Assembly (NCBI GenBank): GCA_001442925.1
Contig: LDXX01000006.1
Coordinates: 1 to 64,000, forward strand
Origin: Candidatus Kryptonium thompsonii
Lineage (GTDB): Bacteria > Bacteroidota > Ignavibacteria > Kryptoniales > Kryptoniaceae
Length of the DNA stretch: 64,000 nucleotides
Reading direction: 5' to 3'
The notes beneath the pieces were generated by a model that saw nothing but the letters and a program-made list of their open reading frames with translations, was not told the DNA's origin and did not search any database. Of this stretch, positions 1 through 64,000 are shown one piece after another (position 1 is the stretch's first letter; every line of letters starts with the position of its first letter). The position numbers and the translations under genes are program-made.

Positions 1-1625
1 GGAACGATGCGGAGCCAAAGAAGGGGCATTACAGTTTTTCACAACCTGTTATTGGCAATCTTTTCAACACAAGGCAAGGACAGGAAAGTTTTTTGCTCTG
101 GATGAATAGGTCGGCAGATTACTTAACATATATGCAAGAGCATTGGCGTGAAGATATATTGAAGGTTAAAAATGAAGAAGATTTCAAAAGGATTTGGATT
201 GAATGTCTTGAGAAGGGGGTATATGAGGTTAAAACTTCAAATAAAAGTGTGCGGAAATATAGACCAACTTATGAAATTATTGCTGATGCTGTAAACTCGC
301 TTAAACCTAAATTGAAGAGCTTGGATGGAAAAATTGAACTTATTTTATATCAGGATATTTCTGTTTCGGATGGAAGATACGCAAATAATCCATGGCTTCA
401 AGAGTTACCGGACCCAATTACAAAAGTTTGTTGGGATAATTATGTTAGTGTTTCCCCTGAATTTGCGCTTGAAAATAATTTGAAGCAGGGTGATGTCGTA
501 AAATTATCTTACGGAAGATATGCGGTCGATTTACCTATTTTCATTCAACCGGGTCAAGCTTATGGAACATTTGCAGTTGCCCTTGGATATGGAAGATGGA
601 GGGCTGGTAAAATAGGGAATGGTGTTGGCGCTAATGCTTTTCCATTTATCATTTATGAGGATGGGACATTTAGATACTCTGCAACTGTTGGTAGGGACTT
701 TGCTGATGGGGTGAGGTTTGAAAAAACGGTCAAAAGTTATAAGCTTGCTCAGACACAACTTCATTCCGAGCTTGAGGGGAGACCCATAATTAAAGAAATG
801 ACGCTTGAGGATTTAAAAAATGGCAAGCTTGCAAGGGATCATACAGGTGAAGGATTGTCATTCTATCCAGAGCACAAATATCCCATTCATCATTGGGGTA
901 TGGTTATCGATCTTAATGCATGTATTGGATGTGGGGCTTGTGTTATAGCGTGCCAGGTTGAGAATAATATCCCTGTTGTTGGGAGGGAGGAGGTTTTAAA
1001 TGCAAGGGAGATGCACTGGATAAGAATTGATAGATATTATTTGGGTGATCCCAAAAATCCTAAAGTTGTTTTTCAACCGATGATGTGTCAACATTGTGAC
1101 AATGCGCCGTGTGAAGCGGTATGCCCTGTTTCTGCAACTATGCACAGCAGCGAGGGCATCAGCCAACAAATTTATAACAGGTGTATTGGCGTTAGATTCT
1201 GTCTTAACAATTGTCCTTATAAAGTTCGCAGATTTAACTGGTATGATTACACTGGGGCTGATAGCTTTTCTGGAAATGAACATATAATTGCTATAATGGA
1301 CGATGAAATTGAGAGGATGGTTTTAAACCCTGATGTAACTGTGAGGTCAAGGGGTGTTACAGAGAAATGCACATTTTGTATCCAGCGAATTCAGGCAGGG
1401 AAGTTAAAGGCGAAGATGGAAAACCGTAAACTTAAAGATGGGGAGATAAAAACAGCATGTCAGCAAGCATGTCCAACAAAGGCAATAGTTTTTGGAGATT
1501 TAAATGACCCTGAAAGTGAAGTCTCAAAAAAATTTAAAAGTCAAAGACTTTATTTTGTCCTTGAGGAATTAAACACAAAACCAGGCGTGGGTTACCTTGC
1601 AAAAGTAAAGAACAGTAAGACATGA
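1..1625 (+). CDS. actB: Alternative complex III subunit ActB, C-terminal part (5' end outside window)
   Basis: Reading frame 3 is open from the first base, so the gene starts before the window; the ATG at 93 is internal. Only the C-terminal part is visible: the tail of the molybdopterin-oxidoreductase-like domain, then an iron-sulfur domain. Cysteine motifs are CIGCGACVIAC (about 921-953), CQHCDNAPCEAVCP, CIGVRFCLNNCP, CTFC and ACQQACP, the set expected for the HybA/NrfC-like half of ActB. In the family, ActB passes electrons from quinol oxidation through 3Fe-4S and 4Fe-4S clusters towards the haem subunits, on the periplasmic face of the membrane. The stop overlaps the actCD start (ATGA), so the two are probably translationally coupled. 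Identification is firm from motifs and neighbours; the N-terminal half cannot be judged. Confidence 0.93.
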   Translation, partial: NDAEPKKGHYSFSQPVIGNLFNTRQGQESFLLWMNRSADYLTYMQEHWREDILKVKNEEDFKRIWIECLEKGVYEVKTSNKSVRKYRPTYEIIADAVNSLKPKLKSLDGKIELILYQDISVSDGRYANNPWLQELPDPITKVCWDNYVSVSPEFALENNLKQGDVVKLSYGRYAVDLPIFIQPGQAYGTFAVALGYGRWRAGKIGNGVGANAFPFIIYEDGTFRYSATVGRDFADGVRFEKTVKSYKLAQTQLHSELEGRPIIKEMTLEDLKNGKLARDHTGEGLSFYPEHKYPIHHWGMVIDLNACIGCGACVIACQVENNIPVVGREEVLNAREMHWIRIDRYYLGDPKNPKVVFQPMMCQHCDNAPCEAVCPVSATMHSSEGISQQIYNRCIGVRFCLNNCPYKVRRFNWYDYTGADSFSGNEHIIAIMDDEIERMVLNPDVTVRSRGVTEKCTFCIQRIQAGKLKAKMENRKLKDGEIKTACQQACPTKAIVFGDLNDPESEVSKKFKSQRLYFVLEELNTKPGVGYLAKVKNSKT

Positions 1626-3568
1626 AATTTGTATCACACTTGAGAGAGCCATTAATTCTCGGAGTGAAAAATTATAAGCAAGTAACGGATGATCTTTGTG
1701 TCAATGTTGAATCAAAACCTGGTAAATACTGGTATATTGCGATAGGGATATCATTATCAGCTTTTTTGATCGGGGTTATCTCAAGTTTTATCACTATTTA
1801 TGAAGGGATCGGCACTTGGGGTTTGAATAAGACGGTGAATTGGGCAATGGATATAACAAATTTTGTTTGGTGGATAGGAATTGGTCACGCTGGGACTTTT
1901 ATATCCGCAATACTGCTAATTCTCAAACAAAGGTGGAGAACAGCTGTAAGCAGGACTGCAGAAGCTATGACGATTTTTGCAGTTATGTGCGCTGGTTTCT
2001 TTCCACTTATACATATGGGGAGACCATGGCTGTTTTTCTATATAATTCCCTATCCTAACACCCGTGGTCCTTTGTGGGTGAACTTTAACTCCGCTCTCGT
2101 TTGGGACTTTTTTGCCATTTTCACTTATTTCACAGTGTCCCTTCTATTCTGGTACACAGGGCTTATACCAGACATCGCTACATTGAGGGACAGGACAAAA
2201 TCAAGATTGAGAAGATTTGTTTATAATGTGCTTAGTTTTGGGTGGAGTGGCTCGTTAAAGCAGTGGCACAGACATGAAGTATTATCAACTATACTTGCAG
2301 GTCTTGCTACACCACTTGTTGTATCTGTTCATAGCATAGTCAGCTTGGACTTTGCAACTTCTGTGATTCCTGGCTGGCATTCAACTATATTTCCACCCTA
2401 TTTTGTCATAGGGGCTATCTTCTCAGGATTTGCAATGGTTCAAACTCTTGTGATTATTATGCGAAAAGTTTTTAAGCTCGAAAATTACATAACTTTGAAG
2501 CATATAGAGACAATGAATAAAATGCTTCTCTTGACAGGCTCACTTGTTGGTATAGCCTACTTTACAGAGATATTTATGGCCTGGTATTCAAATAATCCAT
2601 ATGAGTTTTCCGTGGTTCTTAACAGAATAAAAGGTCCATATAGATGGCTTTATTGGCTCATGCTTCTTTTCAATGCTATCTTTCCTCAACTTTTCTGGTT
2701 GAAAAGGGTGAGGACAAGTATTTTGGCAACATTTATCATATCAATCCTTATAAATGTAGGGATGTGGCTTGAAAGATTTGTGATAATTGTAACTTCCCTT
2801 CATAGAGATTATCTTCCATCAAGCTGGACAATTTATATCCCAAGCATAGTTGAGATTGGTTTATTCATTGGGACGCTCGGATTTTTCTTTACAGCTTTTC
2901 TTATCTTTGCGAAGTTTTTCCCTGTTGTTTCCATTGCTGAGATTAAATCAATTTTTAAAGTTTCAAGTGAGGTGGTAAAAGGAGATGGGAAACCTGTTAA
3001 AGACAATAAGCCTGTTGAATTGCCGAGGTTTTCAAGTTTTCGGGGGCAGCAGTTTATGATTATTTATAACGACGAGAACAAATTAATCGAAGGATTGAAA
3101 AAATTTGTAAGTTTGAACTTTAAAGTTGTTGATGTATTTACACCATTTCACATTCATGGAGTTGATGAAATTTTAAATTTGAAAAAAACAAGGCTACCAA
3201 AGGTTGCTTTCTTTGCTGGTTCCATCGGTGCTGTTACAGGTTTTGTGTTTCAGTCGTGGGTTCATGCTCTTGACTGGCCAATGAATTTTGGCGGTAAACC
3301 TTATTTCTCGTTCCTTTCTTTTATCCCAATTACATTTGAGTTAACGGTGTTATTCTCAGCCCTTGCCTCTGTTTTCTCATTTTTCTATAGAAGTAAATTG
3401 TTTCCAGGAGTAAAAAGCCGTAATCCGATTATAGATGATGCAGGCGATAAATTTGTTGTGTTGATTGATTTTGATGAATTTAGCTTGAGGAGGGAGATAA
3501 TAGATAAATTATATGAAATTGCGTTTGAAACTGGGGCAATTGAGATTAAAATCAAGCAAGAGAAATGA
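1622..3568 (+). CDS. actCD: Fused ActC-ActD of alternative complex III (NrfD-like quinol subunit plus DUF3341)
   Basis: A 648-residue membrane protein in two parts. Residues 1 to about 455 are an NrfD/PsrC-like quinol-interacting subunit (ActC) with about ten membrane segments, including a motif like WIGIGHAGTFISAILL. Residues about 475-648 match ActD (DUF3341): the VFTPFHIHGVDEIL stretch, a two-helix membrane hairpin and FIPITFELTVLFSALAS. These are normally separate adjacent genes. There is no stop or restart between them, and the linker (about 455-475) is a short charged stretch. ActC forms a quinol site and anchors ActB; ActD is a small membrane subunit. The start overlaps the actB stop, and the next gene begins one base after this stop. 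Function is firm. The fusion is read directly, although a sequencing error that removed a stop cannot be fully excluded. Confidence 0.92.
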   Translation: MKFVSHLREPLILGVKNYKQVTDDLCVNVESKPGKYWYIAIGISLSAFLIGVISSFITIYEGIGTWGLNKTVNWAMDITNFVWWIGIGHAGTFISAILLILKQRWRTAVSRTAEAMTIFAVMCAGFFPLIHMGRPWLFFYIIPYPNTRGPLWVNFNSALVWDFFAIFTYFTVSLLFWYTGLIPDIATLRDRTKSRLRRFVYNVLSFGWSGSLKQWHRHEVLSTILAGLATPLVVSVHSIVSLDFATSVIPGWHSTIFPPYFVIGAIFSGFAMVQTLVIIMRKVFKLENYITLKHIETMNKMLLLTGSLVGIAYFTEIFMAWYSNNPYEFSVVLNRIKGPYRWLYWLMLLFNAIFPQLFWLKRVRTSILATFIISILINVGMWLERFVIIVTSLHRDYLPSSWTIYIPSIVEIGLFIGTLGFFFTAFLIFAKFFPVVSIAEIKSIFKVSSEVVKGDGKPVKDNKPVELPRFSSFRGQQFMIIYNDENKLIEGLKKFVSLNFKVVDVFTPFHIHGVDEILNLKKTRLPKVAFFAGSIGAVTGFVFQSWVHALDWPMNFGGKPYFSFLSFIPITFELTVLFSALASVFSFFYRSKLFPGVKSRNPIIDDAGDKFVVLIDFDEFSLRREIIDKLYEIAFETGAIEIKIKQEK

Positions 3569-3569
3569 C

Positions 3570-4871
3570 ATGAATGCAAAATTTAAAATAACTTTTCTAA
3601 TTTTGGCTTTGTTCCTTATATCTTGCAAAGATTCCAAGAAACCAAATTTTGAATATGCCCCAGATATGGCGCATTATTTACCTTATCCATCTTACTCTGA
3701 AAACCCAAAGCTTCCGTTGGGTAGATCAGCACTTACACCTGTGGAAGGAACTGTACCCCGTGGGCATAAACCATTTCCATATCCAAATGATATAGATGGT
3801 TTTGAAAGAGCTGGAAGAGAACTTAAAAATCCATTTGCTTCAACTCAAAGTGTTCTGGCTGAGGGGAAACGGCTATACGATATATACTGTAGTGTTTGTC
3901 ATGGTGAAGCTGGCAGGGGAGATGGACCTGTCACAAAAAGTGAACAATTTCCAAAGTTAACTACCATGGATTTGACATCTGAGGTGGTCAAAAATCTTTC
4001 CGAGGGTCAGATTTATTTTGTCATAACTCATGGTTTTGGTCTAATGAACTCATATGGCGGTGTGCTAACCCCGGAGGAAAGATGGGAAATTGTATCCTAT
4101 GTGCGTTATTTACAAAATCTTTCTGAAAGTCAACCTGTTCAAAGGGATACTTTATCAAAACCTAAAATTTCCGCTTCTTTGGATTTTTACCCGAGAGGCA
4201 AGGTGGGAAACAGAGATATGATAATAATAGCGATTGCATTTTTGCTGGTGACTGCGGTTATTACTTTGCTTAGAAAAAATTATTTAGCTCTGATCTTTTT
4301 AACTTTAATTCCTGTTGTTATCTATCTTGGCGTCCAATTTTTTAACTTTTTAGCATCTTTTGGGAGGCAGGAAGGTTATCAACCGGAGCAGCCTATAATA
4401 TTTTCGCACAAAGTTCACGCTGGTGAATATAAAATTAACTGCCTTTATTGTCATTTTGCAGCTGAAAAAGGTCCTGTTGCTGGGGTTCCATCCGTTGAAA
4501 CATGTATGAATTGTCACAAATTTATAACGGAGGGAAAAAATACGGGAGAGGTAGAAATAAAAAAGGTTTTTGAAGCGTTCTCAAATTCAGAACCAATAAG
4601 GTGGACAAAGGTTAACTTTCTCCCTGCGCACGTTCGCTTCAGTCACGCTCAGCATGTTAAGGTTGGGAAAATAGACTGCCAGAGATGTCATGGTCCTGTT
4701 GAGCAAATGGATGTTATGAAGCAGTTTTACTCACTTTCAATGGGGTGGTGTATAGATTGTCATAGGAAAGCTTCAATTGATTTGAGTAACAGATATTATG
4801 GCATAAAAGCTAACCAAAAGATCACTGTAGTTGATGTTAATAAACTTGATTGTCAAACATGTCATTACTAA
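3570..4871 (+). CDS. actEA: Fused ActE-ActA of alternative complex III (monohaem plus pentahaem cytochrome c)
   Basis: I place the start at ATG 3570, one base after the actCD stop; an earlier in-frame ATG at 3513 lies inside actCD and lacks a signal sequence. The 433-residue product opens with a lipoprotein signal (LALFLISC). A monohaem cytochrome c domain follows (CSVCH, residues 107-111), typical of ActE. After two membrane segments (about 218-262) comes a pentahaem domain with CXXCH at 291, 312, 370, 394 and 428. The pentahaem part reads like ActA, including AGVPSVETCMNCH and LSMGWCIDCHR. ActA is normally a separate gene ahead of actB. Six haems on one chain would provide the electron exit path of the complex on the periplasmic side. 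The last codons overlap actF. Confidence 0.88.
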   Translation: MNAKFKITFLILALFLISCKDSKKPNFEYAPDMAHYLPYPSYSENPKLPLGRSALTPVEGTVPRGHKPFPYPNDIDGFERAGRELKNPFASTQSVLAEGKRLYDIYCSVCHGEAGRGDGPVTKSEQFPKLTTMDLTSEVVKNLSEGQIYFVITHGFGLMNSYGGVLTPEERWEIVSYVRYLQNLSESQPVQRDTLSKPKISASLDFYPRGKVGNRDMIIIAIAFLLVTAVITLLRKNYLALIFLTLIPVVIYLGVQFFNFLASFGRQEGYQPEQPIIFSHKVHAGEYKINCLYCHFAAEKGPVAGVPSVETCMNCHKFITEGKNTGEVEIKKVFEAFSNSEPIRWTKVNFLPAHVRFSHAQHVKVGKIDCQRCHGPVEQMDVMKQFYSLSMGWCIDCHRKASIDLSNRYYGIKANQKITVVDVNKLDCQTCHY

Positions 4872-6070
4872 ACAAAAGTTTTGCATCGGACATGAATATA
4901 AATAACTACGCACCGTCTGAGAGATTTAATTTTACAAGAGGGCTTAGGATTTTCGTTTTTGTTTTAATTTTAATTGGGATTGTCTCATTATCATACGCTG
5001 TTTTAAATGGATATCCGTTAAAGAGGATACTCGTAGCGATTTTTGTTAACAATTTTTATTTCTTGAGCATTTCATTCGCTGGAACTTTCTTCATAGCAGT
5101 TCAATATCTAGCTGGCACAAGTTGGTATGTTTGTTTTAAGCGTGTTCCCGAAGCGATCTCTTCATATTTCCCCGTAGCTGGTTTAGTTATACTTGCGCTT
5201 TGCATTGATCCTGGCAGAATTTATCCATGGGTTCATTCCGCTGAATTAAGTGTAAAGTTCCCAAATAAATTTTTATATCTTGAGCCAGGTTTCTTCACAT
5301 TTCGTACAGTTATATATATTTTGCCTTGGGCTATCCTTTCAAGTTTAATAAAGAAAATTTCATTGAGACTTGATATAAGTGGAGATGTTAAGTTATTAAA
5401 ACATGGAGTTCTTTACTCGTCGGCGTTTGTTGTCTTCTCTGCGATCACTACTTCAACATCAAGTTGGGATTGGCTTATGTCGATTGAACCGCACTGGTAT
5501 AGCGCTCTCTTTGGGTGGTATAATTTTGCGGGGATGTTTTTAAGTGGCGTTGCCTCAATGACAATTCTCGTTTCGTTTTTAAAGGCACGTGGTTATTTGA
5601 GCCTTCTTAATGAAAATCATCTCAATGACCTTGGGAAATATGTTTTCAGCCTGAGCATCTTTTGGGCATATTTGTGGTATTCACAATTTTTTATAATCTG
5701 GTATGGTAATATACCCGAAGAGGTATCTTACTTTTTTAAGAGGGCACATGACTACGAGGTTATCTTTTACGGAAACATCATAGCAAATTTCGGGATACCT
5801 TTCTTTTTGCTCTTAAGTAAAAAATCTCGTCAGAGGGTTGTTTATCTTGTTGGGGCATCATTAGCCATTTTGGTGGGGCGTTGGTTTGATTTGTACTTGA
5901 TGGTTGCCCCAGGAATTAGTGAAGCCAAATCAATCCCCGACATTTTTGAGATTGGGATGTTCGTTGGTTTTCTTGGGGTATTTATGCTGGTTGTCTTCAG
6001 ATTTTTGTCAAGCAATAATTTAATACCGTCGGGTCATCCATACTTTAAAGAAAGTTTAAATCACACTTAA
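4859..6070 (+). CDS. actF: Alternative complex III subunit ActF
   Basis: An integral membrane protein of about 403 residues with roughly ten membrane segments, NrfD-like and shorter than ActC. The conserved block SISFAGTFFIAVQYLAGTSW and the later DWLMSIEPHWYSALFGWYNF are typical of ActF. It forms the second membrane lobe of the complex. ATG 4859 overlaps the actEA stop by 13 bases; a TTG nine bases upstream and an ATG at 4892 are alternatives. It closes the visible act cluster. No cytochrome oxidase genes follow here, although caa3-type oxidase genes often neighbour this complex in other bacteria. Identification is firm; only the start is uncertain. Confidence 0.92.
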   Translation: MSLLNKSFASDMNINNYAPSERFNFTRGLRIFVFVLILIGIVSLSYAVLNGYPLKRILVAIFVNNFYFLSISFAGTFFIAVQYLAGTSWYVCFKRVPEAISSYFPVAGLVILALCIDPGRIYPWVHSAELSVKFPNKFLYLEPGFFTFRTVIYILPWAILSSLIKKISLRLDISGDVKLLKHGVLYSSAFVVFSAITTSTSSWDWLMSIEPHWYSALFGWYNFAGMFLSGVASMTILVSFLKARGYLSLLNENHLNDLGKYVFSLSIFWAYLWYSQFFIIWYGNIPEEVSYFFKRAHDYEVIFYGNIIANFGIPFFLLLSKKSRQRVVYLVGASLAILVGRWFDLYLMVAPGISEAKSIPDIFEIGMFVGFLGVFMLVVFRFLSSNNLIPSGHPYFKESLNHT

Positions 6071-6098
6071 ACTCGAAATTTTTAAACCTCTTAGAAAT

Positions 6099-6719
6099 TT
6101 GGTTAAATTAAACAAAAAACTTCAACACCAAATGATTTTGTTGATTTTATCACTTCTATCGCTCTTCGTAAATCAAGGATATGTTTACGCTGGTGATATA
6201 AAGGGAAAGGTTTTGATTCAAGGAGGGAAAGGGGTTAAGGATGCAGTTGTTTATATAGATGAGGTACCGGGGGGAAAATTTTCACCGCCAGGCGAACCCG
6301 CTGTGATGGATCAACGGAATTTAAGATTTATTCCCCATGTTTTACCAATTCTTGTCGGGACTACAGTTTATTTTTTAAATAATGACAATGTCTTGCACAA
6401 TGTTTTTTCGCCAGATGTATGTCCTGGTGAGCTGGATTTGGGTACATGGTTTAAAGGTGATGTTAAAAAATATACATTTACAAAGCCATGCATTGTGACA
6501 ATACTTTGCAATGTTCATCCAGAGATGGAAGCTTATATAGTTGTTCTTAAAACGCCCTACTTTGCGGTCACCGATAGGGGAGGGAATTTTACTATCAAAG
6601 ATATCCCACCCGGTGAGTATACATTAAAAGTTTGGCATGAAAAACTGAAGGGAAAAGATATAAAAGTTAAGGTTCCCGAAAAAGGATCGGTTTATATTAA
6701 TTTAATATTGAGCCGATAA
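6099..6719 (+). CDS. Secreted cupredoxin-like protein with a carboxypeptidase-regulatory-like domain
   Basis: About 206 residues, or 195 if translation starts at ATG 6132 rather than TTG 6099; neither has a clear ribosome site. A signal peptide (MILLILSLLSLFVNQGYVYA) implies export. The body begins as a beta-sandwich (GDIKGKVLIQGGKGVKDAVVYID) and contains a likely type-1 copper site: the His of VLHNVFS and the Cys, His and Met of CNVHPEM (C-x2-H-x2-M). The C-terminal segment (FTIKDIPPGEYTLKVWHEK) resembles carboxypeptidase regulatory-like repeats. Coming 28 bases after actF, it could be a periplasmic electron acceptor of alternative complex III; that role is inference. Cupredoxin-like proteins of this layout are often annotated as plastocyanin-like or methylamine-utilization proteins. 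Confidence 0.75.
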   Translation: MVKLNKKLQHQMILLILSLLSLFVNQGYVYAGDIKGKVLIQGGKGVKDAVVYIDEVPGGKFSPPGEPAVMDQRNLRFIPHVLPILVGTTVYFLNNDNVLHNVFSPDVCPGELDLGTWFKGDVKKYTFTKPCIVTILCNVHPEMEAYIVVLKTPYFAVTDRGGNFTIKDIPPGEYTLKVWHEKLKGKDIKVKVPEKGSVYINLILSR

Positions 6720-6720
6720 T

Positions 6721-6936
6721 TCAAGATGATTTCTTTCTTACGGAGTTTTTTCTGCGTTTCGTTGAATTAAGCTTCTTAAGGATAAGAAGTGCTACCAGTA
6801 TTAATGTCCCAAATGGGAGAAGCAGTACAAGAATATATTTCCAATTTATCTTTCCATTGAGGGGTTGCCGGCGCCCTTCTTCAACGATCTCATCAAGATA
6901 TTCGGACAGATACCGAGGTCCTTTTGATTCCTTCAT
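6721..6936 (-). CDS. Small single-pass membrane protein, unknown
   Basis: A 71-residue open frame convergent with the cupredoxin gene, one base from its stop. The predicted protein has an acidic N-terminus (SEYLDEIVEEG), one strong membrane segment (residues about 34-54, YILVLLLPFGTLILVALLIL) and a very basic tail. That charge pattern suggests a real membrane peptide with a cytoplasmic C-terminus. There is no convincing ribosome-binding site and I recognise no family. It may be a small gene or a chance frame; the membrane segment and the otherwise empty DNA favour a gene. Confidence 0.5.
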   Translation of the reverse strand: MKESKGPRYLSEYLDEIVEEGRRQPLNGKINWKYILVLLLPFGTLILVALLILKKLNSTKRRKNSVRKKSS

Positions 6937-7011
6937 ACCGTTTGTTAATCTATGATTTTTTTGTTATTTGGTTTTAATTTAGCAAAAATTTTGAGATTTT
7001 TGAAGTGATTC

Positions 7012-7029
7012 AAATCAAGATTTTGATTT
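7012..7029. promoter_or_regulatory. Inverted repeat upstream of lat
   Basis: AAATCAA and TTGATTT flank a 4-base centre (GATT), 55 bases before the lat start. It is a perfect 7-base inverted repeat in AT-rich DNA. It could be an operator for a regulator of lysine catabolism, or chance; no promoter elements are clear beside it. Confidence 0.25.
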
Positions 7030-7084
7030 TTGGGGGGTAATTTTTAAATTTTCAAAGCAAATTAACAACAAAAATAGGTGATAA

Positions 7085-8422
7085 ATGGCGGTAAAAATTT
7101 CTCCCACCGAAGTTCACAGCACCTTAGCAAAGCACATACTTGCTGATGGATTTGAAATGGTTCTTGACCTTAAGAGAAGCCAAGGCAGGCGCCTTGTCGA
7201 TGCAAAAACGGGAAAAACATATTTAGATCTATTTTCATTTTTTGCTTCTTCAGCTCTTGGTATGAACCATCCGAAATTGCTTGAGAAAGATTTCCTTGAA
7301 AAATTAACGCTTGTTGCAATTAATAAGCCAACGCTTTCAGATATTTACCCAGCTGAATATGCGGAGTTTGTTGAGACATTTTTTAACCTTGCTGTGCCAA
7401 ATTATTTTAAGTATGCATTTTTTATCGAGGGTGGAGCTCCTGCGGTTGAGAATGCATTAAAGGTCGCTTTTGACTGGAAAATGCAAAAAAATCTTGAGCG
7501 TGGATTTTACAAGTCGATTGAAGATGAATCAAAAATGGTTGTTATACATTTTCGTCAGGCATTTCACGGGCGTCTTGGCTATACGCTTTCGCTTACCAAT
7601 ACAGACCCGATAAAACATAAATATTTCCCCAAGTTTAAGTGGCCCCGCATTCATAATCCTGCGATTAAATTCCCACTTAATGAAGAAAATTTAAAGAAAG
7701 TTGAAGAAGAAGAACAGCTTGCATTGAATCAGATAAAAGAAGCGATAAAAGAACATGGGCATAATATAGCTGCTTTAATAATTGAGCCAATTCAAGCAGA
7801 GGGTGGTGATAATCACTTCAGGAAAGAGTTTCTCGTTGCCTTGCGTGAGATCTGCGATGAAAACGAAATTATGTACATAATGGATGAGGTTCAAACTGGA
7901 GTTGGTTTGACGGGTAAGATGTGGGCACATGAACATTTTGTTAAGCCAGATATAATTGCCTTTGGGAAGAAAACTCAGGTTTGTGGAATTCTTGTGAGTG
8001 AACGAGTTGACGAGGTAAAGGATAATGTTTTTCATGTTTCGGGCAGGATAAATTCAACATTTGGCGGGAATTTAACGGACATGATAAGATTTGCAAGGGT
8101 ACTTGAGGTCATCCATGAAGAAAATTTAATCGAGAATGCAAGAGTTGTTGGTGAACATCTTTTAAACAAACTGGTTGAGCTTCAGAGCGAATTTCCAGAA
8201 ATTATTTCGAATGCTCGTGGGCGTGGATTGATGTGTGCATTTGATTTGCCTGATGCCGAATTTAGGAAAAAGTTTTTGAAAAAGGTTTATGAAAACGGCG
8301 CTGTGATGATAGGTTGCGGAGAAAGATCAATAAGATTTAGACCACCGTTGACAATTACAAAAGATGAGGTTGACGAGGGGATAGAGATAATAAGGAAATC
8401 GCTCCTTGAACTGAAAGATTAG
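7085..8422 (+). CDS. lat: L-lysine 6-aminotransferase
   Basis: A 445-residue class-III PLP aminotransferase. It matches the lysine epsilon-aminotransferase type, which moves the side-chain amino group of lysine to 2-oxoglutarate to give allysine (piperideine-6-carboxylate). Evidence is the N-terminal KHILADGFEMVLDLKRSQG, the cofactor region with GGAPAVENALKVAFDWK and the FRQAFHGR loop, IMDEVQTGVGLTGK, and the PLP-lysine region FGKKTQVCG at about residue 295. Length fits the family. The gene stands alone with about 150 bases upstream and 200 downstream, so it looks monocistronic. A role in lysine catabolism is expected from the family; no dehydrogenase partner is nearby. Confidence 0.88.
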   Translation: MAVKISPTEVHSTLAKHILADGFEMVLDLKRSQGRRLVDAKTGKTYLDLFSFFASSALGMNHPKLLEKDFLEKLTLVAINKPTLSDIYPAEYAEFVETFFNLAVPNYFKYAFFIEGGAPAVENALKVAFDWKMQKNLERGFYKSIEDESKMVVIHFRQAFHGRLGYTLSLTNTDPIKHKYFPKFKWPRIHNPAIKFPLNEENLKKVEEEEQLALNQIKEAIKEHGHNIAALIIEPIQAEGGDNHFRKEFLVALREICDENEIMYIMDEVQTGVGLTGKMWAHEHFVKPDIIAFGKKTQVCGILVSERVDEVKDNVFHVSGRINSTFGGNLTDMIRFARVLEVIHEENLIENARVVGEHLLNKLVELQSEFPEIISNARGRGLMCAFDLPDAEFRKKFLKKVYENGAVMIGCGERSIRFRPPLTITKDEVDEGIEIIRKSLLELKD

Positions 8423-8510
8423 TTCTTAACACAATTAAAGTTTGGATGCGCTTTAAAGCTTACCATAAGTCTTGAAATTCATATATATATGTTAAATTCA
8501 CTCTGCCGAC

Positions 8511-8539
8511 TTGACAATTAGAATTTTACTTCTTACATT
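8511..8539 (+). promoter_or_regulatory. Probable nrdJ promoter
   Basis: TTGACA at 8511-8516, a 17-base spacer and TACATT at 8534-8539, about 90 bases before the nrdJ start. The same spacing occurs ahead of several other genes here. A 12-base palindrome (8480-8491) lies upstream of the -35. Confidence 0.5.
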
Positions 8540-8626
8540 ATAGCAAAACCGCTAATTAATTTTAATGTTTTGTGAAAGCGGAGAACCCTGATGTATTTTT
8601 TTAAAACAATTTAAAAGGAGGTTTGT

Positions 8627-11407
8627 ATGGAGAAGATTAAAAAGGAAGCGATGAGTGTCACAACTAAAGTTGACACTCACGAAGAGGAAACTTTATCCTT
8701 ATATAAATCTTCGGGAAAAGGTTTAAAGTTTCATAGATTTTTTACGAAACCGGGCGTTCATCCATTTGATGAGATCCAGTGGGAAATAAGAGATGCGGTG
8801 ATAACAAATGAAAGAGGTGAGGTTGTTTTTGAACAAAAAGGGGTTGAGGTGCCCGCTTTCTGGTCGATGCTTGCAACGAATATAGTTGTGTCAAAATATT
8901 TCCATGGTCAAGTTGGCACTCCTGAAAGAGAATACAGTGTTAAACAGTTGATAGAAAGAGTTGCGAGGACTATAACCAATTGGGGGATAAGGGATGGATA
9001 TTTTGCAAGCGATGAGGACGCTGATATTTTTTATAATGAGCTTGCTTATTTGCTCGTGAATCAATATGCTTCTTTTAATTCACCTGTTTGGTTCAATGTT
9101 GGGATTGAGGAGAAACCGCAAGCTTCTGCTTGTTTTATAAATTCAGTTCAGGATACGATGGAGTCAATTCTTGAGCTTGTGAAAACCGAGGGAATGCTTT
9201 TTAAATATGGCTCCGGCACTGGGACGAACTTTTCAACACTTCGTTCATCAAAGGAAAAACTTTCCGGCGGAGGAATTGCAAGCGGTCCAGTTTCATTTAT
9301 GCGTGGGTTTGATGCCTTCGCTGGTGTTATAAAAAGTGGTGGAAAGACCAGAAGAGCAGCAAAAATGGTTATACTTAATGTCGATCATCCTGATATTATT
9401 GATTTCATCAAGTCAAAAGCCGAGGAAGAAAAGAAGGCACATATTTTAATAAAAGCAGGTTATGATCCTGGGTTTAATGTGCCCGGCGGTGCTTACGACT
9501 CTGTTCAATTTCAAAATGCGAATCACTCTGTCAGGGTGACAGATGAATTTATGAAGGCAGTTCTTGAGGATAAAGAGTGGCATACAAGATATGTCACAAC
9601 TGGTGAGATATGCGATACATATAGGGCAAGGGATATAATGCGTATGATAGCTGAAGCAGCGTGGCTTTGTGGAGATCCAGGAATGCAATTTGACACAACG
9701 ATCAATAATTGGCATACATGTCCAAACACTGGTAGAATAAATGCAAGCAATCCATGTTCTGAGTTTATGTTTCTTGATGATACTGCTTGTAATCTTGCTT
9801 CTTTAAATTTGATGAAGTTTAGAAAGGAAGATGGAAGTTTTGATGTTGAGGCGTTTCGCCATGCAGTAGATGTTTTGATAACCGCTCAAGAAATAATAGT
9901 TGATAATGCAAGCTATCCAACGAAAGCAATTGAGAAAAATAGTTACGACTACAGGCCCCTTGGACTTGGGTATGCAAATCTTGGGGCTTTGCTGATGTCA
10001 CTTGGGCTTCCATATGATAGTGAACCAGCACGAGCTTATGCAGCTGTGATAACTGCGATCATGACAGGTGAAGCATATAGGCAATCGGCTTTGATTGCAA
10101 AAGAAATGGGTCCTTTCAGAGGTTATGAACTTAACAGAGAGCCGATGCTTGGTGTGATAAGAAAACATATGTCATATGTGGATAAGATCGATAAAAGCTT
10201 AATTCCCGAGGAGTTATATGAATCCGCTAAAAAAATCTGGTCAGAGACTTATGAACTTGGGCAAAAGTATGGATATAGAAATTCGCAGGTGACAGTTATC
10301 GCACCAACGGGAACAATTGGATTTATGATGGATTGTGATACAACAGGAATTGAGCCGGATATTGCACTTGTTAAGTATAAGAAGCTTGTCGGTGGCGGGT
10401 TTTTGAAAATTGTAAATAACACTGTTCCACTTGCCCTGAAAAAGCTTGGTTATACGGACAAACAGATCGAGGAGATAGTTAATTATATTGATAAAAACGA
10501 CACGATTGAGGGAGCTCCACATTTGAAGCCCGAGCATTTGCCAGTTTTTGATTGTGCGTTCAAACCAGCTAAGGGTAAGAGATTTATCCACTATATGGGT
10601 CATGTTAAGATGATGGCAGCTGTTCAACCATTTATATCTGGGGCTATTTCAAAAACAGTCAACATGCCGAACGATGTGACTGTTGATGATGTTATGCAGT
10701 TGTATATTGATGCGTGGAAGATGGGACTTAAAGCAATAGCAATTTACCGTGATGGTAGCAAAGGAACCCAACCACTCTCCACAAGCATCGATGATGAAAA
10801 GAAAACATCAGCTGGTGAAGAAAAGAAAGTTGAATTTAAACCGGTGCGCCGTCGCCTTCCGGATGAGAGAAATTCAATCACGCATAAATTCAGCGTCGCT
10901 GGTCATGAGGGCTATATAACTGTTGGAATGTATCCAGATGGAACACCTGGGGAAATTTTCATAACGATGAGTAAAGAAGGTTCAACTTTGAGTGGATTGA
11001 TGGATGCCTTCGCAACAGCAATTTCACTTGCGCTTCAGTATGGAGTGCCTTTGAAAGTTCTCGTTGATAAATTTAGCCATATGAGGTTTGAACCAAGTGG
11101 TTTCACAAACAATCCCGAGATACCAATTGCGAAATCAATAATTGACTACATTTTCAGATGGCTTGGTAAAAAGTTTCTGAAGCCAGAGGAACAGCCGAGC
11201 AATGTTGATCACACAGATATTTTAAATGAGATTCATTTATCCCAAGAGAAGGTTGTTTTAAGAAGCGAAACGCTTGAGAAGTATGAAAAGCAAATTTTTG
11301 AAATTCAATCTGATGCTCCACCATGTCCAAGCTGTGGGGCTATAATGCAGAGGTCTGGTTCTTGTTATGTTTGCCCAAATTGCGGTTCAACTAGTGGCTG
11401 TTCGTAA
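8627..11407 (+). CDS. nrdJ: Adenosylcobalamin-dependent (class II) ribonucleotide reductase
   Basis: A 926-residue class II ribonucleotide reductase, which makes deoxyribonucleotides with a B12-derived radical and so works with or without oxygen. Visible motifs are SACFINSVQDTMESILEL near the N-terminus, the active-site loop NPCSEFMFLDDTACNLASLN, the phosphate-binding APTGTIGFMMDCDTTGIEPD, and a C-terminal cysteine-rich tail with CPSCG and CPNCG that carries redox and probably zinc-binding cysteines. The start is fixed by AAAGGAGG eight bases before the ATG. It is bounded by its own promoter and a strong terminator, so it is monocistronic. I saw no B12-box riboswitch in the 204-base leader region. 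Confidence 0.96.
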   Translation: MEKIKKEAMSVTTKVDTHEEETLSLYKSSGKGLKFHRFFTKPGVHPFDEIQWEIRDAVITNERGEVVFEQKGVEVPAFWSMLATNIVVSKYFHGQVGTPEREYSVKQLIERVARTITNWGIRDGYFASDEDADIFYNELAYLLVNQYASFNSPVWFNVGIEEKPQASACFINSVQDTMESILELVKTEGMLFKYGSGTGTNFSTLRSSKEKLSGGGIASGPVSFMRGFDAFAGVIKSGGKTRRAAKMVILNVDHPDIIDFIKSKAEEEKKAHILIKAGYDPGFNVPGGAYDSVQFQNANHSVRVTDEFMKAVLEDKEWHTRYVTTGEICDTYRARDIMRMIAEAAWLCGDPGMQFDTTINNWHTCPNTGRINASNPCSEFMFLDDTACNLASLNLMKFRKEDGSFDVEAFRHAVDVLITAQEIIVDNASYPTKAIEKNSYDYRPLGLGYANLGALLMSLGLPYDSEPARAYAAVITAIMTGEAYRQSALIAKEMGPFRGYELNREPMLGVIRKHMSYVDKIDKSLIPEELYESAKKIWSETYELGQKYGYRNSQVTVIAPTGTIGFMMDCDTTGIEPDIALVKYKKLVGGGFLKIVNNTVPLALKKLGYTDKQIEEIVNYIDKNDTIEGAPHLKPEHLPVFDCAFKPAKGKRFIHYMGHVKMMAAVQPFISGAISKTVNMPNDVTVDDVMQLYIDAWKMGLKAIAIYRDGSKGTQPLSTSIDDEKKTSAGEEKKVEFKPVRRRLPDERNSITHKFSVAGHEGYITVGMYPDGTPGEIFITMSKEGSTLSGLMDAFATAISLALQYGVPLKVLVDKFSHMRFEPSGFTNNPEIPIAKSIIDYIFRWLGKKFLKPEEQPSNVDHTDILNEIHLSQEKVVLRSETLEKYEKQIFEIQSDAPPCPSCGAIMQRSGSCYVCPNCGSTSGCS

Positions 11408-11415
11408 ATCAAATT

Positions 11416-11442
11416 GGGCATCCCCTTGTGGATGCCCTTTTT
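11416..11442 (+). terminator. Rho-independent terminator after nrdJ
   Basis: GGGCATCC pairs with GGATGCCC around a 6-base loop and is followed by TTTTT. Confidence 0.9.
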
Positions 11443-11471
11443 AATTTTTAAATAAAAAAGCACATAGAAAA

Positions 11472-12254
11472 ATGCGAAAGATGATAATTGCTGGAAACTG
11501 GAAGATGAACAAAGATATCAAAGAAACCTTTGATTTTCTCCTTCCTCTGAAAAATAATTTAATTGGGCAAAACTTGAATGTCGAAGTTGTGGTATGCCCA
11601 CCGTTTACATCTCTTTTTATTGCCTCGGATATTTTGAGAGAGACAAATATAAAAATTGGGGCACAAAACATGTTTTATGAAGTTGAGGGGGCATACACAG
11701 GGGAAATTTCACCGAAGATGTTAAAATCGGTAAGGTGTGAATATGTTATCCTCGGGCATTCAGAGCGTAGGAGATATTTTGGTGAGACAGATGAAATTGT
11801 AAATAAAAAGGTTAAAAAAGCAATTGAATTTGGCTTGAAACCAATAGTTTGCGTTGGCGAAACCCTTGAGGAGAGGGAAAATGGGGAAACATTTAAAGTT
11901 CTCGAAAAACAGATAAAGGGAGTTCTTGAAGGTTTAACTTACGAGCAAATGAGAAATGTTGTAATTGCATATGAACCAGTTTGGGCGATTGGAACTGGAA
12001 GAAATGCCACGCCAGACCAAGCGCAGGAAGCGCAAAGATTTATAAGGGAGCTCGTTGCTGGCTTGTTTAATGATGGTATAGCACAGAACTTAACAATTCA
12101 ATATGGTGGTAGTGTCACACCTGAAAATGCTTATTCCCTTCTCTCCCAACCCGATGTCGATGGTGCGCTTGTTGGAGGTGCAAGCTTAAAAGTTGATGCG
12201 TTTTTGAAGATCATAAAAGCAGGTGAAACTGCATCTGTTGAGAAGAAGAATTGA
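11472..12254 (+). CDS. tpiA: Triosephosphate isomerase
   Basis: A 260-residue TIM barrel that interconverts dihydroxyacetone phosphate and glyceraldehyde 3-phosphate in glycolysis and gluconeogenesis. Catalytic residues are in place: Lys11 in NWKMN, His96 in GHSERR and Glu168 in AYEPVWAIGTG. The phosphate-binding end (IQYGGSVTPENA, then VDGALVGGASL) is complete. It starts 30 bases after the nrdJ terminator hairpin and ends two bases from the convergent uspA-like gene. Length and motifs are standard, so identity is certain. Confidence 0.97.
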   Translation: MRKMIIAGNWKMNKDIKETFDFLLPLKNNLIGQNLNVEVVVCPPFTSLFIASDILRETNIKIGAQNMFYEVEGAYTGEISPKMLKSVRCEYVILGHSERRRYFGETDEIVNKKVKKAIEFGLKPIVCVGETLEERENGETFKVLEKQIKGVLEGLTYEQMRNVVIAYEPVWAIGTGRNATPDQAQEAQRFIRELVAGLFNDGIAQNLTIQYGGSVTPENAYSLLSQPDVDGALVGGASLKVDAFLKIIKAGETASVEKKN

Positions 12255-12256
12255 AT

Positions 12257-12706
12257 TTACTTTTGAGGTTGCGGTCTTACTATTAAAACTGGGCATGTGG
12301 ATTTTCTTATCACCTTTTCCGCGGTGCTGCCGAATAATAGATGCTCAACCCCAGTATGTCCATGTGATCCAATCACAATAAGATCAACATTTTCACTTTT
12401 AGCAAATTCGATTATCTCAGTATAGGGTTTTCCAAGTTTCACAAGCCCGCGGACATTATATTTATCTTTTAAAGCATTTACGATTTCATTAACTTTATCT
12501 TCTGATTTTTGTATCAACTCACCCTCGATTGAGGGTATGTTAACTTGACCCATTGTTAAGTCGGCTACAAACATAATTGGTTCGACAACATTTAAAAGAA
12601 TAAGTTCGGCGTTGAATTTTTCTGCAAAGAGTTTTGCATATTCGAGGGCAAAGAGCGAATGCTCTGAAAAATCAATGGGGATGAGAATTTTTTTGATTTC
12701 GTTCAT
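12257..12706 (-). CDS. Universal stress protein, UspA family
   Basis: A 149-residue single-domain Usp of the ATP-binding type. The nucleotide motif G-2x-G-9x-G-S is complete in GSHGHTGVEHLLFGS, and the N-terminus (ILIPIDFSEHS) is characteristic. Such cytoplasmic proteins respond to starvation and stress through unknown partners. It sits two bases downstream of a cyclic-nucleotide-binding protein on the same strand, so the two are almost certainly co-transcribed. This pairing suggests a nucleotide-sensing stress module, which is inference. Confidence 0.93.
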   Translation of the reverse strand: MNEIKKILIPIDFSEHSLFALEYAKLFAEKFNAELILLNVVEPIMFVADLTMGQVNIPSIEGELIQKSEDKVNEIVNALKDKYNVRGLVKLGKPYTEIIEFAKSENVDLIVIGSHGHTGVEHLLFGSTAEKVIRKSTCPVLIVRPQPQK

Positions 12707-12708
12707 TT

Positions 12709-13278
12709 TTATCCCTGGTTTGCTTTCAATTCTTCAATGTTTGATTTTAATGCTTCAATTTCTGCTTTTAGTTGGGTGACTTCCTGATTTGTCCTTCTCA
12801 GTCTTTCTGCGATTATTTCGGCGAGTTTAAGAACAATTTTAATTCCAAGGCGTGGATGTTTTTCAATTATTTCAAAAAGGTCGGGTCTAAAGAAGCCAAT
12901 TATTTGACAATCCGTTCGACAAATCGCTGACGCAGATCGTGGAGATTCATCTATAAGTGCAATTTCACCGAAGAAATCACCATCTTTTAAGATTGCCAAT
13001 TCTTTTTTATTTCCATCTGGATCTGTGTATTGAATCAACACTTCACCTTCTTGAATGATATACATACCAAGGCCTGGGTCTCCTTGATAGAATATATACT
13101 CTCCCGCTTTATATTCCCTCTTGTGAACGATCGATGCAAGTAGTGAAATTTCTTTGGGTTCAAGATGCGAGAAAGCAGGAACATCCTTCAATATAGCTTC
13201 AACGGTTTCATCTTTCTTTTTTCTGCCCCTGAATATATTTGCCCAAAAAATATCTCTTGGTATCATTTTTAAGATCAC
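12709..13278 (-). CDS. Cyclic-nucleotide-binding domain protein with C-terminal coiled coil (no HTH)
   Basis: Up to 189 residues. A cyclic-nucleotide-binding beta-barrel spans about 35-150. It includes GEYIFYQGDPGLGMYIIQEG and the phosphate-binding-cassette-like DFFGEIALIDESPRSASA. The last 30 residues are a heptad-like coiled coil (NQEVTQLKAEIEALKSNIEEL). There is no Crp-type helix-turn-helix, so it is unlikely to bind DNA itself; a sensing or scaffolding role is more likely. The frame begins at GTG 13278, which overlaps the stop of a 20-codon upstream frame as GTGA and favours coupled translation from GTG. An ATG at 13266 is the alternative. Confidence 0.85.
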   Translation of the reverse strand: MILKMIPRDIFWANIFRGRKKKDETVEAILKDVPAFSHLEPKEISLLASIVHKREYKAGEYIFYQGDPGLGMYIIQEGEVLIQYTDPDGNKKELAILKDGDFFGEIALIDESPRSASAICRTDCQIIGFFRPDLFEIIEKHPRLGIKIVLKLAEIIAERLRRTNQEVTQLKAEIEALKSNIEELKANQG

Positions 13279-13337
13279 ATTAACTTTTGTTTTAAATAAA
13301 ATAAAAAACTAAGCTTAAAAAAACAACGGGTAAGCAT
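13275..13337 (-). CDS. Possible 20-residue leader peptide upstream of the cNMP-binding gene
   Basis: ATG at 13337 follows a near-perfect Shine-Dalgarno AAGGAGG (13344-13350) with six-base spacing. The frame runs 20 codons (it begins MLTRCFFKLS) and its TGA overlaps the GTG start of the next gene. The peptide is rich in Phe and Leu with basic residues. The strong ribosome site in an otherwise non-coding leader is the main evidence; translation is not proven. Confidence 0.4.
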   Translation of the reverse strand: MLTRCFFKLSFLFYLKQKLM

Positions 13338-13368
13338 TAAAGACCTCCTTGCCCGGCTGTTGGAATTA

Positions 13369-13385
13369 AAACTTTTGAAAAGTTT
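13369..13385. promoter_or_regulatory. Perfect inverted repeat between divergent transcription units
   Basis: AAACTTTT and AAAAGTTT surround a single G, 29 bases upstream of the -35 of the TonB-receptor promoter and ahead of the leader peptide on the other strand. It could be an operator serving either side. The AT-rich background makes chance possible. Confidence 0.3.
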
Positions 13386-13414
13386 AAAATTAGGCTCAAA
13401 ATAGCCCTACCCTA

Positions 13415-13443
13415 TTGACAAGTTTTAATTTTTTTTATATATT
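13415..13443 (+). promoter_or_regulatory. Probable promoter of the TonB-dependent receptor
   Basis: TTGACA at 13415-13420, a 17-base spacer and TATATT at 13438-13443, 60 bases before the start codon. Confidence 0.65.
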
Positions 13444-13503
13444 CTTCGCAGAAGGCGTTCTTAAAAAAGCGATAAAAAGTAAAATTTAATATGGAGGTAG
13501 ATT

Positions 13504-16350
13504 ATGCTTAAGAGGTTACTTTTTATCTTTTTATTTTTAGTTTTGACGCTTGGAGTTGTATTTGCCGGTGAGACTGGCAAGATTAGGGGTAAAGTAGTTG
13601 ACAAAGAGACAAAAGAGCCATTGCCCGGGGTAAATGTTGTTCTTGTTGGAACTGCGTATGGTGCTGCTACTGATTTGAAAGGCGAATATGTTATTGTTAA
13701 TGTTCCCGTTGGGACATATGATATAAAGGCTTCTTTTGTGGGTTACAGATCGGTTACTATAAAAGGCGTAAGGGTTTTGCCTGACTTTACAACGGAGGTT
13801 AACTTTGAACTCCCAAGTGAGACGATTCAACTTGAAGAGGTTGTTGTAACGGCGGAGAGGAAGTTAATCCAAAAGGATGCTACTTCAACTGTTACCGCTG
13901 TGACCGCGCAAGAGATTCAATCCATCCCTGTTAATTCTTATCAAGAAGTTATGACGCTTGCTCCGGGTGTTGTTCAGGCAAATAATGGTGGGCTTGGTGG
14001 AGGTGATAATGGTATACATGTCAGAGGTGGGAGAACAACCGAAGTTAGCTATGTTGTTGATGGTATAAGAGTTGACGATTTACTTTACGGTGGTTCAGCC
14101 CTTGATGTTTCACGACTTGGAATTGCGTCTGTTTCAATTTTGTCTGGAGCATTTAACGCTGAGTATGGGCAAGCGCAATCGGCTATTGTTAATATTGTAA
14201 CTCAAGAAGGAGGTCCTAAATTTACTGGAAATTTAAGATTTGGGACAGATCAATTTGGGAAACTTGGATGGAAAGATAATGATTGGGGGACTTTTAGAGG
14301 CGAATTTTCATTAAGTGGTCCAGTGATTCCAGGTAAAGATTTTGCGACATTTTTCATAAGTGGTGATAGGGCATTTACAAGAACTTATTTGAATAGGTTT
14401 GCGGGTCCAACTTATAAAACGCCAGGTGGTAGAGTAGTCCAGCATAACTACGAGAATTTGGGATTTTTTGATAATAGAGTTAGGGGTAATGCAAAAGTTG
14501 CATTAAAATTCTTTGAGAACTTGAAGCTTCGTCTTGGCTATGCTATAACAGATAGGAGAAACAAAGGTTACGATCATTACTTTAAGTACCAATATCTTCT
14601 GAAGATGCAAGACCCGAGTTTGCCTGAGTTTCAGGGGACGAATTATAGGACAAGCACTCTTTACACAGCACACTTAACACATGCATTGAGCGGTAATACT
14701 TACTACGAGGTTAAATTTTCGCAGTTTAATACAAGATATAAATTCTACATTTATGAAGAAGAACTAAAGGGTGATTTTTCAAGGATATTTTATACAGTCA
14801 GTGGCAATAATTTATTTGATTCAACCTCGAACTATGAATTTGGAGGTCCTTATAGGGTGACCCTTTGGTTGAAGGATGCTTTAAAGATGGGATTCCCACT
14901 TTATCGTGATTATGTGATCAATGGTGATACAATTAAGAAAGGGACAAAATTAACCCCTGAACTTATTGATAGGTTACGGCAGGCTGGATATGACAGGGTT
15001 GATGTGCTGGCGCTTTCAATGGATGATTATGTTCAGCATTATTTTGTATTAACGAATACACTTTCAGCAAGCTTTGCAAGTCAGATTGATAGGTATAATT
15101 TCATTAAATTCGGTTTTGAGTATAAACAATATTATTTGAGTGATTGGTGGATAAATGGGGTTAATAACTATTGGGATCATCTCGATACGCTCCAACCAGA
15201 GGAAACAAGACATTATGAAACGGCTTATTACAAATTTAGGCCAGTTCAAGCTGCAGCTTATATTCAGGATAAAATTGAAATTGCAGATCTCATCATAAAT
15301 ATTGGAGTTCGTTTTGATTATTTGAACCCAAAGGCTCCTGATGTTTATAAAGTAATTGATTTAAAGGCAACTGATCCAAATGCTGATATTACGAAAGTTG
15401 GAAATGTTAAACCTAAATGGCACATAAGCCCAAGGATTGGATTTTCACATCCGATTTCAGATAGAGCAAAGATTCACTTTGCATATGGGCAGTTTTATCA
15501 GTATCCCGATATGTTTTTCCTTTACAGGAGATTTAACCAAAATAATCCAAACTACCCGTATCCAAATCTTGCTCAAGGATATGAACCGAGAATTGGAAAT
15601 CCAAACTTGAAGCCCGAAACAACGCATGCTTATGAAGTTGGTGCGGATGTGATTTTAAGTGAAGATATCGTCATGAGCATAACTGCTTTTTATAAGGATA
15701 CCTATGACTACATTTCGACAAAGAGATATTTTAGAGATCCGTATACTTACACTCAGATTGTGAACCTCGATTATGCAAATTCAAGAGGTATTGAATTTGC
15801 GTTGAGGAAAAGATTAAGCAATCATTATGCTTTTCAGGTTAATTATACTTATTCAAGGGCGGAAGGAAATGCTGACAATTGGGCTACGCACTTCTGGGAA
15901 GCTTACACTGCATCGGTTACAGGTTATATCCCGCCTAAGAGGACAACCACTCTTGCATGGGACCAACCGCATACGCTTTCATTTATCTTCAATGTTGTCT
16001 ATGATACCTGGGGCTTGAACTTTATTGGTAATTTTGGTAGTGGTCTCCCATATACTCCAACTGATGCGCGCGGGACATATCTTACAGGTGAGATAAACAG
16101 TGGTAGACAGCCTTGGACTGGAAATATTGATGTCAGAGCTTATAAGACATTCAAACTTGGATTTTTGAACGCTACACTTTGGGCTGATATTACAAATCTT
16201 TTGAACAAGAAGAATGTGTTGAATGTCTTTGATGACTCTGGTAGACCTGATTATAGTACGAACCCAGCTATTTCACCTGAGAATAGACATAGACCACACT
16301 GGTTTAGCGCCCCGAGACATGTTGAGGTTGGGATAGAGTTTAACTTTTAG
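13504..16350 (+). CDS. TonB-dependent outer-membrane receptor with N-terminal carboxypeptidase-like domain
   Basis: A 948-residue outer-membrane protein. A signal peptide (about 1-21, ending VVFAGE) is followed by a carboxypeptidase-regulatory-like domain (GKIRGKVVDKETKEPLPGVNVVLVG, quoted only in part by its ends GKIRG and VVLVG). A plug domain contains VHVRGGR-like sequence (IHVRGGRTTEVSYVVDGIRV), then the beta-barrel, which ends in Phe (VEVGIEFNF). Such receptors import large substrates using TonB energy. The substrate cannot be read from sequence. The start has a clear GGAGG site. It heads a group with a large secreted protein and a PorV-like barrel, and a hairpin follows it. Confidence 0.9.
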   Translation: MLKRLLFIFLFLVLTLGVVFAGETGKIRGKVVDKETKEPLPGVNVVLVGTAYGAATDLKGEYVIVNVPVGTYDIKASFVGYRSVTIKGVRVLPDFTTEVNFELPSETIQLEEVVVTAERKLIQKDATSTVTAVTAQEIQSIPVNSYQEVMTLAPGVVQANNGGLGGGDNGIHVRGGRTTEVSYVVDGIRVDDLLYGGSALDVSRLGIASVSILSGAFNAEYGQAQSAIVNIVTQEGGPKFTGNLRFGTDQFGKLGWKDNDWGTFRGEFSLSGPVIPGKDFATFFISGDRAFTRTYLNRFAGPTYKTPGGRVVQHNYENLGFFDNRVRGNAKVALKFFENLKLRLGYAITDRRNKGYDHYFKYQYLLKMQDPSLPEFQGTNYRTSTLYTAHLTHALSGNTYYEVKFSQFNTRYKFYIYEEELKGDFSRIFYTVSGNNLFDSTSNYEFGGPYRVTLWLKDALKMGFPLYRDYVINGDTIKKGTKLTPELIDRLRQAGYDRVDVLALSMDDYVQHYFVLTNTLSASFASQIDRYNFIKFGFEYKQYYLSDWWINGVNNYWDHLDTLQPEETRHYETAYYKFRPVQAAAYIQDKIEIADLIINIGVRFDYLNPKAPDVYKVIDLKATDPNADITKVGNVKPKWHISPRIGFSHPISDRAKIHFAYGQFYQYPDMFFLYRRFNQNNPNYPYPNLAQGYEPRIGNPNLKPETTHAYEVGADVILSEDIVMSITAFYKDTYDYISTKRYFRDPYTYTQIVNLDYANSRGIEFALRKRLSNHYAFQVNYTYSRAEGNADNWATHFWEAYTASVTGYIPPKRTTTLAWDQPHTLSFIFNVVYDTWGLNFIGNFGSGLPYTPTDARGTYLTGEINSGRQPWTGNIDVRAYKTFKLGFLNATLWADITNLLNKKNVLNVFDDSGRPDYSTNPAISPENRHRPHWFSAPRHVEVGIEFNF

Positions 16351-16369
16351 TTTTAAATTTTTTAAGATT

Positions 16370-16393
16370 CCCCCACCACTTAATGTGGTGGGG
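16370..16393 (+). terminator. Hairpin after the TonB receptor gene
   Basis: CCCCACCAC pairs perfectly with GTGGTGGGG around a five-base loop. The following sequence is AT-rich rather than a clean T-run, so it may be a weak terminator or a stem that stabilises or processes the mRNA. Confidence 0.6.
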
Positions 16394-16436
16394 TGTATTA
16401 AATTTTAATTTTTTTAACAAAAACAGGAGGTAGAAA

Positions 16437-19415
16437 ATGAAGAAATTGTTAGTGTTTATCCTTCTATGCTTCACCATTGGGTTATTTACCAACACGATTG
16501 CACAGATTAAGGAAGATCCAAACTGGATGACAAAGGAAAAGTATTATAACACAGTCCTTGCTCCACAAAGAGGATTGAAACCATTATCGAAATCCCTTGG
16601 TCCCGGGGATAGAAAGAGATCTGTTTTAGATGTTGGAAATGTATGGGCGAGAATTTCAAACGCAGCAACTCTTGGTTACGATAGGTGGGGGCTTTGCTGG
16701 GAATTTCCCGCGAGAAGTGGCATAACCTACAGGTGGACTATGGCTCCAATTATTGGAGCGAAGAAGAAAAATCCAGATGGAACATACACCAAATTTTTTG
16801 CAAGTGGAACAAGAGGTGCAGCAAGATTTAGTGAGGAAGAGTATCAACCTTTGCCAGGATTTGATGCGGGATATGTTGATGAGAAAAATAACATTGGAAT
16901 TGCATTTAGTGATAAACCACAATCTTGGCCACAGCGTTGGCCATCTTTGAGTGACCTTCCGGCACATGCAAGGAAAATAACATATACTCAGCCGCCGGTT
17001 GGTTCAACTGGATTTCCTGGGGTTCTTAATGGTGAGGTTGTTGCGAAAAGGGAAGCTTATTTTGTTGTTACAGATAACGACCCCGATGCTGGAAATAAAC
17101 CAAAGCCAATGGATATACGCCTTGATATTTGGGGTTTACAATGGGATGATTTCTTGAACCAGGATTTCATAATTTTCAGGTTTATAGTTACAAATATTGG
17201 CCCAGATACTCTTTACGATGTTTATGTCGGGATTCACGATGACCCTGATTGTCCTGAGCAAGGAGCTTATGAGTGGACAGATGATTTTGCGGCGTTTATT
17301 CCAGTGGGAACAGATGTTGAAGGTTACTCACCAAGCGAGGACTCATTGCTTTGGAACTTTACATATCTTTGGGATGGAGATGATAAAGTTGAGGGGTTGA
17401 TAGCATCAAATGTTGGTTGGGTTGGATTAAAGTTTCTTGAAACACCGATTAACCCTGCTACGGGACAACCTATGGGCATAACAACATTTCAAGTTTTCCC
17501 GTATAGCGAGGCACCACAAACTGAAACAGCTGAGTATGACCAAATATCCGCTGGGGTTTCACCGCCACATAATGTTAATCCACACCCTGATGATTGGACT
17601 CAAACACCGAACTCTTATGGACCTGATATAACTTATGTTGTCGGCTCTGGACCATTTAAGCTTCCCCCAGGTGGACAGCTTGCATTTACATTTGCTTCGA
17701 TACATGCAAGAAATAAGAGAGATTTGTTTAAGAAAGCGATGCTTTGTCAATTACTTTATAACAACAGCTATCGTGCAGCTGAAGCTCCGCCAGAACCATC
17801 AGTTAGAGCAGTTGCAGGTGATAGAATGGTTATTCTTTATTGGGATGACCGCTCAGAAAAAGGAATTTATTATAAGCCAGATGGAACAATTGATCACATA
17901 AACGATAGATTAACAGGTAACAATGCATTTGAAGGTTATAAAATTTACAAGAGCACAGATAGGGGACAAACATGGGGTGAAGCTATAATTGATGCGTTTG
18001 GACAGTTCCAAGGTTGGATTCCGCTTGCGATCTATGATTTGAAAAATGGAATTCAAGGTGAGTCAGAAACAAGAAGACATTTCAATCTTGGAAGCGACGC
18101 TGGAATAAGACATTATTTCATTGATAGGAATGTTAACAACGGGTATGAATATTGGTATGCTGTAGTTGCTTATGACCATGATGATGGACCTATACCGCCA
18201 CTTGAAAATGCTATCAGAAGTTATCCGAAAGAGGGGACGAATACAGTTGCTGTTATACCAGGCAAGCCAGCCTCAGGTGTGACACTTGGGAGCGCGGATA
18301 AGGAAGCAAAACATGTAAGCGGAAATAGCGAAGTTAAAATTCCGATCACACTTCTTGATCCTGGAAAGACAACAGGAAAGAAATATCGCTTGACGTTTAA
18401 ACAAGGTAATACACCATTTAGCTTGCTTATGGATTTGAAGGATCAGGATGGAAATTATGTCGTTGCTATAAATGGTGATACGATAAGGAATTACCCTTAC
18501 TTCTATGATCCCGCTCTTGATAACGCAATTATATTTGATGGTTTGTATCTACCTGTTCAAGATTTGACACCCGATGTTAATTGGGATGCTCTTGTTGATG
18601 GCGATAGCGTTCATATTTACGACGCATGGACAATTGATTTAACTTTTGAAGGTGTAAATGCCGGAGCAACGATTGATTCACTCTCGAGGGATGCTTTGTC
18701 ATCCGATTATGAAATTAGAATTGTAAGTAATCCCGTCCTTTATCCCGCAGTTGGCGCAAGTTTGAATCCAACAGGTGGAACGATAAGTGCACCATTTGAG
18801 ATATGGAACTTGACGACAAACACAAAAGTAAACGCTGCAATTCGTAATCGTGGTGCTGCTGGATTTAATTGGGATGATTACGATAGAATTTTCATAATCA
18901 ATAAACCATATCCGGAAAACAACCCTGGCTCATTTAATGCGTCATCGCTTGCTGATATACCATATAGGGTTAGGATTTATTCCGAAGCCCTTTCAGTTCC
19001 TCCGGGTGATAAAATAAAAATCGTCACAAATAAAATTTTGACTAAAAATGATGTTTATGAATTTAACACTGTAAAGCAAACGACGACAACGATGACCGCT
19101 TCAGATTTAGAGAACATCAGGGTGGTTCCAAATCCATATGTTGTCAGTTCTCCTTATGAGACAGGTAAATATGGCGTTCAAAAAGAGGTTCAATTCCATC
19201 ATTTGCCACCAAAGGCAATAATAAGAATTTATAATGTCGCTGGAGACTTAATCAGGGTTATACATCACGATGGCGGATCTATCGCGAGATGGAATTTACA
19301 GACATATAATGAACAAGAGGTGGCTTTTGGGGTTTATATTTATCATGTTGAGGGTTTTGATGAAACTGGAAGGAAAATTGGCGAGGTTGTGGGTAAGTTT
19401 GCGTTGATCAAGTAA
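16437..19415 (+). CDS. Large secreted protein with C-terminal sorting-like domain, unknown function
   Basis: A 992-residue protein with a signal peptide (ending NTIAQ) and a strong GGAGG site. I do not recognise an enzyme domain. The middle (about 455-580) has fibronectin-III-like features (AGDRMVILYWDDRSEKGI, then GYKIYKSTDRGQTW). The final 90 residues (VVPNPYVVSSPY, then IRIYNVAGDLI and VAFGVYIYHVEG) resemble the FlgD-like or type-IX-secretion sorting domains common in this group of bacteria. It is therefore probably exported to the cell surface. It lies between a TonB receptor and a PorV-like protein, which supports surface display and perhaps a shared substrate; that link is inference. 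Confidence 0.75.
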   Translation: MKKLLVFILLCFTIGLFTNTIAQIKEDPNWMTKEKYYNTVLAPQRGLKPLSKSLGPGDRKRSVLDVGNVWARISNAATLGYDRWGLCWEFPARSGITYRWTMAPIIGAKKKNPDGTYTKFFASGTRGAARFSEEEYQPLPGFDAGYVDEKNNIGIAFSDKPQSWPQRWPSLSDLPAHARKITYTQPPVGSTGFPGVLNGEVVAKREAYFVVTDNDPDAGNKPKPMDIRLDIWGLQWDDFLNQDFIIFRFIVTNIGPDTLYDVYVGIHDDPDCPEQGAYEWTDDFAAFIPVGTDVEGYSPSEDSLLWNFTYLWDGDDKVEGLIASNVGWVGLKFLETPINPATGQPMGITTFQVFPYSEAPQTETAEYDQISAGVSPPHNVNPHPDDWTQTPNSYGPDITYVVGSGPFKLPPGGQLAFTFASIHARNKRDLFKKAMLCQLLYNNSYRAAEAPPEPSVRAVAGDRMVILYWDDRSEKGIYYKPDGTIDHINDRLTGNNAFEGYKIYKSTDRGQTWGEAIIDAFGQFQGWIPLAIYDLKNGIQGESETRRHFNLGSDAGIRHYFIDRNVNNGYEYWYAVVAYDHDDGPIPPLENAIRSYPKEGTNTVAVIPGKPASGVTLGSADKEAKHVSGNSEVKIPITLLDPGKTTGKKYRLTFKQGNTPFSLLMDLKDQDGNYVVAINGDTIRNYPYFYDPALDNAIIFDGLYLPVQDLTPDVNWDALVDGDSVHIYDAWTIDLTFEGVNAGATIDSLSRDALSSDYEIRIVSNPVLYPAVGASLNPTGGTISAPFEIWNLTTNTKVNAAIRNRGAAGFNWDDYDRIFIINKPYPENNPGSFNASSLADIPYRVRIYSEALSVPPGDKIKIVTNKILTKNDVYEFNTVKQTTTTMTASDLENIRVVPNPYVVSSPYETGKYGVQKEVQFHHLPPKAIIRIYNVAGDLIRVIHHDGGSIARWNLQTYNEQEVAFGVYIYHVEGFDETGRKIGEVVGKFALIK

Positions 19416-19420
19416 AAAGT

Positions 19421-19444
19421 TCCCGCCCCATCTTTGGGGTGGGA
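19421..19444 (+). terminator. Hairpin between the secreted-protein and porV-like genes
   Basis: TCCCGCCCC pairs with GGGGTGGGA (one G-U pair). No long T-run follows, as with the hairpin at 16370. Confidence 0.55.
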
Positions 19445-19486
19445 TGAAAATATTTTTAAGAAAAACAAAAAATTTGGAGGATGAAA

Positions 19487-20518
19487 ATGAAAAAGTTTGA
19501 AATAATTACAATCTTGCTTTTAATAGCCTTATCAAATTTCGCTATAGCTCAATTTGACAATGTTGGAACATCTGCCGCAACCTTTCTTAAGATTCCAGTT
19601 GATCCCCGAGGTTCGTCACTTTCAAATGCAGTCGTGGCTAACGCAAATGATCCATCTGCGGTTTATTGGAATCCTGCTGGACTATCGCAGATGAAAAGAA
19701 CGGAGGTCATGTTTGCAAACACAGATTGGATCGCTGATCTCAATGTCTCTTTCCTTGGGGTTGGTGTTCCACTTGGAAATTTGGGTGCAATTGGAGTTGG
19801 GATAACTTATCTCTCGATGGGAGATATGCCGATCACTACATGGCTGGATACGGAAGGCGCAAGCGGTCAAACTTTCTCCGCCTATGATGCCTGCTTTGCT
19901 GTTGCTTATGCGAGAAAATTGACCGATAAATTTTCAATTGGTTTAAGTGTTAAGTATGTCACGGAAACAATTTCCCATTCAACCGCAAGCGCCTTTGCTC
20001 TTGATATTGGAACCTTGTATGATACGGGATTCAGAGGATTGAAAGTGGGTATGTCTTTCACAAACTTTGGAACCAAAATGCGTCTTGATGGAAGAGATTT
20101 AATCATAAAGGTTGACCCATATCCAACTGCTGGTTCAAATCCAACCGATGTGATAGCTAACTTGAAAACCGAAGAATGGTCATTGCCTTTAACATTTCAA
20201 ATGGGTATGTCATTCAATTTGATTGAAAGCGAAACGTTTAGGTTTACATTAAATGCCGATTATAGGGATGAGCGTGATTATAGAGCGTTGGGGCTTGTTG
20301 GTGGTGAATTTGCATTTAAAGAAATATTTTTTGTGAGAATTGGTGGAATGAAAAGATATGCGGTTGATGAAACTCGTGGGAAGTTTACATTGAATGCTGG
20401 AGCTGGTTTAAATCTTGGCATCCCAGGCTCATCCATAAGATTAAAATTTGATTATTCCTATTCGGATCTTTACAGGCTAAAGCAAGCCCATAGAGTTTCC
20501 CTTGGCGTTGTTTTATAA
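19487..20518 (+). CDS. PorV/PorQ-like outer-membrane beta-barrel protein
   Basis: About 343 residues with a signal peptide ending FAIAQ and the hallmark N-terminal block AATFLKIPVDPRGSSLSNA, then PSAVYWNPAGLSQM, typical of the PorV/PorQ (UPF0164) family. The rest alternates beta-strands to the end (AHRVSLGVVL). In type IX secretion PorV escorts sorting-domain cargo to the surface; paralogues also occur next to surface proteins. Two ATGs are close together. The GGAGG at 19476-19480 touches ATG 19481 but is six bases from ATG 19487, so I choose 19487. It is the last gene of the envelope group. Confidence 0.85.
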   Translation: MKKFEIITILLLIALSNFAIAQFDNVGTSAATFLKIPVDPRGSSLSNAVVANANDPSAVYWNPAGLSQMKRTEVMFANTDWIADLNVSFLGVGVPLGNLGAIGVGITYLSMGDMPITTWLDTEGASGQTFSAYDACFAVAYARKLTDKFSIGLSVKYVTETISHSTASAFALDIGTLYDTGFRGLKVGMSFTNFGTKMRLDGRDLIIKVDPYPTAGSNPTDVIANLKTEEWSLPLTFQMGMSFNLIESETFRFTLNADYRDERDYRALGLVGGEFAFKEIFFVRIGGMKRYAVDETRGKFTLNAGAGLNLGIPGSSIRLKFDYSYSDLYRLKQAHRVSLGVVL

Positions 20519-20541
20519 ACCAAAAATTCATTACCCCTATC

Positions 20542-20576
20542 CCCGGCTCAGCGATGAGCTGAAGCCGGGTTTTTTT
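20542..20576 (+). terminator. Rho-independent terminator after the porV-like gene
   Basis: CCCGGCT pairs with AGCCGGG, with an inner CAGC/GCTG stem, followed by seven T residues. Confidence 0.92.
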
Positions 20577-20633
20577 ATTTTTAAAACTTTCCTTTCCTTG
20601 TTTTCGTCATAAAAATAAAAAATTTAACTTGCT

Positions 20634-23333
20634 ATGAAAAAATCACTTGCTCTCATTTTTTTGACTTTTCTAGGTTTTTCGGTTTTAATCTGTGATGATT
20701 TCAAGTTTTGGAAAGGGGGAGTTTATAACCCAGCAATTTCAACCCCTAAGCAAATTCTTGGATATGAGATTGGAGACTTCATAACTGAACATTATGAAAT
20801 GGAACGCTATATTGATGCACTTGCTAAGTCCTCCAACAGAGTAAAAGTGATAAAATACGGTGAATCATATGAAAGAAGGGGAATGTATCTTTTGGTGATA
20901 AGTTCACCCGAAAATCTCTCTCGACTTGATGAGATAAGGGGAAATATAAAAAAATTAACAGATCCAAGGATAACATCTGAATCAGAGGCTAAGAGGATAG
21001 CTGAATCTAATCCGATAATCGTTTGGTTGAATTATTCGGTTGATGGCGATGAAACATGTGCTTTTGAGGCGGGAATTCAGGTTGCATATCAACTTTGTGC
21101 TGGTGAAGATGAAACAACTAAAAAAATTTTAAAAGATGCGGTCGTTATAATTAACCTTCCACATAATCCTGATAGTCATCAAAAAGCCGTCTCGTGGTTT
21201 AAAGCAACATTTGTTGGAAAATATGGAAATCCAGACCCATACGCTTCCGAACATCGCGGTGATTGGAGGATGAAAACGAACTATAATCATTATCTCATTG
21301 ATTTAAACAGGGATGCGTTTGCATGTTCACAGATTGAAACACAAAAAGTCGTTGAGCAACTTCATTATTGGAATCCTCAAGTTTTTGCAGATCACCATGG
21401 CGAGACAAAGAATATGTTCTTTGTTCCTTACGCTCCCCCTGTAAATCTAAACATACCAGCGACAACTAAAAAATGGGCGCAAGTTATTGGTCTTAACATT
21501 GCTCGAGGATTTGACGACTATGGTTGGAGTTATTATACAGGTGAAGTTTTTGATTTACATTATCCTGGATATTGGGATTCATATCCAGCTTTAAATGGAG
21601 CAATTGGTATGACATTTGAAACTGATGCCGGAGGGAGAAAAGGTTTTCAATTTGAAAGGGAGGATGAAACTGTGATAACTTTTAAGGAGGGGATCCATCA
21701 CCATTTCATAGCATCGATGAAAACGCTTGAAGCAGCTGTGAATCATAGAAGTGAAATTCTCTTTGATTTCTACAAGTTTAGGCAAACAGCGCTTGAAGAA
21801 GCAAAAAGAGAACAATATAAACAATTTGTCATCGTGCCTGACAAGGACAAAGAGAAAACTTCAAGATTTATCGAGCTTTGCTTAAAGCATGGCATTGAAG
21901 TTTATGAGGCTAAGGAATCATTTACAAGTGCATCCGCTAGAAGTTATTTTGATAAGACAACGACTAAAAAAACATTTAGGAAGGGTGTTTTTATAATTCC
22001 AATGTATCAACCTCAAAAACGACTCTTGAAAACCCTATTTGAACCAGATCCTCAAATGGAAGAAGAGTTTTTAAAGGAAGCAAAATTTGCCTACGAATAC
22101 AATAAAAAACTTGGAAAAAATGTTCGTCGCCTTCCACTTGGATTTTATGATGTCACCGCATGGAATTTGCCAATCGCATGGGGAATTGAGTGTTATCTAA
22201 CTGAGGACGAAGCGAAGGTTAAAGTTGAAAGAGTAAATCAAAAACCCGAATTTAACTTTTATATTCCAACTGATACGCCGAAATATGCCTATGTCTTTAA
22301 ATACGATACAGACGCCTCAGCAAAAATGCTAGCTAAACTTTTGACTTATGATTTTAAAGTTGGGGTTGCATCTAGATATTTTTACAGTGAAACGGGTGAA
22401 TTCTTTCCCCGAGGGGCGGTAATAGTTCGTGTTGAAAGAAACAGACATATTCAGGATTTCCATCAAAAGATAAAAACGTTTGCGAAGGAATTTGGTGTGG
22501 ATCTTTACACAATAAATACTGCATACACAGAACGTGGAATTGATTTAGGTTCAAATTGGGTGGTGGAGTTGAAGAAACCTAAAATAGCTGTATTAACCGA
22601 GGAGCCAGTATCTCAAACATCTTATGGAGCGATATGGTATCTTTTTGAGAGAGTTTATGAATATAGCTTCACGCCGATACGATGGGATTATTTTTCAAGC
22701 GTTGATCTTTACCGCTACAATGTTTTGATAATTCCAGATGCAAATGCGAATCAATTGAAAAAATTGCTTGGAGACGATGGTGTTAAAAAGTTAAAAGAAT
22801 GGATTTCAAATGGTGGTGTTTTAGTTACATTAAAAAATGCTTCAGTTTTTCCAACTTTGAAAGGGGTTGAATTTACAACATCAAAACTTCTCGGTGAAGG
22901 TTCCTCTGAGGATGATGAGTACGAGGAGAAAAAACCTGCGGAGGCAAAGGATACTGTCAAAGTAAAAGAGAAAAAGGTTGCTGAAAGAATTGAGTTTACA
23001 CCTGGGGCAATTATGCGCGTTAAACTTGACACTTTACATTTTCTATCGTTCGGCTATGGCGACGAAATAGCTGTTCATATATATTCAAGTTTGATTTTTG
23101 AGAAATCGAAGGATGGTGCGAACCCTGGGGTTTTTGCAGATAAAGATGTTCGCATAAGTGGTTTCGTCTGGGAGGATATGGAGAAGAAATTTCCGGGAAA
23201 GGCATATTTAATTGAAGAACCGGTTGGGCGTGGGAAAGTTATAATGTTTGCTGACGATCCCAACTTTCGGCTTTATTGGCAAAGTTTGAATCGGTTGTTC
23301 TTGAACTCTGTTCTTCTTTCACCAAGTTTTTGA
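20634..23333 (+). CDS. Secreted M14-type zinc carboxypeptidase family protein
   Basis: An 899-residue protein with a signal peptide (about 1-20). Residues about 45-400 form an M14 peptidase domain. Recognisable parts are DGDE (first metal motif), LIDLNRD (substrate Asn-Arg), VFADHHGE (second zinc His) and GMTFETDAGG (catalytic Glu). The first zinc ligand, normally His in H-x-x-E, is Asp here. The C-terminal part includes a glutamine-amidotransferase-like region (about 650-740, YNVLIIPDANAN) and an acidic low-complexity linker (about 758-785). This layout matches long M14 proteins of this bacterial group. It may cleave peptides at the surface or in the periplasm. The odd ligand makes activity uncertain. 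Confidence 0.8.
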   Translation: MKKSLALIFLTFLGFSVLICDDFKFWKGGVYNPAISTPKQILGYEIGDFITEHYEMERYIDALAKSSNRVKVIKYGESYERRGMYLLVISSPENLSRLDEIRGNIKKLTDPRITSESEAKRIAESNPIIVWLNYSVDGDETCAFEAGIQVAYQLCAGEDETTKKILKDAVVIINLPHNPDSHQKAVSWFKATFVGKYGNPDPYASEHRGDWRMKTNYNHYLIDLNRDAFACSQIETQKVVEQLHYWNPQVFADHHGETKNMFFVPYAPPVNLNIPATTKKWAQVIGLNIARGFDDYGWSYYTGEVFDLHYPGYWDSYPALNGAIGMTFETDAGGRKGFQFEREDETVITFKEGIHHHFIASMKTLEAAVNHRSEILFDFYKFRQTALEEAKREQYKQFVIVPDKDKEKTSRFIELCLKHGIEVYEAKESFTSASARSYFDKTTTKKTFRKGVFIIPMYQPQKRLLKTLFEPDPQMEEEFLKEAKFAYEYNKKLGKNVRRLPLGFYDVTAWNLPIAWGIECYLTEDEAKVKVERVNQKPEFNFYIPTDTPKYAYVFKYDTDASAKMLAKLLTYDFKVGVASRYFYSETGEFFPRGAVIVRVERNRHIQDFHQKIKTFAKEFGVDLYTINTAYTERGIDLGSNWVVELKKPKIAVLTEEPVSQTSYGAIWYLFERVYEYSFTPIRWDYFSSVDLYRYNVLIIPDANANQLKKLLGDDGVKKLKEWISNGGVLVTLKNASVFPTLKGVEFTTSKLLGEGSSEDDEYEEKKPAEAKDTVKVKEKKVAERIEFTPGAIMRVKLDTLHFLSFGYGDEIAVHIYSSLIFEKSKDGANPGVFADKDVRISGFVWEDMEKKFPGKAYLIEEPVGRGKVIMFADDPNFRLYWQSLNRLFLNSVLLSPSF

Positions 23334-23363
23334 ATTTTTAAGATCAGTTGTTTATATTTTTTA

Positions 23364-23393
23364 AAAAAGGCGGCGGATTTCCTCCGCCTTTTT
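23364..23393 (+). terminator. Rho-independent terminator after the M14 peptidase gene
   Basis: AAAAAGGCGG pairs with CCGCCTTTTT around a 10-base loop. It also separates cas6 from upstream transcription. Confidence 0.9.
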
Positions 23394-23501
23394 AAGTTAA
23401 AAAACTTAAAAATAGAAAAATCATACCATACATGTCACATATCGGGGAAAATAGTGGGGCGGTGCGGAAAAATCCTGCAAACTTAAAGCGGGGGTATCTT
23501 T

Positions 23502-24275
23502 ATGAGACTAAAAATTACTCTTTTCCCTCAAACTGTTCCTACTGTAATTCCAGTAAATTACAATCATCTTGTATATGCAGAGATAGGGGACAAGATAAAA
23601 AGACATAACGATGCATTTAAAGGCGACAGAAGATTAAAAAATCTTGGCATTTTTAAGGAAAGATTTAGGATTTATACATTTTCATTCCTTCGCTTTAAAA
23701 ATTTTTTGATAGAAAATGATGAGGTGAAATTAACAAATCCTGAGGAATTTAATTTTTTCATCTCATCACCTTTTGGTTCATTTATCGAGGGATTAGCTCT
23801 TGCATTTTTAAGGGACGGGAATTTCAGAGTTGGGGATGCTAATTTTGTGGTTAAATCGGTTGCAAAAATTGAGCCACCAAAGTTTGCCGATGAAATGAAA
23901 CTTCGGCTTCTATCCCCAATTGCTGTCGTCAAGAGCAAAGGTAAGAGGGAAATCTTTATGACTCCAGAGGAAACAGGCTATTTTGACAAAATAAAAGAAG
24001 ATTTAATAAGGAAGTATAATTTTTTATACGCCGAAAAAATTAAATCAGTTGATTTTGAGATGCAATTTGATAAGGAATATATTGATTCAAGGGGCGGTAA
24101 ATTTTCAAAGTTAATCAAATTTGGGAAGATGAATGTAAAGTGTTTTCTTGCCCCTTTTATAATAAAAACTGATCCAAAGCTAATTGAGGTGGGGTATGAG
24201 TGGGGATTCGGGCATAAGAACCATTTTGGCTTCGGGATGGCTGTGGTTTCAGAGCATGACATTAAAGAGCAATGA
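23502..24275 (+). CDS. cas6: CRISPR-associated endoribonuclease Cas6, orphan
   Basis: A 257-residue RAMP-family protein. It has the N-terminal beta-strand (MRLKITLFP), a likely catalytic His35 in KRHNDAF, FTFS-like IYTFSFLRF, the central LLSPIAVVKSKGK, and the C-terminal glycine-rich loop GFGHKNHFGFGM that defines Cas6. Cas6 cuts precursor CRISPR RNA within its repeats. The start follows GGGGG at suitable spacing. No repeat array and no other cas gene lies in the window. A terminator precedes it and the suf promoter follows, so it forms its own unit. It may process an array elsewhere in the genome or be a remnant. All key features are intact, so I see no decay. Confidence 0.85.
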   Translation: MRLKITLFPQTVPTVIPVNYNHLVYAEIGDKIKRHNDAFKGDRRLKNLGIFKERFRIYTFSFLRFKNFLIENDEVKLTNPEEFNFFISSPFGSFIEGLALAFLRDGNFRVGDANFVVKSVAKIEPPKFADEMKLRLLSPIAVVKSKGKREIFMTPEETGYFDKIKEDLIRKYNFLYAEKIKSVDFEMQFDKEYIDSRGGKFSKLIKFGKMNVKCFLAPFIIKTDPKLIEVGYEWGFGHKNHFGFGMAVVSEHDIKEQ

Positions 24276-24280
24276 TTAAT

Positions 24281-24309
24281 TTGACTTTTAAAATAGAATG
24301 TATTATATT
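24281..24309 (+). promoter_or_regulatory. Probable promoter of the suf operon
   Basis: TTGACT at 24281-24286, a 17-base spacer and TATATT at 24304-24309, 45 bases before the Rrf2 start. Confidence 0.65.
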
Positions 24310-24310
24310 T

Positions 24311-24330
24311 ACATCGTGGATATATGATGT
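24311..24330 (+). promoter_or_regulatory. Candidate operator for the Rrf2-family regulator
   Basis: ACATC and GATGT form a perfect 5-base inverted repeat separated by 10 bases. It begins one base after the -10 and covers the expected transcription start, a position suited to autorepression. Confidence 0.4.
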
Positions 24331-24353
24331 CCAAATTAAAAATTTGAGGCTTT

Positions 24354-24821
24354 ATGATAGTATCTAAGACACTTGATTATGCGGTTAGGACTTTGACATA
24401 TCTTGGTAAGAGGCAGAGCGGTAAAACGGTTTTAATGAAGGAGATAGCGGAAAGCCAAAAGATACCATTGAGTTATTTAGCCAAGGTTATGCGACAGCTT
24501 GTGAAGGCTGGGATAGTTTTTTCCGAATATGGACCAAATGGTGGATATTCTTTGAAAAAGACGCCTTCGGAGATAACCCTGAGACAAGTTTATGAAGCAG
24601 TTGAAGGGACATTGAGAATGGTTGAATGTTTTGATGTTTCTGGAATAAGTTGTGTTTTTACTTCTTGCTGTGGCCAAGCAGATGTATGGCAGGAAATAGA
24701 GAAAAAATTATTGGATATTCTTGGGAGTATAACAATTCAAGATATAATCGCGCGTGAGTGCGTGTATCCTGAAAAGCTTTTATTTACAAACAAATCGGAG
24801 AACAAACATGCCAACTCTTGA
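24354..24821 (+). CDS. Rrf2-family transcriptional regulator (Fe-S sensing, SufR/IscR-like)
   Basis: A 155-residue Rrf2 winged-helix protein. The N-terminal DNA-binding domain (MIVSKTLDYAVRTLTYLG, then PLSYLAKVMRQLVKAGIV and GPNGGYSL) is complete. A cysteine cluster follows at about 90-104 (CFDVSGISCVFTSCC), as expected for binding an iron-sulfur cluster. As the first gene of a suf operon it most likely represses the operon when its cluster is bound, as IscR and related SufR proteins do. Its 3' end overlaps sufC by 14 bases. Assignment to family is firm; the sensing role is inferred from cysteines and location. Confidence 0.9.
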   Translation: MIVSKTLDYAVRTLTYLGKRQSGKTVLMKEIAESQKIPLSYLAKVMRQLVKAGIVFSEYGPNGGYSLKKTPSEITLRQVYEAVEGTLRMVECFDVSGISCVFTSCCGQADVWQEIEKKLLDILGSITIQDIIARECVYPEKLLFTNKSENKHANS

Positions 24822-25590
24822 AGTTAGGGACTTATATGTGAGCGTTGATGGGAAGGAAATTTTGAAAGGTCTTAATTTCACTGTTAATAAAGGTGAAGTT
24901 CATGCTTTAATGGGTCCGAATGGTTCTGGAAAGAGCACGCTTGCTTATACAATAATGGGGCACCCAAAATATAAAGTTGAATCTGGAGATATTTTATTTG
25001 AGGGCAAAAGCATACTTGAAATGAAACCTGACGAGAGGGCGAAACTTGGATTATTTCTTGCATTTCAATATCCCGTTGAAGTTCCAGGGGTTACCCTTTT
25101 TAATTTTTTGTGGAAAGCGATACAATCAAATAATCTTGATTCTACATCGCCTCGCGTATCAAAATTGCCCAGATCAATAGTTGATTACAAGAAGGAATTG
25201 ATAGACAGAATAAAGAACTTAAATATGAGTGAAATTTTTATCTATAGACCTATTGGAGTTGGGTTTTCGGGTGGTGAGAAGAAAAGAATGGAAATTTTGC
25301 AAATGGCGATGTTAAAGCCAACAATTGCTTTTCTTGATGAACCTGATTCGGGACTTGACATCGATTCTTTGAAAACTGTTGCTGATGTTGTGAATTCTAT
25401 TCGCAGTCAAGATCTCGGTATGGTTGTAATTACTCACTATCAGAGAATTTTAAATTACATTAAGCCAGATTTTGTACATATAATGTTGGATGGTAAAATT
25501 GTTAAATCAGGTGGACCTGATATAGTTGAGAAGCTTGAGCAGGAAGGTTATGCTTGGATTAGAGAGATAGCGGCGGAATCCGCGGATTAA
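24808..25590 (+). CDS. sufC: Fe-S assembly ATPase SufC
   Basis: A 260-residue ABC-type ATPase that powers the SufBCD scaffold. Walker A GPNGSGKST is at 36-44, the signature SGGEKKRME near 154 and Walker B AFLDEPDSG near 174. ATG 24808 fits because CGGAG lies seven bases before it and the protein then begins MPTLEVRDLYV; an earlier in-frame ATG at 24754 would add 18 residues with no family match. It overlaps the regulator gene, which indicates co-translation. SufB follows 34 bases later. Confidence 0.96.
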   Translation: MPTLEVRDLYVSVDGKEILKGLNFTVNKGEVHALMGPNGSGKSTLAYTIMGHPKYKVESGDILFEGKSILEMKPDERAKLGLFLAFQYPVEVPGVTLFNFLWKAIQSNNLDSTSPRVSKLPRSIVDYKKELIDRIKNLNMSEIFIYRPIGVGFSGGEKKRMEILQMAMLKPTIAFLDEPDSGLDIDSLKTVADVVNSIRSQDLGMVVITHYQRILNYIKPDFVHIMLDGKIVKSGGPDIVEKLEQEGYAWIREIAAESAD

Positions 25591-25624
25591 AGATTAAAAA
25601 TAAAAAATAAAAAAGGGAAACATC

Positions 25625-27028
25625 ATGCAAGCAACCAAGAGAAAAATAGATATAGATTACACAAAATACGATTTCAGAGATGAAGTAAAATATGTGTATC
25701 AATCAAAGCGTGGGCTGAGCAGGGAGGTTGTTGAGGAGATCTCATATTGGAAAAATGAACCCGAGTGGATGAGACAGTTTAGATTACATTCGCTTGAGGT
25801 TTTTCTTAAAAAGCCGATGCCGACATGGGGTGCGGATTTATCCGAGATAAATTTTGATGAGTATATCTACTACATCAAACCAACGGATAGGCAAGGTAAA
25901 TCTTGGGATGAGGTTCCTGAAAAAATAAGACAGACATTTGAACGGCTTGGTATACCTGAAGCTGAGAGAAAATTTCTCGCTGGCGTTGGAGCTCAATATG
26001 AAAGTGAGGTTGTATATCACAGTTTAAGGGAAGATTTGATGAAGAAGGGAGTGATTTTCGTAGATATGGATACCGCTGTTAGAGAGTATCCCGATTTAGT
26101 GAAAAAATATTTTGGTACAGTTATCCCACCAGAAGATAATAAGTTTGCAGCTCTTAACAGTGCGGTTTGGAGCGGTGGCAGTTTTGTTTATGTTCCGAAG
26201 GGTGTTAAGGTTGATTTTCCGCTTCAGGCATATTTCAGGATAAACGCTGAAAGCGTTGGACAATTTGAAAGGACGCTCATAATAGCCGAGGAAGGTGCAA
26301 GTGTGCATTACATAGAGGGTTGCACTGCGCCTGTATATAGGGAAGATTCACTTCACAGTGCTGTCGTTGAGATCATTGCTCTTCCTGGTTCGCATGTTAG
26401 ATATACAACTGTTCAAAACTGGTCAAAGAATGTTTATAATCTTGTCACTAAAAGAGCCGTCGCTTATGAGGACGCTTTCGTTGAGTGGGTTGATGGGAAT
26501 TTAGGTAGTAAGGTGACTATGAAATATCCCGCTGTTTATCTTCTCGGCAAAGGGGCGAAGGCGGAGATTTTATCGATAGCTTATGCAGGTGCTGGTCAAC
26601 ATCAAGATACAGGCGCCAAAGTGATTCATGTAGCACCGTATACGACAAGTAATATCGTTTCGAAATCGATAAGCAAAGATGGTGGCAGAACAAGCTATAG
26701 AGGTCTTGTCAAGGTACAGAAGGGGGCAGTTGGAGTTAAATCAACGGTTAGATGTGATGCTTTAATGCTTGATGAATTTTCAAGGTCGGATACTTATCCG
26801 TATATGGAAATAGATGAGGAGCTTGTGAGCATTGGGCATGAGGCAACAGTTGGGAAGATAAGCGAAGATCAGCTTTTCTATCTCATGAGTAGAGGGCTAA
26901 GTGAGAGTGAGGCGTTGACATTAGTTGTTCTTGGTTTTATTGAACCCTTTGCGAAGGAGCTGCCACTTGATTATGCGATCGAACTTAACAAACTTATAAA
27001 GCTTGAGATGGAAGGTGCCATCGGCTAA
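25625..27028 (+). CDS. sufB: Fe-S assembly scaffold SufB
   Basis: A 467-residue SufB, the subunit on which clusters are built in the SufBCD complex. The typical beta-helix core is clear ([22 protein letters not shown], cited by its ends SGGSFVY and PLQAYF). So are EGCTAPVY with the key Cys, and the C-terminal [20 protein letters not shown] that binds SufC. Length is normal for the family. It lies between sufC and a small 94-residue gene in an uninterrupted operon. Confidence 0.97.
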
Positions 27029-27055
27029 ACAAAAATTTTACGGAGGTGGAATCAA

Positions 27056-27340
27056 ATGCCATTTTTTATAGTTCAACATAGACACGAGTCAAACAATTGC
27101 CCAGCAAAAAATCCTGAGCTTGGGCAGATGCTTTTAAAACATTTAGCCTCAGCAAAGGATTACAAAATTGAAATTAAATCCGAAGGCGTTGTGGATGGCT
27201 CCCATAGATTGTTTCTGTTCGTTGAATCAGAAAGCCGTGAAAATGTTGAAAACTTTATGAAGCCATTTTCACAGTTTGGCGAGGTAGAAATTTTATCTGC
27301 ATCGCTTTGTGAATCCGTTGTTGAAAGAGGCGGTTGTTAA
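27056..27340 (+). CDS. Small conserved-looking protein between sufB and sufD, unknown
   Basis: A 94-residue protein with a strong GGAGGTGG site. Its pattern (MPFFIVQHRH, then DGSHRLFLFVE and FSQFGEVEILSAS) suggests a ferredoxin-like alpha/beta fold, similar in style to DUF3303/DUF4242 dimeric barrels; I cannot verify that. Conserved-looking residues are QHRHESNNCP near the start, Cys in SASLCESVV and a C-terminal GGC. The His and Cys residues could bind metal or sulfur. Its place inside sufB-sufD suggests a role in Fe-S assembly, which is inference only. Confidence 0.75.
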   Translation: MPFFIVQHRHESNNCPAKNPELGQMLLKHLASAKDYKIEIKSEGVVDGSHRLFLFVESESRENVENFMKPFSQFGEVEILSASLCESVVERGGC

Positions 27341-27395
27341 TTTACTCAAAATTTTTTAACTTTAACACGAAAACTAATTCTTTGGAGATAGATTT

Positions 27396-28670
27396 ATGTC
27401 CGAAATTGTGGTGCCGAATTGTTTGTCCCCAGAAACGATAGACAAGCTTTCATCTCAAAGGAAGGAACCTTTGTGGCTTTTAGAAAAGCGGAATCAAGCT
27501 CTTGAAATTTTTGATGATTTAAACCTTCCAGAATCAAAGTATACAAAGGTAAAGGGCTTTAAACCTGAAATTTTAAATCCATCTCTTCCTGGAAATCCCG
27601 ATAAAGTTCTTTTTGATGTAGAGAAACTTAGCATTTTTATTGTTCAAGCAAATTCATCGTCAAGGTATAAGATTTCGCCAAAGTATCGGGATAAAATTAT
27701 CTTGATGTCGCTTCAAGAAGCTCTTGCCAATGGTTATAGTGATTTGGTGAAGGAAAAGATTTTTACAAGGTTTAGATATGATCAGAATAAATTTACCGCC
27801 TTGCATCTTGCCCTGTTGAATTCTGGTGTTTTTATCTATGTTCGTGATAATGTTGAGATAGATGAACCAATTTACATTGTGAACGAAGTTCAATCTGAAA
27901 ATGCTGGGATCTTCTCGCATAATTTGATAATCGTTGGAGAGAATTCACATGTGACCATTGTTGAAGAAAATCATTGTTGCCTTGGAGATGAATATGCAGT
28001 TGTGACCAATGTGAGTGAGATATTCGGGGGCGAGGGAAGCAATGTTAACTTTATTAGTATAAATAATCTTGGATATGGAATTTACAACTACATTGAGAGA
28101 ATTTTCATCCCAGCGAAAGATGCGAAAATTAATTTCATTGGAAATTGGCTTGGTGGGAAATTGACAATTTCAAAACATTCAGCGTTCCTTGAAACTTCAG
28201 GTTCTGAGTTAAGAGATGTGCAGATCGCTTTTGCTAATGGCGTTCAGCATTTTGATTTGACAAGTTATGTTCAACATTTAAGTCCATACACGAAAAGCAA
28301 TGTCGTGATGCGCGGTGTTGCAAAAGATAAAGCAAAGATGGTTTTTTATGGCCTCGTCGATATTGAAAAGAATGCTCATGATTCTGATTCTTTTCTGAGT
28401 GAACATGCGATGCTTTTAAATCCCGGTGCAAAGGCGAATGCGATTCCATCGCTTCAAATTAAAAATGCAAATGTCAAAGCTGGGCACGGTGCGACGGTTG
28501 GACAAATTGATGAGGAACAGATTTTTTATCTTATGACCCGAGGTTTGAGCGAAAGTGAGGCGAGAAAAACAATTGTTGAGGGATTTTTGCTACCAGCATT
28601 CGATGAGATAAGAATTGATTTTGTTCGTGAAAGGATTCAGGAAATGATCCATCAAAAATGGAACATGTAA
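27396..28670 (+). CDS. sufD: Fe-S assembly protein SufD
   Basis: A 424-residue SufD, the paralogue of SufB that completes the SufBC2D scaffold. The variable helical N-terminus (about 1-110) is followed by the beta-helix core (ALLNSGVFIYVRDNVEID) and the C-terminal HGATVGQIDEEQIFYLMTRG that contacts SufC. The start has a GGAGA site eight bases upstream. It lacks the SufB-specific cysteine block, which separates it from SufB. Confidence 0.95.
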   Translation: MSEIVVPNCLSPETIDKLSSQRKEPLWLLEKRNQALEIFDDLNLPESKYTKVKGFKPEILNPSLPGNPDKVLFDVEKLSIFIVQANSSSRYKISPKYRDKIILMSLQEALANGYSDLVKEKIFTRFRYDQNKFTALHLALLNSGVFIYVRDNVEIDEPIYIVNEVQSENAGIFSHNLIIVGENSHVTIVEENHCCLGDEYAVVTNVSEIFGGEGSNVNFISINNLGYGIYNYIERIFIPAKDAKINFIGNWLGGKLTISKHSAFLETSGSELRDVQIAFANGVQHFDLTSYVQHLSPYTKSNVVMRGVAKDKAKMVFYGLVDIEKNAHDSDSFLSEHAMLLNPGAKANAIPSLQIKNANVKAGHGATVGQIDEEQIFYLMTRGLSESEARKTIVEGFLLPAFDEIRIDFVRERIQEMIHQKWNM

Positions 28671-28690
28671 AAATAAATTTCAAGGAATGA

Positions 28691-29080
28691 ATGGACGAAC
28701 TCCAATTGGAAATTTTGCTTGACCATTACAATAATCCAAGAAATTTTGGGCACCTTGAGAATCCCGACATAGTCTATGAAGATGGCAATCCGTCGTGCGG
28801 TGATCAAATTAGGATTGAAATTAAACTTGAGAACGACAGGATATCGGATATTAAATTCACAGGAAAAGGTTGCACGATAAGTCAAGCTTCGGCTTCGATT
28901 CTTACTGAGGTTGTGAAAGGAAAAACGCTTGAAGAAGTTAAAAACTTTGGAAAGGAAGATATGCTTAATGCCCTTGGTATACCGATCAGCCCAATAAGAT
29001 TAAAGTGTGCGCTCCTTGCGTTGAAGGTTTTGAAAGCTGGAATCTATGGAATTAACACTTGGCCAGGGGAAGAGGATTAA
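28691..29080 (+). CDS. sufU: Fe-S scaffold or sulfur carrier of the IscU/SufU family
   Basis: A 129-residue protein with the three conserved cysteines Cys36 (NPSCGD), Cys61 (GKGCTIS) and Cys106 (RLKCALLAL), plus Asp38. The 45-residue gap between the second and third Cys is IscU-like. It lacks the roughly 20-residue insertion of Gram-positive SufU. In suf operons such proteins accept sulfur from SufS or act as a scaffold; which applies here is not visible. It begins 20 bases after sufD. Confidence 0.9.
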   Translation: MDELQLEILLDHYNNPRNFGHLENPDIVYEDGNPSCGDQIRIEIKLENDRISDIKFTGKGCTISQASASILTEVVKGKTLEEVKNFGKEDMLNALGIPISPIRLKCALLALKVLKAGIYGINTWPGEED

Positions 29081-29092
29081 AAACAAATTTTA

Positions 29093-29419
29093 ATGTCGGC
29101 GATGGCAGAGGTTGGCGAATATGTAGAAATTGCAAATGTAAGTGATATTAGAGATGGTGAGCTTAAAGTTTTTGAGGTGAATGATGAATCAATAATTTTG
29201 ATAAAGCTTGGTGGTGAATTTTTTGCTTATAAGAATCAATGTTCTCATATGGAGCTTGAACTAAATGACGCTGAAATTGAAGGAGAGACTTTAACCTGTC
29301 CATGGCACGGAGCTCAGTTTAACATAAGAACTGGTGATGTTGTCAGGCTTCCAGCTTCTGGACCCCTTGAGAAGTATGAGGTGAAAATACAAGATGGCAA
29401 GATTTTTGTAAAAATTTAG
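29093..29419 (+). CDS. Rieske-type [2Fe-2S] ferredoxin
   Basis: A 108-residue single-domain Rieske protein. The cluster ligands are complete: Cys50-x-His52 in CSH and Cys69-x2-His72 in CPWH, 16 residues apart. It has no signal peptide, so it acts in the cytoplasm. Similar small Rieske proteins serve dioxygenases or nitrite reductases, and they also occur inside suf operons, where they could carry electrons for cluster assembly. That role is inference. ATG 29093 or 29102 could be the start. Confidence 0.9.
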   Translation: MSAMAEVGEYVEIANVSDIRDGELKVFEVNDESIILIKLGGEFFAYKNQCSHMELELNDAEIEGETLTCPWHGAQFNIRTGDVVRLPASGPLEKYEVKIQDGKIFVKI

Positions 29420-29431
29420 GAATAGAAAACT

Positions 29432-30685
29432 ATGCAAGGGCAAAATCAAGAAATTTTAACAGGCAAAATTGATGTTGAAAAAATAAGAAATGACTTCCCA
29501 ATTTTAAATCGCCTCGTCAACGGTTATCCGATTGCTTACTTTGATAATGCAGCAACTACGCAAAGGCCAAGGCAAGTAATCGATGCGGTTAAAAATTTTT
29601 ACGAAAGCATGAACGCGAATATTCACAGGGCAGTTCATACTTTAAGTTATGAGGCGACACTTGCTTACGAAGAAGCACATAAGAAAGTCGCAAGGTTTAT
29701 CAATGCGAATTCATGGCGTGAGATAATTTTTACAAGGAATGCAACTGAAGCTGTTAATTTAGTTGCTTATGCGTGGGGGTTAGCAAATTTAAGAGAAGGT
29801 GATGAGGTAATAGTTACGATTATGGAACACCATTCAAATATTGTTCCATGGCAGTGGCTCAGGAAATTCAAAGGCATAGTCTTAAAATTTGTTGATATTA
29901 CGGATGATGGATATCTCAAAGTTGAGGAGTTTGAAAAATTGATAACTGAGAAAACGAAACTTGTAGGGGTTGTCCACGCTTCAAATGTTTTAGGAACTAT
30001 CAACCCTGTTAAGGAAATAACTCAAATTGCGAAGTCTAGAGGGTGTTATGTTTTAATTGATGGGGCTCAGTCAACACCACATATTAAAATTGATGTGCAA
30101 GACATCGGGTGTGATTTCTTTGTTGCATCGGGGCACAAAATGCTTGGACCAACTGGGATAGGTTTTCTTTACGCTCGCCGTGAAATTCTCGAAAGTATGG
30201 AGCCATTTCTTTACGGTGGTGATATGATAAGCACGGTTACAACTGAAGGTGCAACATGGAATGAGTTGCCTTGGAAGTTTGAAGCTGGAACGCCAAATGT
30301 TGCTGGTGGCATTGGACTTGGTGCAGCGGTTGATTATTTGCAAAACATTGGGATGGATAAAGTTTTTGAACATGAGAAAGAGCTGCTAAATTATGCCTTT
30401 GAAAAAATGGCTGAGATTCCTGAGATTGAAATCTATGGACCGAGGGAAAATCGGCTTGGTGTTATCTCGTTTAACATTCGCGGGATTCATCCACACGATG
30501 TCGCTGGAGTTCTTGATCAGCATGGTATAGCTGTTCGTTCTGGAAATCATTGCACACAACCTTTGCTTACACGACTTGGGGTTGAAAATACTGTTAGGGC
30601 GAGTTTTTACATTTATAACACTTTTGATGAAATTGACAGATTTGTTGAAGCGCTGAAAAAAGTAATTAAAATTTTCAAAAGATAA
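29432..30685 (+). CDS. sufS: Cysteine desulfurase SufS
   Basis: A 417-residue group-II cysteine desulfurase that frees sulfur from cysteine as a persulfide for Fe-S assembly. The N-terminus has YFDNAATTQRP, the PLP lysine is Lys236 in ASGHKMLGPTG, and the active Cys374 is in RSGNHCTQPLL. The short active-site loop marks the SufS/CsdA type. It starts 12 bases after the Rieske gene and ends four bases before a second desulfurase. Confidence 0.95.
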   Translation: MQGQNQEILTGKIDVEKIRNDFPILNRLVNGYPIAYFDNAATTQRPRQVIDAVKNFYESMNANIHRAVHTLSYEATLAYEEAHKKVARFINANSWREIIFTRNATEAVNLVAYAWGLANLREGDEVIVTIMEHHSNIVPWQWLRKFKGIVLKFVDITDDGYLKVEEFEKLITEKTKLVGVVHASNVLGTINPVKEITQIAKSRGCYVLIDGAQSTPHIKIDVQDIGCDFFVASGHKMLGPTGIGFLYARREILESMEPFLYGGDMISTVTTEGATWNELPWKFEAGTPNVAGGIGLGAAVDYLQNIGMDKVFEHEKELLNYAFEKMAEIPEIEIYGPRENRLGVISFNIRGIHPHDVAGVLDQHGIAVRSGNHCTQPLLTRLGVENTVRASFYIYNTFDEIDRFVEALKKVIKIFKR

Positions 30686-30689
30686 AATT

Positions 30690-31886
30690 ATGGCTTTACG
30701 CTTCCCAATATATCTTGATAATCACGCGACGACACCGCTTGATCCGAGGGTTCTTGAGGCGATGCTTCCTTATTTTACCGAGAAATTTGGTAATTCTGCA
30801 AGTCGTCAGCATCAATTTGGATGGGAAGCAGAGGCAGCTGTGGAACTTGCGCGAAAGCAAATAGCAAATCTTATCAACGCAAATCCAAAAGAAATTATCT
30901 TCACAAGCGGAGCAACTGAATCAATAAACTTGGCTTTGAAAGGAATTGCGTTTGCTTATTCTGAGAAAGGGAAGCATATAATTACCACTCAAATTGAGCA
31001 TAAAGCTACGCTTGACACATGCAAACGACTTGAAAAATTTGGATTTAAGGTTGATTATGTTCCCGTTGATAAACATGGGCTTGTTGATCCAGACGAGATT
31101 AAGAAAAGGATTACATCTGAAACAATCCTTGTCAGTGTGATATTTGCAAACAATGAAATTGGGACGATCGAACCAATTGAGGAGATCGGAAGGATATGTT
31201 CGGAGTTCGGCGTTTTATTTCATGTTGATGCTGCGCAGGCGTTGGGCAAAATACCAATCGATGTTCAGAAATTGAATATCGACCTTATGTCGATGTCTGC
31301 GCACAAACTTTATGGTCCGAAGGGTGTTGGGGCTTTGTTCATAAAAAAGAAGACACCGAAAATTAAAATTATACCGATCATCGACGGAGGCGGTCATGAA
31401 GGTGGTTTAAGGTCTGGCACTTTGAATGTTCCTGGAATTGTGGGCTTTGGGAAAGCGTGCGAGATAGCGGGGCTTGAGATGAGTGAAGAATCAGAAAGAA
31501 TTAAGAAACTTCGTGATAAGCTTCAAGATGGAATTATGAGTTCCCTTGAGGATGTTTATTTAAATGGTCATCCCACCTTGAGGTTGCCGAACAATTTAAA
31601 TTTAAGTTTCGATGGCGTTGAAAGTGAGGCAATACTTATGGGGATGAAGGAAATAGCGGTATCGACAGGTTCTGCTTGTTCTTCTGCGTCGGTCGAGAAA
31701 TCACATGTTTTAAAAGCGATTGGATTAAACGATGATCTCATTGCTGGAGCGATAAGATTTGGGCTTGGTAGATTTAACACGGAGGAGGAGATTGACTACA
31801 CAATAAATCGGGTTGTTGAAGTCGTAGAACATTTGCGAAAAATTTCACCAAAATATAAATTAAAGAAGGAAATGTCAAAAACTTAA
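30690..31886 (+). CDS. iscS: Second cysteine desulfurase, IscS/NifS type
   Basis: A 398-residue group-I desulfurase, clearly different from its neighbour SufS. It begins IYLDNHATTPLDPRVLEAM, has the PLP lysine at about 208 in MSAHKLYGPKGVGA, and carries the active Cys330 in the longer loop STGSACSSASVEKSHVL. IscS-type enzymes also supply sulfur for tRNA thiolation and thiamine, so this copy could feed ThiI (63229) as well as Fe-S assembly. Only four bases separate it from sufS. Having both types side by side is notable. Confidence 0.94.
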   Translation: MALRFPIYLDNHATTPLDPRVLEAMLPYFTEKFGNSASRQHQFGWEAEAAVELARKQIANLINANPKEIIFTSGATESINLALKGIAFAYSEKGKHIITTQIEHKATLDTCKRLEKFGFKVDYVPVDKHGLVDPDEIKKRITSETILVSVIFANNEIGTIEPIEEIGRICSEFGVLFHVDAAQALGKIPIDVQKLNIDLMSMSAHKLYGPKGVGALFIKKKTPKIKIIPIIDGGGHEGGLRSGTLNVPGIVGFGKACEIAGLEMSEESERIKKLRDKLQDGIMSSLEDVYLNGHPTLRLPNNLNLSFDGVESEAILMGMKEIAVSTGSACSSASVEKSHVLKAIGLNDDLIAGAIRFGLGRFNTEEEIDYTINRVVEVVEHLRKISPKYKLKKEMSKT

Positions 31887-31907
31887 AACAAACCTTACGC
31901 TGACCAT

Positions 31908-32219
31908 ATGAAAGAGATGAAAGAACTTCAAATTCTCAAGGACAATTGGGAAGAATTTTTAAAGTTTATGAAAGAACATTATCCGCTTTATCATCTTTCA
32001 AATGTTTTTGTTAGAGATATTGAGTATGCGATTAAAAATTATTTTCTAAACAAAGGGAGAAAGATAAGTTTTGCTGAGGCTGAGTATCTTGCTGGAGAAT
32101 TTGCTAAATTTATGGTTGAGAAAGGGATTTTTAAGCCTGTGAAAAATGAATTTAACAAAGTTTGGGTTTTAAACTATCCAGAGTTCAAGAAACAGAGTGT
32201 TCAAAGCCAGGAGAAATAA
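31908..32219 (+). CDS. Unknown 103-residue protein in the suf operon
   Basis: A highly charged, helical-looking protein of 103 residues, with no signal peptide, membrane segment or cysteine. It reads MKEMKELQILKDNW at the start and has aromatic-rich patches (EHYPLYHLSNVF and FNKVWVLNYPEF). I recognise no family. It stands 21 bases after iscS and 22 bases before sufA in one transcript, so it is expressed with the Fe-S machinery. Its role could be structural or regulatory; nothing in the sequence decides. Confidence 0.7.
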   Translation: MKEMKELQILKDNWEEFLKFMKEHYPLYHLSNVFVRDIEYAIKNYFLNKGRKISFAEAEYLAGEFAKFMVEKGIFKPVKNEFNKVWVLNYPEFKKQSVQSQEK

Positions 32220-32241
32220 AAACTTAATTTAGGAGAGCTAA

Positions 32242-32595
32242 ATGAAACAGATAAATTTAGAGCAAACCGAAAAGATAAAAATTACCGATAGAGCAGCAAA
32301 GGAAATAAAGCAAATTATTGAGGATAATAATATCCCCAGTGAATATGTTTTGAGGGTAGGGGTAAAAGCAGGTGGTTGTTCTGGATTTTCATATGTTTTG
32401 CTATTTGATCAAGTGAAAGAAAACGATATAGTTTTTCTTTCAAATGAGATAAAGGTGGCGGTTGATCCGAAAAGTTTGTTTTATCTTGAAGGAACGGAGC
32501 TTGACTTTGTTGATGGCTTAATGGGGCGTGGTTTTGTTTTTCATAATCCGAACGCAACAAGAAGTTGCGGCTGTGGTCATTCGTTTTCGGTGTAA
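32242..32595 (+). CDS. sufA: A-type Fe-S carrier (SufA/IscA/ErpA family)
   Basis: A 117-residue A-type carrier that passes Fe-S clusters from the scaffold to target proteins. The three ligands are present: Cys46 in AGGCSGFSY, and Cys109 and Cys111 in SCGCGHSF. The start has AGGAG seven bases before the ATG. Gene name within the family is by operon context; sequence alone does not separate SufA from ErpA. Confidence 0.94.
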   Translation: MKQINLEQTEKIKITDRAAKEIKQIIEDNNIPSEYVLRVGVKAGGCSGFSYVLLFDQVKENDIVFLSNEIKVAVDPKSLFYLEGTELDFVDGLMGRGFVFHNPNATRSCGCGHSFSV

Positions 32596-32613
32596 AACTA
32601 ACTAGAATTGCTT

Positions 32614-33327
32614 ATGATTACACGGAGGAAATTTTTGAGGGGAGTTGCTTTAACTTTCCTATCGCTTCCTTTTGTTAAGTTTTCAAACTTATTTTCACAA
32701 ACAAAACAAAAAAAGGAGAGAGTGATGCCTTACGAAGCCAAGAACTTTGATCATCTTCTTGGGACGCCTGGTTTTAGTGACCAGCTTTTGAAGAATCATT
32801 TTACTTTGTATCAGGGTTATGTGACGAACACAAACAAGCTTGCAGATATACTTGCGCAGATGGTTAAAGAGGGCAAGACTGGAACGCCCGAATATGCTGA
32901 GCTAAAAAGAAGATTTGGATGGGAATTCAATGGAATGAGACTTCATGAATATTATTTTGGGAACATGATAAAGGGTGGAAAGGAGCTTGACAAGGGTTCA
33001 GCTTTTTATAAAAAATTGACGGAAGATTTTGGCTCTTATGAGAACTGGGAGAAGGATTTCAAGGCGTCGGGCACGATGAGGGGAATTGGTTGGGTTGTTC
33101 TTTATCTTGATCCAATTGCGAACAGGTTGTTTAACACATGGATAAACGAGCATGACCTTGGTCATCTTGCTGGTTCAATTCCACTTTTAATCATGGATGT
33201 TTTTGAACATGCTTATATGATTGATTATGGACTGAAAAAAGCTGATTATATTGAAGCGTTTTTCAAAGCAATCGATTGGTCTGTGGTTGTCAATAGGTTT
33301 AACAATGCACCAAAGGTAACATTGTAA
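32614..33327 (+). CDS. sodA: Tat-exported Fe/Mn superoxide dismutase
   Basis: A 237-residue superoxide dismutase with a twin-arginine signal (MITRRKFLRGVALTFLSLPF). ATG 32614 places RR directly at the front; a TTG two codons earlier is less likely. The enzyme has metal-ligand His residues in LKNHFTLYQ and RLHEYYF and the signature DVFEHAYMIDYG. Tat export of a folded metalloenzyme implies a periplasmic or membrane-attached enzyme that protects against external superoxide. It is the last gene before a hairpin at the end of the suf operon, 18 bases after sufA. Iron or manganese preference is not certain from sequence. Confidence 0.92.
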   Translation: MITRRKFLRGVALTFLSLPFVKFSNLFSQTKQKKERVMPYEAKNFDHLLGTPGFSDQLLKNHFTLYQGYVTNTNKLADILAQMVKEGKTGTPEYAELKRRFGWEFNGMRLHEYYFGNMIKGGKELDKGSAFYKKLTEDFGSYENWEKDFKASGTMRGIGWVVLYLDPIANRLFNTWINEHDLGHLAGSIPLLIMDVFEHAYMIDYGLKKADYIEAFFKAIDWSVVVNRFNNAPKVTL

Positions 33328-33337
33328 AAAATTTGAG

Positions 33338-33369
33338 CGGGGGATGGTTATAAACTATCCCCCGTCTTT
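33338..33369 (+). terminator. Terminator-like hairpin at the end of the suf operon
   Basis: CGGGGGAT pairs with ATCCCCCG around an 11-base loop, then TCTTT. The T-run is short, so some read-through into the next gene is likely. Confidence 0.65.
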
Positions 33370-33373
33370 AAAA

Positions 33374-33913
33374 ATGAGTAAAATTAATATCTGTGTCGTC
33401 AAGGTTGGCAAGGTTGAAGATTTTGTCATCTTGTCTCTTCAGAGTGGTCTGAAAGTTAATTTTGGGTGGGAGGTTAAATTAATTGGGGAGTTTGAAATTC
33501 CATCTCAAAGCTATAACCGCATCCGAAGGCAATTTCACTCCACGACCATACTTCATCATATAAAAAGTCAATTTAAGACTGACGATTGTTTTATAGTCCT
33601 TGGTATCACATCGGTTGATTTATATGTTGAAGGTTTGAATTTCGTCTTTGGAGAAGCAAAACCGTCTGATAAAGTTTGCATAATTTCGATTCATAGGCTA
33701 AGACCTGAGTTTTATAATGATAAACCAGACATGAAAATTTTCGAGCGAAGAATTTTGACCGAGGCAATTCATGAAATTGGACATTTGTTTAACCTTCGGC
33801 ATTGCCTGAATCCAAATTGTGTCATGTTTTTCTCAAATTCAATAATTGACACGGATAGGAAAGGATTTTTATTTTGTAGTAAATGTCAAAGTAAATTGGG
33901 AATTTTAAAATGA
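33374..33913 (+). CDS. amzA: Archaemetzincin family zinc metalloprotease
   Basis: A 179-residue M54 peptidase. The signature is complete: HEIGHLFNLRHC with the zinc motif HExxHxxxxxH, then CVMFFSNS and the CSKC pair, which together form the second zinc site of archaemetzincins. An upstream in-frame ATG at 33344 lies inside the hairpin stem at 33338-33369, so ATG 33374 (MSKINICVVKVG) is the better start. The family is common in archaea and scattered in bacteria; its substrates are unknown. The stop overlaps the next gene's start (ATGA). Confidence 0.88.
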   Translation: MSKINICVVKVGKVEDFVILSLQSGLKVNFGWEVKLIGEFEIPSQSYNRIRRQFHSTTILHHIKSQFKTDDCFIVLGITSVDLYVEGLNFVFGEAKPSDKVCIISIHRLRPEFYNDKPDMKIFERRILTEAIHEIGHLFNLRHCLNPNCVMFFSNSIIDTDRKGFLFCSKCQSKLGILK

Positions 33914-34299
33914 AGTATCTACACGAAAAGCATTTTACAATTGAGGAAGCGAAGAGCCTTGTGGAACAGATAAAACCGCTTGTCGCACGGATGATTGAAC
34001 TTAAACGGATTCTTGACTTGAAAGGTTATGATATTTACCAACATAGATATTTCACTGGATCACCGAATGGAGAAAAAAACTATCCACCTGAGGTAGAAGA
34101 ACTTGTTGGTTTAATTGAAGAAATTGAAAACATGGGAGTGCTTGTTAAGGGAATTGAACAAGGGCTTATAGACTTTCCCCACATTCGCCAAAATGGTCAA
34201 GAGGTTTACCTTTGCTGGATGTATGGAGAAAGTTCAATTAATTATTGGCATACAATAAGCGAAGGTTTCATGGGCAGGAAACCAATTGAGGAAATTTAA
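33910..34299 (+). CDS. DUF2203 family protein
   Basis: A 129-residue protein that fits DUF2203. It has the N-terminal TIEEAKSLVEQIKPLV and the C-terminal IDFPHIRQNGQEVYLCWMYG, then INYWHTISEGFMGRKPI. Function is unknown in the family. It is translationally coupled to amzA by an ATGA overlap, and its stop overlaps the stop of the convergent nfo gene by two bases. The protein is soluble, with a helical first half. Confidence 0.85.
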   Translation: MKYLHEKHFTIEEAKSLVEQIKPLVARMIELKRILDLKGYDIYQHRYFTGSPNGEKNYPPEVEELVGLIEEIENMGVLVKGIEQGLIDFPHIRQNGQEVYLCWMYGESSINYWHTISEGFMGRKPIEEI

Positions 34300-35162
34300 A
34301 CCTTAGCAAGTTTTCGTAGCGTTGTCAAGTTCATTATGTCAAGTTCATCATTATATCCCTTGGGGGTCTCAATGATTTTAGGTATGTTTTTGAACTTTGG
34401 ATTCCGCATTATGAAATGAAATGCGTCTTTCCCAATTTTGCCTTTCCCAATATGAAAATGTCTATCGATGCGAGAATTTAACTCATTTTTTGAATCGTTG
34501 AGATGGAAAACTTTTATTTTATCAATCCCAATTATCTCGTCAAATTCTTTAAATACAAGCTCACATCCCTTCTCAGTTCTTATATCATAACCAGCTGAAA
34601 AAATATGACAGGTATCGATGCAAACCCCGATGCGATTTTTATCTTCAATGAGATCGATTAGCTTTTTGATTTGTTCAAATTTATAGCCTATCACTGTGCC
34701 TTGTCCAGCAGTTAATTCAATAACTGTTAAGGTTTTAAAGTTTGGAGTTTTTTCATGGATTAGATTTAACGATTCAGCAGTTTTTTCAATTCCATAATCT
34801 TCGCCTTTCCCAAGGTGAGCCCCTGGATGGAAAACAAGGCACATTGCACCTATGCTTTCGCATCTTTTTAATTCTTTGATAAATGAATCTCTTGACTTTC
34901 TGAGTATTTCTTTATCGGGGGCACATAGATTTATGAGATATGAACTGTGAACTACGACGGGATATATTTGGAATTTTTTAAGTTCAAGATTAAACCTTTC
35001 TATTTCATCTTTGTTTAATTTTCTTGCTTTCCACTGAGCGTTGCTTTTCGTAAATATCTGCATCGTTTCACATCCGATTTTCCAAGCCCTTAAAACAGAT
35101 TTATCAAGACCACCACTTATTGAGACATGCGCACCAATGTTTAATCTTTCAGCCTTTCTCAT
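34296..35162 (-). CDS. nfo: Endonuclease IV (AP endonuclease)
   Basis: A 288-residue TIM-barrel endonuclease that cleaves DNA at abasic sites during base-excision repair. Zinc-site and family motifs are present: NIGAHVSISGGL, VHSSYLINL, CLVFHPGAHLG, GVCIDTCHIFSAGYD and VFHLNDSKNELNSRIDRHFH. ATG 35162 overlaps the stop of the upstream membrane-protein gene (ATGA); a longer frame to 35213 would add 17 unmatched residues. It is the last gene of a lysA-led unit. Confidence 0.95.
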   Translation of the reverse strand: MRKAERLNIGAHVSISGGLDKSVLRAWKIGCETMQIFTKSNAQWKARKLNKDEIERFNLELKKFQIYPVVVHSSYLINLCAPDKEILRKSRDSFIKELKRCESIGAMCLVFHPGAHLGKGEDYGIEKTAESLNLIHEKTPNFKTLTVIELTAGQGTVIGYKFEQIKKLIDLIEDKNRIGVCIDTCHIFSAGYDIRTEKGCELVFKEFDEIIGIDKIKVFHLNDSKNELNSRIDRHFHIGKGKIGKDAFHFIMRNPKFKNIPKIIETPKGYNDELDIMNLTTLRKLAKV

Positions 35163-35671
35163 CTCTTTTTGAGTATAAAGTAAAGCCCAAGAATTATCAA
35201 AAGAACTGGCCAAAATTTTTCAAAATTTTCCCAAAATTCAAAGGAATATATTATGCCGATGTCGGTAAGCAGGAACAAAGTTCCAATTCCAATTAACATT
35301 ACCGCAGGCAGAAGCAGAGCATAATCCTTAGGGCGATTAACAAATGACATTAGGAAGGATAAGCCAGTTACAATTAAAACCACTGGCCAGAAGAAATGTA
35401 TTTCAGGATTGAGTAGTCCAAATGAATCGATAAAGAGATAAATCCCAAAGAAGAAAAATATCGAGCCCCAGAAGACCTTTTTATTTGAGTTTAGACCAAA
35501 GCCAGAGTATCCAAGATAAGCCCCGTAGGTTACAGATATTATTGAAATGATCTTTTTTAAGTTCAGGTTTAGGGCTCCGAGTTTGTTAAGCAGGATTATT
35601 AATCCAACGATGACAAGAATAATTCCAAATATTAGCCCAGTTTTTCCGTTTCTCTGCATATTTGAAGTCAT
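35159..35671 (-). CDS. Six-segment membrane protein, LiaF-TM/DUF5668-like
   Basis: A 170-residue protein made mostly of six membrane segments, in repeated pairs such as IFGIILVIVGLIILLNKLG, GSIFFFFGIYLFIDSFG and WPVLLIILGLYFILKK. This pattern resembles the LiaF transmembrane or DUF5668 domain, found in envelope-stress proteins. No cytoplasmic regulatory domain follows, so it is a stand-alone membrane unit. It is coupled to nfo by a four-base overlap and follows lysA by 14 bases. The specific role is unknown. Confidence 0.75.
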   Translation of the reverse strand: MTSNMQRNGKTGLIFGIILVIVGLIILLNKLGALNLNLKKIISIISVTYGAYLGYSGFGLNSNKKVFWGSIFFFFGIYLFIDSFGLLNPEIHFFWPVVLIVTGLSFLMSFVNRPKDYALLLPAVMLIGIGTLFLLTDIGIIYSFEFWENFEKFWPVLLIILGLYFILKKR

Positions 35672-35685
35672 TTGTATAGTTAAAC

Positions 35686-37017
35686 TTATGTTTTCGTCAT
35701 AATAGTTTTACTCAGTAAATCTTCAAAAGTTTCGCGTCTTCGTATAAGATAATAATTTTCGCCATCAATTAGAACTTCTGCGGGTCTAAGTCTGGCGTTG
35801 TAGTTTGAGCTTGAGACGAAGCCGTAAGCCCCAGCTGTCATAACTGCGATATAATCTCCCCTTGAGACAGTTGGGATTTTTCTGTCCCGGGCGATAAAAT
35901 CACTTGTCTCGCAAACTGGACCGACGATATCAGCTATCTCTGTTTTCTGCGCTTTAATCTCCACAGGGACGATTTGATGATATGCGTTGTAAAGGGCTGG
36001 TCTTATAAGTTCAGTCATTGAAATGTCTGTGATTATGAAATTTTTCGCGCCAGTTTTTTTGGTGTAGATAACTTTACCAACGATTATTCCGGCGTTTGCA
36101 ATTATAAATCTTCCGGGTTCAAAGGTGAGTTCACATCCAGTTTTTTCAAGTATTGGTAAAACTTCATTAGCGAAAACTTCAGGTTTTAATTCCTTATCAT
36201 CGTTTTCTTCGAATGGCAGGTTCTCGTTAACTATTACATTTTTATACTTCACCCCCAATCCACCCCCAAAGTCAATGTGTGAGATTTTGATTCCATTTTT
36301 TTCGAGCTTTTCAATGTATTGTAAGATAAATTTCGCAGTTTCAACGAACGGTTCAACATCAACGATTTGCGAGCCAATATGAGTGTGTATCCCAAGAAGT
36401 TCAATGTGTGATAAGTTTAAGGATTTTTTAAAGACATCAATTGCTTCGGTTGGGTCAATGCCAAATTTGCTTGTTTTTATTCCAGTTGAAATATAAGGAT
36501 GGGTTTTAGCGTCAATATCGGGGTTTATGCGGATTAAAATTTTGGCAGTTTTATTCAAGTTTTTAGCGATTTCGTTGACCACAAGGAGTTCTTGCGGAGA
36601 TTCGATGTTGATTGAGAAAATTTCGTTTTTGATTGCAAATTTTATTTCATCGTCATACTTTCCAACCCCCGCAAATGATATCTTTTCGGGTTTAAATCCA
36701 GAATTTAAAGCGATATAAATTTCTCCGGCTGAAACAGTATCAGCCCCAGCTCCAAGTTGATTTAAAATTTTAAGTATTGCTGGATTTGAATTTGCTTTGA
36801 GAGCGTATAGGATTTTTGCATTGGGTAGAGAATTTTGAAGAGATTTGAAATTTTCGATTATTTGAGCCTTGCTGTAGATGTATATCGGGGTTCCGAATTC
36901 TTCTGCAATTTTTCTAACTGGGGTTCCTTCGCAGTAAAGCTCGTTATTTTTGTAATAAAAGTGAAGCAATTTTTGCACTTTTTTCAAAAAGGTAACTTTA
37001 TTTGATGAAATTTTCAA
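35686..37017 (-). CDS. lysA: Diaminopimelate decarboxylase
   Basis: A 443-residue PLP enzyme that makes L-lysine from meso-diaminopimelate. The PLP lysine lies in ILYALKANSNP (about 75-83). Other landmarks are SFAGVGKYDDE, GIHTHIGSQI, IDFGGGLGV, FEPGRFI and the active-site CETSDF. Length is slightly above the usual 415-430, because the N-terminus carries about 25 extra residues before LYCEGTPVRKI; a later start is possible. It probably heads the unit with the membrane protein and nfo. Confidence 0.95.
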   Translation of the reverse strand: MKISSNKVTFLKKVQKLLHFYYKNNELYCEGTPVRKIAEEFGTPIYIYSKAQIIENFKSLQNSLPNAKILYALKANSNPAILKILNQLGAGADTVSAGEIYIALNSGFKPEKISFAGVGKYDDEIKFAIKNEIFSINIESPQELLVVNEIAKNLNKTAKILIRINPDIDAKTHPYISTGIKTSKFGIDPTEAIDVFKKSLNLSHIELLGIHTHIGSQIVDVEPFVETAKFILQYIEKLEKNGIKISHIDFGGGLGVKYKNVIVNENLPFEENDDKELKPEVFANEVLPILEKTGCELTFEPGRFIIANAGIIVGKVIYTKKTGAKNFIITDISMTELIRPALYNAYHQIVPVEIKAQKTEIADIVGPVCETSDFIARDRKIPTVSRGDYIAVMTAGAYGFVSSSNYNARLRPAEVLIDGENYYLIRRRETFEDLLSKTIMTKT

Positions 37018-37055
37018 TAAAAAGTAAGGGAAAATGAGCGGGGCTTGAAAATTAC

Positions 37056-37084
37056 TTGCTTTATTTCGGTAGCGGAATTATATT
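37056..37084 (+). promoter_or_regulatory. Probable radA promoter
   Basis: TTGCTT at 37056-37061, a 17-base spacer and TATATT at 37079-37084, 37 bases before the radA start. Confidence 0.55.
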
Positions 37085-37121
37085 TATTTGGCTCTTTAAA
37101 ATTTAATTAAAATCCAAGAGA

Positions 37122-38498
37122 ATGGCTAAGCAGAAAACGCAATTTATCTGTCAGAATTGTGGGTACATTTCGCTCAAATGGATGGGGAGATGTCCCGAAT
37201 GCAATGAGTGGAATACGATGGTTGAGGAAATAGTAATGCCTGAGGATAAGCTTCAGGAGCAAATTTCACTTTTGAAACAGCCAGCTATAGCTGTTGATAT
37301 CGATAAGGTTGAGCTTAAGGAGGATGAACGAATAAAGACCGGAATAAATGAGCTCGATCGTGTCCTTGGTGGCGGAATTGTTCCGGGGTCGGTGGTTTTA
37401 GTGGCTGGGGATCCGGGTGTTGGAAAATCAACATTGATGACGCAAATTGTTCCGGGTTTGAAAGGTAAAAAAATTCTTTATGTCACGGGGGAGGAATCAA
37501 TAAAACAACTTAAACTTAGAACCGAAAGATTAAATTTCCCAAAGTCTTTTCAATCGAGAAACTTCCTTGTTCTTGCCGAGACAAATTTAAACTTGATTAT
37601 AAATGTTATTGAGGAAACCAATCCCGACATAATTATTATTGATTCAATCCAAACGATGTATAGACCTGAGCTTGAGAGTTCCCCTGGAAGCGTCAGTCAA
37701 GTTCGTGAATGTGCTTCTCTTCTTATGCAGATTGCGAAAAATACAGGTAAATCTATTCTTTTGGTCGGGCATGTGACAAAGGATGGATTGATAGCTGGTC
37801 CGAAAGTTTTGGAACACATGGTTGATACTGTTTTGCAATTTGAAGGGGAAAGGCATCAATCGTATAGGATCTTGAGAGCGGTGAAAAATAGGTTTGGCTC
37901 AACGAATGAGATAGGAATTTTTGAGATGACAACTGAAGGCTTAAAAGAGGTTAAAAATCCATCTGAGATATTTCTTTCGGAGAGAACATTTGGCGTATCA
38001 GGTTCTTCTGTTGTTGCGTGTATTGAAGGAACGAGACCGCTTTTGGTTGAGGTCCAGGCGCTTGTCACACCAGCAACTTATGGGACACCGCAGAGGACAG
38101 CAATTGGATTTGACTATCACAGGCTTTCGGTTCTTCTTGCTGTGCTTGAAAAGAAAGTTGGTATAAGATTAAGCGGATATGATGTTTTCATAAAAATTGT
38201 CGGAGGTTTAAGGATTGATGAGCCAGCTATTGACCTTGGTGTTGTCACTTCAATTGTTTCGAGTTTAAAGGATATACCTGTGGATTCACAATCAGTTGTG
38301 GTTGGAGAAGTTGGACTTAGTGGCGAGGTTAGATCGGTCACACAAATAGAGAGGCGGGTTCAGGAGTCTGCAAAGCTTGGTTTTAAAAAAATTATCATTC
38401 CCAAAAATAACATGCGTGGTTTAAAAGTTGACGCTGAGATTGAAATTGTCGGAATTAAAAAAGTAAATCAAGCACTTGAGGAACTTTTAAACATTTAA
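37122..38498 (+). CDS. radA: DNA repair protein RadA
   Basis: A 458-residue RadA/Sms. It has a zinc finger with Cys10, Cys13, Cys24 and Cys27 (CQNCGY, then CPECNEW) and a RecA-like ATPase with Walker A GDPGVGKST near 96. The family motif KNRFGS is near 255, and a C-terminal Lon-like domain runs from about 285. RadA drives branch migration in homologous recombination. Length and motif order are standard. It is the first gene of a plus-strand run to 41604. Confidence 0.97.
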   Translation: MAKQKTQFICQNCGYISLKWMGRCPECNEWNTMVEEIVMPEDKLQEQISLLKQPAIAVDIDKVELKEDERIKTGINELDRVLGGGIVPGSVVLVAGDPGVGKSTLMTQIVPGLKGKKILYVTGEESIKQLKLRTERLNFPKSFQSRNFLVLAETNLNLIINVIEETNPDIIIIDSIQTMYRPELESSPGSVSQVRECASLLMQIAKNTGKSILLVGHVTKDGLIAGPKVLEHMVDTVLQFEGERHQSYRILRAVKNRFGSTNEIGIFEMTTEGLKEVKNPSEIFLSERTFGVSGSSVVACIEGTRPLLVEVQALVTPATYGTPQRTAIGFDYHRLSVLLAVLEKKVGIRLSGYDVFIKIVGGLRIDEPAIDLGVVTSIVSSLKDIPVDSQSVVVGEVGLSGEVRSVTQIERRVQESAKLGFKKIIIPKNNMRGLKVDAEIEIVGIKKVNQALEELLNI

Positions 38499-38519
38499 AA
38501 ATTAAACACACCGGAATAG

Positions 38520-38822
38520 ATGAAAGAGGCACTTGGTTTAATTGGGCTGATAGCAATTGTAGCATGCTGGATACCCCAAACATATGAATCAGTTAAGCGC
38601 GGTTATACAAATGTGAATTTATACTTTCTTTTAATTTATTTCATTGGAAGTTTATCTCTTACAATTTATGCCATTGGAAATTTTGTCTTTTTTACGCTTA
38701 ATCTTCTCGCTGCCATTGGGAGCTTGATAAATCTTTACTTTAAATTTTTCCCGCGCGTTAAAATAAATCCAGAAAATGTTAATGAAAATAGTCCTTGCAA
38801 CGAGAAACAGACACAAGGTTGA
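38520..38822 (+). CDS. Small PQ-loop membrane protein, SemiSWEET-like
   Basis: A 100-residue protein with three membrane segments and a proline-glutamine motif (ACWIPQTYESVKRG) in the first, as in SemiSWEET sugar transporters and other PQ-loop proteins. The hydrophilic tail (ENVNENSPCNEKQ) overlaps the next gene. A dimer of such proteins can form a sugar pore in characterised relatives; substrate here is unknown. Confidence 0.8.
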   Translation: MKEALGLIGLIAIVACWIPQTYESVKRGYTNVNLYFLLIYFIGSLSLTIYAIGNFVFFTLNLLAAIGSLINLYFKFFPRVKINPENVNENSPCNEKQTQG

Positions 38823-39408
38823 TGAGATAAGACAAATTTTGAAAATTTACCTTGATGGGGATTTATACTCCCAAATTGAAATTTTAGATTTGGATAATTT
38901 TCCGGCGGTCCCGGAGATAGAGGAAGACGGAAAGACATTTGTTGAAAACGCCTTGAAGAAAGCTAAAACAGTTTACGAATTTACGGGACTTTGTTCAATC
39001 GCGGATGATAGCGGGATTGAAGTTGATTTTCTAAATGGTGAACCTGGAATATATTCGGCAAGATATGCCGGTGAAAATGCAACGGACGAGGGAAACAATA
39101 GAAAACTTTTGAAGTTGCTTGAGGGGGTTCCAATCGAGAAAAGAACAGCGACTTTTAGATGTGCGCTTGCTTATGTCGATGGAAATATTGAAAAAGTTTT
39201 TGAAGGAGCAACAAAGGGAAAGGTTATCTTCGAACCCCGCGGTATGGGTGGCTTTGGGTATGATCCGTTGTTTGTTCCCGATGGATATGAGTTAACTTAT
39301 GCGGAGATGCCGAAGGATTTGAAAAATAGAATAAGCCACAGGTCGAAGGCTCTTCAAAAGTTTGCCGAATTTTTGCGGACATATCTTGAATCTAAAAACA
39401 AATTTTAA
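38776..39408 (+). CDS. rdgB: Inosine/xanthosine triphosphate pyrophosphatase (RdgB/HAM1 family)
   Basis: A protein of about 208-210 residues that removes non-canonical purine triphosphates (ITP, XTP) from the nucleotide pool. Motifs are IVLATRNRHKVDEI at the start, DDSGIEVDFLNGEPGIYSAR and GFGYDPLFVPDG. ATG 38776 and ATG 38782 are both possible. The gene overlaps the end of the SemiSWEET-like gene by 47 bases in another frame, so the preceding gene's tail must tolerate the overlap. Confidence 0.95.
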   Translation: MLMKIVLATRNRHKVDEIRQILKIYLDGDLYSQIEILDLDNFPAVPEIEEDGKTFVENALKKAKTVYEFTGLCSIADDSGIEVDFLNGEPGIYSARYAGENATDEGNNRKLLKLLEGVPIEKRTATFRCALAYVDGNIEKVFEGATKGKVIFEPRGMGGFGYDPLFVPDGYELTYAEMPKDLKNRISHRSKALQKFAEFLRTYLESKNKF

Positions 39409-39415
39409 AGGTCAA

Positions 39416-40711
39416 GTGAAAAGGAACAAAAGCAAAAAGCTTTACATCAAAGCTCAAGAGTTAATTCCCGGCGGTGTAAATTCCCCAGTTAGAGCTTTCA
39501 AATCCGTTAATTCACTTCCGCTTTTTATCGCCAAAGCATCTGGTTCAAAAATATGGGATGTGGATGGGAACAAGTTCATCGATTATGTGATGTCTTGGGG
39601 ACCTTTGATACTTGGGCATTCAAATCCCGAAGTTATTTCCGCAGTTAAAAATGTTCTTAAGAATGGGACAAGTTATGGGGCGCCGACAGAGATTGAGGTT
39701 AAAATGGCTGAATTGATAAACAAAATGATGCCATCGGTGGAGCTTGTTCGAATGGTCAACTCTGGCACGGAGGCAACGATGAGCGCAATTAGGCTTGCAA
39801 GAGCTTATACGGGGAGGAAGAAAATTATAAAATTTGAAGGTTGTTATCATGGTCATGCAGACAGCTTTCTTGTTAAAGCGGGTTCAGGAGCTACGACGCT
39901 TGGAATTCCAAGCAGTCCAGGCGTCCCAGATGAAATTGCTTCGCTTACTTTAAACGCAAAGTATAACGATATCGAATCTGTTCAGAAGTTAATAGATGAA
40001 AATAAAGGTGAAATCGCTTGTATAATAGTTGAACCTGTTGCAGGAAACATGGGTGTGGTTTTGCCCAGAAATGATTTTTTGAAAAAACTTCGTGAAATAT
40101 GTGATAGAGAAAAAATTGTTTTGATATTTGATGAGGTGATAACGGGTTTTAGGCTTGCCCCTGGTGGAGCTCAGGAGTATTTCGGTGTTGAAGCTGATCT
40201 CACAACGCTTGGAAAGATAATAGGCGGTGGTTTTCCCGTTGGAGCTTACGGTGGCAAGAAAGAAATTATGGAACTTGTAGCGCCATCTGGACCTGTATAT
40301 CAAGCTGGGACGCTTTCGGGAAATCCAATTGCGATGACAGCTGGGTATACAACATTGAAAATTTTATATGAAAAAAGAAAAACTCTTTACAAGCAACTTG
40401 AGCACAAAGCGAGGACTCTCGCTGAAAATTTCAAAGATATCGCTGATAAAAATGGTGTTAAAGTTCAGGTAAATCAGATTGGCTCAATGTTAACTGTGTT
40501 TTTCAACGATTATGAGGTTTATGATTACGAGTCGGCTTTGAGGTCAGATGTGAAAAAATTTGCGATGTTTTTCAATTCGATGCTTGAGAACGGGGTTTAT
40601 CTTCCACCATCGCAATTTGAAGCGATGTTTTTGTCATCAGCTCATACGGACGATGATATAGAAAAAACTATTAAGGCGTTTGAAATATCTATTCGGAATC
40701 TCAAAGCGTAA
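39416..40711 (+). CDS. hemL: Glutamate-1-semialdehyde 2,1-aminomutase
   Basis: A 431-residue class-III PLP enzyme that makes 5-aminolevulinate for haem and, relevant here, cobalamin synthesis. Motifs are LIPGGVNSPVRAFKSV, MVNSGTEATMSAIRLAR, LIFDEVITGFR and the PLP Lys267 in LGKIIGGGFPVGAYGG. GTG 39416 is preferred: AAAGG lies just upstream and the length then matches the family. A longer frame from TTG 39362 runs inside rdgB. It starts eight bases after the rdgB stop. Confidence 0.95.
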   Translation: MKRNKSKKLYIKAQELIPGGVNSPVRAFKSVNSLPLFIAKASGSKIWDVDGNKFIDYVMSWGPLILGHSNPEVISAVKNVLKNGTSYGAPTEIEVKMAELINKMMPSVELVRMVNSGTEATMSAIRLARAYTGRKKIIKFEGCYHGHADSFLVKAGSGATTLGIPSSPGVPDEIASLTLNAKYNDIESVQKLIDENKGEIACIIVEPVAGNMGVVLPRNDFLKKLREICDREKIVLIFDEVITGFRLAPGGAQEYFGVEADLTTLGKIIGGGFPVGAYGGKKEIMELVAPSGPVYQAGTLSGNPIAMTAGYTTLKILYEKRKTLYKQLEHKARTLAENFKDIADKNGVKVQVNQIGSMLTVFFNDYEVYDYESALRSDVKKFAMFFNSMLENGVYLPPSQFEAMFLSSAHTDDDIEKTIKAFEISIRNLKA

Positions 40712-40716
40712 AAGAT

Positions 40717-41604
40717 TTGACGGCAAGGGATGAAAAATTTTTAACGAGGCGAATTCCCCGATGCATGAATTGGCTCATGGGGTTGTTAATTTGTATTTTT
40801 GCTTTTAATGTTTCTTTTTCTGGGATGAACGATTCTTCAAAGGTTAATCCATATCGTCTTGGTCTTGTTTTGGGAACAGCGGTGGGGGTTTTTACAGCTG
40901 CACATCTTCAGCAATATAGTTCATGGTGGAAGGGTGAATTGACGAAATTTCATTTTAGAGATGATTTCAACCAAGTTTTGAGCGCAGATAAATTTGGGCA
41001 TGCTTATTTTTCTTTTTTGATATCTGATCTGCTGGGTAGATCTCTGCAGTGGGCTGGGGTTAAGAAGAGCTCGGCTTTTATATGGAGTGGGGTTGGAAGC
41101 TTGCTTTTTCAAACTTATGTTGAAGTGGAAGATGGTTTCAGACCGTCGTTGGGGTTTAGCATAAGTGATGAAGTTTCAAATATAATTGGGGCTTTCCTTC
41201 CCTATGTAAGGGAAAGATATAATTTTTTAAAGATCGTTAATTTTAAAATAAGCATGTTTCCATCTGAAAAATTTAAATCTGGTGCGCATAGATTTATAGT
41301 TGATGACTATGAAAGTTTATATTTTTGGCTTAGCTTCGATGTTTCTAAAATTTTAAATATGAAGTTTTTAAAATTCTGGCTGTTTGATTTTTTTGATCTT
41401 GCCGTTGGCTACAGCGTGAAAAGTATCAATTGGAATGGTGGCGGGGAGAGGGAGATATTTTTGTCGATCGATTATGATTTGACGAAAATTCCAGTGAATG
41501 TTTGGATTCTAAAGCAAATCTTTAATGTGTTAAATTATTATCATCTTCCAGCGCCTGCTTTCAGGTTCACCCCAAGTTTAAAATTTTATCTGATTAAATT
41601 TTAA
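40717..41604 (+). CDS. DUF2279 family predicted envelope protein
   Basis: Up to 295 residues. The core (about 45-165) fits DUF2279, with SWWKGELTKFHFRDDFNQVLSADKFGHAYF (shown here as SWWKGE and SADKFGHAYF), SDEVSNIIGAFLPY and a membrane-associated helix. The N-terminus may be a signal sequence if translation starts at ATG 40765 (MNWLMGLLICIFAF); the upstream TTG 40717 would precede it with 16 charged residues. Members of this family are poorly characterised envelope proteins. It follows hemL by five bases, and its end overlaps the end of a minus-strand gene. Confidence 0.75.
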   Translation: MTARDEKFLTRRIPRCMNWLMGLLICIFAFNVSFSGMNDSSKVNPYRLGLVLGTAVGVFTAAHLQQYSSWWKGELTKFHFRDDFNQVLSADKFGHAYFSFLISDLLGRSLQWAGVKKSSAFIWSGVGSLLFQTYVEVEDGFRPSLGFSISDEVSNIIGAFLPYVRERYNFLKIVNFKISMFPSEKFKSGAHRFIVDDYESLYFWLSFDVSKILNMKFLKFWLFDFFDLAVGYSVKSINWNGGGEREIFLSIDYDLTKIPVNVWILKQIFNVLNYYHLPAPAFRFTPSLKFYLIKF

Positions 41605-42639
41605 CCTTTGGGATTTGAATGAAGAACGCTGTTCCTTTCTCGGGTTCAGCCCAGATTTTTCCGCCATGTGCTTCGACTATTATTCTGCTTATCGTAAGCC
41701 CAAGGTCGTTGTAGCGTGGCAGCTTTTGAAGCACTGCTTGTTTATACCTGTCAAATAAATAAATTCAATGTCAATTGTTTGAGTTTTATCAACTATTTTT
41801 ATCAAACAGTTCGAACTATCCTGTGTTAATAAAATTTCGACATCTTTGCCGCCGGCGTTTGAAATGGCGTCGAGTATAAGCTCAATTACACGGGTTATTT
41901 TCTTTTTATCAGCATATATTTGAAACGATGGTTCATCAGCAAATGCTTGGAAAGTCAAATTGAGGTTGGATTTAAATTTTTCCAAAACATCGGTTATGAT
42001 TTTATCAAGTTCGGTTTGTTCCCTTGAGATTTTATCAATGTTGAATTCAAGTCTTGATAGCTCGAGATATTCGTTCAAAAGTTTTATGTGTTTGTTGATC
42101 GCTGTTTCAGCTATCTCGAGGATAAGCTTCTGGTCACCAGAGAGTTCGTTAAGCTTATTTTTAAGCGCAAGTTCAAAGCTACCTTTGATGACCGAGATCG
42201 TATTTTTCAGATCTTGAATCAGAAGATATGTAAATTCCGAGCGAAGTTTTTTAAGTTCGTCGTTTGTTTTTTTAATTTTTAAAACATTTGAAACCCTGAT
42301 TAAAAGTTCTTCGATGTTTGCTGGTTTTGCTATAAATTCCGTTGCTCCTAAGTCAAAGGCTCTTTTAATGTTTTGGGGCTCTGCATTTCCGGAGACGATT
42401 ATAACAGGAATATCGTTTGTTTCGGGATTTGATTTTAAAACCTTTAAAACTTCAAAACCATCCATATCCGGCATCTGTATGTCAAGAATTATCGTGTCAG
42501 GTTTTTCATTTTTCATGATCCCAATACATTCTCGCCCATTTTCACATGTTACCACATCATATCCCCTGTCTTTTAGGATGGTTGCAAATATAAAACGAGT
42601 TGCGGGTTCATCTTCGGCAATTAAGATCTTGTCCGGCAC
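41594..42639 (-). pseudogene. Receiver-histidine-pseudokinase gene, frame broken at a tetranucleotide repeat
   Basis: GTG 42639 opens a receiver domain (residues 1-118) with Asp53 in IILDIQMPDMDGF and Lys105, so phosphorylation is possible. A kinase-like part follows but looks inactive: the H-box His is replaced by Gln142 (IQDLKNTISVI), the N-box Asn by Asp, and the DxGxG loop is lost. The frame ends early at 41689. Just before that end lies an (AAAT)3 repeat at 41753-41764; moving to the -1 frame there continues as LFDRYKQAVLQ, DLGLTISRIIVEAHGGK and GTAFFIQIPK to a stop at 41594. That continuation is the expected ATPase-domain end, so the gene is full-length but frameshifted, by loss of one repeat unit, sequencing error or slippage. 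Confidence 0.8.
41753..41764. repeat. (AAAT)3 tetranucleotide repeat at the frameshift
   Basis: Three tandem AAAT units lie exactly where the coding frame of the pseudokinase must change. Adding one unit (four bases) restores the family-like C-terminus. Confidence 0.75.
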
Positions 42640-42674
42640 TTTTCAAACACCGCTTTGTTTCTAATACAATTAAA

Positions 42675-42703
42675 ATTTTAAAATAAAAATTGAAAAATGT
42701 CAA
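42675..42703 (-). promoter_or_regulatory. Probable promoter of the receiver-pseudokinase gene
   Basis: On the minus strand TTGACA (42698-42703), a 17-base spacer and TAAAAT (42675-42680), 36 bases before the GTG start. Confidence 0.6.
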
Positions 42704-42725
42704 GTATAAGATGTCCCACCAAACT

Positions 42726-42754
42726 TTGACAATTTTCACAAAACTTTTTATTTT
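42726..42754 (+). promoter_or_regulatory. Probable promoter of the thioredoxin-like gene
   Basis: TTGACA (42726-42731), a 17-base spacer and TATTTT (42749-42754), 23 bases before ATG 42777. It stands back to back with the promoter at 42675-42703. Confidence 0.5.
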
Positions 42755-42776
42755 AAACAAAAGTTGTCGAACAAAA

Positions 42777-43814
42777 ATGAATAAAATTTTTCTTGCGATT
42801 ATGTTTTTACAAATTTCGTTTTTTAATTGGATGGGTAGAAAAGCCCCAGAGCTTGAAGGAGGCATTGGATGGATAAATTCAAAACCGTTGAAATTGAGCG
42901 AGCTTAAGGGAAAGGTCGTTCTTATAGATTTTTTCGAATATACATGTGTCAATTGTTTAAGAACTTTGCCATATTTGAAAGAATGGCATAGAAGATACGC
43001 CGATAAAGGTCTTGTGATAATCGGGGTTCATACTCCGGAGTTTGATTTTTCAGCGGAATTTAAAAATGTTGAAAACGCCGTTAAAGAGCTTGGCATAGAA
43101 TATCCCGTCGTCGTTGATAGCAAGTATGAGATATGGAATATATTTAAAAATCAATTCTGGCCAAGAAAATTTTTGATTGATAAGGATGGAGTTATAAGAT
43201 ATGACCATGTTGGCGAGGGGGCTTATGGGCGAACGGAGGCGAAAATACAAGAACTTTTAAAGCAAATAGATCCGAATTTGAAATTTCCTGAAATAATTGA
43301 ATATCTTCGTGAGGAAGATAAACCCGGCGCTGTTTGTTATCCGAGGACGCCGGAGATGTATGCGGGTTATCTCCGTGGTTATTTTACACAGCGTGTGAAT
43401 CCTGATAGTGAGGAATATTACAAGGATAAAAACGAATATAAAGAGGCTCAACTGACGCTTAACGGTTGGTTTAAGGTTGAAGCATGGAAACTTGTGCATA
43501 CAAAAAATGGGGAAAAGTTCAGCGACTATGTCGCATTTAAATTCAGGGGAACAGAAGTTAATGCTGTCTTTAATTCCGATGGATATATTTATGATGTCGT
43601 TGTAACACTTGATGACAAACCAGTGCCTGAAGATATGAAGGGCGAGGATATCTTTTACGATGATGAAGGTAGAAGTGTTGTCAGGGTAAATAAAGGCAGA
43701 ATGTATAATCTCATATCGGGGCGAAGGTATGGGGTTTACACCTTAAAGCTTTACACGAACTCTGATAAATTTTCACTTTACTCGTTTACATTTGGTTCTT
43801 GCGTTGTTGAATAA
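42777..43814 (+). CDS. Exported thioredoxin-like protein, DipZ C-terminal type
   Basis: A 345-residue protein. ATG 42777 (MNKIFLAIMFLQISFFNW) gives a signal-like start; the earlier ATG 42690 lies upstream of the promoter and has no family match. Residues about 25-160 are a thioredoxin-fold domain with the redox pair in YTCVNCLRTLPYL. Residues about 200-345 match the domain that follows thioredoxin in DipZ proteins (TPEMYAGYLRGYF, then a beta-rich fold). The CcdA-like membrane part of DipZ is absent. It probably reduces or isomerises disulfides outside the cytoplasm; the reductant is not in this window. Confidence 0.82.
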   Translation: MNKIFLAIMFLQISFFNWMGRKAPELEGGIGWINSKPLKLSELKGKVVLIDFFEYTCVNCLRTLPYLKEWHRRYADKGLVIIGVHTPEFDFSAEFKNVENAVKELGIEYPVVVDSKYEIWNIFKNQFWPRKFLIDKDGVIRYDHVGEGAYGRTEAKIQELLKQIDPNLKFPEIIEYLREEDKPGAVCYPRTPEMYAGYLRGYFTQRVNPDSEEYYKDKNEYKEAQLTLNGWFKVEAWKLVHTKNGEKFSDYVAFKFRGTEVNAVFNSDGYIYDVVVTLDDKPVPEDMKGEDIFYDDEGRSVVRVNKGRMYNLISGRRYGVYTLKLYTNSDKFSLYSFTFGSCVVE

Positions 43815-43842
43815 CTAAAACAAATAAAACGGGTTTGCGTCG

Positions 43843-44667
43843 ATGCGAATCAGCAAAGTTAAAAGCGAGATAAGAAAGTATGAAGAACTTATTGAGAAAA
43901 ATCCCGATTCTCCTTTGCTTGTTCGTTTAGCATCCCTTTATCTTGAAGCGGGAGATGTTGAAAAGGCGATAACATTGTGCAATAAAGCCATACAAAAATA
44001 TCCGGATTATTCAACAGCTCATCTTTTAATGGCAAAATGCTACATAGAGCTCAAGGCTTATTCCAAAGCCCTTGTTGAATTAAATCGTGTTGTTGAAATT
44101 TTGCCTGACTCAAAATTTGTGATTGATTTGATTTCCCAAATTTCATTGAAGCAAAAACGGGAGGAGACGCTCAAGGGAGTGATAAAGTCGAAAGTATCTG
44201 AGGAAGAAGTTGAAATTAACAAGGATAAGCTTCCCGATGTTGAAATTCCCGAGGTTCAAATAGCTAAGTCCGAAGCCTATTCGGTTAGTGAAAAAGTGGG
44301 CGATGAAATGTTTGATGAGATTTTCGAAATGCCCGATGTCGAGTTCGGCGAAGAAAAATCGTATGAGGTGGAAGTGGAAACTCAAGCCTCTTACCTTGAC
44401 GAATTGATAAAGCGGATTGAGATAGGAATAAGTAAGCGAGGCACTGAGGACAGACCTGCGAAGGAACCTGTTGTTGAGTTTAAAGAGGAAGATTTGAGTT
44501 ATGAAGATATATCGATTGTTACCCCAACGCTTGCTGAAATACTTGTGAAGCAGGGTGCTTACGATGAGGCGATAAAAGTTTATAAAAAGTTGATTGAACA
44601 GCGCCCATTTGAAAGGGAAAAATATGAGATGGAGATAAAGAAGCTCGAAGAAAAACTTGGCAAGTAA
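43843..44667 (+). CDS. Tetratricopeptide-repeat protein
   Basis: A 274-residue cytoplasmic protein. N-terminal TPR units span about 12-115 (SPLLVRLASLYLEAGDVEKAI and YSTAHLLMAKCYIELKAYSKALVEL, the latter only in part: AHLLMAKCYIELKAY). A long acidic linker (about 120-225) follows, and a further TPR lies at the C-terminus (LAEILVKQGAYDEAIKVYKKL). TPR proteins bind other proteins; no partner is evident. It is followed nine bases later by rsmA. Confidence 0.85.
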   Translation: MRISKVKSEIRKYEELIEKNPDSPLLVRLASLYLEAGDVEKAITLCNKAIQKYPDYSTAHLLMAKCYIELKAYSKALVELNRVVEILPDSKFVIDLISQISLKQKREETLKGVIKSKVSEEEVEINKDKLPDVEIPEVQIAKSEAYSVSEKVGDEMFDEIFEMPDVEFGEEKSYEVEVETQASYLDELIKRIEIGISKRGTEDRPAKEPVVEFKEEDLSYEDISIVTPTLAEILVKQGAYDEAIKVYKKLIEQRPFEREKYEMEIKKLEEKLGK

Positions 44668-44675
44668 AGATAGAA

Positions 44676-45500
44676 ATGCTAAGACCTGTAAAATATCTCG
44701 GTCAGCACTTTTTGAGCGATAAAAATATAGCGAGGAAAATTGCTGAGGCGGTCAATCCCCAACCCGATGATGTGATAGTTGAAATCGGGGCTGGTGAGGG
44801 GTTTTTAACCGAACAATTCGTTGGGAGGGTTAAAAAAGTTTTTGCAGTTGAAGTTGATAAGAGAGCTGTTGATTTTTTAAAAGTGAGGTTTGGTGCCGAG
44901 GAGCTTGTTCGTGAAGATAGGATAGAGATTATTCATCAGGATTTTCTCAAACTTGATTTAAAAATGTTCGAGGGATTTGGGAAGGTAAGATTGATTGGGA
45001 ACATACCGTATAGCATCACAAGTTCAATCATCTTTAAAGCGATAGAGAATCGAAATTTGATAAAAGATTTAACGATCATGGTTCAGCTTGAGGTTGCGAT
45101 GAGAATTGTCTCAAATCCGGGTGTCAAGGATTATAGCATACTTTCAGTACTGTGTCAGGCGTATTCAAAGCCGGAGATTTTATTCAGGGTTTCGCGGAAT
45201 GTTTTTTATCCAAAGCCCAAAGTTTCATCGGCTGTAATACGACTTGATTTTGAGAAAGGTGAGCTTTCCGAAAAAATAATTGATGATGCTTTTTTTAAGA
45301 AAATCGTTAAGACCGCTTTCAACAAAAGACGAAAAATTTTGAAAAATACACTTGCAGAGTTGTTTGATGAGGAGACGCTTTCGAGATTAAATTTTGATTT
45401 GAGCCTTAGGCCTGAGCAGTTAAGCGTTGAGGAGTTTATCGAGCTTTCAAATATGCTTTATGAGATTTTGGAAGAAAAAAACAAAGAAGGCGGTAGATGA
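44676..45500 (+). CDS. rsmA: 16S rRNA adenine dimethyltransferase RsmA (KsgA)
   Basis: A 274-residue methyltransferase that adds four methyl groups to two adjacent adenines near the 3' end of 16S rRNA. Evidence is GQHFLSDKNIARKI, the SAM motif VEIGAGEGFLTEQ, the catalytic GNIPYSITSSII and FYPKPKVSSAVIRL. Length is normal. Its stop overlaps the next gene by four bases. Confidence 0.97.
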   Translation: MLRPVKYLGQHFLSDKNIARKIAEAVNPQPDDVIVEIGAGEGFLTEQFVGRVKKVFAVEVDKRAVDFLKVRFGAEELVREDRIEIIHQDFLKLDLKMFEGFGKVRLIGNIPYSITSSIIFKAIENRNLIKDLTIMVQLEVAMRIVSNPGVKDYSILSVLCQAYSKPEILFRVSRNVFYPKPKVSSAVIRLDFEKGELSEKIIDDAFFKKIVKTAFNKRRKILKNTLAELFDEETLSRLNFDLSLRPEQLSVEEFIELSNMLYEILEEKNKEGGR

Positions 45501-46474
45501 ATTACCTTACAAATTTACGCAATCTGCACCTTGGGGACATTGTAAACATAGTTTTTTATCTTTTTTTAGTTTTTATTGCGGTGCTCTTTTCCCATCAAAT
45601 AAAAATTTTGTGGTTGATTGTTTTGTTTAACCTTTTAGTTACTTCTTTCATCATATATGTGGCTGTGAAGTGGGAAAGTTCTGGAAATCCTGATTTTTTT
45701 TCTGCTAAAAGATTTATCAGGGAGTGGTATCTTGTTCCGCTCATCCTTTTAACATTTAAAGAAATTTACTTTTTCATCAATCTTCTTAATTTGCCCGACT
45801 ATGATTGGATCTTGATAAAAATCGATTACATGCTCTTTGGCGCTCATCCAACTTATGTTTTAGATAAAATTTCCAATCCAATTTTGACGGAGATTTTGCA
45901 AATTGTCTATTCAACATTTTACTTTCTCCCGATAATACTTGCCTATGATTTTTATCGAAGAGGTGATATCAAGGGGTATCGCTATGTGATGGGGACGGTC
46001 GTTTATGGGTTTTACCTTTCATATATCGGTTATTTACTTGTTCCAGCGATTGGTCCAAGGTTTACGCTTCATGATTTTTCGAGGCTTGATGAAGAACTCC
46101 CAGGGCTATTCTTAACTAAGGCGCTTCGCTGGATAATTAACACTGGGGAATCGATTCCGCCCGGCGTTCCAAATCCAGTTGATTATGCTCAAAGGGATGC
46201 TTTCCCGAGCGGTCACGCACAGCTTACACTCATCATTATGTATCTTTCTGTCGTTTTGAACTCAAGAACGAAGTATTTTTTGATCCCGACGGGCATTTTG
46301 TTAATTTTTTCAACTGTTTATCTTAGGTATCACTATGTCATCGATTTGATAGCTGGGTTTTTATTTGCTGTTTTCACAGTTGCTACATCGCCATATCTTT
46401 TTAATCAATGTGAAACAAAAATAGGATTGAGGAATGCAAGGGAAGACCGAGTTCAAGCCGTATGTTCCAGCTGA
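45497..46474 (+). CDS. PAP2-superfamily membrane phosphatase/transferase
   Basis: A 325-residue protein with about seven membrane segments and the PAP2 signature split as DAFPSGHAQLTLI and YLRYHYVIDLIAG, with an upstream LVPAIGPRF. This form resembles inositolphosphotransferase/Aur1-type PAP2 proteins rather than soluble phosphatases. It probably acts on a lipid phosphate or phospholipid head group. The start overlaps the rsmA stop and its own end overlaps the OPT gene by 41 bases. Confidence 0.88.
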   Translation: MNYLTNLRNLHLGDIVNIVFYLFLVFIAVLFSHQIKILWLIVLFNLLVTSFIIYVAVKWESSGNPDFFSAKRFIREWYLVPLILLTFKEIYFFINLLNLPDYDWILIKIDYMLFGAHPTYVLDKISNPILTEILQIVYSTFYFLPIILAYDFYRRGDIKGYRYVMGTVVYGFYLSYIGYLLVPAIGPRFTLHDFSRLDEELPGLFLTKALRWIINTGESIPPGVPNPVDYAQRDAFPSGHAQLTLIIMYLSVVLNSRTKYFLIPTGILLIFSTVYLRYHYVIDLIAGFLFAVFTVATSPYLFNQCETKIGLRNAREDRVQAVCSS

Positions 46475-48392
46475 AACGAATTTGCCAGAGTTGACTTTGA
46501 GATCGATTTTTTTAGGTGTGATAATGGCTGCGATTCTTGGTGCAGCAAATACATACATTGGTTTAAAAGCAGGGATGACGATTTCAGCAACTTTTCCAGC
46601 TGCTGTTGTTGCGATGGCAGTGATGAGAATTTTGCGTGGTTCAATTCTTGAAGAGAATATAACCAGAACAACTGCATCTGTGGGTGAGGCGCTTGCAGCG
46701 GGGGCAATTTTTACTATACCTGCTTTTGTTATATCAGGCGTTTGGAATGATTTTAACTATTGGGAAAGCACAGTGATAATGCTTGTTGGTGGAGTGCTTG
46801 GGGTTTTGTTCATAATTGTTTTGAGAAAACCACTTGTAAATGATCCGGATCTTCCATATCCAGAAAGCGTTGCATGTGCTGAGATGGTGAAGGCAGGTCA
46901 GAAAGGAGAAACAGGGGCGAAGTATGTTTTCAGCATGATGGGAGTTTCTGCTTTGATTGAGTTTTTTAAAAATAATCGTGGAATGAAATTATTTGAAGAG
47001 ACAATAAGTGGATTTGTTGAGTTTGGGCGCTATAAAATTCAACTTTTAAGCGGTTCAAATCCCGTTGGGAATGCTCAAACATATACAGGTGGGGTATTTC
47101 TCTCAACGCCTGTCGCTTCGCCCGCTTTAATTGGTGTTGGGTATATAATTGGTCCGAGGTTATCCGCAGTTGCGTTCTCAGGTGGTGTTCTTGGATGGTG
47201 GCTTTTTATTCCTCTTGCTATATTTTTCAATGTTGGGGTTGGCGACTTAATTAAAAATGGAGCCGATTGGGAGTCTTTGACGAATGCTGTATGGTATTAT
47301 CAAGTTAGACCAATTGCGGTTGGTGCTATGATAGTTGGAGCTTTTCATACTCTTTGGGGGATGAGGAAACAGCTTATTCAAGGCATAGCCAAAGGCATAA
47401 AAGATGCATCTCAAATCAAGATAAATAAATTTGCATATTCAAGGCTTGAAGATGATTTGCCGATTACGTCTGTAATTGGGGCTATTGTTTTGCTTATAAT
47501 TCCAGTTGTCTTGATTTACTTTTATTTCACGAAAAATTTACTTAGCGCTGTGGTTGCGGGCATAGTTATGAGCTTAACGGGTTTTTTGTTTTCAGCTGTT
47601 GCGGGTTATCTTGTTGGGGTTATGGGTGGTTCAAATAATCCGATCTCTGGACTTACGCTTTCATCTCTCGTTATATCGGCGGTTTTAATGGTTGCTTTAG
47701 GAGTGAAGGGAACCGCTGGAGTTGGGGTTGTTCTTGGCGTTGCAGCGGTTGTATGTTCAGCACTTGGCATTGCTGGAGATATGCTTCAAGATTTGAAGGT
47801 TGGTCAGTTGCTCGGTGGGACGCCAAGGAAAATGCAGATCGCTGAAATAATAGGGGTTATATTCACTGCGCTTGTTCTCGTTTTTCCGATGGCTATACTT
47901 CATAAGGGAACGGAGGGAGGGATCGGTGGTAAATATCTTCCAGCGCCACAAGCGGGATTGATGAGTGTGATGTCAAAAGGGATTGTTAGTGGGGAGATTG
48001 CATGGCCGTTGATAATTTTTGGCGGTGTTCTCGCTTTTGCGTTAATCTTACTTAAAACGCCATCGCCAACTCTCATCGCAGTTGGAATGTATCTTCCTTT
48101 TGAGACGACATCTGCTATATTTGTTGGTGGCTTGATAAAGTACATTGCTGATTTAATAGCGAGGCGAAAAGCTCATACTGAATCTGAATTCGTTAAGATA
48201 GAAAATCGGGGCATATTGCTTGCTTCAGGGCTTGTGGCTGGAGAATCAATCATGGGAGTTTTGCTTGCCGGTTTATATCTTTTGAATGTAAATCTTCCGC
48301 ATATTTCAGAGAATCCGTTCATAGGGCTTTTGGTTTTTCCACTTGTTGCATTGATTTTAATTTTTATCCCGATGGGAAAAGTGAGGGAATGA
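46434..48392 (+). CDS. OPT-family oligopeptide transporter
   Basis: A 652-residue membrane protein of the OPT family with about 15 segments. The N-terminus (LPELTLRSIFLGVIMAAI) and the conserved NTYIGLKAGMTISATFPAAV are typical of bacterial OPT members; PYPESVACAEMVKAGQ and GGSNNPISGLTLSSL follow. It probably imports small peptides or metal chelates with protons. It overlaps the PAP2 gene, so both are in one transcript. The substrate cannot be read from sequence. Confidence 0.93.
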   Translation: MQGKTEFKPYVPAETNLPELTLRSIFLGVIMAAILGAANTYIGLKAGMTISATFPAAVVAMAVMRILRGSILEENITRTTASVGEALAAGAIFTIPAFVISGVWNDFNYWESTVIMLVGGVLGVLFIIVLRKPLVNDPDLPYPESVACAEMVKAGQKGETGAKYVFSMMGVSALIEFFKNNRGMKLFEETISGFVEFGRYKIQLLSGSNPVGNAQTYTGGVFLSTPVASPALIGVGYIIGPRLSAVAFSGGVLGWWLFIPLAIFFNVGVGDLIKNGADWESLTNAVWYYQVRPIAVGAMIVGAFHTLWGMRKQLIQGIAKGIKDASQIKINKFAYSRLEDDLPITSVIGAIVLLIIPVVLIYFYFTKNLLSAVVAGIVMSLTGFLFSAVAGYLVGVMGGSNNPISGLTLSSLVISAVLMVALGVKGTAGVGVVLGVAAVVCSALGIAGDMLQDLKVGQLLGGTPRKMQIAEIIGVIFTALVLVFPMAILHKGTEGGIGGKYLPAPQAGLMSVMSKGIVSGEIAWPLIIFGGVLAFALILLKTPSPTLIAVGMYLPFETTSAIFVGGLIKYIADLIARRKAHTESEFVKIENRGILLASGLVAGESIMGVLLAGLYLLNVNLPHISENPFIGLLVFPLVALILIFIPMGKVRE

Positions 48393-48450
48393 GTTTCAAA
48401 GGTTGGAGTGTTTGCTAAAACTTCAACTTAAAAAACAAAAAAATTAAACT

Positions 48451-49455
48451 ATGAAACACATAAAATCATCCCTTTTCGTCCTGTTTGCTTTATTAACTTT
48501 ATCTCACTTCATATTTTCTCAGGTTAAAACAAGTGGTTACTTACAGTATATGTATCAAGCTGTATTTGAAGAAAATAAAACCAAAGAAACATTTACACCC
48601 GGAGTGATTAACCTTAAGTTTAGCGGAGCCCTAAGTGAGAATGTTAAATGGGAAGTTCAATTCGGTGTTAAGGAGATGAGCTTTAATAAGTTTTTAAAAG
48701 ATTATTGTATTGAGCTTATAGACCCGATACCTGGTGTTAAAGGACTTGAGGTAAAGTTCGGGCAATTTAAATATTACTGGTCAATTGAAAGAAAGGAAGG
48801 TTCTTCTGAGAGGAAAACTATTTATCGATCTCAAGTTGTTTCAGCGCTTGTTGCTGACAGAGATCGTGGGCTTGAAATTTCTTATACAGGCTTAAAGAAC
48901 TTACGCTTAGCTTTAGGACTCTGGAATGGAGAGGTTGTTTATAAAAATTTGGGGACAATTTATGAAACGATTGATTACACAAGAAATCTTGACGACTCTG
49001 GGGCGAAGAAAGATATAACTGGATTTGCAAGCTATAATTTTGAAATTGACAAAAATAACGCTTTAAGTTTGAACGCTGGTTTTCTTGCTGGTTCGAACGA
49101 TAGATTGAATGTAAGAGATAAGAAAAGATACACTCTTGGTTTGGATGCATTTCTCGTAAATAAAAATTTGCATTTGCGAAGTGAATTTATAGGTGGCAGA
49201 GATGACAATGTTAAAAAGCAAGGTTATTATTTACAGCTTAGTTATAAGTTCTTTGACTATCTTGAACCAGTTGTAAAATATGAGTTGTGGGATAACAATA
49301 CCAATGTTGAGGGTAAATCTGAGTGGTTAACACTTGGACTTTATTCAAAAGTGCTTAATTATGTCGTTTTTAGGTTGAATTATGTGTTAAAAACTGAGAA
49401 GCCAATCAATGTTAAAAATGATGAATTGATGTTCATGGTTCAAGTGAAGTTTTAA
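48451..49455 (+). CDS. Outer-membrane porin, phosphate-selective porin O/P-like
   Basis: A 334-residue protein with a signal peptide (ending FIFSQ), then alternating beta-strands with porin O/P features: EVKFGQFKYYWSIE, VADRDRGLEISYTGL and a final strand ending LMFMVQVKF. It probably forms a 16-strand outer-membrane channel. Family proteins admit phosphate or other anions, but specificity is not visible. It lies 58 bases after the OPT gene and may act with it in peptide uptake; that is inference. Confidence 0.8.
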   Translation: MKHIKSSLFVLFALLTLSHFIFSQVKTSGYLQYMYQAVFEENKTKETFTPGVINLKFSGALSENVKWEVQFGVKEMSFNKFLKDYCIELIDPIPGVKGLEVKFGQFKYYWSIERKEGSSERKTIYRSQVVSALVADRDRGLEISYTGLKNLRLALGLWNGEVVYKNLGTIYETIDYTRNLDDSGAKKDITGFASYNFEIDKNNALSLNAGFLAGSNDRLNVRDKKRYTLGLDAFLVNKNLHLRSEFIGGRDDNVKKQGYYLQLSYKFFDYLEPVVKYELWDNNTNVEGKSEWLTLGLYSKVLNYVVFRLNYVLKTEKPINVKNDELMFMVQVKF

Positions 49456-49492
49456 AATTTGGTTTTCCCCACGACAAGGCTTGGAGCTTAAG

Positions 49493-49585
49493 ATGGAATT
49501 TTTAGTTTTCAGCAGACTTAAGGAAATCAATTTTGAAGCTGTTGATCATGAAATTGCTTTACTATCACCAATAGCAGGAGGATAA
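49493..49585 (+). pseudogene. moaD: MoaD remnant with internal deletion (30 residues)
   Basis: An intact 30-residue frame with a GGAG site seven bases before ATG. It begins like MoaD (MEFLVFSRLKEI, compare the family's VLFFAxxREL start) and ends like MoaD (DHEIALLSPIAGG). The ending includes the C-terminal Gly-Gly that is thiolated and inserted into MoaE. About 50 central residues of the ubiquitin-like fold are missing, in frame. The product could not fold like normal MoaD, so I call it a remnant, though the start, stop and tail are preserved. Its GGAGGA codons also provide the ribosome site for moaE. Confidence 0.7.
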
Positions 49586-49590
49586 TCAAT

Positions 49591-50028
49591 ATGGCGGAGA
49601 ATTTGAAATATATAACCTTTGAAAGAATAGATATAAACTCTACATTGGATGTATTCACTGATGGTTTTCCTAAATGTGGTTCTGTGGTGATCTTTGAGGG
49701 GCGGGTAAGAGCTGATAAGATTGATGATGCGGTGGTTGAAAAAATAATTTATGAATCGTATATTGAGATGGCAGAGAAAGAGTTTGAAAAGATAGAAAAA
49801 GAAGCGATTGAGAGGTTTGGAGTGGAGAAGGTTATAATAAAACACAGAATCGGTGAGGTAAAGGTTGGGGAAGTCGCTTTGCTTGTTGCGGTTTTGTCGG
49901 CTCATAGAAAAGAAGGATTTTCAGCAATTCAATATGTGATTGATGAGGTGAAGAGAAGAGTTCCGATATGGAAAAGGGAAATTTTATCTGATGGAAAAAC
50001 AAGATGGGTGGAAGAACACGGTCATTGA
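49591..50028 (+). CDS. moaE: Molybdopterin synthase catalytic subunit MoaE
   Basis: A 145-residue MoaE that converts precursor Z to molybdopterin using sulfur from MoaD. Motifs are GSVVIFEGRVRAD, YESYIEMAEKEFEKIEKEA, KHRIGEVKVGEVALLVAVLSAHR and the catalytic-lysine region VPIWKREILSDGKTRWV. It follows the moaD remnant by five bases. Since the local MoaD is truncated, MoaE must use a MoaD from elsewhere to work. Confidence 0.96.
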   Translation: MAENLKYITFERIDINSTLDVFTDGFPKCGSVVIFEGRVRADKIDDAVVEKIIYESYIEMAEKEFEKIEKEAIERFGVEKVIIKHRIGEVKVGEVALLVAVLSAHRKEGFSAIQYVIDEVKRRVPIWKREILSDGKTRWVEEHGH

Positions 50029-50093
50029 TTGATGTCATATCTTTAAGGTTATTAAGTTTGTACCACATAAAGAGAAATAGTAAAGTTTGAATT

Positions 50094-50828
50094 ATGGTTT
50101 TAGCTATTTTTCTTTTTTTCCTAACTGCACTTGTTTATTCAATGGTTGGGCTTGCTGGTGGAAGTGCATATGTTGGGATACTCGCATTATTAAATACCGA
50201 CGTTCGTTATATACCTTCAACCGCTCAATTTCTTAACATCGTTGTAGCTTCAATAGGTTTTTTGAATTTTAAAAAACATTTTGATAAGAGGAAGTTTAAA
50301 CTTATTGTGCTTATCTATTTTTTAGGAATCCTTGGGGTAATTTGGGGAACGGAGATCGCCTTAAAAGAGAATGTATTTTTCATCGTTCTTGGGGTTCTTC
50401 TTATAACTTCATCTTTGGTGACATTTTTGAAAAATTATATTCCAAGGATTAACTTTAGGTTAAATCATTCCTTTCTTCCTGTTATAAGTTTCATTTTAGG
50501 TTTTTTAACCGGTCTTTGTGGAATAGGTGGAGGAATTTTTCTTTCCCCTATTTTATTTTTTGCGGGTTTTCCAGTAAAGGAGATAGCAAGTATAACGACC
50601 CTTTTTATATTTTTAAACTCCGGTGTTGGATTTGTTAAAAATGCTATTGTCGGAAGAGTTGATTTTCTCCTTTCTATTTCGCTTGGTTTTGTTGTTGCTT
50701 TGGGTGGTTTTTGTGGCTCTTACCTTGGTTCATCAAAATTGAGTTCAAAATTACTTGAAAAAATTCTCATATTTATAATTGCAATAATAGGAGTAAGGTT
50801 GCTATGGAAAGGAATAACATCTACATAA
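50094..50828 (+). CDS. TauE/SafE-family membrane permease
   Basis: A 244-residue protein with about eight membrane segments and the family features of sulfite/sulfonate or uptake permeases: GLAGGSAYVGILALL at the start and the mirrored second half SFILGFLTGLCGIGGGIFLSPIL. It lies between moaE and moeA and overlaps moeA by 25 bases. A role in moving a sulfur or oxyanion compound linked to molybdoenzymes is possible but unproven. Confidence 0.9.
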   Translation: MVLAIFLFFLTALVYSMVGLAGGSAYVGILALLNTDVRYIPSTAQFLNIVVASIGFLNFKKHFDKRKFKLIVLIYFLGILGVIWGTEIALKENVFFIVLGVLLITSSLVTFLKNYIPRINFRLNHSFLPVISFILGFLTGLCGIGGGIFLSPILFFAGFPVKEIASITTLFIFLNSGVGFVKNAIVGRVDFLLSISLGFVVALGGFCGSYLGSSKLSSKLLEKILIFIIAIIGVRLLWKGITST

Positions 50829-52000
50829 CTTTTGAAGAAGCACAAAGACTTTTGCTTGAAAGTGTAAAGCTAAATAAAAGCGTCAAGGTTCCGGTTAAGG
50901 AATCCCTTGGGTGTATTCTTTCAGAGAATGTATATTCTCCGATAGATCTACCGCCTTTCACAAATTCAGCGGTTGATGGATATGCGATAAATACAGATGA
51001 AATCTCAGAGCTTCCGGCAAAGCTTGAGGTGCTGGGTGAGGTAAGAGCGGGCAAATCAAAAAGGTTTAGTATTTCTAAGGGAGGAGCTATAAAAGTATTT
51101 ACAGGTTCACCAATACCAGATGGAGCGGATGCGGTTGTGGAGGTTGAACGGGTTGAAACTAAGGATAATTACATAATCTTAAATGAAAAACCGAAAAAGT
51201 GGAAGAACATAAGATTTCATGGTGAAGAGATAAAGAAAGGTGAAAAAGTTCTTGAGGCTGGGGTGGAAATAACACCACAGGTTGCTGGCTTTTTAAGCAT
51301 AATGGGAATAAAATATGTCAAGGTATATAAAAAACCAGATGTCTTTGTTATAGTGACGGGTTCCGAGATTGTAGAACCAGGGAGAAAATTAAAATATGGT
51401 CAGGTTTACGATGCGAACTCAACTTCACTTTATACTGCTTTGACCAAAATCGGGATAAAACCGAAGATAGAGCGTGTAAAAGATAATTTCAAAGATGTGA
51501 AAAATGCGTTCAAGAGGGCTTATAAAAGCTCTGATATAATTATTTTCACAGGGGGAATATCTATGGGTGATTATGATATGGTTAAGATTTTGGTTCAAGG
51601 GGAAGGCGTAAAAAGAATTTTTTATAAGGTGAGACAAAAACCAGGAAAGCCTTTATTCTTCGGGAAGAAAGGTAGGAAATACATCTTTGGCATTCCTGGA
51701 AATCCAGCAGCTGTTTTGACCTGTTTTTATGAATATGTCTTACCAACTATAAAGAAAATGATGGGTTATAAAGATGTTTTACTGAAAGAGGAAGAAAAAA
51801 TCTTATCTCGGGATATAAAGAAAAAGGGCGATAGATTATACTTTTTAAGGGGCAAGATTGAGGGGGATTTTGTTATACCATTACCAAATCAGGAATCACA
51901 TATGCTTTCTTCTTTTGCTGTGGCGGATTGCTTGATCCTTGCTCCGCAAGGAGTAGAATTAATAAAACAGGGTGAGAAAGTAAAAATTCATAGACTTTAA
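50804..52000 (+). CDS. moeA: Molybdopterin molybdenumtransferase MoeA
   Basis: A 398-residue MoeA that inserts molybdate into adenylylated molybdopterin. Evidence is LPPFTNSAVDGYAI, IKVFTGSPIPDGADAVVEVE, FTGGISMGDYDMVK and the C-terminal FGIPGNPAAVLTCFYEYV. Length is normal. It overlaps the permease gene and is followed directly, with no gap, by mobA. Confidence 0.95.
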   Translation: MERNNIYITFEEAQRLLLESVKLNKSVKVPVKESLGCILSENVYSPIDLPPFTNSAVDGYAINTDEISELPAKLEVLGEVRAGKSKRFSISKGGAIKVFTGSPIPDGADAVVEVERVETKDNYIILNEKPKKWKNIRFHGEEIKKGEKVLEAGVEITPQVAGFLSIMGIKYVKVYKKPDVFVIVTGSEIVEPGRKLKYGQVYDANSTSLYTALTKIGIKPKIERVKDNFKDVKNAFKRAYKSSDIIIFTGGISMGDYDMVKILVQGEGVKRIFYKVRQKPGKPLFFGKKGRKYIFGIPGNPAAVLTCFYEYVLPTIKKMMGYKDVLLKEEEKILSRDIKKKGDRLYFLRGKIEGDFVIPLPNQESHMLSSFAVADCLILAPQGVELIKQGEKVKIHRL

Positions 52001-52594
52001 ATGATGGTGAAAACTACTGGTGCAGTTTTAGCTGGAGGAAGATCGGAGAGATTTGGAAGTGATAAAAGATTTTTCAAGTTTGGCGATAAAACATTGATTG
52101 AAATCGCTTGTGAAAAGATTAAAAATTTTGATGAAAAATGTTTATCTATTGACAGGGGATTTGACATTAAAAGTTTGCCAGAAGTTGCTCATGACTTTAA
52201 GGTGATAATAGACAAGTTTGAAAATAAAGGTCCTTTGGTTGGAATATATTCTACGCTTATTGAAGTGGAAAGTGAAGGCTGTGTATTCATCCCTGTAGAT
52301 ATGCCCTTGATTCCTGGCGAATTATTGAATTATATGGCTAATTTTACGGGGTATGATGTTATTTATTTGAAAAGTGGTGATAGGGTTTATCCATTACCTG
52401 GGTATTATTCAAAAAGATTGGTTGCTTTAATTGAGAGAAACATAAAGTCGGATAAGTTATCACTTATGGAGTTGATATTTAAAGGCGAAGGTATAAAAGC
52501 GTTGGAGATAAGCTATTGGGATTTAAAAAAATTCGGTGAGCCAGATAGATTCCTTTTGAATGTGAATAAGGTCGATGATATCTTGGGGATATGA
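52001..52594 (+). CDS. mobA: Molybdenum cofactor guanylyltransferase MobA
   Basis: A 197-residue nucleotidyltransferase that attaches GMP to molybdopterin to make the guanine-dinucleotide form used by DMSO-reductase-family enzymes. The nucleotide loop GAVLAGGRSERFGSDKRFF and the metal-binding CVFIPVDMPLIP are clear. It begins immediately after the moeA stop and ends the cluster. No moaA, moaC or mog gene is in the window. Confidence 0.92.
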   Translation: MMVKTTGAVLAGGRSERFGSDKRFFKFGDKTLIEIACEKIKNFDEKCLSIDRGFDIKSLPEVAHDFKVIIDKFENKGPLVGIYSTLIEVESEGCVFIPVDMPLIPGELLNYMANFTGYDVIYLKSGDRVYPLPGYYSKRLVALIERNIKSDKLSLMELIFKGEGIKALEISYWDLKKFGEPDRFLLNVNKVDDILGI

Positions 52595-52861
52595 GGGTAT
52601 ATAAATTGAAATCGTTGCTTTTTTGTTGTGTTGGTTCGGCTATGAAGGTTACAAATTACTATTTGAAAATATGAATTCCTTTACATTCATAGAAGTTTCA
52701 TGTATTTTCAATTGTTTTTGTGCCGAGGCATAAAAAGTTTGATTACTGTGAAGAAATTAATACACTTTTTAAGTTTTTCATTTCTTGCTAAATTTAAAGA
52801 GCTTGTGGTGTTTGCATTTGTAAATTAAAGGCATGAGTCCTTAAAAAATATAGAGTGAATA

Positions 52862-54349
52862 ATGAACTTTACACTGTTCGATTGGGCAATATTGTTTTTA
52901 TATCTTGCCTTTTCAGTTTTCATTGGCATAAGGGCGAAAAAGTATGTTGAGGATATGGAGGCGTATTTTGTCGCTGGAAGAAGGGTTAGAGTAGCGCTTG
53001 GTTCGGCGACTTTAATTGCAACTGAGATAGGGATAGTTACATTTATGTATCTTGGTGAGATAGGTTATTTAACTGGTTTTTCAAGTTTCGTTCTTGGCGT
53101 GATAGGTGCAGTTGCATTTCTTATAATAGGTAAAACTGGGTTTATTGTCTCAAGATTGAGGAAATTAAAAGTTATAACGATTCCAGAATTTTACGAGTTG
53201 AGGTATAGCAAGGGGGTTCGATTATTGGGGGCTATAATTCTTTTTATGGGTGGAGTTCTAAATATGGGTGTGTTTTTGAAGTTTGATGGTTTATTCCTTG
53301 GTGAGGTTATGGGGTTTGGGGTGAGCAGAGATGTTTTGTTCATCATTATGACTGTTATGTTGATAATAGTTATAAGTTATACAGTTCTCGGTGGTATGTT
53401 TTCGGTAATCATAACTGACTTTATGCAATTTATTGTGCTTTCGTTTGGGATGTTTATAACGACTTTTTTCATTTTAAAAAGTGTTAATTTATCTGATGTG
53501 GCTCACGCTGTTTTGAATTACTATGGGGAGGAAGGTATAAATCCTGTTTTGAATTCAAGATTTGGATGGAAATTTTTGCTCTGGATGTTGATCGCTAGCG
53601 TCACAACATCTGGATTATGGCAGCCAGTGACATCAAAGTCGCTTTCAGCTGAAGATGAAATTGTTGGAAGAAAAATTTTTACATATACTGGGCTCACGCT
53701 TGCAGGAAGGTATATGATTCCAATGTTTTGGGGTGTATGTGCACTTTCAGTTTTTGGTCCTAGTGTTAACTCTCAAATAGCGATGCCTAAATTAATTGCT
53801 CATGTTGTTCCTACTGGATTCTTGGGGCTTTTAGTTGCAGGGATGCTCGCTGCTTCTATGTCAACATATAGCGCATATTTGCTTGCATGGAGTTCGGTTG
53901 CAACGAGGGATATAATTCAGCCGCTTTTTAAGAAAGACCTTGGTGAAAAGGGATCAATTAATGCGACCAGGGTGGTTGCGGTTTTAATTGGTTTATATCT
54001 TCTCTTTTTTGGTTTATTCTATGAGATACCAACCACAGCTTTTCAGTACATCGCTGTTACAGGTGCTATGTACACTTCAGGGGCTTTTGGATGTGTCGCT
54101 GGTGGGTTATATTGGAAAAAGGCGAATTCAACGGGCGCATATGTTGCACTTATAGCTGGAGCGGTGTTTCCCCTTGTATTTTTGATTTTGTCATTGTTTA
54201 AAAACTTCATACCTGAGACTTTACATTTTCTTCTTGATGTCAATCTTTCAGGTTTTTTAAGTTTTATACTTGCTAGCATTGGAATGGTGGTTGGCTCTAT
54301 TTTAAGTGGTAAAACAAATCCACCAAAAGAGATAAATTTTGAGAAATGA
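52862..54349 (+). CDS. Sodium:solute symporter family transporter
   Basis: A 495-residue SSS-family protein with about 13 membrane segments. It begins LFDWAILFLYLAFSVFIGI, has FVAGRR-like sequence (YFVAGRRVRVALGSATL), the family block TSGLWQPVTSKSLSAEDE and VAGMLAASMSTYSAYLLAW. Substrate is unknown. Its stop overlaps the start of a 50-residue membrane protein (ATGA). The 267-base gap upstream holds nothing I recognise. Confidence 0.92.
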   Translation: MNFTLFDWAILFLYLAFSVFIGIRAKKYVEDMEAYFVAGRRVRVALGSATLIATEIGIVTFMYLGEIGYLTGFSSFVLGVIGAVAFLIIGKTGFIVSRLRKLKVITIPEFYELRYSKGVRLLGAIILFMGGVLNMGVFLKFDGLFLGEVMGFGVSRDVLFIIMTVMLIIVISYTVLGGMFSVIITDFMQFIVLSFGMFITTFFILKSVNLSDVAHAVLNYYGEEGINPVLNSRFGWKFLLWMLIASVTTSGLWQPVTSKSLSAEDEIVGRKIFTYTGLTLAGRYMIPMFWGVCALSVFGPSVNSQIAMPKLIAHVVPTGFLGLLVAGMLAASMSTYSAYLLAWSSVATRDIIQPLFKKDLGEKGSINATRVVAVLIGLYLLFFGLFYEIPTTAFQYIAVTGAMYTSGAFGCVAGGLYWKKANSTGAYVALIAGAVFPLVFLILSLFKNFIPETLHFLLDVNLSGFLSFILASIGMVVGSILSGKTNPPKEINFEK

Positions 54350-54498
54350 ATTACGGAGCTATCTTTTGGATTGTCGTTTATTTGATTTCAACGGTTTTAT
54401 TTTTTGTGGTTGCTGGCATTATAACATTTGTCGGTTTGATGGACTTAAAGTTTTTGACAAGGGGACGGAAAATACAGGCTGACAAAAGTGATAATTAA
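54346..54498 (+). CDS. 50-residue membrane protein coupled to the symporter
   Basis: A short frame that starts on the ATGA overlap with the symporter stop. It encodes one or two membrane segments (about 5-33, FWIVVYLISTVLFFVVAGII), then a basic, polar tail (LTRGRKIQADKSDN). Overlap, membrane nature and placement resemble the small accessory proteins found beside some SSS symporters. I cannot confirm that by alignment. Confidence 0.65.
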   Translation: MNYGAIFWIVVYLISTVLFFVVAGIITFVGLMDLKFLTRGRKIQADKSDN

Positions 54499-54574
54499 AA
54501 TATTTGAAACTGTTTTAATCCTATCCATTGTTAATTATTAACGAGGGTTAAAATAAAAGTCGAGGTATTTAGAA

Positions 54575-55366
54575 ATGCAAAGTGGGGTCAAACTTGACCG
54601 CAGAAATTTCATACGCATCATCACAACTATTTCGCTCCTTCCGCTTTTTAAGGCTTGTAAGTTGGATGATTTAATTAATCCCAACCCTTCACCCGAGAAG
54701 CCGAAAGTTGACTTAATGCTTGAGGGGAGCGAGGAGGAGATCGCTTGGAAGGTGAAAAATCAATATGAAAACATTAAATCAATCTATGAACAGCAAGGCA
54801 AGGAATTTAAAATTGGTTTTGAATACGGGAATGGATATGGAGTTTTAAGGTTGTCTTTCGTCAAGGATGATTTAGCAACTTATCCACATTTAAGGATCGT
54901 GAACGATTTAACGGGAGATAGGGCAAATATCTTATGGGGGATGGATGGGATTTATCCATCAATTAAGTTTGTCGATGACTCAGGCGAAACTATAGTTAAG
55001 AATGGTTATAAGCTTGAATTTCCGTTAAAGCTTGCTGGGTCAGGGAAGACTACAAGCTCGGTAAATTCTGCTCGGGATTGGCTCATGATTGGGATAAAAG
55101 TTTTTGCGGTAGCGTTTGCAATTTGGTTTGGGTTGTCGATAAGCAAGTTTATAATTTCAGCGATTGCATTTGTTGCCTTCAATGCGATGGTCATTGGTCT
55201 TATTATGATTGGTTTAAGTGTCATAATTCCTCTTGTTAAATGGATACTTGATGTGACGGGTATAACCCTTGATGATGTGATTTCTTTATTTAAAGAAGCA
55301 TTTGACTTGTTTGTTTCAACACTTCGTTCAATAGTTGATTATTTGAAAAATTACTTCGGTGGATAA
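54575..55366 (+). CDS. Unknown membrane lipoprotein with Tat-like signal
   Basis: A 263-residue protein with a twin-arginine motif (DRRNFIRIITTISLL) ending in a likely lipobox Cys28 (LPLFKAC). The exported part (about 30-170) is soluble and I do not recognise it. It has a charged helix (EEIAWKVKNQYENIKSIYEQQ, seen in part as AWKVKNQYENIKSI) and beta-rich sequence. Two membrane segments follow (about 172-225), then an amphipathic C-terminus. A Tat lipoprotein with further C-terminal membrane helices is unusual. It has no obvious partner; the neighbouring fad genes start 165 bases later. Confidence 0.65.
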   Translation: MQSGVKLDRRNFIRIITTISLLPLFKACKLDDLINPNPSPEKPKVDLMLEGSEEEIAWKVKNQYENIKSIYEQQGKEFKIGFEYGNGYGVLRLSFVKDDLATYPHLRIVNDLTGDRANILWGMDGIYPSIKFVDDSGETIVKNGYKLEFPLKLAGSGKTTSSVNSARDWLMIGIKVFAVAFAIWFGLSISKFIISAIAFVAFNAMVIGLIMIGLSVIIPLVKWILDVTGITLDDVISLFKEAFDLFVSTLRSIVDYLKNYFGG

Positions 55367-55531
55367 GCGCTGGAGTGCGATTTACTTATCCTGCCCATTT
55401 GGTTTTCTGATGCTGTTTTTAAATTTGTCGGGTGCACTTTCGGTTTTTGGTGGGCAGTTAAAGTTTTTTGTTTTTATATGGAAAATTTTTAAAATTAACA
55501 GTGGAGCAAAAAACAAACTCGGGGAGGATGT

Positions 55532-57307
55532 ATGCAGAACTTTCAAAATCTTGCCGAGCTTTTTGAGTTTGGGGTAAAAACCTACCGAAATCCCAAACTT
55601 TTAAACTACAAGTCATCTGAGGGGGTATGGAAATCAATTTCAGCTGATGAGGCATTAAATCGTGTTAAAAACATTGCGCTTGGACTTTATCAAATTGGAA
55701 TTGGACACGGTGATAAAGTTGCACTTTTATCCGAAAGCCGTCCAGAGTGGACGCTAACAGATCTTGGGATTATTTCACTTGGTGCGATTGATGTTCCGAT
55801 TTACACAACCCAAGCTTTGCCCCAAGTGGAGTTTATTCTCAAAAATTCGGAGTCAAAATTAATTTTTATTTCAACGAAACAACTTTATGAGCGAGTTTTA
55901 CCGGCGCTTCGAAATGTTGGTTTAGCGGATAAGGTGATCACATTTGAGAAAGTTTCCGATGATATTATGACACTTGAACAGCTTGAGGCAAAGGGGGAAA
56001 AGCTTAATAAGGAAAACCCAGAGCTTTACGATCAGCTTAAATCGAAGGTAAATCCTGATGATCTTGCAACGATAATTTACACATCTGGAACAACCGGAGA
56101 TCCAAAGGGGGTTATGCTTACGCATTCAAATCTTATTTCAAATGCTGTAACTTGCGCTTCTCTTTTCACATGGAATGCGACCGATGAGGTTGCGCTAACT
56201 TATCTTCCACTTTCACATATTTTTGAGCGTATGATAATTTATCTCTACCTTTCTATCGGCATTCAGATTTGGTATGCTGAGTCAATAGATAAGCTTGCAG
56301 ATAATCTTCTTGAGGTCAGGCCAACAGTTATGACAACCGTTCCCAGATTTCTTGAAAAGGCTGAAGAAAGAATGTTAGCGCAAGTTCAAAAGATGTCACC
56401 GTTGAAGCGAAAACTTTTTAATTGGGCAATGGACATAGCAAGGCAATATGATCCTGAGAAAAAATTCCCAATCTCTTACAGAATTAAACATAAAATCGCT
56501 GATATACTTGTTTATAAAAAATTAAGACAGAGATTCGGTGGAAGGTTTAGATTCATAGTTTCAGGTGGAGCTGCGCTAAGACCAGACCTTGCGAGGATCT
56601 TCACAGCTGCGGGAATCCCAGTTTTACAAGGCTACGGTTTAACTGAAACATCCCCTGTTATATCAGTTAATCGCCTTGAGAGAAATAGGATTGGTTCAGT
56701 TGGACCAGTAATACCAGGTGTCGCTGTTAAAATTGCAGAAGATGGAGAAATTCTCGTTGATGGTCCAAATGTTATGAAAGGTTATTACAAGAATGAGGTA
56801 GAAACTCAAAAGGCTTTTTATCACACTTGGTTTAAAACTGGTGATATTGGTTACCTTGATAAAGATGGGTTTTTGTTCATTACAGATAGAAAGAAAGATT
56901 TGATAAAAACAAGCGGAGGGAAATTTATCGCACCCCAAGCAATTGAAAACCTTCTCTCGGCAAGTGTTTATGTTGATAAAGCAGTTGTCATAGGTGAGGG
57001 CAGGAAGTTTGCTTCAGCTTTGATATTTCCGAATTTTGAAGCGTTAAAGCAATTTGCACAAGAAAATAACATAACTTATTCGAATAATTCTGAGCTTGTC
57101 AACCATCCTAAGGTTCAAGAGCTTTATCAGAAAATTGTTGACGATGTAAATCAACACCTTGCTCAATGGGAAACGATAAAGAAATTTGCTGTAATTGACG
57201 GAGTTTTAACAATAGATGATGATTATCTAACACCAACTCTGAAAGTTAAACGGAGAAATGTGGAATCGAGATACCGTGATTTAATTGAGTCGTTCTACAA
57301 AGAGTAA
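55532..57307 (+). CDS. fadD: Long-chain acyl-CoA synthetase
   Basis: A 591-residue AMP-forming ligase that activates fatty acids with CoA and ATP before beta-oxidation. Motifs are IIYTSGTTGDPKGVMLTHSN, LQGYGLTETSPVISVN, WFKTGDIGYLDKDGFLFI and DRKKDLIKTSGGK. The GGGGAGGA site fixes the start. The form resembles FAA1/FadD15-type enzymes. It leads the beta-oxidation operon. Confidence 0.94.
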   Translation: MQNFQNLAELFEFGVKTYRNPKLLNYKSSEGVWKSISADEALNRVKNIALGLYQIGIGHGDKVALLSESRPEWTLTDLGIISLGAIDVPIYTTQALPQVEFILKNSESKLIFISTKQLYERVLPALRNVGLADKVITFEKVSDDIMTLEQLEAKGEKLNKENPELYDQLKSKVNPDDLATIIYTSGTTGDPKGVMLTHSNLISNAVTCASLFTWNATDEVALTYLPLSHIFERMIIYLYLSIGIQIWYAESIDKLADNLLEVRPTVMTTVPRFLEKAEERMLAQVQKMSPLKRKLFNWAMDIARQYDPEKKFPISYRIKHKIADILVYKKLRQRFGGRFRFIVSGGAALRPDLARIFTAAGIPVLQGYGLTETSPVISVNRLERNRIGSVGPVIPGVAVKIAEDGEILVDGPNVMKGYYKNEVETQKAFYHTWFKTGDIGYLDKDGFLFITDRKKDLIKTSGGKFIAPQAIENLLSASVYVDKAVVIGEGRKFASALIFPNFEALKQFAQENNITYSNNSELVNHPKVQELYQKIVDDVNQHLAQWETIKKFAVIDGVLTIDDDYLTPTLKVKRRNVESRYRDLIESFYKE

Positions 57308-57354
57308 AAAATTTAAGCGCACAAAATAAAATCAAACAAAAGGGTAACCTAAAA

Positions 57355-59763
57355 ATGAGACCCATCAAAAAAGTCGCAGTTCTTGGCGCCGGTGTTATGG
57401 GGGCGCAAATAGCAGCGCACCTGGCAAATGCCGGAATCCCATCGTATCTGCTTGACATTGTTCCAAAAGAATTAACCGAAGAAGAAAAAGCAAAAAAATT
57501 AACACTTGAAAGTCCAGAGGTTAGAAACCGTATAGTTCGTGAAGGGCTTGAGAGGGTTAAAAAATTAAAACCAAACGCTTTTTTCATACCAGAGCTTGAA
57601 AAACTTATAACAATTGGAAATTTTGAGGACAACCTTAACTGGCTTTCCGAGGTTGATTGGATAATTGAGGCTGTTGTGGAGCGTCTTGATATCAAAAGGG
57701 AGCTATTTAAAAAAGTTGAGCTTGTTAGAAGACCCGGTACAATTGTTAGTTCAAACACGTCAGGAATCAGAATAAGTGAGATTGCTGAAGGTTTAAGTGA
57801 TGATTTTAGAAAGCATTTTCTTGGAACGCACTTTTTCAATCCACCAAGGTATATGAAGCTTCTTGAGATAATACCGACACCTGAAACATCAAAAGAGGTC
57901 ATTGAGACCATAGCTGAATTTGGAGAAAAGGTCCTTGGCAAAGGAATTGTGTATTGTAAAGATACCCCTAATTTTATAGCTAATCGAATTGGGGTGTTCG
58001 CTGTTATGTATGTTTTACATTATATGCTTCAAAATGGCTATACAATTGAAGAAGTTGATGAGTTAACGGGACCTGTGAGTGGAAAACCAAAGAGCGCAAC
58101 TTTTAGAACTCTTGATATCGTCGGACTTGATACACTTGTCCATGTTGCAAATAATCTTTACAATGCTGTCCCAAATGATGAAATGCGTGAGTATTTCAAA
58201 GTGCCCGATGTGATTCAGAAGATGCTTGAAAACAAATGGCTTGGTGAAAAAACTGGGCAAGGATTTTATAAGAGGGTGAAAAAAGATGGAGAAAGCGAAA
58301 TACTTGTACTTGATTTTTCAACTATGAATTATAGGGAGAGGCAGAAGGTTAAACTTGGCTCGCTTGAAATGGCAAAGGCGACGGAAGGGTTGAAGGATAA
58401 AATTCAAATTTTAATGAATGCGAAGGATAAAGCTGGTGAATTTTTCTGGAAGACAACAGGTGCAGTTTTAGCTTATGCATCAAATAGAATTCCTGAGATA
58501 AGCGATACGATAGTCGATATTGACAATGCTATGAAGTGGGGTTTCAATTGGGAATTGGGTCCGTTTGAGATGTGGGATTTAATGGGTGTAGAAGGTTCAC
58601 TCGAAAGGATTGAAAAGGAAGGGTTCAAAGTCGCAGATTGGGTCAAAGATATGGTCAAGTCTGGGAAGAAAAAGTTTTATGAGCAAAAGGATGGTAAGAT
58701 TTACTTTTACGATGTTGTTGGCTTGAAGGATTATGTTGAGATGAAAACAAAACCGGAAATAATTAATCTTGCGCTTTTGAAGGAGAATAAGTCTAAGATT
58801 ATTAAGCAAAATGCGGGAGCAAGTTTAATCGATCTTGGCGATGGCGTTCTTTGTCTTGAATTTCATACGAAAATGAACGCAATTGGAGAAGATATTCTTG
58901 TGATGGCTAATTATTCTCTTGATGAACTTGAGAAAAATTACGAAGCTCTTGTGATTGGGAATCAAGGTCAACACTTTTCTGCTGGTGCTAATCTTATGAT
59001 GATACTTATGCTCGCTCAAGATGGCGAATGGGATGAGATCGACAGAGCGGTGCGGATGTTCCAGAAAATGAATATGAGGATAAAGTATTCGCCTAAACCT
59101 GTTGTAGTTGCTCCACATGGGATGACGCTTGGTGGAGGTTGCGAAATTGTATTGCACGCTCCGAGGGTCAGAGCTTATGCCGAAAGTTATATTGGTCTTG
59201 TTGAAATTGGTGCGGGTGTCATTCCAGCTGGTGGCGGAACTAAGGAAATGCTTTTGAGGGCGATTCAAAGAGCACCCAAGCGAGATGACATTGATTTAAC
59301 CCCGTTTATACGTGAGGCTTTTGAGACGATCGCCTTTGCAAAGGTTTCAACAAGTGCGCTTGAAGCTAAAAAGCTTGGTTATCTTCGAGAATATGATACG
59401 ATTTCTATGAATAAAGATTATTTAATTTACGATGCTAAAAAGATCGCTCTCTCAATGGTTGAAGAAGGTTATAAACCACCGCTCCCAGCTGAAATTGTGG
59501 CACTTGGTAAACAGCTTTATGCGAATTTCCTCGTTGGTATTTATTTAATGCGGGAGGCAAATTATATAACCGAGTATGAAGCTCATATTGGAAAGAAGTT
59601 AGCGTATATAATGTCAGGTGGCGATTTCACATCACCTCAAATTGTAAGTGAACAACATATCCTCGATCTTGAGCGGGAAGCTTTCTTGAGTTTGTGTGGT
59701 GAGAAGAAGACTCAAGAGCGAATGCAGTACATATTAAAATATGGAAAACCATTAAGGAATTAA
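57355..59763 (+). CDS. fadN: 3-hydroxyacyl-CoA dehydrogenase/enoyl-CoA hydratase, FadN type
   Basis: An 802-residue fusion that carries two beta-oxidation steps. The dehydrogenase is first (AVLGAGVMGAQIAAHLANAG, then GTHFFNPPRYMKLLEIIPT). The hydratase is at the end (QHFSAGANLMMILMLAQDG, HGMTLGGGCEIVLHA and EIGAGVIPAGGGTKEM). This order is that of Bacillus FadN and the reverse of E. coli FadB. It lies between fadD and the thiolase gene in one operon. Confidence in the reactions is high. Confidence 0.93.
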   Translation: MRPIKKVAVLGAGVMGAQIAAHLANAGIPSYLLDIVPKELTEEEKAKKLTLESPEVRNRIVREGLERVKKLKPNAFFIPELEKLITIGNFEDNLNWLSEVDWIIEAVVERLDIKRELFKKVELVRRPGTIVSSNTSGIRISEIAEGLSDDFRKHFLGTHFFNPPRYMKLLEIIPTPETSKEVIETIAEFGEKVLGKGIVYCKDTPNFIANRIGVFAVMYVLHYMLQNGYTIEEVDELTGPVSGKPKSATFRTLDIVGLDTLVHVANNLYNAVPNDEMREYFKVPDVIQKMLENKWLGEKTGQGFYKRVKKDGESEILVLDFSTMNYRERQKVKLGSLEMAKATEGLKDKIQILMNAKDKAGEFFWKTTGAVLAYASNRIPEISDTIVDIDNAMKWGFNWELGPFEMWDLMGVEGSLERIEKEGFKVADWVKDMVKSGKKKFYEQKDGKIYFYDVVGLKDYVEMKTKPEIINLALLKENKSKIIKQNAGASLIDLGDGVLCLEFHTKMNAIGEDILVMANYSLDELEKNYEALVIGNQGQHFSAGANLMMILMLAQDGEWDEIDRAVRMFQKMNMRIKYSPKPVVVAPHGMTLGGGCEIVLHAPRVRAYAESYIGLVEIGAGVIPAGGGTKEMLLRAIQRAPKRDDIDLTPFIREAFETIAFAKVSTSALEAKKLGYLREYDTISMNKDYLIYDAKKIALSMVEEGYKPPLPAEIVALGKQLYANFLVGIYLMREANYITEYEAHIGKKLAYIMSGGDFTSPQIVSEQHILDLEREAFLSLCGEKKTQERMQYILKYGKPLRN

Positions 59764-59799
59764 CCTTAGTAAATTCAAAAACATAAAAGGGTTTATAAA

Positions 59800-60978
59800 A
59801 TGCAAGACGCAGTAATAGTAACCGCAGTAAGAACAGCGGTCGGCAGAGCAAAAAAAGGCACCTTAAAAGACTTTCGACCTGATGAAATGCTTGCCACGGT
59901 AATTTCTGAAGCCGTTAAAAGAACTCCAAATTTAAAACCAGATGAAATTGACGATGTCATAATTGGCTGTGCATTTCCAGAAGGTGAGCAAGGGTTGAAT
60001 GTTGCAAGAATTGCGAGTTTAAGGGCTGGCCTTCCAGTTAGCGTTCCAGCTATGACGATTAACAGATTCTGTTCATCAGGTCTTCAATCGATTGCCTTTG
60101 CAGCTGAGAGAATCAAACTTGGATATGCTGACATTATAATTGCTGGCGGGGTTGAATCAATGAGCATGGTTCCGATGACGGGGAATAAGTTTTCAGCAAA
60201 TCCATATCTTGCAGAAAATTATCCAGAGGTTTACATCAGCATGGGATTGACAGCTGAGAGAGTTGCGGAAAAATATCAAATCACACGGGAAATGCAGGAT
60301 GAATTTGCGTTGAAAAGTCATCAAAAAGCGTTGAAGGCAATTCAAGAGGGAAAATTTAAAGATGAAATCGTTCCACTTAAAGTTGTAAGTAAATATATTA
60401 ATGGAAAGGGAGAAAAAGTCGTTGAGGAAAAAATCTTCGACACCGATGAAGGTCCTCGACCGGATACCTCGCTTGAAAAACTTGCTCAACTAAAGCCGGC
60501 ATTTAAAGAAGGTGGAACGGTTACAGCTGGAAATTCATCTCAAATGAGCGACGGTGCAGCTGTGGTGGTTGTCATGTCTGAGAAAAAAGCCAATGAGCTT
60601 GGGTTGAAACCAATTGCAAGATTTGTCTCTTACGCCGTCGCTGGTGTGGCGCCTGAGATAATGGGTATCGGACCTGTCGAGGCGATACCGAAAGCATTAA
60701 AATTAGCCGGACTTAAACTTGATGATATTGGATTAATCGAGCTTAATGAGGCATTTGCAGCTCAATCGCTTGCGGTTATAAAACTTGCTGGACTAAACGA
60801 GGAAATTGTAAATGTAAATGGTGGCGCAATAGCTTTGGGACATCCGCTCGGTTGCACAGGGACAAAATTAACAGTTACAATTTTGAATGAAATGAAAAGA
60901 AGAAATGTAAAATATGGAATGGTGACGATGTGTGTGGGTGGTGGAATGGGTGCTGCAGGGATTTTTGAATTGATCTAA
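59800..60978 (+). CDS. fadA: Acetyl-CoA acyltransferase (thiolase)
   Basis: A 392-residue thiolase that performs the last step of beta-oxidation, releasing acetyl-CoA. Catalytic residues are Cys91 in [14 protein letters not shown], His in [16 protein letters not shown] and Cys in [15 protein letters not shown]. Length is standard. It closes the fad operon and is followed by a strong hairpin shared with the convergent DoxX gene. Confidence 0.95.
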
Positions 60979-60983
60979 AAAAG

Positions 60984-61010
60984 AGCCCCGACATTTCGTC
61001 GGGGCTTTTT
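60984..61010. terminator. Terminator between fadA and the convergent doxX gene
   Basis: AGCCCCGAC pairs perfectly with GTCGGGGCT around a five-base loop. TTTTT follows on the plus strand and an A-run precedes it, so it can serve both directions. Confidence 0.92.
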
Positions 61011-61014
61011 AGTT

Positions 61015-61392
61015 TCATTGTTTAGAGATGTAATCAAGATAAATTAAAATAAGTGAAGCTCCAGCAAGCGAAAGATTTTTAAAGAAGTGAGCCATTTGAT
61101 TTGCAGAAAGTCCGGGGTCTTGAACTCCCCAAAACTTGTGCATTATAAATGCCACTGGGACAAGAAAAAGGAATAACAAAATAGCTCCGACAGTTAAGTA
61201 AAAGTTAAACAAGACGCTTAACCCACCAAGTATAATCATAATCCCAGTCAACGGAACGAATAACTCTGGTGCGGGAGCTTTCATCATTTGAGCATATTGA
61301 ATCATCTCTTTGCGATTTCTGAAATGCCCAAAACCAGACATTATAAAAAGAGCTGAAAATAAAATCCTACCGACTAACCAGATTATTTCCAT
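61015..61392 (-). CDS. DoxX-family membrane protein
   Basis: A 125-residue protein with four membrane segments. It starts MEIIWLVGRILFSALFIMSG after an AGGAGG site, which selects ATG 61392; an upstream extension to 61491 would lie inside the neighbouring doxX gene. DoxX proteins are linked to thiosulfate:quinone chemistry or redox stress, but many have no known function. It is the last gene of an ArsR-led operon. Confidence 0.88.
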   Translation of the reverse strand: MEIIWLVGRILFSALFIMSGFGHFRNRKEMIQYAQMMKAPAPELFVPLTGIMIILGGLSVLFNFYLTVGAILLFLFLVPVAFIMHKFWGVQDPGLSANQMAHFFKNLSLAGASLILIYLDYISKQ

Positions 61393-61412
61393 TTTATCCT
61401 CCTGATTTTTAT

Positions 61413-61853
61413 TTAAGAAATTTCCTTTTTCAAAAGCCCTAATTCGACGGAAATTGAACCTGGTCCAAAGGCGAGTATCGCCAGTGCGCATGCAAAGAGT
61501 GCAAGATCAAGCTCAGCTCCAACACCTGGCTTATCCATTGGCGCTATGAGTCCAACTTTAACTTTGACAAGAAATGTTGCAACAATCATATCAATTGCAA
61601 GCAAAAGCGCAGCCCATCTTGAAAAAATACCAAGTATGAGAGCAATCCCTCCGAAGAATTCAGCGATGGTTACTATCACAGCAAACAATCCCGGTAGAGG
61701 CACACCAAGCCCTGATAGAAAACTTGAAAAACCTGAAATTCCAAAGACAAATAGTTTGGGATAGCCATGCGCTATAAAGATAACCCCGAGAATTACCCGT
61801 ATTATAACAAGGGATATATCGGTGAAAGTTTTGTTTGATAATTTGGTCAACAT
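61413..61853 (-). CDS. DoxX-family membrane protein, second copy
   Basis: A 146-residue four-segment protein with the DoxX pattern IIRVILGVIFIAHGYPKLF and AEFFGGIALILGIFSRWAALLLA (given here in part as GGIALILGIFSRWAA). AGGAG lies before the ATG. It is related to, but not the same as, the neighbour at 61015, and only 20 bases separate them. Two tandem DoxX proteins after pirin suggest a redox or quinone role. Confidence 0.9.
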   Translation of the reverse strand: MLTKLSNKTFTDISLVIIRVILGVIFIAHGYPKLFVFGISGFSSFLSGLGVPLPGLFAVIVTIAEFFGGIALILGIFSRWAALLLAIDMIVATFLVKVKVGLIAPMDKPGVGAELDLALFACALAILAFGPGSISVELGLLKKEIS

Positions 61854-61879
61854 AATTTTGGCTCCTTTTTGTTTTTAAA

Positions 61880-62743
61880 TTAAATATTGAAAATATCTAC
61901 TGCTTTTTTCTTTACAAGTTTACCGTTTTGATAATCTTCAATTGCTTGGATGATCTCTTCTTTTGTATTCATAACGAATGGTCCCCACCGAGCGACCGGT
62001 TCATTTAGAGGTTCACCGCATCCAATGAGAATAATCGAATCTTCAAGAGCTGCGAATTGAATCAAGTTTCCCTTTGTTAAAATGGCAAGTTGATGCTGTT
62101 TTAACTCTGCTCCATCTGAAAATTTTATTTTACCTTCGGAAACAATGCAAAAAACATTCATTGTTTCTGAAACTTCATATTTAAAGTCGCTTCCTTTTGT
62201 TAACCTAACATCAAGATAAACAATTGGATAGCTAGTCCAGCTTTTCTGTTTTATTTCGTCAAATGCTCCAGATAGAAGGTTGATTTTCGTATCACCTTTG
62301 TTCAGTTCAATAGCTTTAAAGTTGTAGTAGAAAGGGTCGCTCATTTTTTCCTTCGCTGGTAAATTAATCCAAAGTTGATATCCCCATAGCAAACCTTCCT
62401 TCATAAGGGGCATTTCTGAGTGTATAACCCCGCTTCCAGCATTCATCCATTGCAGTCCACCGGAGGTTAGTTTTCCTGTGCTTCCCGTGCTATCTTTATG
62501 TTCAAATTCTCCGTTTATCATGTATGTAAGTGTTTGAAACCCACGGTGTGGATGGGGTGGAAAACCAGCTATATAGTCATTAGGATCATCCGATTTAAAT
62601 TCATCCAATAGAAGGAAAGGGTCGAGATAGTTCAAGTAAGGTGAGCCAATGTATCTTCTTAACCTTACGCCGGCGCCGTCGAAAACTTCGATGGATGGAA
62701 TAACTCTGTAGACACTACGAGTTTTAATTGTTTTGATATGCAT
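61880..62743 (-). CDS. Pirin family protein
   Basis: A 287-residue bicupin. The metal-binding residues are complete in FPPHPHRGFQTLTYMINGEFEH (in part HPHRGFQT) and in SGVIHSEMP. Pirins act on quercetin or regulate redox responses, and the role here is unknown. It follows arsR by six bases, so it is controlled with it, and precedes two doxX genes. Confidence 0.93.
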   Translation of the reverse strand: MHIKTIKTRSVYRVIPSIEVFDGAGVRLRRYIGSPYLNYLDPFLLLDEFKSDDPNDYIAGFPPHPHRGFQTLTYMINGEFEHKDSTGSTGKLTSGGLQWMNAGSGVIHSEMPLMKEGLLWGYQLWINLPAKEKMSDPFYYNFKAIELNKGDTKINLLSGAFDEIKQKSWTSYPIVYLDVRLTKGSDFKYEVSETMNVFCIVSEGKIKFSDGAELKQHQLAILTKGNLIQFAALEDSIILIGCGEPLNEPVARWGPFVMNTKEEIIQAIEDYQNGKLVKKKAVDIFNI

Positions 62744-62749
62744 TTTAGT

Positions 62750-63028
62750 TTACCTTTTGCTTATAAATTTTGTGATATAATTTGAAAATTCTTCAAGCGC
62801 TCGCTCATTTACGCTGAAATAGTGATATTGTCCCTCTTTTCGCACATTTACTATTCCACTTTCTTGTAAAGTTTTCAAATGGTGTGATATTGTTGGTTGT
62901 TTCAAACCAACTTTTTCCGTTATCTCCTTGCAACTTATCTCCTTTGATTTGGCGATTAATTCAAAGATTTTACATCTTGTTTCATCCGCAAGTGCTTTTG
63001 CAACCTTTGAAATTTTTACCTTAGCCAT
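62750..63028 (-). CDS. ArsR-family transcriptional regulator
   Basis: A 92-residue winged-helix repressor. It begins VAKALADETRCKIFELIAK, and the recognition helix is GLKQPTISHHLKTLQESGIV. Two cysteines, Cys19 and Cys33 (EISCKEI), are placed where some ArsR-type sensors hold metal or thiol switches. As the first gene of the pirin-doxX operon, and with a perfect palindrome overlapping its own promoter, it almost certainly represses this operon. The signal could be a metal or an oxidised sulfur compound; the sequence does not decide. Confidence 0.93.
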   Translation of the reverse strand: MAKVKISKVAKALADETRCKIFELIAKSKEISCKEITEKVGLKQPTISHHLKTLQESGIVNVRKEGQYHYFSVNERALEEFSNYITKFISKR

Positions 63029-63057
63029 TGTGCTTAGACTTTGTTATTAAAAATAGA

Positions 63058-63079
63058 TATATAGACAAATGTCTATATA
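63058..63079. promoter_or_regulatory. Palindromic ArsR operator
   Basis: TATATAGACA, a two-base AA centre and TGTCTATATA form a perfect 22-base palindrome directly next to the -10 of the arsR promoter. Size and spacing match the inverted repeats bound by ArsR/SmtB repressors. Confidence 0.75.
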
Positions 63080-63108
63080 AATATAAGCAAATAAAATCCA
63101 AATGTCAA
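63080..63108 (-). promoter_or_regulatory. Promoter of the arsR-pirin-doxX operon
   Basis: On the minus strand TTGACA (63103-63108), a 17-base spacer and TATATT (63080-63085), about 50 bases before the arsR start, with the operator immediately downstream. Confidence 0.75.
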
Positions 63109-63228
63109 GTTCAGTCACCTCGCGGGACGGGGTTGAATTTGTCAAATATTTCACGAGACTTTGTTATTTGATTTTAATTCTTAGTTGGGCTAATTTATTT
63201 TAGATTTAAAATCAAAGTTGCTTTATTT

Positions 63229-64000
63229 ATGGGTTCGACGGTTGTTATATGTCATTATCATGAAGTCGCATTGAAGCAAAAGAATAGAGAGATTTTTGAG
63301 AAGAAGTTGAGGACGAACATCGCCTTTATGCTTTCGGATATCGTCAAGCAAAATATGGTGATGCGTGGTTACGGAAGGTTGAAAATTGTTTTGCCATTTA
63401 GCTATGAAGATTCAGAAAAGGTTGAGGTTGTTAAGTCAAGGTTAAGAGATGTCTTCGGATTAACTAATTTTGGGATTGGGGTTGCTACTTCGCTTGATCT
63501 TGAAAAAATTTGTGAGGCAAGTTTAAAGGTTTTGCGAAACAAGGAATTTAAAACCTTTAGCGTAAAGACGAAAAGACAGAATAAAAAATTTCCTTTGAAC
63601 TCTATTCAAGTAAACCATGAGGTTGGCGCTTTCATTCTTGAAAAATTTAAAAACGAGGGACACGAGGTTAAAGTTGATCTTAAAAATCCTGAAGTCACAG
63701 TACATATTGAAATCGTTGACAAGGAAGCCTATGTTTACGCAGATAGATTTAAAGGTCCGGGCGGGTTGCCAGTTGGATCAAGCGGTAAAGTTGTTGCTTT
63801 GTTATCAGCTGGGTTTGATTCGCCGATAGCGTCTTATATGATGATGAAGCGAGGTGCAAGAGTTATATTCGTTCACTATCATAGTTATCCATATACTTCG
63901 TATGATTCAATTGAACAGGTTAAGCAAATTGTTAAGATTTTAAGCAAGTATCAATTTTATTCGAGACTTTACATAGTTCCGATAGCGGAGGCGCAGAGAA
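63229..64000 (+). CDS. thiI: tRNA 4-thiouridine synthetase ThiI, 3' end outside window
   Basis: The first 257 residues of ThiI are visible and the frame is open at the window end. A ferredoxin-like and THUMP RNA-binding region (about 1-165) is followed by the PP-loop ATP-binding motif LLSAGFDSPIASYMM near 190 and VHYHSYPYTSYDSIEQV. ThiI makes 4-thiouridine in tRNA and supplies sulfur for thiamine in some bacteria. The rhodanese domain, if any, lies outside. The sulfur donor is usually an IscS-type desulfurase, like that at 30690. Confidence 0.93.
   Translation, partial: MGSTVVICHYHEVALKQKNREIFEKKLRTNIAFMLSDIVKQNMVMRGYGRLKIVLPFSYEDSEKVEVVKSRLRDVFGLTNFGIGVATSLDLEKICEASLKVLRNKEFKTFSVKTKRQNKKFPLNSIQVNHEVGAFILEKFKNEGHEVKVDLKNPEVTVHIEIVDKEAYVYADRFKGPGGLPVGSSGKVVALLSAGFDSPIASYMMMKRGARVIFVHYHSYPYTSYDSIEQVKQIVKILSKYQFYSRLYIVPIAEAQR

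Follow-up and report, generated by a model that had tools for sequence, protein, structure and literature searches.

A 30-codon moaD remnant, probably a pseudogene, in one of two diverged Moco operons of Candidatus Kryptonium thompsonii

MoaD is the sulfur-carrier subunit of molybdopterin synthase (PF02597, TIGR01682), and in E. coli it is charged by MoeB through its ubiquitin-like fold. The moa and mod genes of East Asian Helicobacter pylori have been lost piecemeal, with a truncated moaD and otherwise intact genes in strain P12 (PMC3120642). The organism considered here is a Kryptonia-group bacterium from a hot spring, and Moco genes are not mentioned in the main text of the Kryptonia paper (PMC4737851). 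The window, a stretch of 64,000 nucleotides from its genome, contains a short open reading frame directly upstream of moaE that was compared with intact moaD genes on contig C3 of the same genome and in two members of the same genus, G001 ('Ca. Chrysopegis kryptomonas' JGI-23) and G006. The features of the locus, including comparisons with a further Moco set on contig C10, are as follows.

49493..49585, + strand: moaD remnant ORF, 30 codons plus TAA, from alignment to the intact moaD of C3, G001 and G006
49493..49528, + strand: first 12 MoaD codons, MEFLVFSRLKEI against MKVLFFGRLKEI in C3, from the alignment
49529..49543, + strand: junction zone, codons NFEAV, not confidently assignable to either side in the alignment
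49544..49585, + strand: last 13 MoaD codons plus stop, DHEIALLSPIAGG against NDEIALLPPIAGG, from the alignment
49577..49582, + strand: GGAGGA, the Gly-Gly codons and ribosome site of moaE, 8 nt from its ATG; same overlap in the intact C3 and G006 operons
49591..50028, + strand: moaE, complete, one of two in the genome (Pfam PF02391, 112.8 bits)
50029..50093, + strand: 65 bp gap where, by comparison, the relatives have moaCB (about 0.9 kb there)
50094..50828, + strand: TauE/SafE-family transporter (PF01925), in the same place in G001, G006 and C10
50804..52000, + strand: moeA (Pfam MoeA_N, MoCF_biosynth and MoeA_C)
52001..52594, + strand: mobA (NTP_transf_3; NCBIfam best match MobA, below cut-off)

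The reading frame runs from an ATG at 49493 to a TAA at 49583-49585 and its product is MEFLVFSRLKEINFEAVDHEIALLSPIAGG. Local alignment of 49456-49590 with the regions of intact moaD in its own genome and in the two congeners gave scores of 75-77, compared with a maximum of 51-56 from 100 base shuffles each, so that the likeness to moaD is not due to chance, and the earlier note, which had read the frame as a MoaD remnant with its start and Gly-Gly tail in place, is borne out. The Pfam and NCBIfam models did not recognise the 30-mer alone. The Gly-Gly C-terminus following a hydrophobic-Pro stretch is present (...ALLSPIAGG), as is the adjacent moaE, with the stop of the remnant at 49585 and the start of moaE at 49591; the full beta-grasp (ubiquitin-like) domain of about 75-85 residues is absent from these 30 residues. 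Relative to the 75-aa moaD of C3 about 135 bp, or 45 codons, are missing in frame, which agrees with the in-frame loss described earlier although not with its size, put then at about 50 residues. The exact junction of the deletion can only be placed to approximately 49529-49543, the divergence of the intact copies being too great for more. Just 5' of the remnant, between 49456 and 49492, 13-14 of 24 bases resemble the end of moaA at small offsets (shuffling p of about 0.005-0.01), which is suggestive only and may be what is left of a lost moaA.

A search of the genome (18 contigs, 98.5% complete) with PF02597 (ThiS) gave two complete carriers, at C3:329737-329955 and C6:95273-95533, and one further partial match, which is part of a 736-aa frame rather than a small carrier. 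The first of these is a 75-aa MoaD, scoring 63.5 bits with TIGR01682, just below the cut-off of 66.15, in a cluster with the order moaA-moaD-moaE-moaCB, where moaCB is a moaC-moaB fusion gene. The suggestion that another copy of moaD exists was therefore correct, the C3 gene being complete and accompanied by its own moaA, moaE and moaCB, and with the C6 carrier also present MoaE is not left without a MoaD. Both moaD and moaE are represented at C3 and in the window. As the genome (G000) has a single moaA and a single complete moaC, the window copy has lost these genes or never had them. The second carrier, which is SAMP1/MoaD-like and lies about 31 kb past the window, is situated between JAB-type protease-like and ThiF/MoeB-rhodanese genes, downstream of a cysteine synthase-like gene. 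With these putative neighbours the cluster, at about 93.8-97.0 kb of C6 (cysteine synthase-like, JAB protease-like, SAMP1-MoaD-like carrier, ThiF-rhodanese), resembles a carrier-dependent cysteine or thiolation pathway, and the ThiF-rhodanese gene near 96 kb is a candidate MoeB-type gene. As an alternative to the C3 MoaD, this SAMP1-like carrier could be the partner of the window MoaE.

The locus was compared in relatives, as had been proposed. Two of the six congeners have moaE (G001 and G006); in G001 the genes form one unit, moaA-moaD-moaE-moaCB-TauE-moeA-mobA, with a full moaD, and in G006 the same joined order extends through moeA, again with a full-length moaD. Here the single operon of the relatives is divided, with moaA-moaD-moaE-moaCB on C3 and remnant-moaE-TauE-moeA-mobA in the window. 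An intact source gene for the remnant is present both in its own genome (C3) and in the relatives (G001 and G006), and no comparable 30-mer or short form of moaD was found in the six congeners searched. A scan of genome contigs for other strains gave no matches beyond G001 and an Opitutae bacterium.

The window operon has retained moaE-TauE-moeA-mobA together with the two ends of moaD, and is without moaA and moaCB. A moaCB remnant between moaE and the TauE gene was considered and rejected, as alignment there was no better than with shuffled sequences. The window MoaE is 68% identical both to the C3 copy and to that of G001, and a dN of approximately 0.21-0.23 in these comparisons, with dS above 1.7 and so saturated, points to strong purifying selection on the gene. 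The PF02391 domain is present with the catalytic Lys, Arg and His known from E. coli MoaE, the alignment retaining ..VR.., ..HR.. and ..VK..VPIWK... In a MoaE tree the copies from the window, C3 and G001 group as a trio of unresolved order (support 54), which would fit equally well with a duplication within the lineage and with gain of the second copy from a relative. Each of the four Moco operon copies seen (the window, G001, G006 and C10) includes the TauE/SafE-family transporter. No ModB scored above the NCBIfam cut-off in any of the genus's seven genomes, so the predicted cargo of this transporter may be molybdate or a sulfur oxyanion.

The genome contains a third Moco set, at 1-7453 of C10 on the minus strand, behind a molybdopterin oxidoreductase/4Fe-4S/TorD-like operon. 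In this set a 15-codon mobA start runs into a start-less moaCB, followed by the TauE gene and then by a moeA split by a frameshift. The frameshift adjoins a run of six G, where a sequencing error is possible. To judge from its genes, the C10 copy is more decayed than the window copy. Taken together, the window and C10 sets indicate a pattern, within this genome, of redundant Moco genes being lost piece by piece.

The best explanation of the 30-codon frame, to which a probability of roughly 87% is given, is that an in-frame deletion of some 135 bp took out the middle of a redundant moaD and left only its ends as a pseudogene, in one of two Moco operon copies that have diverged from each other. 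We infer that the remnant has no protein function. The full-length MoaD of C3 would then supply the sulfur carrier in trans for either MoaE, that of the window included. The C3 operon would make MoaA, MoaD, MoaE and MoaC-MoaB and the window operon MoaE, the TauE/SafE transporter, MoeA and MobA, which together would amount to one full Moco set with MoaE twice.

In favour of the pseudogene, 5 of the 16 positions constant in three intact Kryptonia MoaDs are changed in the remnant, compared with 5 of 60 in the MoaE next to it (one-sided Fisher p = 0.03, uncorrected, for a small sample), and the intact MoaDs show no such excess of changes at constant positions. Against it, the remnant has retained its start and stop codons, its reading frame and its Gly-Gly. 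Variation is also tolerated at two of the tail positions that have changed, as LSP and DH are found in intact MoaDs of the phylum. The last 13 codons differ from those of C3 by 7 synonymous to 3 replacement changes, so that for the greater part of its history selection has acted on the tail as protein; the counts may also be compatible with selection on the 25 codons of the remnant today. The simplest history, given the small sample, would be long selection as a full gene, then the deletion, then a spell of relaxed change.

The ribosome site, the stop and the neighbouring moaE are all retained, with the GGAGGA 8 nt from the ATG, the TAA in place and moaE intact. The Gly-Gly codons do overlap the moaE ribosome site, which the earlier note had offered as a possible reason why the end was kept, but this is not special to the remnant. 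In a survey of 20 moaD-moaE junctions, about 8, including those of the intact C3 and G006 operons, have GGAGG-containing Gly-Gly codons a few bases before the moaE ATG, a rough count that takes the start of moaE as the first ATG after the stop. The arrangement is thus a common one and the overlap is most likely older than the deletion. It could nevertheless be the reason for the survival of the tail, which would have lasted through the GGAGGA serving moaE or for no other reason than that the deletion happened rather recently.

The same overlap, in the intact operons as at the other junctions, is consistent with the short frame being kept as a translated leader, in which terminating ribosomes would load moaE by translational coupling at the GGAGGA and the peptide itself would be idle. 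The TAA and the ATG of moaE are 5 nt apart, the GGAGGA is 8 nt from that ATG and the ORF is still in frame. However, an in-frame outcome has a one in three chance anyway, the GGAGGA would serve moaE even if the ORF were not translated, and the remnant is known from one genome alone, so that there is no conservation of the ORF to point to. We consider this unlikely; if it were true, a former protein would have been reduced to a translational control element that sets the expression of moaE.

There is only a slim chance that the organism does have the middle of moaD and that it was dropped in sequencing or assembly. The remnant has diverged from all of the intact copies, and the longest exact match of the window operon is 16 bp with the C3 cluster and 14 bp with C10, so collapse between copies during assembly is not credible. 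A dropout of 135 bp would also leave the missing moaA and moaCB of the same operon unexplained, and their absence speaks for real rearrangement and loss. That the 13-residue tail acts as a minimal sulfur carrier for the window MoaE, as had been raised earlier, is very unlikely to the point of dismissal: although the part that inserts into MoaE is kept with its Gly-Gly end, the fold used by MoeB for charging is mostly gone, positions constant in intact MoaDs have changed, the congeners lack a short form and the genome holds a full MoaD.

With the pseudogene as the preferred reading, this Kryptonia genome has its Moco operon in diverged copies over two loci, one half of which has a gutted moaD and lacks moaA and moaCB. 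Beyond annotation the sole lesson is that moaD can leave a fossil in the form of a short in-frame ORF before moaE, and that the Gly-Gly codons of moaD are often the ribosome site of moaE.

The remnant shares with MoaD its start, its Gly-Gly end and its place directly 5' of moaE, but differs in that about 45 of 75 residues are missing and neither Pfam nor NCBIfam gives a match. The C3 cluster is a diverged paralogue of the window copy with the same moaD-moaE order and the 68% identity in MoaE given above; unlike the window copy it is complete, adjoins genes for a molybdopterin oxidoreductase, a Rieske protein, cytochrome b and a multihaem cytochrome, and is without TauE-moeA-mobA. The case is one of ordinary decay of a redundant gene, and piecemeal decay of Moco genes is already documented elsewhere. 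The likeness to H. pylori lies in this piecemeal loss, a truncated moaD included (PMC3120642); there, however, it is a single set that decays, whereas here it is the redundant second set, the first being complete.
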